A stretch of 11,554 nt of DNA from Dehalococcoidia bacterium (lineage in GTDB: Bacteria > Chloroflexota > Dehalococcoidia > SZUA-161), in assembly GCA_030619685.1 (NCBI GenBank), contig JAUXAX010000065.1:1-11554 (forward strand). The letters run 5' to 3'. Each line of letters opens with the position of its first letter. The stretch's first letter is position 1. This document shows positions 1 to 11,554 of the stretch, one piece after another. The notes beneath the pieces were generated by a model that saw only the letters and a program-made list of their open reading frames with translations, made no database searches and was not told the origin of the DNA. Made by a program: the position numbers and the translations under genes.

Positions 1-798
1 AATCCGCCTCTTGTGTTGTGCCACAAGTCCCATTGGATGCCAACGGAGAAGATGGCGCGCGTCCTGGACAATTGATGCACAACAGAAGGCCATGCTATCA
101 CAAGCACAATGAGGTAGATAAGAAGTACCTTCGCGGGGCTATCCAACGGTTTGGGCAAGTCTAAATTAAATGCAAGCCACAGAAAGATGGCCGGGATGAA
201 TACTCCATTGTCCCACCTGGCAAGTATGGCTAAGAGCCAGGGCGATGGCAGCAGCGAGAAGATGCAGCCGCCTATGCGTGCCAGAGTACTTGACGAAGAG
301 GTAGAAGGTAAGGGTGATCAGGAAGAGGGACAGCGTTTCGGTCAAAATGTAGAATGCCCACTGGATTTCGTAGAAATAAGCTGCTGCGATTAAGGCAGCC
401 AAATAGGCCCCTTTCTTTCCGATAGTCTCTAATGCCATAAGAAAAATCATGACCACGATGCACGAACTCAAGACGACCTGGGTCACGATGACCGGAGATT
501 GGGAACATGCGAAAACTCTATAGTGGGCCGCGAGGAAGAGCGGATATAAGATGGTATTGGCATATCCTCCACGAACCAGGTATTCAGGCAAACTAAGATC
601 CCCTAGAGCTAACGAGCTTCCGAACCCAATATAGTCATCTGAGTCAGCACCAAATGGGATCTTGGCGTCGAAATAGAAAAGAAAGACCAGATATCGGATC
701 AAGAGAGCGATTAAGAACAGAGCTACAACGAAATAGACTTGCCTCTTCTGTGCAGCCACTTGCCGCACACGTCCCCAGAACCGCTTTGCAATTTCCAA
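1..798 (-). pseudogene. GT39-like membrane glycosyltransferase, frameshifted and cut by the window edge
   Basis: Probable integral-membrane sugar transferase of the GT-C/GT39 (PMT/ArnT-like) type, which uses polyprenyl-phosphate sugar donors at the membrane. The first frame gives 189 sensible residues: a hydrophobic segment at about 21-42, then an acidic loop with GADSDDYIGF (50-59), where this fold usually keeps catalytic Asp residues, then several membrane helices and the family-like ILTETLSLFLITL (151-163). After LLAAAIALAL (180-189) this frame becomes non-hydrophobic and stops near 166. The next frame continues from about 233 with LAILARWDNGVFIPAIFLWL and stays open to the window edge as typical membrane sequence. 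One lost base near 229-236 explains both frames, so this is a frameshift or a sequencing error. The start is TTG at 798 with GGAGG (810-806) 7 nt upstream. The family assignment rests on general pattern, with no diagnostic motif. Confidence 0.65.
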
Positions 799-813
799 CT
801 TCCAACCTCCAAT
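792..813 (-). promoter_or_regulatory. Repeat-like tract supplying SD and TTG start of the GT39-like gene
   Basis: Read on the minus strand this is ATTGGAGGTTGGAAGTTGGAA, a near-tandem of TTGGARG units. It contains GGAGG (810-806), and the TTG 7 nt downstream (798) opens the GT39-like frame. No ATG is available upstream in this frame. A related tract, AACTTGGAAATTGGAGG on the minus strand (about 1347-1331), lies just after the upstream gene's stop, so the start signals may come from a dispersed repeat. That origin is inference. Confidence 0.4.
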
Positions 814-937
814 CTAGCCATCTATCACTTTTTGGTACCGATTGCGCTCAACTAGCGACCGGGAGCAGCTATACGGCCTGAATGAGAGCCTCAAAGGTGT
901 CATTGCGAGCCCTTCGATACCTCAGGATAAACTCCGC

Positions 938-984
938 GAAGCAATCTCCAGGGTACATATGCATTGAAGGCAGGAGATTGCTTC
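938..984. repeat. Inverted repeat GAAGCAATCTCC / GGAGATTGCTTC
   Basis: A perfect 12-bp inverted repeat: GAAGCAATCTCC (938-949) and GGAGATTGCTTC (973-984), with a 23-nt loop. It would fold as a stable hairpin in RNA or single-stranded DNA. It lies inside the 899-1276 element and is followed directly by the CTTCGGCAGGCTCAGG repeat. Confidence 0.7.
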
Positions 985-1009
985 CCTTCGGCAGGCTCAG
1001 GGCAGGCTC
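985..1009 (-). repeat. Dispersed CTTCGRC..GCTCAGG-type repeat, copy 1
   Basis: CCCTTCGGCAGGCTCAGGGC lies at 985-1004 and GCAGGCTC follows. Related words occur at 8528-8594 (GGCTTGTCCTGAGC ... TTGCCGAAGGG) and inside asnB at 7679-7704 (minus strand GGCTTGTGCTGAGC). Translated, this copy gives low-complexity peptides that should not be annotated as a gene. Confidence 0.6.
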
Positions 1010-1070
1010 TGCTGCGCTCCTACTAAGAAACAAGCTTGGCTCCTCGGCGTTTGCATGCAAGTTCAACGGA

Positions 1071-1200
1071 GCATCCTGAGTAGACCGAGGCGAAGCCGAG
1101 ATCGTATCGAAGGGTGCGGCCCATCACAGAGCACCGTGCTTGGTAAGACCCGCACCCTTCGATACGCGACTGCGCTACGCTCCGTCGCTACTCAGGATGC
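1071..1200. repeat. 130-bp stem-loop repeat with two perfect stems
   Basis: The outer stem pairs GCATCCTGAGTAG (1071-1083) with CTACTCAGGATGC (1188-1200), 13 bp. The inner stem pairs CGTATCGAAGGGTGCGG (1103-1119) with CCGCACCCTTCGATACG (1150-1166), 17 bp. Between the stems the two arms are unequal and do not pair fully. The loop itself contains a small AGCAC/GTGCT hairpin. This looks like one complete copy of a dispersed palindromic element. It could act as a transcription attenuator in this spacer, but it has no following T-tract. Confidence 0.75.
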
Positions 1201-1348
1201 TAGTTTCGATTCGGTGTCGGTGATGTTTCTTGCCCAATGAGTGGCGCGACAGCGCCATGGAACAGCTCGCAATGACAGGCAAGCTCCTCGGTTGTGCTTG
1301 TACTGAATACGACGACAAAGTGATAGCTAGACCTCCAATTTCCAAGTT

Positions 1349-1760
1349 TTACTTCGCTGTCTCATTTGCGCCTTCATCTTCCTGCTCCTCCAGGGCCAAC
1401 CCACTATCAGTCTTGCTTGCCAGGTTACGCAGTTTCCAGCTTAAGATGGCTAGCCTCTGAGCCAGTTCCTTATTCTCTGTGGATAGCTTTGAGATGACCG
1501 TCGAAAAGTGGAGCAAGATCAACAACACGAAGCCAAAACCGACCACAAAGAGGGCTGTAGGGGGATAGAAGATGCCCACCAGTCGAGCTAATACATCGAG
1601 CAAGCTCCTCCAGAAGGAAAAGTATGAGGAGAGCAATGGAAGTCAAAAGCCACAGTAAAGAACATTCCTCTTTGAGTCTCTTTCTCCTCACCAACTCCAA
1701 GACGATGAGCAACAGACTCACCGAACCCAGGATGGCAGTGATCTCGACTCTCTCAAACAA
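1349..1760 (-). pseudogene. DUF2304-like membrane protein split by a frameshift
   Basis: Small membrane protein that, by general knowledge, is often encoded beside DPM-like GT2 genes; its function is unknown. The first frame (1760 to about 1621) gives 47 residues, including two hydrophobic helices around LELVRRKRLKEECSLLWLL, the hallmark stretch of the family. The second frame (about 1618 to 1349) continues with SFWRSLLDVLARLVGIFYPP, another helix, and a charged C-terminal segment KLSTENKELAQRLAIL that looks coiled-coil. Dropping one base from the AAAA run at 1618-1621 joins them into about 136 residues, slightly longer than the usual roughly 110-120. The start is probably TTG at 1760, with GGGAG 8 nt upstream. 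It follows the DPM-like GT2 by 82 nt, which supports the assignment. A homopolymer sequencing error would restore an intact gene. Confidence 0.75.
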
Positions 1761-1783
1761 CTCCTATTCTCCCTATGCCGTTA

Positions 1784-1845
1784 TAAGGTGCAACGCACTT
1801 CGGCTGACTCTCAAAAGCCGTGATTTAAGAGTGCGTTGCACCTTA
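1784..1845. repeat. Strong hairpin between the GT2 and DUF2304-like genes
   Basis: TAAGGTGCAACGCAC (1784-1798) and GTGCGTTGCACCTTA (1831-1845) form a perfect 15-bp stem. Inside it CGGCT (1801-1805) and AGCCG (1816-1820) form a second short stem. The TAA stop of the DPM-like GT2 lies within the stem (1843-1845). There is no T-run after the stem on the minus strand, so a simple intrinsic terminator is unlikely. An attenuating or mRNA-stabilising element, or a palindromic mobile repeat, fits better. Confidence 0.75.
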
Positions 1846-2598
1846 ACTGAATACTGATCTTACTGGCGGTTCTCTTAGCAATCCGATAAAGATGGTCAAC
1901 AACACTTTGATCGTGTAATAAAAAGACCTAAACGGAGTGATGGAGGATTTCCGACCATGGCGGGGATTCATCGTTACCGGAATCTCTCTAATAACAAATC
2001 CCGCCCAGTGAAAAAGAACCAGAGATTCCGGTTCAGGGTAGTCATGGGGATATTCCCTGGCACAGAAGTCGATCACCTTGCCATTGACAGCCCGAAAGCC
2101 TGAGGTGGTGTCGGTGACGCCGCTCCGCTTACAAAAGACGCCGCTTCGCTTACGGCCGATGATAAAGGAGATGGTGTGGGCTAGGATGAAGATGCCCACC
2201 CGCCGGAGAAGGGGCGTGATGTAGCCCCGATCCTCGATGTAGCGAGAGCCGATCACCACATCTGCTTCGCCCTTCAATACCGGAGCAATGAGCGCAGGAA
2301 TTTCCGCCAGGTCGTGCTGTCCGTCCGCATCCACCTGAACGGCGATGTCGTAGCCCATCTCCCTGGCGAAGATGTACCCCGTCTGCATAGCCGCGCCGAT
2401 GCCAAGGTTATATGGCAGATTGATAACGAAAGCATCCATCCTTTCGGCGATGGCCGCAGTAGCATCGGTGGAGCCATCGTTGATGACCACGATATCAGCG
2501 AAGGGGGCATCCTGCTTGACGCGGGCGATGACCTCACCGAGGCTATCCTCTTCGTTGTAGGCAGGGATGATGGTTAGGATTTTGTGGTTCGTTCTCAT
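1843..2598 (-). CDS. DPM-like GT2 glycosyltransferase (polyprenyl-phosphate sugar synthase type)
   Basis: Family 2 GT-A glycosyltransferase, 251 residues from the chosen ATG, expected to transfer a sugar from a nucleotide donor to a polyprenyl phosphate on the cytoplasmic face. Visible motifs are IIPAYNEEDSLGEVI (10-24), VVINDGSTDA (37-46), the NLGIGAAMQTGY region (64-75), the metal-binding VQVDADGQHD (87-96), VVIGSRY (114-120), TDTTSGFRAVN (162-172) and a C-terminal KSSITPFRSFYY (217-228). No long C-terminal membrane domain follows. ATG at 2598 is preferred because AAGG lies 5 nt upstream and the motif starts at once; a GTG at 2616 is possible. Residues 148-161 read GRKRSGV-FCKRSGV, a 7-residue tandem duplication encoded by a 21-bp repeat just before the conserved TDTTSGF motif, which I do not expect in the family. 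The next gene is DUF2304-like, a common pairing. Confidence 0.88.
   Translation of the reverse strand: MRTNHKILTIIPAYNEEDSLGEVIARVKQDAPFADIVVINDGSTDATAAIAERMDAFVINLPYNLGIGAAMQTGYIFAREMGYDIAVQVDADGQHDLAEIPALIAPVLKGEADVVIGSRYIEDRGYITPLLRRVGIFILAHTISFIIGRKRSGVFCKRSGVTDTTSGFRAVNGKVIDFCAREYPHDYPEPESLVLFHWAGFVIREIPVTMNPRHGRKSSITPFRSFYYTIKVLLTIFIGLLREPPVRSVFS
2116..2157 (-). repeat. 21-bp in-frame tandem repeat inside the GT2 gene
   Basis: GACGCCGCTCCGCTTAC (2116-2132) and GACGCCGCTTCGCTTAC (2137-2153) are 16/17 identical and 21 bp apart, so they preserve frame and encode the KRSGV pair. A third copy, GATGCCGCTTCGCTTAC, lies outside genes at 7992-8008. Confidence 0.8.
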
Positions 2599-2626
2599 AA
2601 CCACCTTGTGCTGCACACCTAAGGCG

Positions 2627-3004
2627 CTATTCCTGCAACGTTTTCAAGTAAGCTTTGACTTGTGCTATGACCATCTCGATCTCCGCTTCTACATCCCCTC
2701 TCATCTCCGATTCCTCAAAGATCCACCCGCCTTCTCGCCTTCTTTGAAAGTGGTGGGGCTAGCTCTTCAGGCTCTTGATTTCCTCTATTCCTTCGTGTGG
2801 ATAATCATCCCAACCAAACACTCGTTTATCGCCAGGATAGGGGAGTTTCAGGTCGATCAGGGCATATGAATAGCCTTTGGACACTGGATCATGATTAATG
2901 TCCAGGAATGTTGTTTCGTCCACCTATCCCAATTACCGGAATCCTGTGTTTCCGTCTAGTATCAAGTCCTTGCATCTGCGTAGATCTTCCTCAATTGTTT
3001 GTAC
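2627..3004 (-). pseudogene. Decayed ORF resembling a TumE/DUF6516 toxin
   Basis: The 395-bp gap between the methyltransferase and the GT2 is not empty. One minus-strand frame reads VQTIEEDLRRCKDLILDGNT, then a TAA and a TAG close together, then VDETTFLDINHDP and GYSYALIDLKLPYPGDKRVF, then GWDDYPHEGIEEIKSLKS, an amber TAG, and PHHFQRRREGGWIFEE through VIAQVKAYLKTLQE, ending in TAG at 2629-2627. The order (Y)SYALI, VFGWDDYPH, then PHHF and an acidic helical tail resembles TumE-type proteins (DUF6516), whose core has a similar FRYDNAPHH ... PHHxH arrangement. The total of about 125 codons fits that family. Three in-frame stops make it non-functional. No antitoxin partner is visible. I assign it by motif pattern only; it could be a different decayed small protein. 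Confidence 0.4.
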
Positions 3005-3011
3005 CTTTCTC

Positions 3012-3737
3012 TTATCTCTTTACAGCTTTGAGTATGATGTCAGCACTGAGAAGAGGTAGCCACCATCTACGGTATTCAGCGAATACTCCAGAACCCGATC
3101 TCTGAACCACCTGAAACCCCTGCTCTTCGAGCAGTTTCGTAAGGGCTTCGAACGTGAAATAGTGCAAGTGTCCTGCATCCCAGGAGCCTCTACAGTGATG
3201 GGTTGAGGTTATTGGAAGTTTCCCAAACAGTAAACTCAGCCTATATGGCAACCAAGCTGTGTTGGGAACGTTTATGATCAGGATTCCCTCTTTTCTCAAC
3301 AATCGGTGGAACTCCGAAATCACGTGGTATGGGTCAAATAGGTGCTCAAGCACTGCCACACAAGTAATGGCATCAAAAGAAGCCTCTTTGAAAGGCGCCT
3401 GCAGGTCCAAGTTGGCCAGCATTAAGTATGTCTTGGCAAGACCCATATGATTTGTATTTATCTTGATCTGCGCTTTGCATACTGCACTTAATGCGATGTC
3501 GATGCCGTACACTTCCTCAAACTCTTCCAGGGCCCTCCACACTAACGAGCCATCTCCGCAGCCCACATCCAATAGTTTCTCTCCATAAGGAAGTAATTCA
3601 AAGACCGCCTCACCTCCCGACTTTTCAAAGCGCCGCAGCCTCAGAAAGAGGTAACCTAAAATGCCATGGGGCTTAATCTGATCCCAATCATCTCGATGCG
3701 TCTTTTCATAGAACTGCCTTTTGTACTGCTCCGGCAA
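3012..3737 (-). CDS. Class I SAM-dependent methyltransferase
   Basis: A 241-residue cytosolic methyltransferase that probably methylates a sugar or glycan intermediate of this locus; the substrate is unknown. The Rossmann-fold motifs are clear: motif I LLDVGCGDGS (55-64) for SAM, the acidic end of strand 2 in VYGID (76-80), the post-II/IV region FDAITCVAVLEHLFDP (121-136), and LLRKEGILIINVPN (146-159). A C-terminal AGHLHYFTFEALTKLLEEQG (188-207) is typical of methyltransferases in glycan clusters. The start is TTG at 3737 with AAGGGGG about 6 nt upstream. This start overlaps the end of the preceding GT4 frame by 82 nt. A later start would remove FYEKTHRDDWD, which looks like genuine N-terminal sequence. 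Confidence 0.9.
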   Translation of the reverse strand: MPEQYKRQFYEKTHRDDWDQIKPHGILGYLFLRLRRFEKSGGEAVFELLPYGEKLLDVGCGDGSLVWRALEEFEEVYGIDIALSAVCKAQIKINTNHMGLAKTYLMLANLDLQAPFKEASFDAITCVAVLEHLFDPYHVISEFHRLLRKEGILIINVPNTAWLPYRLSLLFGKLPITSTHHCRGSWDAGHLHYFTFEALTKLLEEQGFQVVQRSGSGVFAEYRRWWLPLLSADIILKAVKR

Positions 3738-4914
3738 TCCATGCCCCCTTTTGTCGTCTTGGACTTCCTGTGTACAGTTCTTACGCCAGAGGCCTGGTAG
3801 ATGTTAGTATATCTTTCGGTTATATTGTTCCAGTTGTAGTCCCTTTGTACGATATTCCGTATTGATTCTCCCATCTGTCTCCAAGCGTTGATATCAAAAA
3901 GCTCGTGCACTGCCGACGCTATCATCTCTGGCTCTTCGTTAATTAGGAATCCGGTTTCTCCATCTACAACGATCTCATTGGCAACACCCACCGGCGTGGA
4001 TATCACAGGCAAGCTAGCCGCAGCGGCCTCCAAAATGGTTTGCCCGAAGCTCTCGTATTTTGAGGTGTAGATGAAAATGTCACATTTGTTGTAATATTGC
4101 AACAGCTCTTGTCCATACACTGGACCCACAGACGTCACCTTGCCTTCCACGCCCCATTCTAATGCTGAACGCTTCAATTCGTCCAGATACTCGCCCTTCA
4201 ACAAGCCGCTGCTCCTCATCTCTCCACCCACGATAAAAAGCCCGACCCCTTTCACGTAGTTTAGAGCCCGCAATATGGGCTCTAGATTTCTGTTCCGTGA
4301 GATGCGGCCGACAAAGAGCAATCTTAACTCATCATGAGGTTCCCCATGCCTGGGCTGATATGACTCGATGTCAATCCCCACGGGTACAAGCCTTACTTTG
4401 GCTCTCGGGATGCCAAAGGCTGTGGCTTCTTATATTCTTGCCTTGATGAGACAACAACCGCGTCGGCCCTTCGAGCGCTGCTTTTTAGCGTCAGCAGATC
4501 ATAGGCAACATATGGTAGCGAGTACAGAGGATTCTTCAAAATGTAACGATATGACAACAGTGTGCCGTGGGTGTTAATGACAAAGGGCTTTCCTTTGGTC
4601 TTTGCCGCTAGAAACCCAAGATCAGACTGAAAGCTTCGGTAGCTGTGGCTATGGATAATGTCGAAGTCCTTAAGATGGGAAAGCATCCCCAAACTCACGC
4701 AGTAGCGCATGACCCTCAACTGGTTCTTGAATCACTTGACGTGGACGCTCTCGAACCTGTCCTCGCTCGGAAGAGAACCTTCGACGTCGAGATACGTGGT
4801 GAGAATGGGCGATCTGATACCCCTCTTTTCGAGCTCAGAGGAGATCCTGAAGGCCTGGTTCATCGGGCCTGTGACGGATGGATAGAAACACTCGATCGTT
4901 CTTAAGATGTTCAT
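3656..4914 (-). pseudogene. GT4 glycosyltransferase broken by a nonsense codon and a frameshift
   Basis: GT-B fold, retaining family 4 glycosyltransferase. The ATG at 4914 starts MNILRTIECFYPSVTGPMNQ, 14 nt after the WbbL-like gene and just after GGGGAGG. The frame runs to an in-frame TGA at 4734-4732 inside HVK-stop-FKNQLRVMRY; CGA to TGA is the simplest origin. It continues through FDIIHSHSYRSF and KPFVINTHGTLLSY to SSRQEYKK, where the frame is lost near 4424-4432. Adding one base there gives EYKEATAFGIPRAKVRLVPV, which joins GIDIESYQPRHGE. The C-terminal half keeps LLFVGRISRNRNLEPIL, YESFGQTILEAAAASLPVIS (the EX7E signature) and VVDGETGFLI. Without the lesions it would encode about 420 residues. 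The last roughly 27 residues run past the methyltransferase start. Unless both lesions are sequencing errors, no full protein is made. Confidence 0.85.
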
Positions 4915-4928
4915 GGCCTCCCCATTGA

Positions 4929-5969
4929 TTACTCGGTAAACACCAACTGCCACGGACTAAGCTGATATCTCTTGAACCATTCCGCTATCTCCGCCTCTGA
5001 TACCCGTTTCTTCGCCTGTATCTTACGCCTCTTTCTCAGCATCCGTGGGATCCCCCAGGCAGCCGCCAGGTAGGGTTTCACCAAGATTAACGCCCCTTCT
5101 ACTGCTGAGGCGCCCTTGAGAAATTGGCCAACACTCCCACGAGGGGCTAGAGCTGCATATAGTTGAAGACAATGCCTCCACAGGGCGTAAAGGGGAACCA
5201 GGAGCAGTATCCTCACTGGAAAGTTCTTCAGTGCCACCCAGAGGTGATTCCGCTCCACTGAAAAGGCCTTCAACGGGCTATAGCCGCCCGCGTAACCAGA
5301 ATAGTGATGGTAGACGACGGCTGACGGCGCTAGCACTGCTTTCCAGCCAGCGAGACGCCCTCGTAGTCCTAGATCAACATCCTCGCAATAAGCAAAGAAA
5401 TCCTCATCAAGGAGACCAACTTCATCTAGCATTTCCTTGCGGTACAGCGCTGCGCAACCGCTTGGCAGAAGAATCTCTTGCACCTCATCGTATTGGCCCA
5501 CATCTTTTTCGAGCCAGCCCCTCATCCTTGCCATACCGTCTGGATAGATAGCAAGACCAACAGACTCGATCAAAGAGGGATCCCGCAGGGACAGTATCTT
5601 TGGTGCACACATGCCTATCTCAGCGCTGGACTCCGCCACTTCTACGAGCGCCTTTAGCCAATTGCTGTCAACTCTGGTATCGTGGTTGATGATAGCAACG
5701 TACTTCCCTTCAGCAACCAGAATCCCTCGGTTGATCCCAGCGAAGCCCAGATTGGTTTCGTTCTTAATTATGCTTGCCCCAGGAAACCTGCTTTCAATAA
5801 AGCTGACGGAGTCATCAGTCGAGGCATTGTCCACGAGGATTATCTCGTAATCTGGGTAAGTCTGAGCCTGAAGTGAGGAGAGACAGGCTTCAAGGAAATG
5901 TCTGCCATTCCGATCAATGACTACAACCGAGGCATGGGGCCAGTCCAACGGCTTTAGTCCCCCTTTCAC
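4929..5969 (-). CDS. WbbL-like GT2 glycosyltransferase
   Basis: Inverting GT-A family 2 glycosyltransferase of 346 residues, resembling rhamnosyltransferase-type (WbbL/RfbF-like) enzymes that extend lipid-linked glycans from nucleotide sugars. Motifs are SVVVIDRNGRHFLEACLSSL (14-33), ILVDNASTDDSV (44-55), NLGFAGINRG (73-82), the DxD-region NHDTRVDSNWL (95-105), LPSGCAALYRKEML (168-181) and the acceptor-site ED-type motif FAYCEDVDLGLRG (192-204). A hydrophobic stretch at about 253-264 and a basic tail suggest membrane association. Two positions look unusual: family members commonly have a Trp in the first-strand xNWNG motif where this has DRNG, and NPDT where this has NHDT. The start is GTG at 5969, overlapping the asnB stop as GTGA, which suggests translational coupling. 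A TTG at residue 8, with GGGGG upstream, is an alternative. The sugar specificity cannot be read from the sequence. Confidence 0.9.
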   Translation of the reverse strand: MKGGLKPLDWPHASVVVIDRNGRHFLEACLSSLQAQTYPDYEIILVDNASTDDSVSFIESRFPGASIIKNETNLGFAGINRGILVAEGKYVAIINHDTRVDSNWLKALVEVAESSAEIGMCAPKILSLRDPSLIESVGLAIYPDGMARMRGWLEKDVGQYDEVQEILLPSGCAALYRKEMLDEVGLLDEDFFAYCEDVDLGLRGRLAGWKAVLAPSAVVYHHYSGYAGGYSPLKAFSVERNHLWVALKNFPVRILLLVPLYALWRHCLQLYAALAPRGSVGQFLKGASAVEGALILVKPYLAAAWGIPRMLRKRRKIQAKKRVSEAEIAEWFKRYQLSPWQLVFTE

Positions 5970-7900
5970 TGATCCATAAAACCCCTATGCCACAATTCAA
6001 AATTCAATAGCAGCCATAGCTGGGAGTCATAAACCTCTTTCCCGGAGTCGTGTAGCTTGTATAGCTTCTCGATATAATCGAAATCGAAATAGCCCCTGCT
6101 TCTGGTTCTCTCGTCCATCAGTATTTCGAACACGAAATCCTTCAGCTCGCCGCGAAACCAGGGGTCGGTGGGCACGGCGAAACCGTGTTTTCTTTTCCTC
6201 AAAACGCTTTTGGGCAGCAGTCGCCTCATGGCTTTCTTCAGGATGTACTTGGTTGTCAATCCGTTGATTTTGTAACGTGACGGCATCTGGGCAGCGAATT
6301 CCACCAACTGGTGATCCAGGAAGGGCACCCTGGCCTCTAAACCAACGGCCATGCTTGCCTTGTCGGTCTTCTCCAGGTAGGTGTCGGGTAGCCAGGTCTT
6401 CAGGTCAGTGTACATTAGCTTACCGAGGAGGTCAAGGCTGCCGTTTCTATTGTAATAGCGTCGGTACACCTCGAAGGAATCGTATCGCCGGGTCAACTCC
6501 TGCACCTGGGCGGAGAAGAGTTCCATTTTCATCTCATCGTCAAAAACCGTGAGCCAGGAGCCGTATCTGACGTCAGGGGAGGGAACGGACATGGCGCTTA
6601 CAGCTTTCTTGAGCCTCCTGAACCGCGGCAGGCTGTGCACCGCTTTGGCGACAACCTTCTCTCTCAGAAAGAGAGGGAGGCTTTGATATAACGGCGATAA
6701 CCTCTCCGCCAAGTAGCGGCGGTAGCCGCCGAAGATCTCATCGCCGCCCTCGCCGGTGAGGGCTACTTTGACATAGTCTCGGGCAAACTTGGAGACGAGA
6801 TAGGTAGGGAAACAAGCAGCATCCCCAAAGGGCTCATCGTACTGGTAGACCAATTTCTGCAGCGCGTCAACGAGCTCGCTGGACTTAACCCTTAGTTCAT
6901 GGTGATCCGTCTTGAAGTATTCGGCCACCAGCCTGGCATCGTCCAGCTCGCTGTAGGCCCCGCCGATCTCGAAGCCCACGGAGAAGGTCTTGACTGGCTG
7001 ATCCATCAGCGTGCTCATCAGGCCCACTACGGTGCTGGAATCAATTCCCCCGCTCAGGAAGGCCCCAAGGGGCACGTCGCTCACCAACCGGTAGCGCACG
7101 GAATCCTGCAAAAGCTCGTAGACCCTGTCGGCATACCCGGCCTCGGTAAGCGACTCTGCTGCTTCATTCCCCTGCCCCTCATCTGGATATAGGTCCCAGT
7201 ACTCTTTGACCTGAATCTCCCCATTGTCACACCTGAGATAATGCCCAGGAAGGAGCTTCTTTATCCCCTGATAGATCGTATCGGGCGCAACGGCGTGGCC
7301 GTAGGTGAAGAAGTTATTCAGCCCCTTGTAGTTGATTTGGCGGGGGACGCTGCTATCTGCCAGGATAGCCTTGATCTCCGAGGCGAAGATGAGCCGCCTT
7401 CCATCGAGATAGTAGTAGAGCGGTTTGATGCCCAACCGGTCGCGGGCGAGAAACAACCTCGGCGACTTGCCACCCGCCGTCGGTCGTCGGTCGTATATGG
7501 CGAAGGCGAACATGCCGGTGAGCCTGTGGACACATTCGATCCCATATTCCTCGTAGGCGTGGACGATCACCTCGGGGTCGCTGGCAGTAGAGAAGCGATG
7601 CCCTCTGGCCTTGAGCGCGCCCATCAGTTCGCGATAATTGTAGATTTCCCCGTTGTGGACGACCCAGACAGACCCATCGCTTCGACCTTGCTCAGCACAA
7701 GCCTCATTGCTCATCGGCTGGTGGCCGGTGGCTAAGTCAATGATGCTAAGGCGCCGGTTGCCTAAGCCGATGTTCCCATCAGTGTATATCCCCTCATCGT
7801 CGGGGCCCCGGTGACCGATCGCATCGCACATCCTTTGGAGCAGTTGCTCTTGGACGGGCTGATTGTCGCGGAAGTTGTATACACCGCAGATGCCGCACAT
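5966..7900 (-). CDS. asnB: Asparagine synthetase (glutamine-hydrolysing), AsnB type
   Basis: A 644-residue two-domain amidotransferase. The N-terminal class II glutaminase starts at Cys2 (MCGICGVYNF) and shows RGPDDEGIY (31-39), RRLSIIDLATGHQPM (49-63) and NGEIYNYREL (83-92). The C-terminal synthetase has the PP-loop SGGIDSS (283-289), YQYDEPFGD (352-360), LTGEGGDEIFGGYRRY (381-396), DKASMAVGLEARVPFLDH (513-530) and KHGFAVP (571-577). The chemistry is ATP-dependent amidation by glutamine-derived ammonia. In glycan clusters such paralogs often amidate sugar acids rather than aspartate, so its target here is open. ATG at 7900 has AGGA 7 nt upstream. Two extra peptides interrupt conserved blocks: ACAEQGRS at 67-74, between MSNE and DGSVW, and about PTAGGKSP at 140-147, between YDRR and RLFLARDR. 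Both are encoded by repeat-like DNA. All key residues I can identify remain. Confidence 0.95.
   Translation of the reverse strand: MCGICGVYNFRDNQPVQEQLLQRMCDAIGHRGPDDEGIYTDGNIGLGNRRLSIIDLATGHQPMSNEACAEQGRSDGSVWVVHNGEIYNYRELMGALKARGHRFSTASDPEVIVHAYEEYGIECVHRLTGMFAFAIYDRRPTAGGKSPRLFLARDRLGIKPLYYYLDGRRLIFASEIKAILADSSVPRQINYKGLNNFFTYGHAVAPDTIYQGIKKLLPGHYLRCDNGEIQVKEYWDLYPDEGQGNEAAESLTEAGYADRVYELLQDSVRYRLVSDVPLGAFLSGGIDSSTVVGLMSTLMDQPVKTFSVGFEIGGAYSELDDARLVAEYFKTDHHELRVKSSELVDALQKLVYQYDEPFGDAACFPTYLVSKFARDYVKVALTGEGGDEIFGGYRRYLAERLSPLYQSLPLFLREKVVAKAVHSLPRFRRLKKAVSAMSVPSPDVRYGSWLTVFDDEMKMELFSAQVQELTRRYDSFEVYRRYYNRNGSLDLLGKLMYTDLKTWLPDTYLEKTDKASMAVGLEARVPFLDHQLVEFAAQMPSRYKINGLTTKYILKKAMRRLLPKSVLRKRKHGFAVPTDPWFRGELKDFVFEILMDERTRSRGYFDFDYIEKLYKLHDSGKEVYDSQLWLLLNFELWHRGFMDQ
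7478..7494. repeat. 7-bp tandem repeat CGTCGGT inside asnB
   Basis: CGTCGGT occurs at 7478-7484 and 7485-7491, followed by CGT. On the coding strand it encodes part of YDRRPTA (136-142). It accompanies an apparent expansion of about 8 residues (PTAGGKSP) between the conserved YDRR and RLFLARDRLG blocks. Confidence 0.6.
7679..7704 (-). repeat. Dispersed CTTGTxCTGAGC repeat inserted in frame in asnB
   Basis: On the coding strand the core GGCTTGTGCTGAGC followed by AAGGTCGAAGC matches the GGCTTGTCCTGAGC word at 8528-8541 in 13 of 14 positions. It also resembles the repeat at 985-1009 on the same strand. The 24 nt at 7679-7702 encode ACAEQGRS, which interrupts the normally contiguous MSNE-DGSVW of AsnB. 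Confidence 0.7.
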
Positions 7901-7991
7901 GTCTATTTCCTGGGAGTCTGGATAAAATCTATAGAAAGTGCATTCGTCATTGAGAGTAGATATTGGGACGCAGACGAACGCAGATGACGCA

Positions 7992-8008
7992 GATGCCGCT
8001 TCGCTTAC
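7992..8008 (-). repeat. Third copy of the CCGCTTCGCTTAC repeat, inside another repeat
   Basis: GATGCCGCTTCGCTTAC matches the 2137-2153 copy in the DPM-like GT2 at 16 of 17 positions. It sits between the two arms (7966-7991 and 8017-8046) of the CGCAGAT-type palindrome, where it looks inserted. Confidence 0.65.
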
Positions 8009-8045
8009 TGTTAGTTATCAGCGTGAATCAACGTTAATCTGCCTC

Positions 8046-8453
8046 CTATGAACCAGCAAGCCAGTGCATAGATCCTTTGCGGGAGTTATCGAATGCCCTG
8101 CGCTTGATCTCAGGCTTGGGGCCAAAGTTGAGTAACAGGCCAACCTCGTAGGGTGTGGCTTTCAGGCAGTTGAGTAACTGTGCCTCGTGTTCTGACAACA
8201 ATCTTTTCACAGCTTTCAACTCGACGATCACAGCGCCAGCCACCAACAAGTCAGGAAAGTACTCGCCTACCACTTCGCCGTCGTAATAGACTGTGATCCG
8301 TGCTTCTTGGATCACGTCCAGCCCCAGCTTGCGTAGTTCGATTGCCAGTGCGTTCCTGTAAACCTTTTCCAGGAAGCCATAACCAAGCGTGTTATAGATT
8401 GTGTAGAATGCCTTGATGATCAACTCTGTTATGTCAGTATGCTTGAAGCTCAA
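8046..8453 (-). CDS. GxxExxY-family protein (PD-(D/E)xK-like fold)
   Basis: A 135-residue protein with the family's name motif in LGYGFLEKVYRNALAIELRK: Gly, Glu and Tyr at the GxxExxY spacing (25-31). The C-terminal half has VYYDGEVVGEYFPDLLVAGAVIVELKAV, where D, E and the LKA lysine resemble a PD-(D/E)xK nuclease core, then LLSEHEAQLLNCLKA and GLLLNFG. The family's biochemical role is not established to my knowledge; a nuclease-like or nucleic-acid-related function is inference from the motif. The start is TTG at 8453, with a strong GGAGGAG (8464-8458) leaving 4 nt to the start. No ATG fits, because the motif follows about 24 residues later. The stop is TAG at 8048-8046. It sits between two glycan genes but has no obvious link to glycans, and it is enclosed by repeat arms, so it looks like a passenger. 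Confidence 0.9.
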   Translation of the reverse strand: MSFKHTDITELIIKAFYTIYNTLGYGFLEKVYRNALAIELRKLGLDVIQEARITVYYDGEVVGEYFPDLLVAGAVIVELKAVKRLLSEHEAQLLNCLKATPYEVGLLLNFGPKPEIKRRAFDNSRKGSMHWLAGS

Positions 8454-8468
8454 AGTACTCCTCCGCCC
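8454..8468 (-). promoter_or_regulatory. Strong Shine-Dalgarno fixing a TTG start
   Basis: Minus-strand GCGGAGGAGTACT precedes the TTG at 8453. GGAGG (8464-8460) leaves 6 nt to the start. This supports TTG as the initiator of the GxxExxY gene. Confidence 0.7.
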
Positions 8469-8524
8469 AAGAGAAAAAGATCAGCGTGTATCTGCGTTAA
8501 TCTGCGTCCAATTTCCCTATTGAG

Positions 8525-8595
8525 AAGGGCTTGTCCTGAGCCATGTCCTGAGCACTTTGTCCCTGGGACACAGTACCAGGGGCTTGCCGAAGGGT
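8525..8595 (+). repeat. Dispersed CTTGTCCTGAGC..TTGCCGAAGGG repeat
   Basis: Between the cassette and the end of the membrane-protein gene, GGCTTGTCCTGAGC (8528-8541) is followed 12 bp later by a second GTCCTGAG (8545-8552), and the stretch ends with CTTGCCGAAGGG (8583-8594). A CCCTGG/CCAGGG mini-hairpin lies between them. It belongs to the same family as 985-1009 and the in-frame copy in asnB. Confidence 0.6.
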
Positions 8596-8633
8596 TGTCT
8601 AAGGCAACGGATTTTCCTTGCCTCTGATTCGTT

Positions 8634-10016
8634 TTATTCCAAATCCGTTGTAGTATTGTGGCCAAGGACACGGGCTATGCCCACACTGGCGAAAAGGAGG
8701 AAAAACACCCAGACCTGAGTTCTATGCCGATAAGCGGCCCCCAAATTCCCTATGGCCAGGGCATCCAACAATGTAAAAACGATGGTAAAGGTGAGAATAG
8801 GGGCGATTTCAGCTAGTCGTTTTCTGACGGCACTCAGCATGCCGAGCACGGTGAACGGAATCAAAGCATACCAGATAAACATCTCGGGAATGGTCATCAT
8901 GCCAGAATAGCTTGTCACTCTCTCCCATGGAAAGGGGCGCAGGAGGTAGTGAGTTAACGCCTCTGGCATGAAGAGCAACAGGTCCTTCCAAGAGTTAAGG
9001 GTAGGAACAGAGAGCCTCGCGGTATCCAGTGAGCCCCCCAGCCGAAAGTGGAGTGCTCCTCTAATTATCGTATCCAGTTGGTACTGCAGATGGGTGAGAA
9101 TGGAGTGGGTCTGTTCTCCAGCGGGCCAAGCGCTCCCCACCAGTGACTGTATGGGAGACACCCCGGTTTCCTTCAGAACCAAGAAATCTAGTAGCCAAAG
9201 CGAAATCAACCCGCCCAAGGCGAGAAGCCGCCTTCTAGACGACTTCATGATCAAAGGAATGGACAAGATCAATGATGCCACTAGCCCGTTAAATGTTGAT
9301 GACCGAAGCATCCACAGCATCCAGAGAGAAGATACTATGGCCAATGGATATTTCCACTTCCACCCTCTGCGTATACCATTGATGCCGAGCATGCTCAGGC
9401 AGAGAAAGAAGACTATCAAGGTGTCTCTCAGGTTCTGGGTAGACCAGAAAATTAACGAAGGGAAAAAGGCTGTTAGTACCGAGGCGATGCTGGCGACCCG
9501 CCTGCCGAAGATAGGCTTGGCAATGAAGTACATGCAGATGCTGGTTAGTATCCCGAAGAAGCAATTGACTATCTTGACCGATAAGGGACTATAACCAACT
9601 ACGAAGAATATGATGGCATTCATATTAACGTATGCATTATGGGCCAGAGACGGCTGCTGAAGTGTCTCGCCCTTCCAAAACCTGGCCAAATGCCAGCCTT
9701 GCCCTGCATATCGACCTGCATCCATCTCCGGCACAATTGGGAAATAGTGAAGAAAGACCGCGAGCAACGCCCTTAGGCAAAATCCCAGGATAAAAAGGGC
9801 CAGCAAGAACTCCCGGTCTTGAGGCTCTGTCCTCGTCAGTATGAGCGATCCAACAAGCAACATCCCAAACAAGGCGATGATCCCGGCAACCGAGGTCTCT
9901 GGCGGAAGCCACACAGCCAGGAACCCCATAGCGGTGGCAACAACCAGCCCCAGGGATATTTGCACTGTTGAACGACTTATCGTGAGTCGAGCCCAATAAC
10001 TAATCCGCTGTGCCAT
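8634..10016 (-). CDS. Polytopic membrane protein, GT39/GT-C-like
   Basis: A 460-residue inner-membrane protein with about ten or more hydrophobic segments (for example 18-36, 43-60, 70-90, 132-165, 175-190, 198-212, 225-255, 265-282, 378-396 and 404-447). An early periplasmic-type loop has VPEMDAGRYAGQGWHL (95-110), whose acidic residue is where GT-C enzymes place catalytic Asp. GRRVASIASVLTAFFPS (171-187) followed by STQNLRDTLIVFFL resembles the GT39 core. Later ALTHYLLRPFPWE (353-365) and GNLGAAYRHRTQ (423-434) are conserved-looking loops. Likely role: transfer of a sugar from a polyprenyl-phosphate donor, or another membrane step in glycan assembly. A polymerase or ligase-like role is not excluded. 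ATG at 10016 has AGGAGG 11 nt upstream. Confidence 0.8.
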   Translation of the reverse strand: MAQRISYWARLTISRSTVQISLGLVVATAMGFLAVWLPPETSVAGIIALFGMLLVGSLILTRTEPQDREFLLALFILGFCLRALLAVFLHYFPIVPEMDAGRYAGQGWHLARFWKGETLQQPSLAHNAYVNMNAIIFFVVGYSPLSVKIVNCFFGILTSICMYFIAKPIFGRRVASIASVLTAFFPSLIFWSTQNLRDTLIVFFLCLSMLGINGIRRGWKWKYPLAIVSSLWMLWMLRSSTFNGLVASLILSIPLIMKSSRRRLLALGGLISLWLLDFLVLKETGVSPIQSLVGSAWPAGEQTHSILTHLQYQLDTIIRGALHFRLGGSLDTARLSVPTLNSWKDLLLFMPEALTHYLLRPFPWERVTSYSGMMTIPEMFIWYALIPFTVLGMLSAVRKRLAEIAPILTFTIVFTLLDALAIGNLGAAYRHRTQVWVFFLLFASVGIARVLGHNTTTDLE

Positions 10017-10047
10017 TACAAAGTTTGCCTCCTAGAACCCAAGCTTT

Positions 10048-10272
10048 TCACATTTCAGAAAGATGGAGCAATGGGACAGAGGAGATATCACCCTCTGTCC
10101 CATCCCTTATTCCCCCTTTCCCTACTCCAGCGGATCCCAGGGTGGTCGGCATTCCACTGGTACCAACAGCTATATCGTAACTCGAATAGATAGCGAAGAG
10201 CCCCAGCAGCGAACCAAGCGAGCAAATCAAGATACATTGTTGCATATTACGCTTGAGCATCCCTACTGCCAT
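10048..10272 (-). CDS. Doubtful small membrane ORF, 74 residues
   Basis: I do not recognise this ORF. ATG at 10272 lies 22 nt after the GT4 stop, with GGGGA about 10 nt upstream. It has one hydrophobic stretch (about residues 12-30, CILICSLGSLLGLFAIYSSY) after a short basic start, which could be a single-pass anchor. The C-terminal third is encoded by the hairpin at 10071-10103 and looks non-protein-like. It may be a small membrane protein, the remnant of a larger gene, or chance. Confidence 0.3.
   Translation of the reverse strand: MAVGMLKRNMQQCILICSLGSLLGLFAIYSSYDIAVGTSGMPTTLGSAGVGKGGIRDGTEGDISSVPLLHLSEM
10071..10103. repeat. Perfect 12-bp hairpin in the spacer
   Basis: ATGGGACAGAGG (10071-10082) pairs perfectly with CCTCTGTCCCAT (10092-10103) around a 9-nt loop. 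It lies upstream of the membrane-protein gene and inside the end of the doubtful small ORF. No T-run follows on the minus strand, so it is not a standard terminator. It could be an attenuator or one copy of a palindromic repeat. Confidence 0.7.
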
Positions 10273-10293
10273 CAGTTGTGTTCCCCATCTAAG

Positions 10294-11376
10294 CTAGTCA
10301 ACAATGACAGAGCTCATTATCTCCAGCAACCTAGGTGCCTGCACTTTTACTGAGTACTTCTCCTCTACGGTGGCTCTGCCAGTTGCTCCCAAACGGCGAC
10401 GCAATTCGTGGTCATCTAATAGTGATTCTAGTTTGGTTATCCACTCTCCCTCTCTTTCCGCCAGATAGCCGTTGACCCCATCCTGCACGATCTCCTTGTT
10501 GACCCCCACTGCTGAGCAGACAGCAGGAATCCCTACTGCCATGTATTGGATCGCCTTAAGGCCGCACTTTCCTCTCGCCCAAGGATCATCTGGAAGAGGA
10601 TAAAGCCCTATATCCAAACTTTGAAAGTCTTCAACTTCCCTATCCAATTGCCATGCATGGTTAATACATTCCACCCCCTGGATTTTTACAGGCTCGCTCA
10701 CTCCGACAACCTTTAACACAAAGTCATACTGCTTCGCTAATCGGCCTAGCGCAGGGAGAATCATCTCAAGGTATCTTGTTGTTGAATGGCTGCCGATCCA
10801 ACCAAGTACTGGCCGTTTAGACATCTTCTTGTCCGATAAGGGCATAAACAAATCCGTGTCAACCACCGTGGGGATGACACTAACGTTGGGATTGAATCTA
10901 ACAATATAATCTCTTAAATACTCGTTGCCGGCGATCACCTGAGAACTCATTCGGATGATCTGCTCATACTTGCCAAAACATCGCAACCAATTGGCGATTT
11001 TCCCATAGGTGAGACTTTCGAAAGGGATAAAGATCGCATCGTCAAAGTCAAACACTATAGGCTTTCTTACAACACGACTTATCCACCACTCAATTATTGG
11101 CGGACCTAAAAGCATTGCTTCTCTATAGACCACAATAACATCATAATTGAATGCCTTGATGCTCTGTAATAGAGTCTTTGCTATCGAAAAGAGCATCTCT
11201 AACATTTTCCTGGTTCTCTGCTCTTTTGTGTACAGCATACGGTATAACTTGTTAGTTGAGAAAGACCTGACAGTACAATCACATCCTTTCTCTCGTAGAT
11301 ATCCGATATACTGCATTATCCTGTATCTTGTCCCTGCACATTCATTCGGATATGAAGATAGAAAAAGGATTTTCAT
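10294..11376 (-). CDS. GT4-like (GT-B) glycosyltransferase, intact
   Basis: A 360-residue GT-B glycosyltransferase for a lipid-linked or surface glycan; donor and acceptor are unknown. It opens MKILFLSSYPNECAGTRYRI, which has the usual first strand and glycine loop. It then shows KPIVFDFDDAIFIPFE (105-120), IAGNEYLRDYI (148-158), VIPTVVDTDLF (167-177) at the domain linker, LGWIGSHSTTRYL (191-203) opening the second domain, GLYPLPDDPWARGKCGLKAI (257-276), QYMAVGIPAV (277-286) and EIVQDGVNGYLAE (295-307). The acceptor-side EX7E motif is replaced by the DDPWARGKCGLK form, seen in one GT4 subgroup. ATG at 11376 is chosen because AAAGGAG (11393-11387) lies 10 nt upstream; a longer frame to 11412 would add 12 residues before the fold. 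Unlike the other GT4 gene, it has no lesion. Confidence 0.9.
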   Translation of the reverse strand: MKILFLSSYPNECAGTRYRIMQYIGYLREKGCDCTVRSFSTNKLYRMLYTKEQRTRKMLEMLFSIAKTLLQSIKAFNYDVIVVYREAMLLGPPIIEWWISRVVRKPIVFDFDDAIFIPFESLTYGKIANWLRCFGKYEQIIRMSSQVIAGNEYLRDYIVRFNPNVSVIPTVVDTDLFMPLSDKKMSKRPVLGWIGSHSTTRYLEMILPALGRLAKQYDFVLKVVGVSEPVKIQGVECINHAWQLDREVEDFQSLDIGLYPLPDDPWARGKCGLKAIQYMAVGIPAVCSAVGVNKEIVQDGVNGYLAEREGEWITKLESLLDDHELRRRLGATGRATVEEKYSVKVQAPRLLEIMSSVIVD

Positions 11377-11443
11377 TCCCCCGATGCTCCTTTCTAAAGC
11401 ATCCGAGAGCAACTAAGCTTCTTGACGATGCATAGCTGGTATG

Positions 11444-11554
11444 CTATACCTTTCTACCCCAAGCTCTCCATCCGCGCCCAGATAAAACTCGAATATCCAC
11501 CAAATGTGCTCTTTTCAACCAATCAATGACTTCCTGCTTGCCATAGCGGTTTTC
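11444..11554 (-). CDS. C-terminal end of a probable methyltransferase (partial)
   Basis: The minus strand is open from the window edge for 36 residues, starting ENRYGKQEVIDWLKRAHLVD and ending IRVLSGRGWRAWGRKV, then TAG at 11446-11444. A YGxxEVxxWLxxAxFxDIxV pattern followed by a WRAWGRK end is typical of the last strands of class I methyltransferases in glycan loci. It stops 67 nt before the GT4 start, so it probably belongs to the same transcription unit. Most of the gene, including the SAM-binding motif, is outside the window, so the assignment is tentative. Confidence 0.6.
   Translation of the reverse strand, partial: ENRYGKQEVIDWLKRAHLVDIRVLSGRGWRAWGRKV

Follow-up and report, generated by a model that had tools for sequence, protein, structure and literature searches.

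A short gene of the GxxExxY family, enclosed by inverted repeats, lies between asnB and a membrane-protein gene in a Chloroflexota genome (Dehalococcoidia bacterium, assembly GCA_030619685.1, contig JAUXAX010000065.1), raising the question of whether gene and repeats form a single mobile unit and, if so, which enzyme moves it. Literature searches found no published role for the GxxExxY family, a search on PDDEXK_3 gave no papers, and published mentions of GxxExxY do not, in the parts available to us, speak of such repeats. An earlier note on this DNA had proposed a minimal non-autonomous cassette with the repeats as its substrate. Taking the whole 11,554-nt stretch (hereafter the window) together with loci and genomes from many bacterial groups, we describe a finding that is real and larger than that note supposed.

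Structure of the element

The GxxExxY gene (8046..8453, minus strand) encodes 135 aa from a TTG start, downstream of a putative Shine-Dalgarno sequence, GGAGGAG (8464–8458, minus strand), and is co-directional with both of its neighbours, asnB (5966–7900, minus strand) and the membrane gene (8634–10016, minus strand). Its 5′ arm (8480..8513, minus strand) is built of the words CGCAGAT, CGCAGAT and CGCTGAT at 10-bp spacing and has TTGGAC as its outer end, while the outer 3′ arm (7964..7995, plus strand), inverted relative to the first, has TGGGAC. The arms are complementary at 18 of 20 positions (7966–7985 and 8490–8509); they, the gene's own Shine-Dalgarno sequence and TTG start, and its place between asnB and the membrane gene are as the earlier note had described them. 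That note had also seen a direct copy of the right end abutting the stop codon, which is present over a different extent: 28 of 33 positions are identical over 33 nt between 8480–8512 and 8017–8049, instead of 26 of 30.

This second arm copy (8017..8049, minus strand) has the same direction as the 5′ arm and contains the TAG stop of the gene. Because it pairs with the inverted arm 7964–7995, the element consists of half a hairpin, the gene and a whole hairpin. The complete post-gene hairpin is made of arm copy, loop and inverted arm (7964..8049, minus strand); folded as single-stranded DNA, the stretch 7960–8052 gave −16.4 kcal/mol (z −2.8). The gene's stop codon sits near the start of this hairpin, which looks like one of the gene-less units described below. 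By comparison with other elements, the whole element would be delimited by TNGRAC at 7964..8511 (minus strand). With up to three mismatches, CGCAGATNNACGCAGAT matches the window 8 times against 0.26 expected, a count reached in none of 200 shuffles, and the element contains five of these eight matches.

Another type of repeat, made of TCCTGAGC and GCCGAAGG words, adjoins the element at 8516–8595 and recurs at about 980–1005; in the opposite direction it reads GCTCAGG/CCTTCGGC. Elsewhere in the window, a glycosyltransferase-like region (3656–4953, minus strand) is broken into three successive frames in a frameshift-like manner.

The GxxExxY protein

The window protein matches TIGR04256 (E 4.6e-38, 130.2 bits, curated cut-off 35) and PF13366, PDDEXK_3 (E 1.8e-39, 135.1 bits, curated cut-off 22), and PDDEXK_3/GxxExxY is all that was found in the element, which contains no transposase of a known family. 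The residues E, D, ExK and Q, which are those of a PD-(D/E)xK active site, are invariant across 39 sequences, and the predicted structure (pLDDT 92.6) has a restriction-endonuclease-like, nuclease fold; a solved structure sought by sequence gave a best E of only 0.14. By conserved residues, profile and predicted fold, we assign GxxExxY to the PD-(D/E)xK nuclease superfamily. Among Spirosoma copies, dN/dS was 0.03–0.13 in four distinct computable pairs, in all of which dS is high, pointing to strong purifying selection. The label non-autonomous given by the earlier note is therefore not supported, because the unit carries a putative nuclease with a conserved active site; the non-autonomous members are likelier to be the gene-less short copies.

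Up to 13 copies of the gene per genome occurred among 26 genomes selected for carrying it, and nine near-full-length Spirosoma copies, counted by eye, have an in-frame stop. In total, 7,997 GxxExxY candidates were scored, every one at E ≤ 0.001. The family was found in 0 of 50,697 phage records and 8 of 72,556 plasmid records, and neither PADLOC nor PHROGs gave a match; a phage or defence role was rejected on the absence of matches in phage records, PADLOC and PHROGs. Some frames of about 270–316 aa have two GxxExxY domains and some Chloroflexota frames of 528–571 aa have one (G004, G006 and G019; G149, G166, G182, G183, G190 and G278); these frames possibly have other functions.

Inverted arms as a family trait

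Arms of this type are common around GxxExxY genes and are not so around two other small-gene families. A scan by protein only yielded 80 loci, drawn from a wide range of bacteria and from a single archaeon; 79 were testable (L073 was too short), making 80 elements with the window. Of the 79 protein-chosen loci, 49 gave a best inverted flank match scoring at least 30 (50/80 once the window is added); among control positions lying 0.8–2.4 kb away the figure was 2 of 273. A score of at least 35 was reached at 40/80 with the window, against 0/273. The set was then enlarged with copies from 26 of the genomes: 164 frames in the fetched loci were reduced to 140 by leaving out identical copies, to 127 that were nearly full length and to 126 with enough flank. 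Strong arms surrounded 82 of these 126 genes, against 1 of 178 controls, and were not detected around the other 44. A few members of this larger set came from loci fetched by arm pattern, whereas the 79 loci had been chosen independently of arms. As a control in the same genomes, Uma2, likewise a family of small nucleases with multiple copies, had strong arms at 2 of the 28 loci used out of 30. The word CRCNGAT occurred on both sides of 74/127 GxxExxY genes, against 1/25 four-helix-bundle genes, 0/28 Uma2 genes and 2/186 control positions. Arms of the kind that the earlier note proposed to look for are thus present around the majority of GxxExxY genes studied, and these genes come from very different bacteria. 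As in the window, complete hairpins adjoin the gene at several loci, either on one side or on both.

The spacing between successive words is 10 bp in 121 cases and 9 bp in 59, and this regular interval of about one helix turn suggests that a protein binds along a single face of the DNA. In all 38 TNGRAC elements the variable GRAC base is equal at both ends (shuffle mean 21.5, maximum 32), while the N outside it agrees at chance level (12 vs 13.4); the outer limit of the element is therefore marked there. With looser end patterns, under which inner words are picked up too, agreement fell to 31 of 52 cases, and one conflict was noted besides. The arm type, GGAC or GAAC, tracks the protein tree (8 changes vs 19 when shuffled), but 63 of 1000 within-phylum shuffles were equally low, so that the signal is mostly lineage; the CGC/CAC variant hardly follows the tree (11 vs 13.0). 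Co-evolution of protein and arms beyond lineage is suggestive at most. Among elements between co-directional neighbours, 71 of 78 lie in sense, most plausibly because selection favours copies that are expressed from host operons.

In the 5′ arms of three loci (L021, L068 and L070), a different palindrome of the CCCCGTTA..TAACGGGG type is inserted between two words.

Empty sites, other sites and derivatives

In two genera, the same site is occupied in some relatives and empty in others. We also found elements with matching ends elsewhere, one copy whose gene is deleted, and short palindromes. The Flavobacterium element of locus L077 lies between two co-directional genes, the one after the site encoding what we take to be a UDP-GlcNAc 2-epimerase. 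In five relatives (L213, L215, L216, L217 and L219), the distances separating the aligned flanks are, in ascending order, 23, 28, 40, 43 and 147 bp, and there is no GxxExxY frame. Two others (L212 and L214) have different GxxExxY-like genes with other arms there (E 1e-30 and 4e-29 with an in-house profile), and in L218 an unrelated gene fills the site; in all, the site is vacant in five relatives and occupied in four, three times by a GxxExxY-type insert, each of them different, and once by another gene.

In Spirosoma, G016 and G334 carry the element of locus L042, whereas G349 and G329 lack it and have 10 and 56 bp, respectively, between the flanks; the same copy is kept in two species (L042 and L232). 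Elements with matching ends and different flanks occur in G344, G330, G015 and G022, the left end being short in the last, as the forward alignment begins inside it. At locus L246 of G349, the element retains both its ends, but its gene has lost the core and is left with the first 21 matched residues. From 35 Spirosoma loci picked by similarity to L042 or by arm pattern, with 12 giving no end pair and L249 set aside as not being an arm, we obtained 23 paired-end elements of 68–291 bp with common ends, L246 included. All 23 have ends of the NRGAMC type, as imposed by the finding rule, mostly TAGAAC, and there was no GTAG-only end. A target duplication of at least 2 bp directly at the ends was found in 0 of the 23; across phyla, 38 elements showed no excess of duplications at 2, 4 or 5 bp, and 3 vs 1.3 at 3 bp.

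The empty site that the earlier note had hoped for was hence found in relatives within these two genera and not at the site of the window itself; a search of 400 Chloroflexota genomes gave no close relative.

Palindromic target sites were considered and rejected; the excess of mirror pairing (99 vs 82.1, reached in 8 of 2000 shuffles) was modest and mainly due to two loci, L352 and L364. At these, a Spirosoma hairpin seems to have been inserted precisely in the middle of a palindrome that was there before, with mirror flanks of 12 and 6 bp.

Arms without the gene

An arm pattern of 20 bases was found in 15 of the 26 gene-bearing genomes, with up to 130 matches, and the backward pattern in none; tandem words can yield overlapping matches. 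The earlier note had named arms occurring mostly without the gene as evidence against its proposal, and part of what we found is of this kind: pattern matches and GxxExxY genes number 130 vs 3 in G007 and 64 vs 2 in G009, and 25 of 30 loci fetched by the pattern have no GxxExxY frame and contain short hairpins and single arms. We read this abundance of arms relative to genes as an element with many miniature derivatives.

Among 201 Chloroflexota genomes, the pattern occurred in 18 of 41 with the gene against 6 of 160 without it (p 6e-10), and the reversed pattern gave one match across all 201. Leaving out G198, G238 and G236, whose matches are otherwise explained or lie in regular tandem arrays, the figures become 16/39 vs 5/159 (p 2.8e-9). 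With a genus-specific pattern, 36 Spirosoma genomes showed no association of arms and gene (17/29 with a gene over the cut-off, 3/7 without); one of them, G359, which has no gene over the cut-off, contains a broken gene remnant and 15 pattern matches.

In G238 (L264–L277) and G198 (L292–L297), the CGCAGAT hairpin lies inside a MITE of about 117–131 bp with CTAG-type ends. Both ends were found in 10 of 21 loci, with exact 8-bp target duplications in seven of the ten (four in G238, three in G198), and the amplification in these two genomes is therefore not the work of GxxExxY. We accordingly rejected their many copies as proof of GxxExxY-driven spread, since the CTAG-ended MITE carries them.

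A second family of genes within hairpins

All but one of the same 26 genomes contain genes of the S23 four-helix-bundle family (TIGR02436), in up to 18 copies. Inverted arms made of other words surround them, with a score of at least 30 in 16 of 25 cases against 1 of 48 (25 of 30 loci used, five with cut flanks being left out). Outside rRNA (L141–L170, in G002–G026), these genes are often surrounded by inverted arms in which 7-bp words, of many kinds, stand in tandem, and the arms show a clear 7-bp period (identity 0.42 and 0.38 at lags 7 and 14, vs 0.26–0.30 at other lags from 3 to 13). A pattern of TCAGC words, compared with its reverse in 16 genomes, gave 267 vs 8 matches in G004, 31 vs 0 in G002 and 11 vs 1 in G005, with no excess in the remaining ones save 2 vs 0 in G003. 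The rRNA element of Coxiella combines heptamer repeats with inverted ends of 28 bp (PMC4990558). Because the S23 arms and this element share the architecture, a general class of gene-in-hairpin elements is plausible.

Proposed mechanism and competing explanations

We consider it reasonably likely that the window element belongs to a widespread family of small mobile elements of the chromosome, each of about 0.5 kb, in which the putative nuclease GxxExxY acts on the arms. GxxExxY would recognise the arm words, or the cruciform that they can form, and cut at the arms, moving or copying its own element in cis and short hairpins in trans; movement would proceed without target duplication, and copies may survive where they are oriented in sense within an operon and hence read from a host promoter. 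A DDE transposase is made less likely by the lack of target duplication and by the palindromic arms, which together favour a cut-and-repair or single-strand route, as in REP/RAYT systems. No movement was observed. Against this reading stand the predominance of arms that lack the gene, the Chloroflexota arms in gene-less genomes (6/160), the arm–gene non-association in Spirosoma and the MITE-borne spread in G198 and G238, as do the 44 of 126 genes for which strong arms were not detected, the mostly lineage-based fit of arm type to protein tree and the weaker agreement of looser end patterns (31/52).

The main doubt is whether the nuclease or another enzyme moves the hairpins. If the hairpins were the mobile unit of another enzyme, with GxxExxY a passenger caught between two of them, one could account for arm matches exceeding genes by tens to one in some genomes, for the gene-less majority of arm-chosen loci (25/30) and the arms of some gene-less genomes, for the whole hairpins beside the gene at several loci, the window included, and for the hairpins carried inside another MITE. 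We judge this unlikely, because this type of word goes specifically with GxxExxY genes (74/127, against 1/25 and 0/28 in the other two families) and no carrier transposase was seen between arms. The latter test is weak: among 45 loci, only four had convergent arm pairs 300–2600 bp apart, and the longest frames read at these four presumably encode host enzymes or nothing.

An element acting at the RNA level, as in 23S rRNA intervening sequences, whose transcript arms would pair so that RNase III excises the gene and insertion into an operon is harmless, appears improbable. The sense orientation (71/78), the same arm architecture in S23-type genes, where G.U-type mismatches are slightly commoner (25 vs 17), and the Coxiella element fit it. 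In GxxExxY arms, however, G.U-type mismatches are not preferred (102 vs 133 of A.C type), on which ground an RNA stem as the selected feature was rejected; the window has no Rfam match anywhere and therefore no rRNA, and the gene-less hairpins are dispersed as DNA. We give equally little credence to a host-useful nuclease, serving defence or DNA repair, whose arms would merely be local repeats recombining the gene between sites. Such a role agrees with the very low dN/dS, the retention of one copy in two Spirosoma species and the near absence from phages and plasmids, but neither PADLOC nor PHROGs matched it, and the many copies per genome (up to 13), the nine stop-bearing copies and the gene-deleted copy with both ends are habits of mobile DNA.

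A broader proposal, which we hold to be somewhat less likely than not, is that GxxExxY would be the mobilising enzyme of a new autonomous class of genes in tandem-word hairpins, specific for word or structure, moving its own arms and gene-less copies without target duplication; S23 with its 7-bp-word arms would be a second, independent family, and rRNA intervening sequences the rRNA-dwelling tip of a far larger multi-phylum group. Apart from this proposal, the findings give a family of thousands a testable role, would account for the CGCAGAT-type repeats seen across many bacterial groups, and link the question of the nature and mobility of rRNA intervening sequences to tractable relatives outside rRNA.

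Comparison with known systems

Six arm strings of 16–17 letters were not found in the literature searched, and such arms go unreported in the titles and abstracts on intervening sequences, four-helix bundles, REPIN/RAYT, recombination-promoting nucleases and miniature repeats. Rpn proteins have a PD-(D/E)xK fold and form a family different from GxxExxY. These recombination-promoting nucleases (YhgA-like) are found in Pfam as transposase_31 (PMC5350276; PMC10327210).

RNase III excision is known for 23S rRNA intervening sequences. These elements are called selfish in a published account that treats their mobility only as a hypothesis (PMC4990558). Like GxxExxY elements, they hold a small gene (S23/TIGR02436) within inverted ends, with tandem heptamers in Coxiella, but they lie in rRNA and encode another protein fold, whereas GxxExxY elements were seen between protein genes.

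The Spirosoma series, in which a full element, a copy with an internal deletion and short palindromes all share their ends, resembles a MITE with its parent insertion sequence, and the terminal inverted repeats and internally deleted relatives by which such pairs are recognised are both present; in contrast, the full GxxExxY element has neither a target duplication that could be found nor a transposase of a known family. REP/REPIN palindromes with their RAYT (TnpA-REP) are similar in that a low-copy gene is flanked by palindromes that are also dispersed without it. RAYT is an HUH tyrosine transposase (PMC3733652), a type that neither the profiles nor the predicted structure of GxxExxY matched, GxxExxY being a PD-(D/E)xK nuclease by sequence and predicted fold. 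REPs have a GTAG tag, whereas GxxExxY elements have TNGRAC ends, tandem 9–10 bp words and, as paired-end elements, a length of at least 68 bp. CGTC-tagged REPs are dispersed palindromes for which that study reported no dedicated transposase, with Bacteroidetes among their hosts (PMC3733652); with stems of 8–9 bp, loops of 4–5 bp and the CGTC tag, they are far shorter than GxxExxY elements. The best reading is thus of a REP/RAYT-like or MITE-like system, but one equipped with an unrelated, putative PD-(D/E)xK nuclease.
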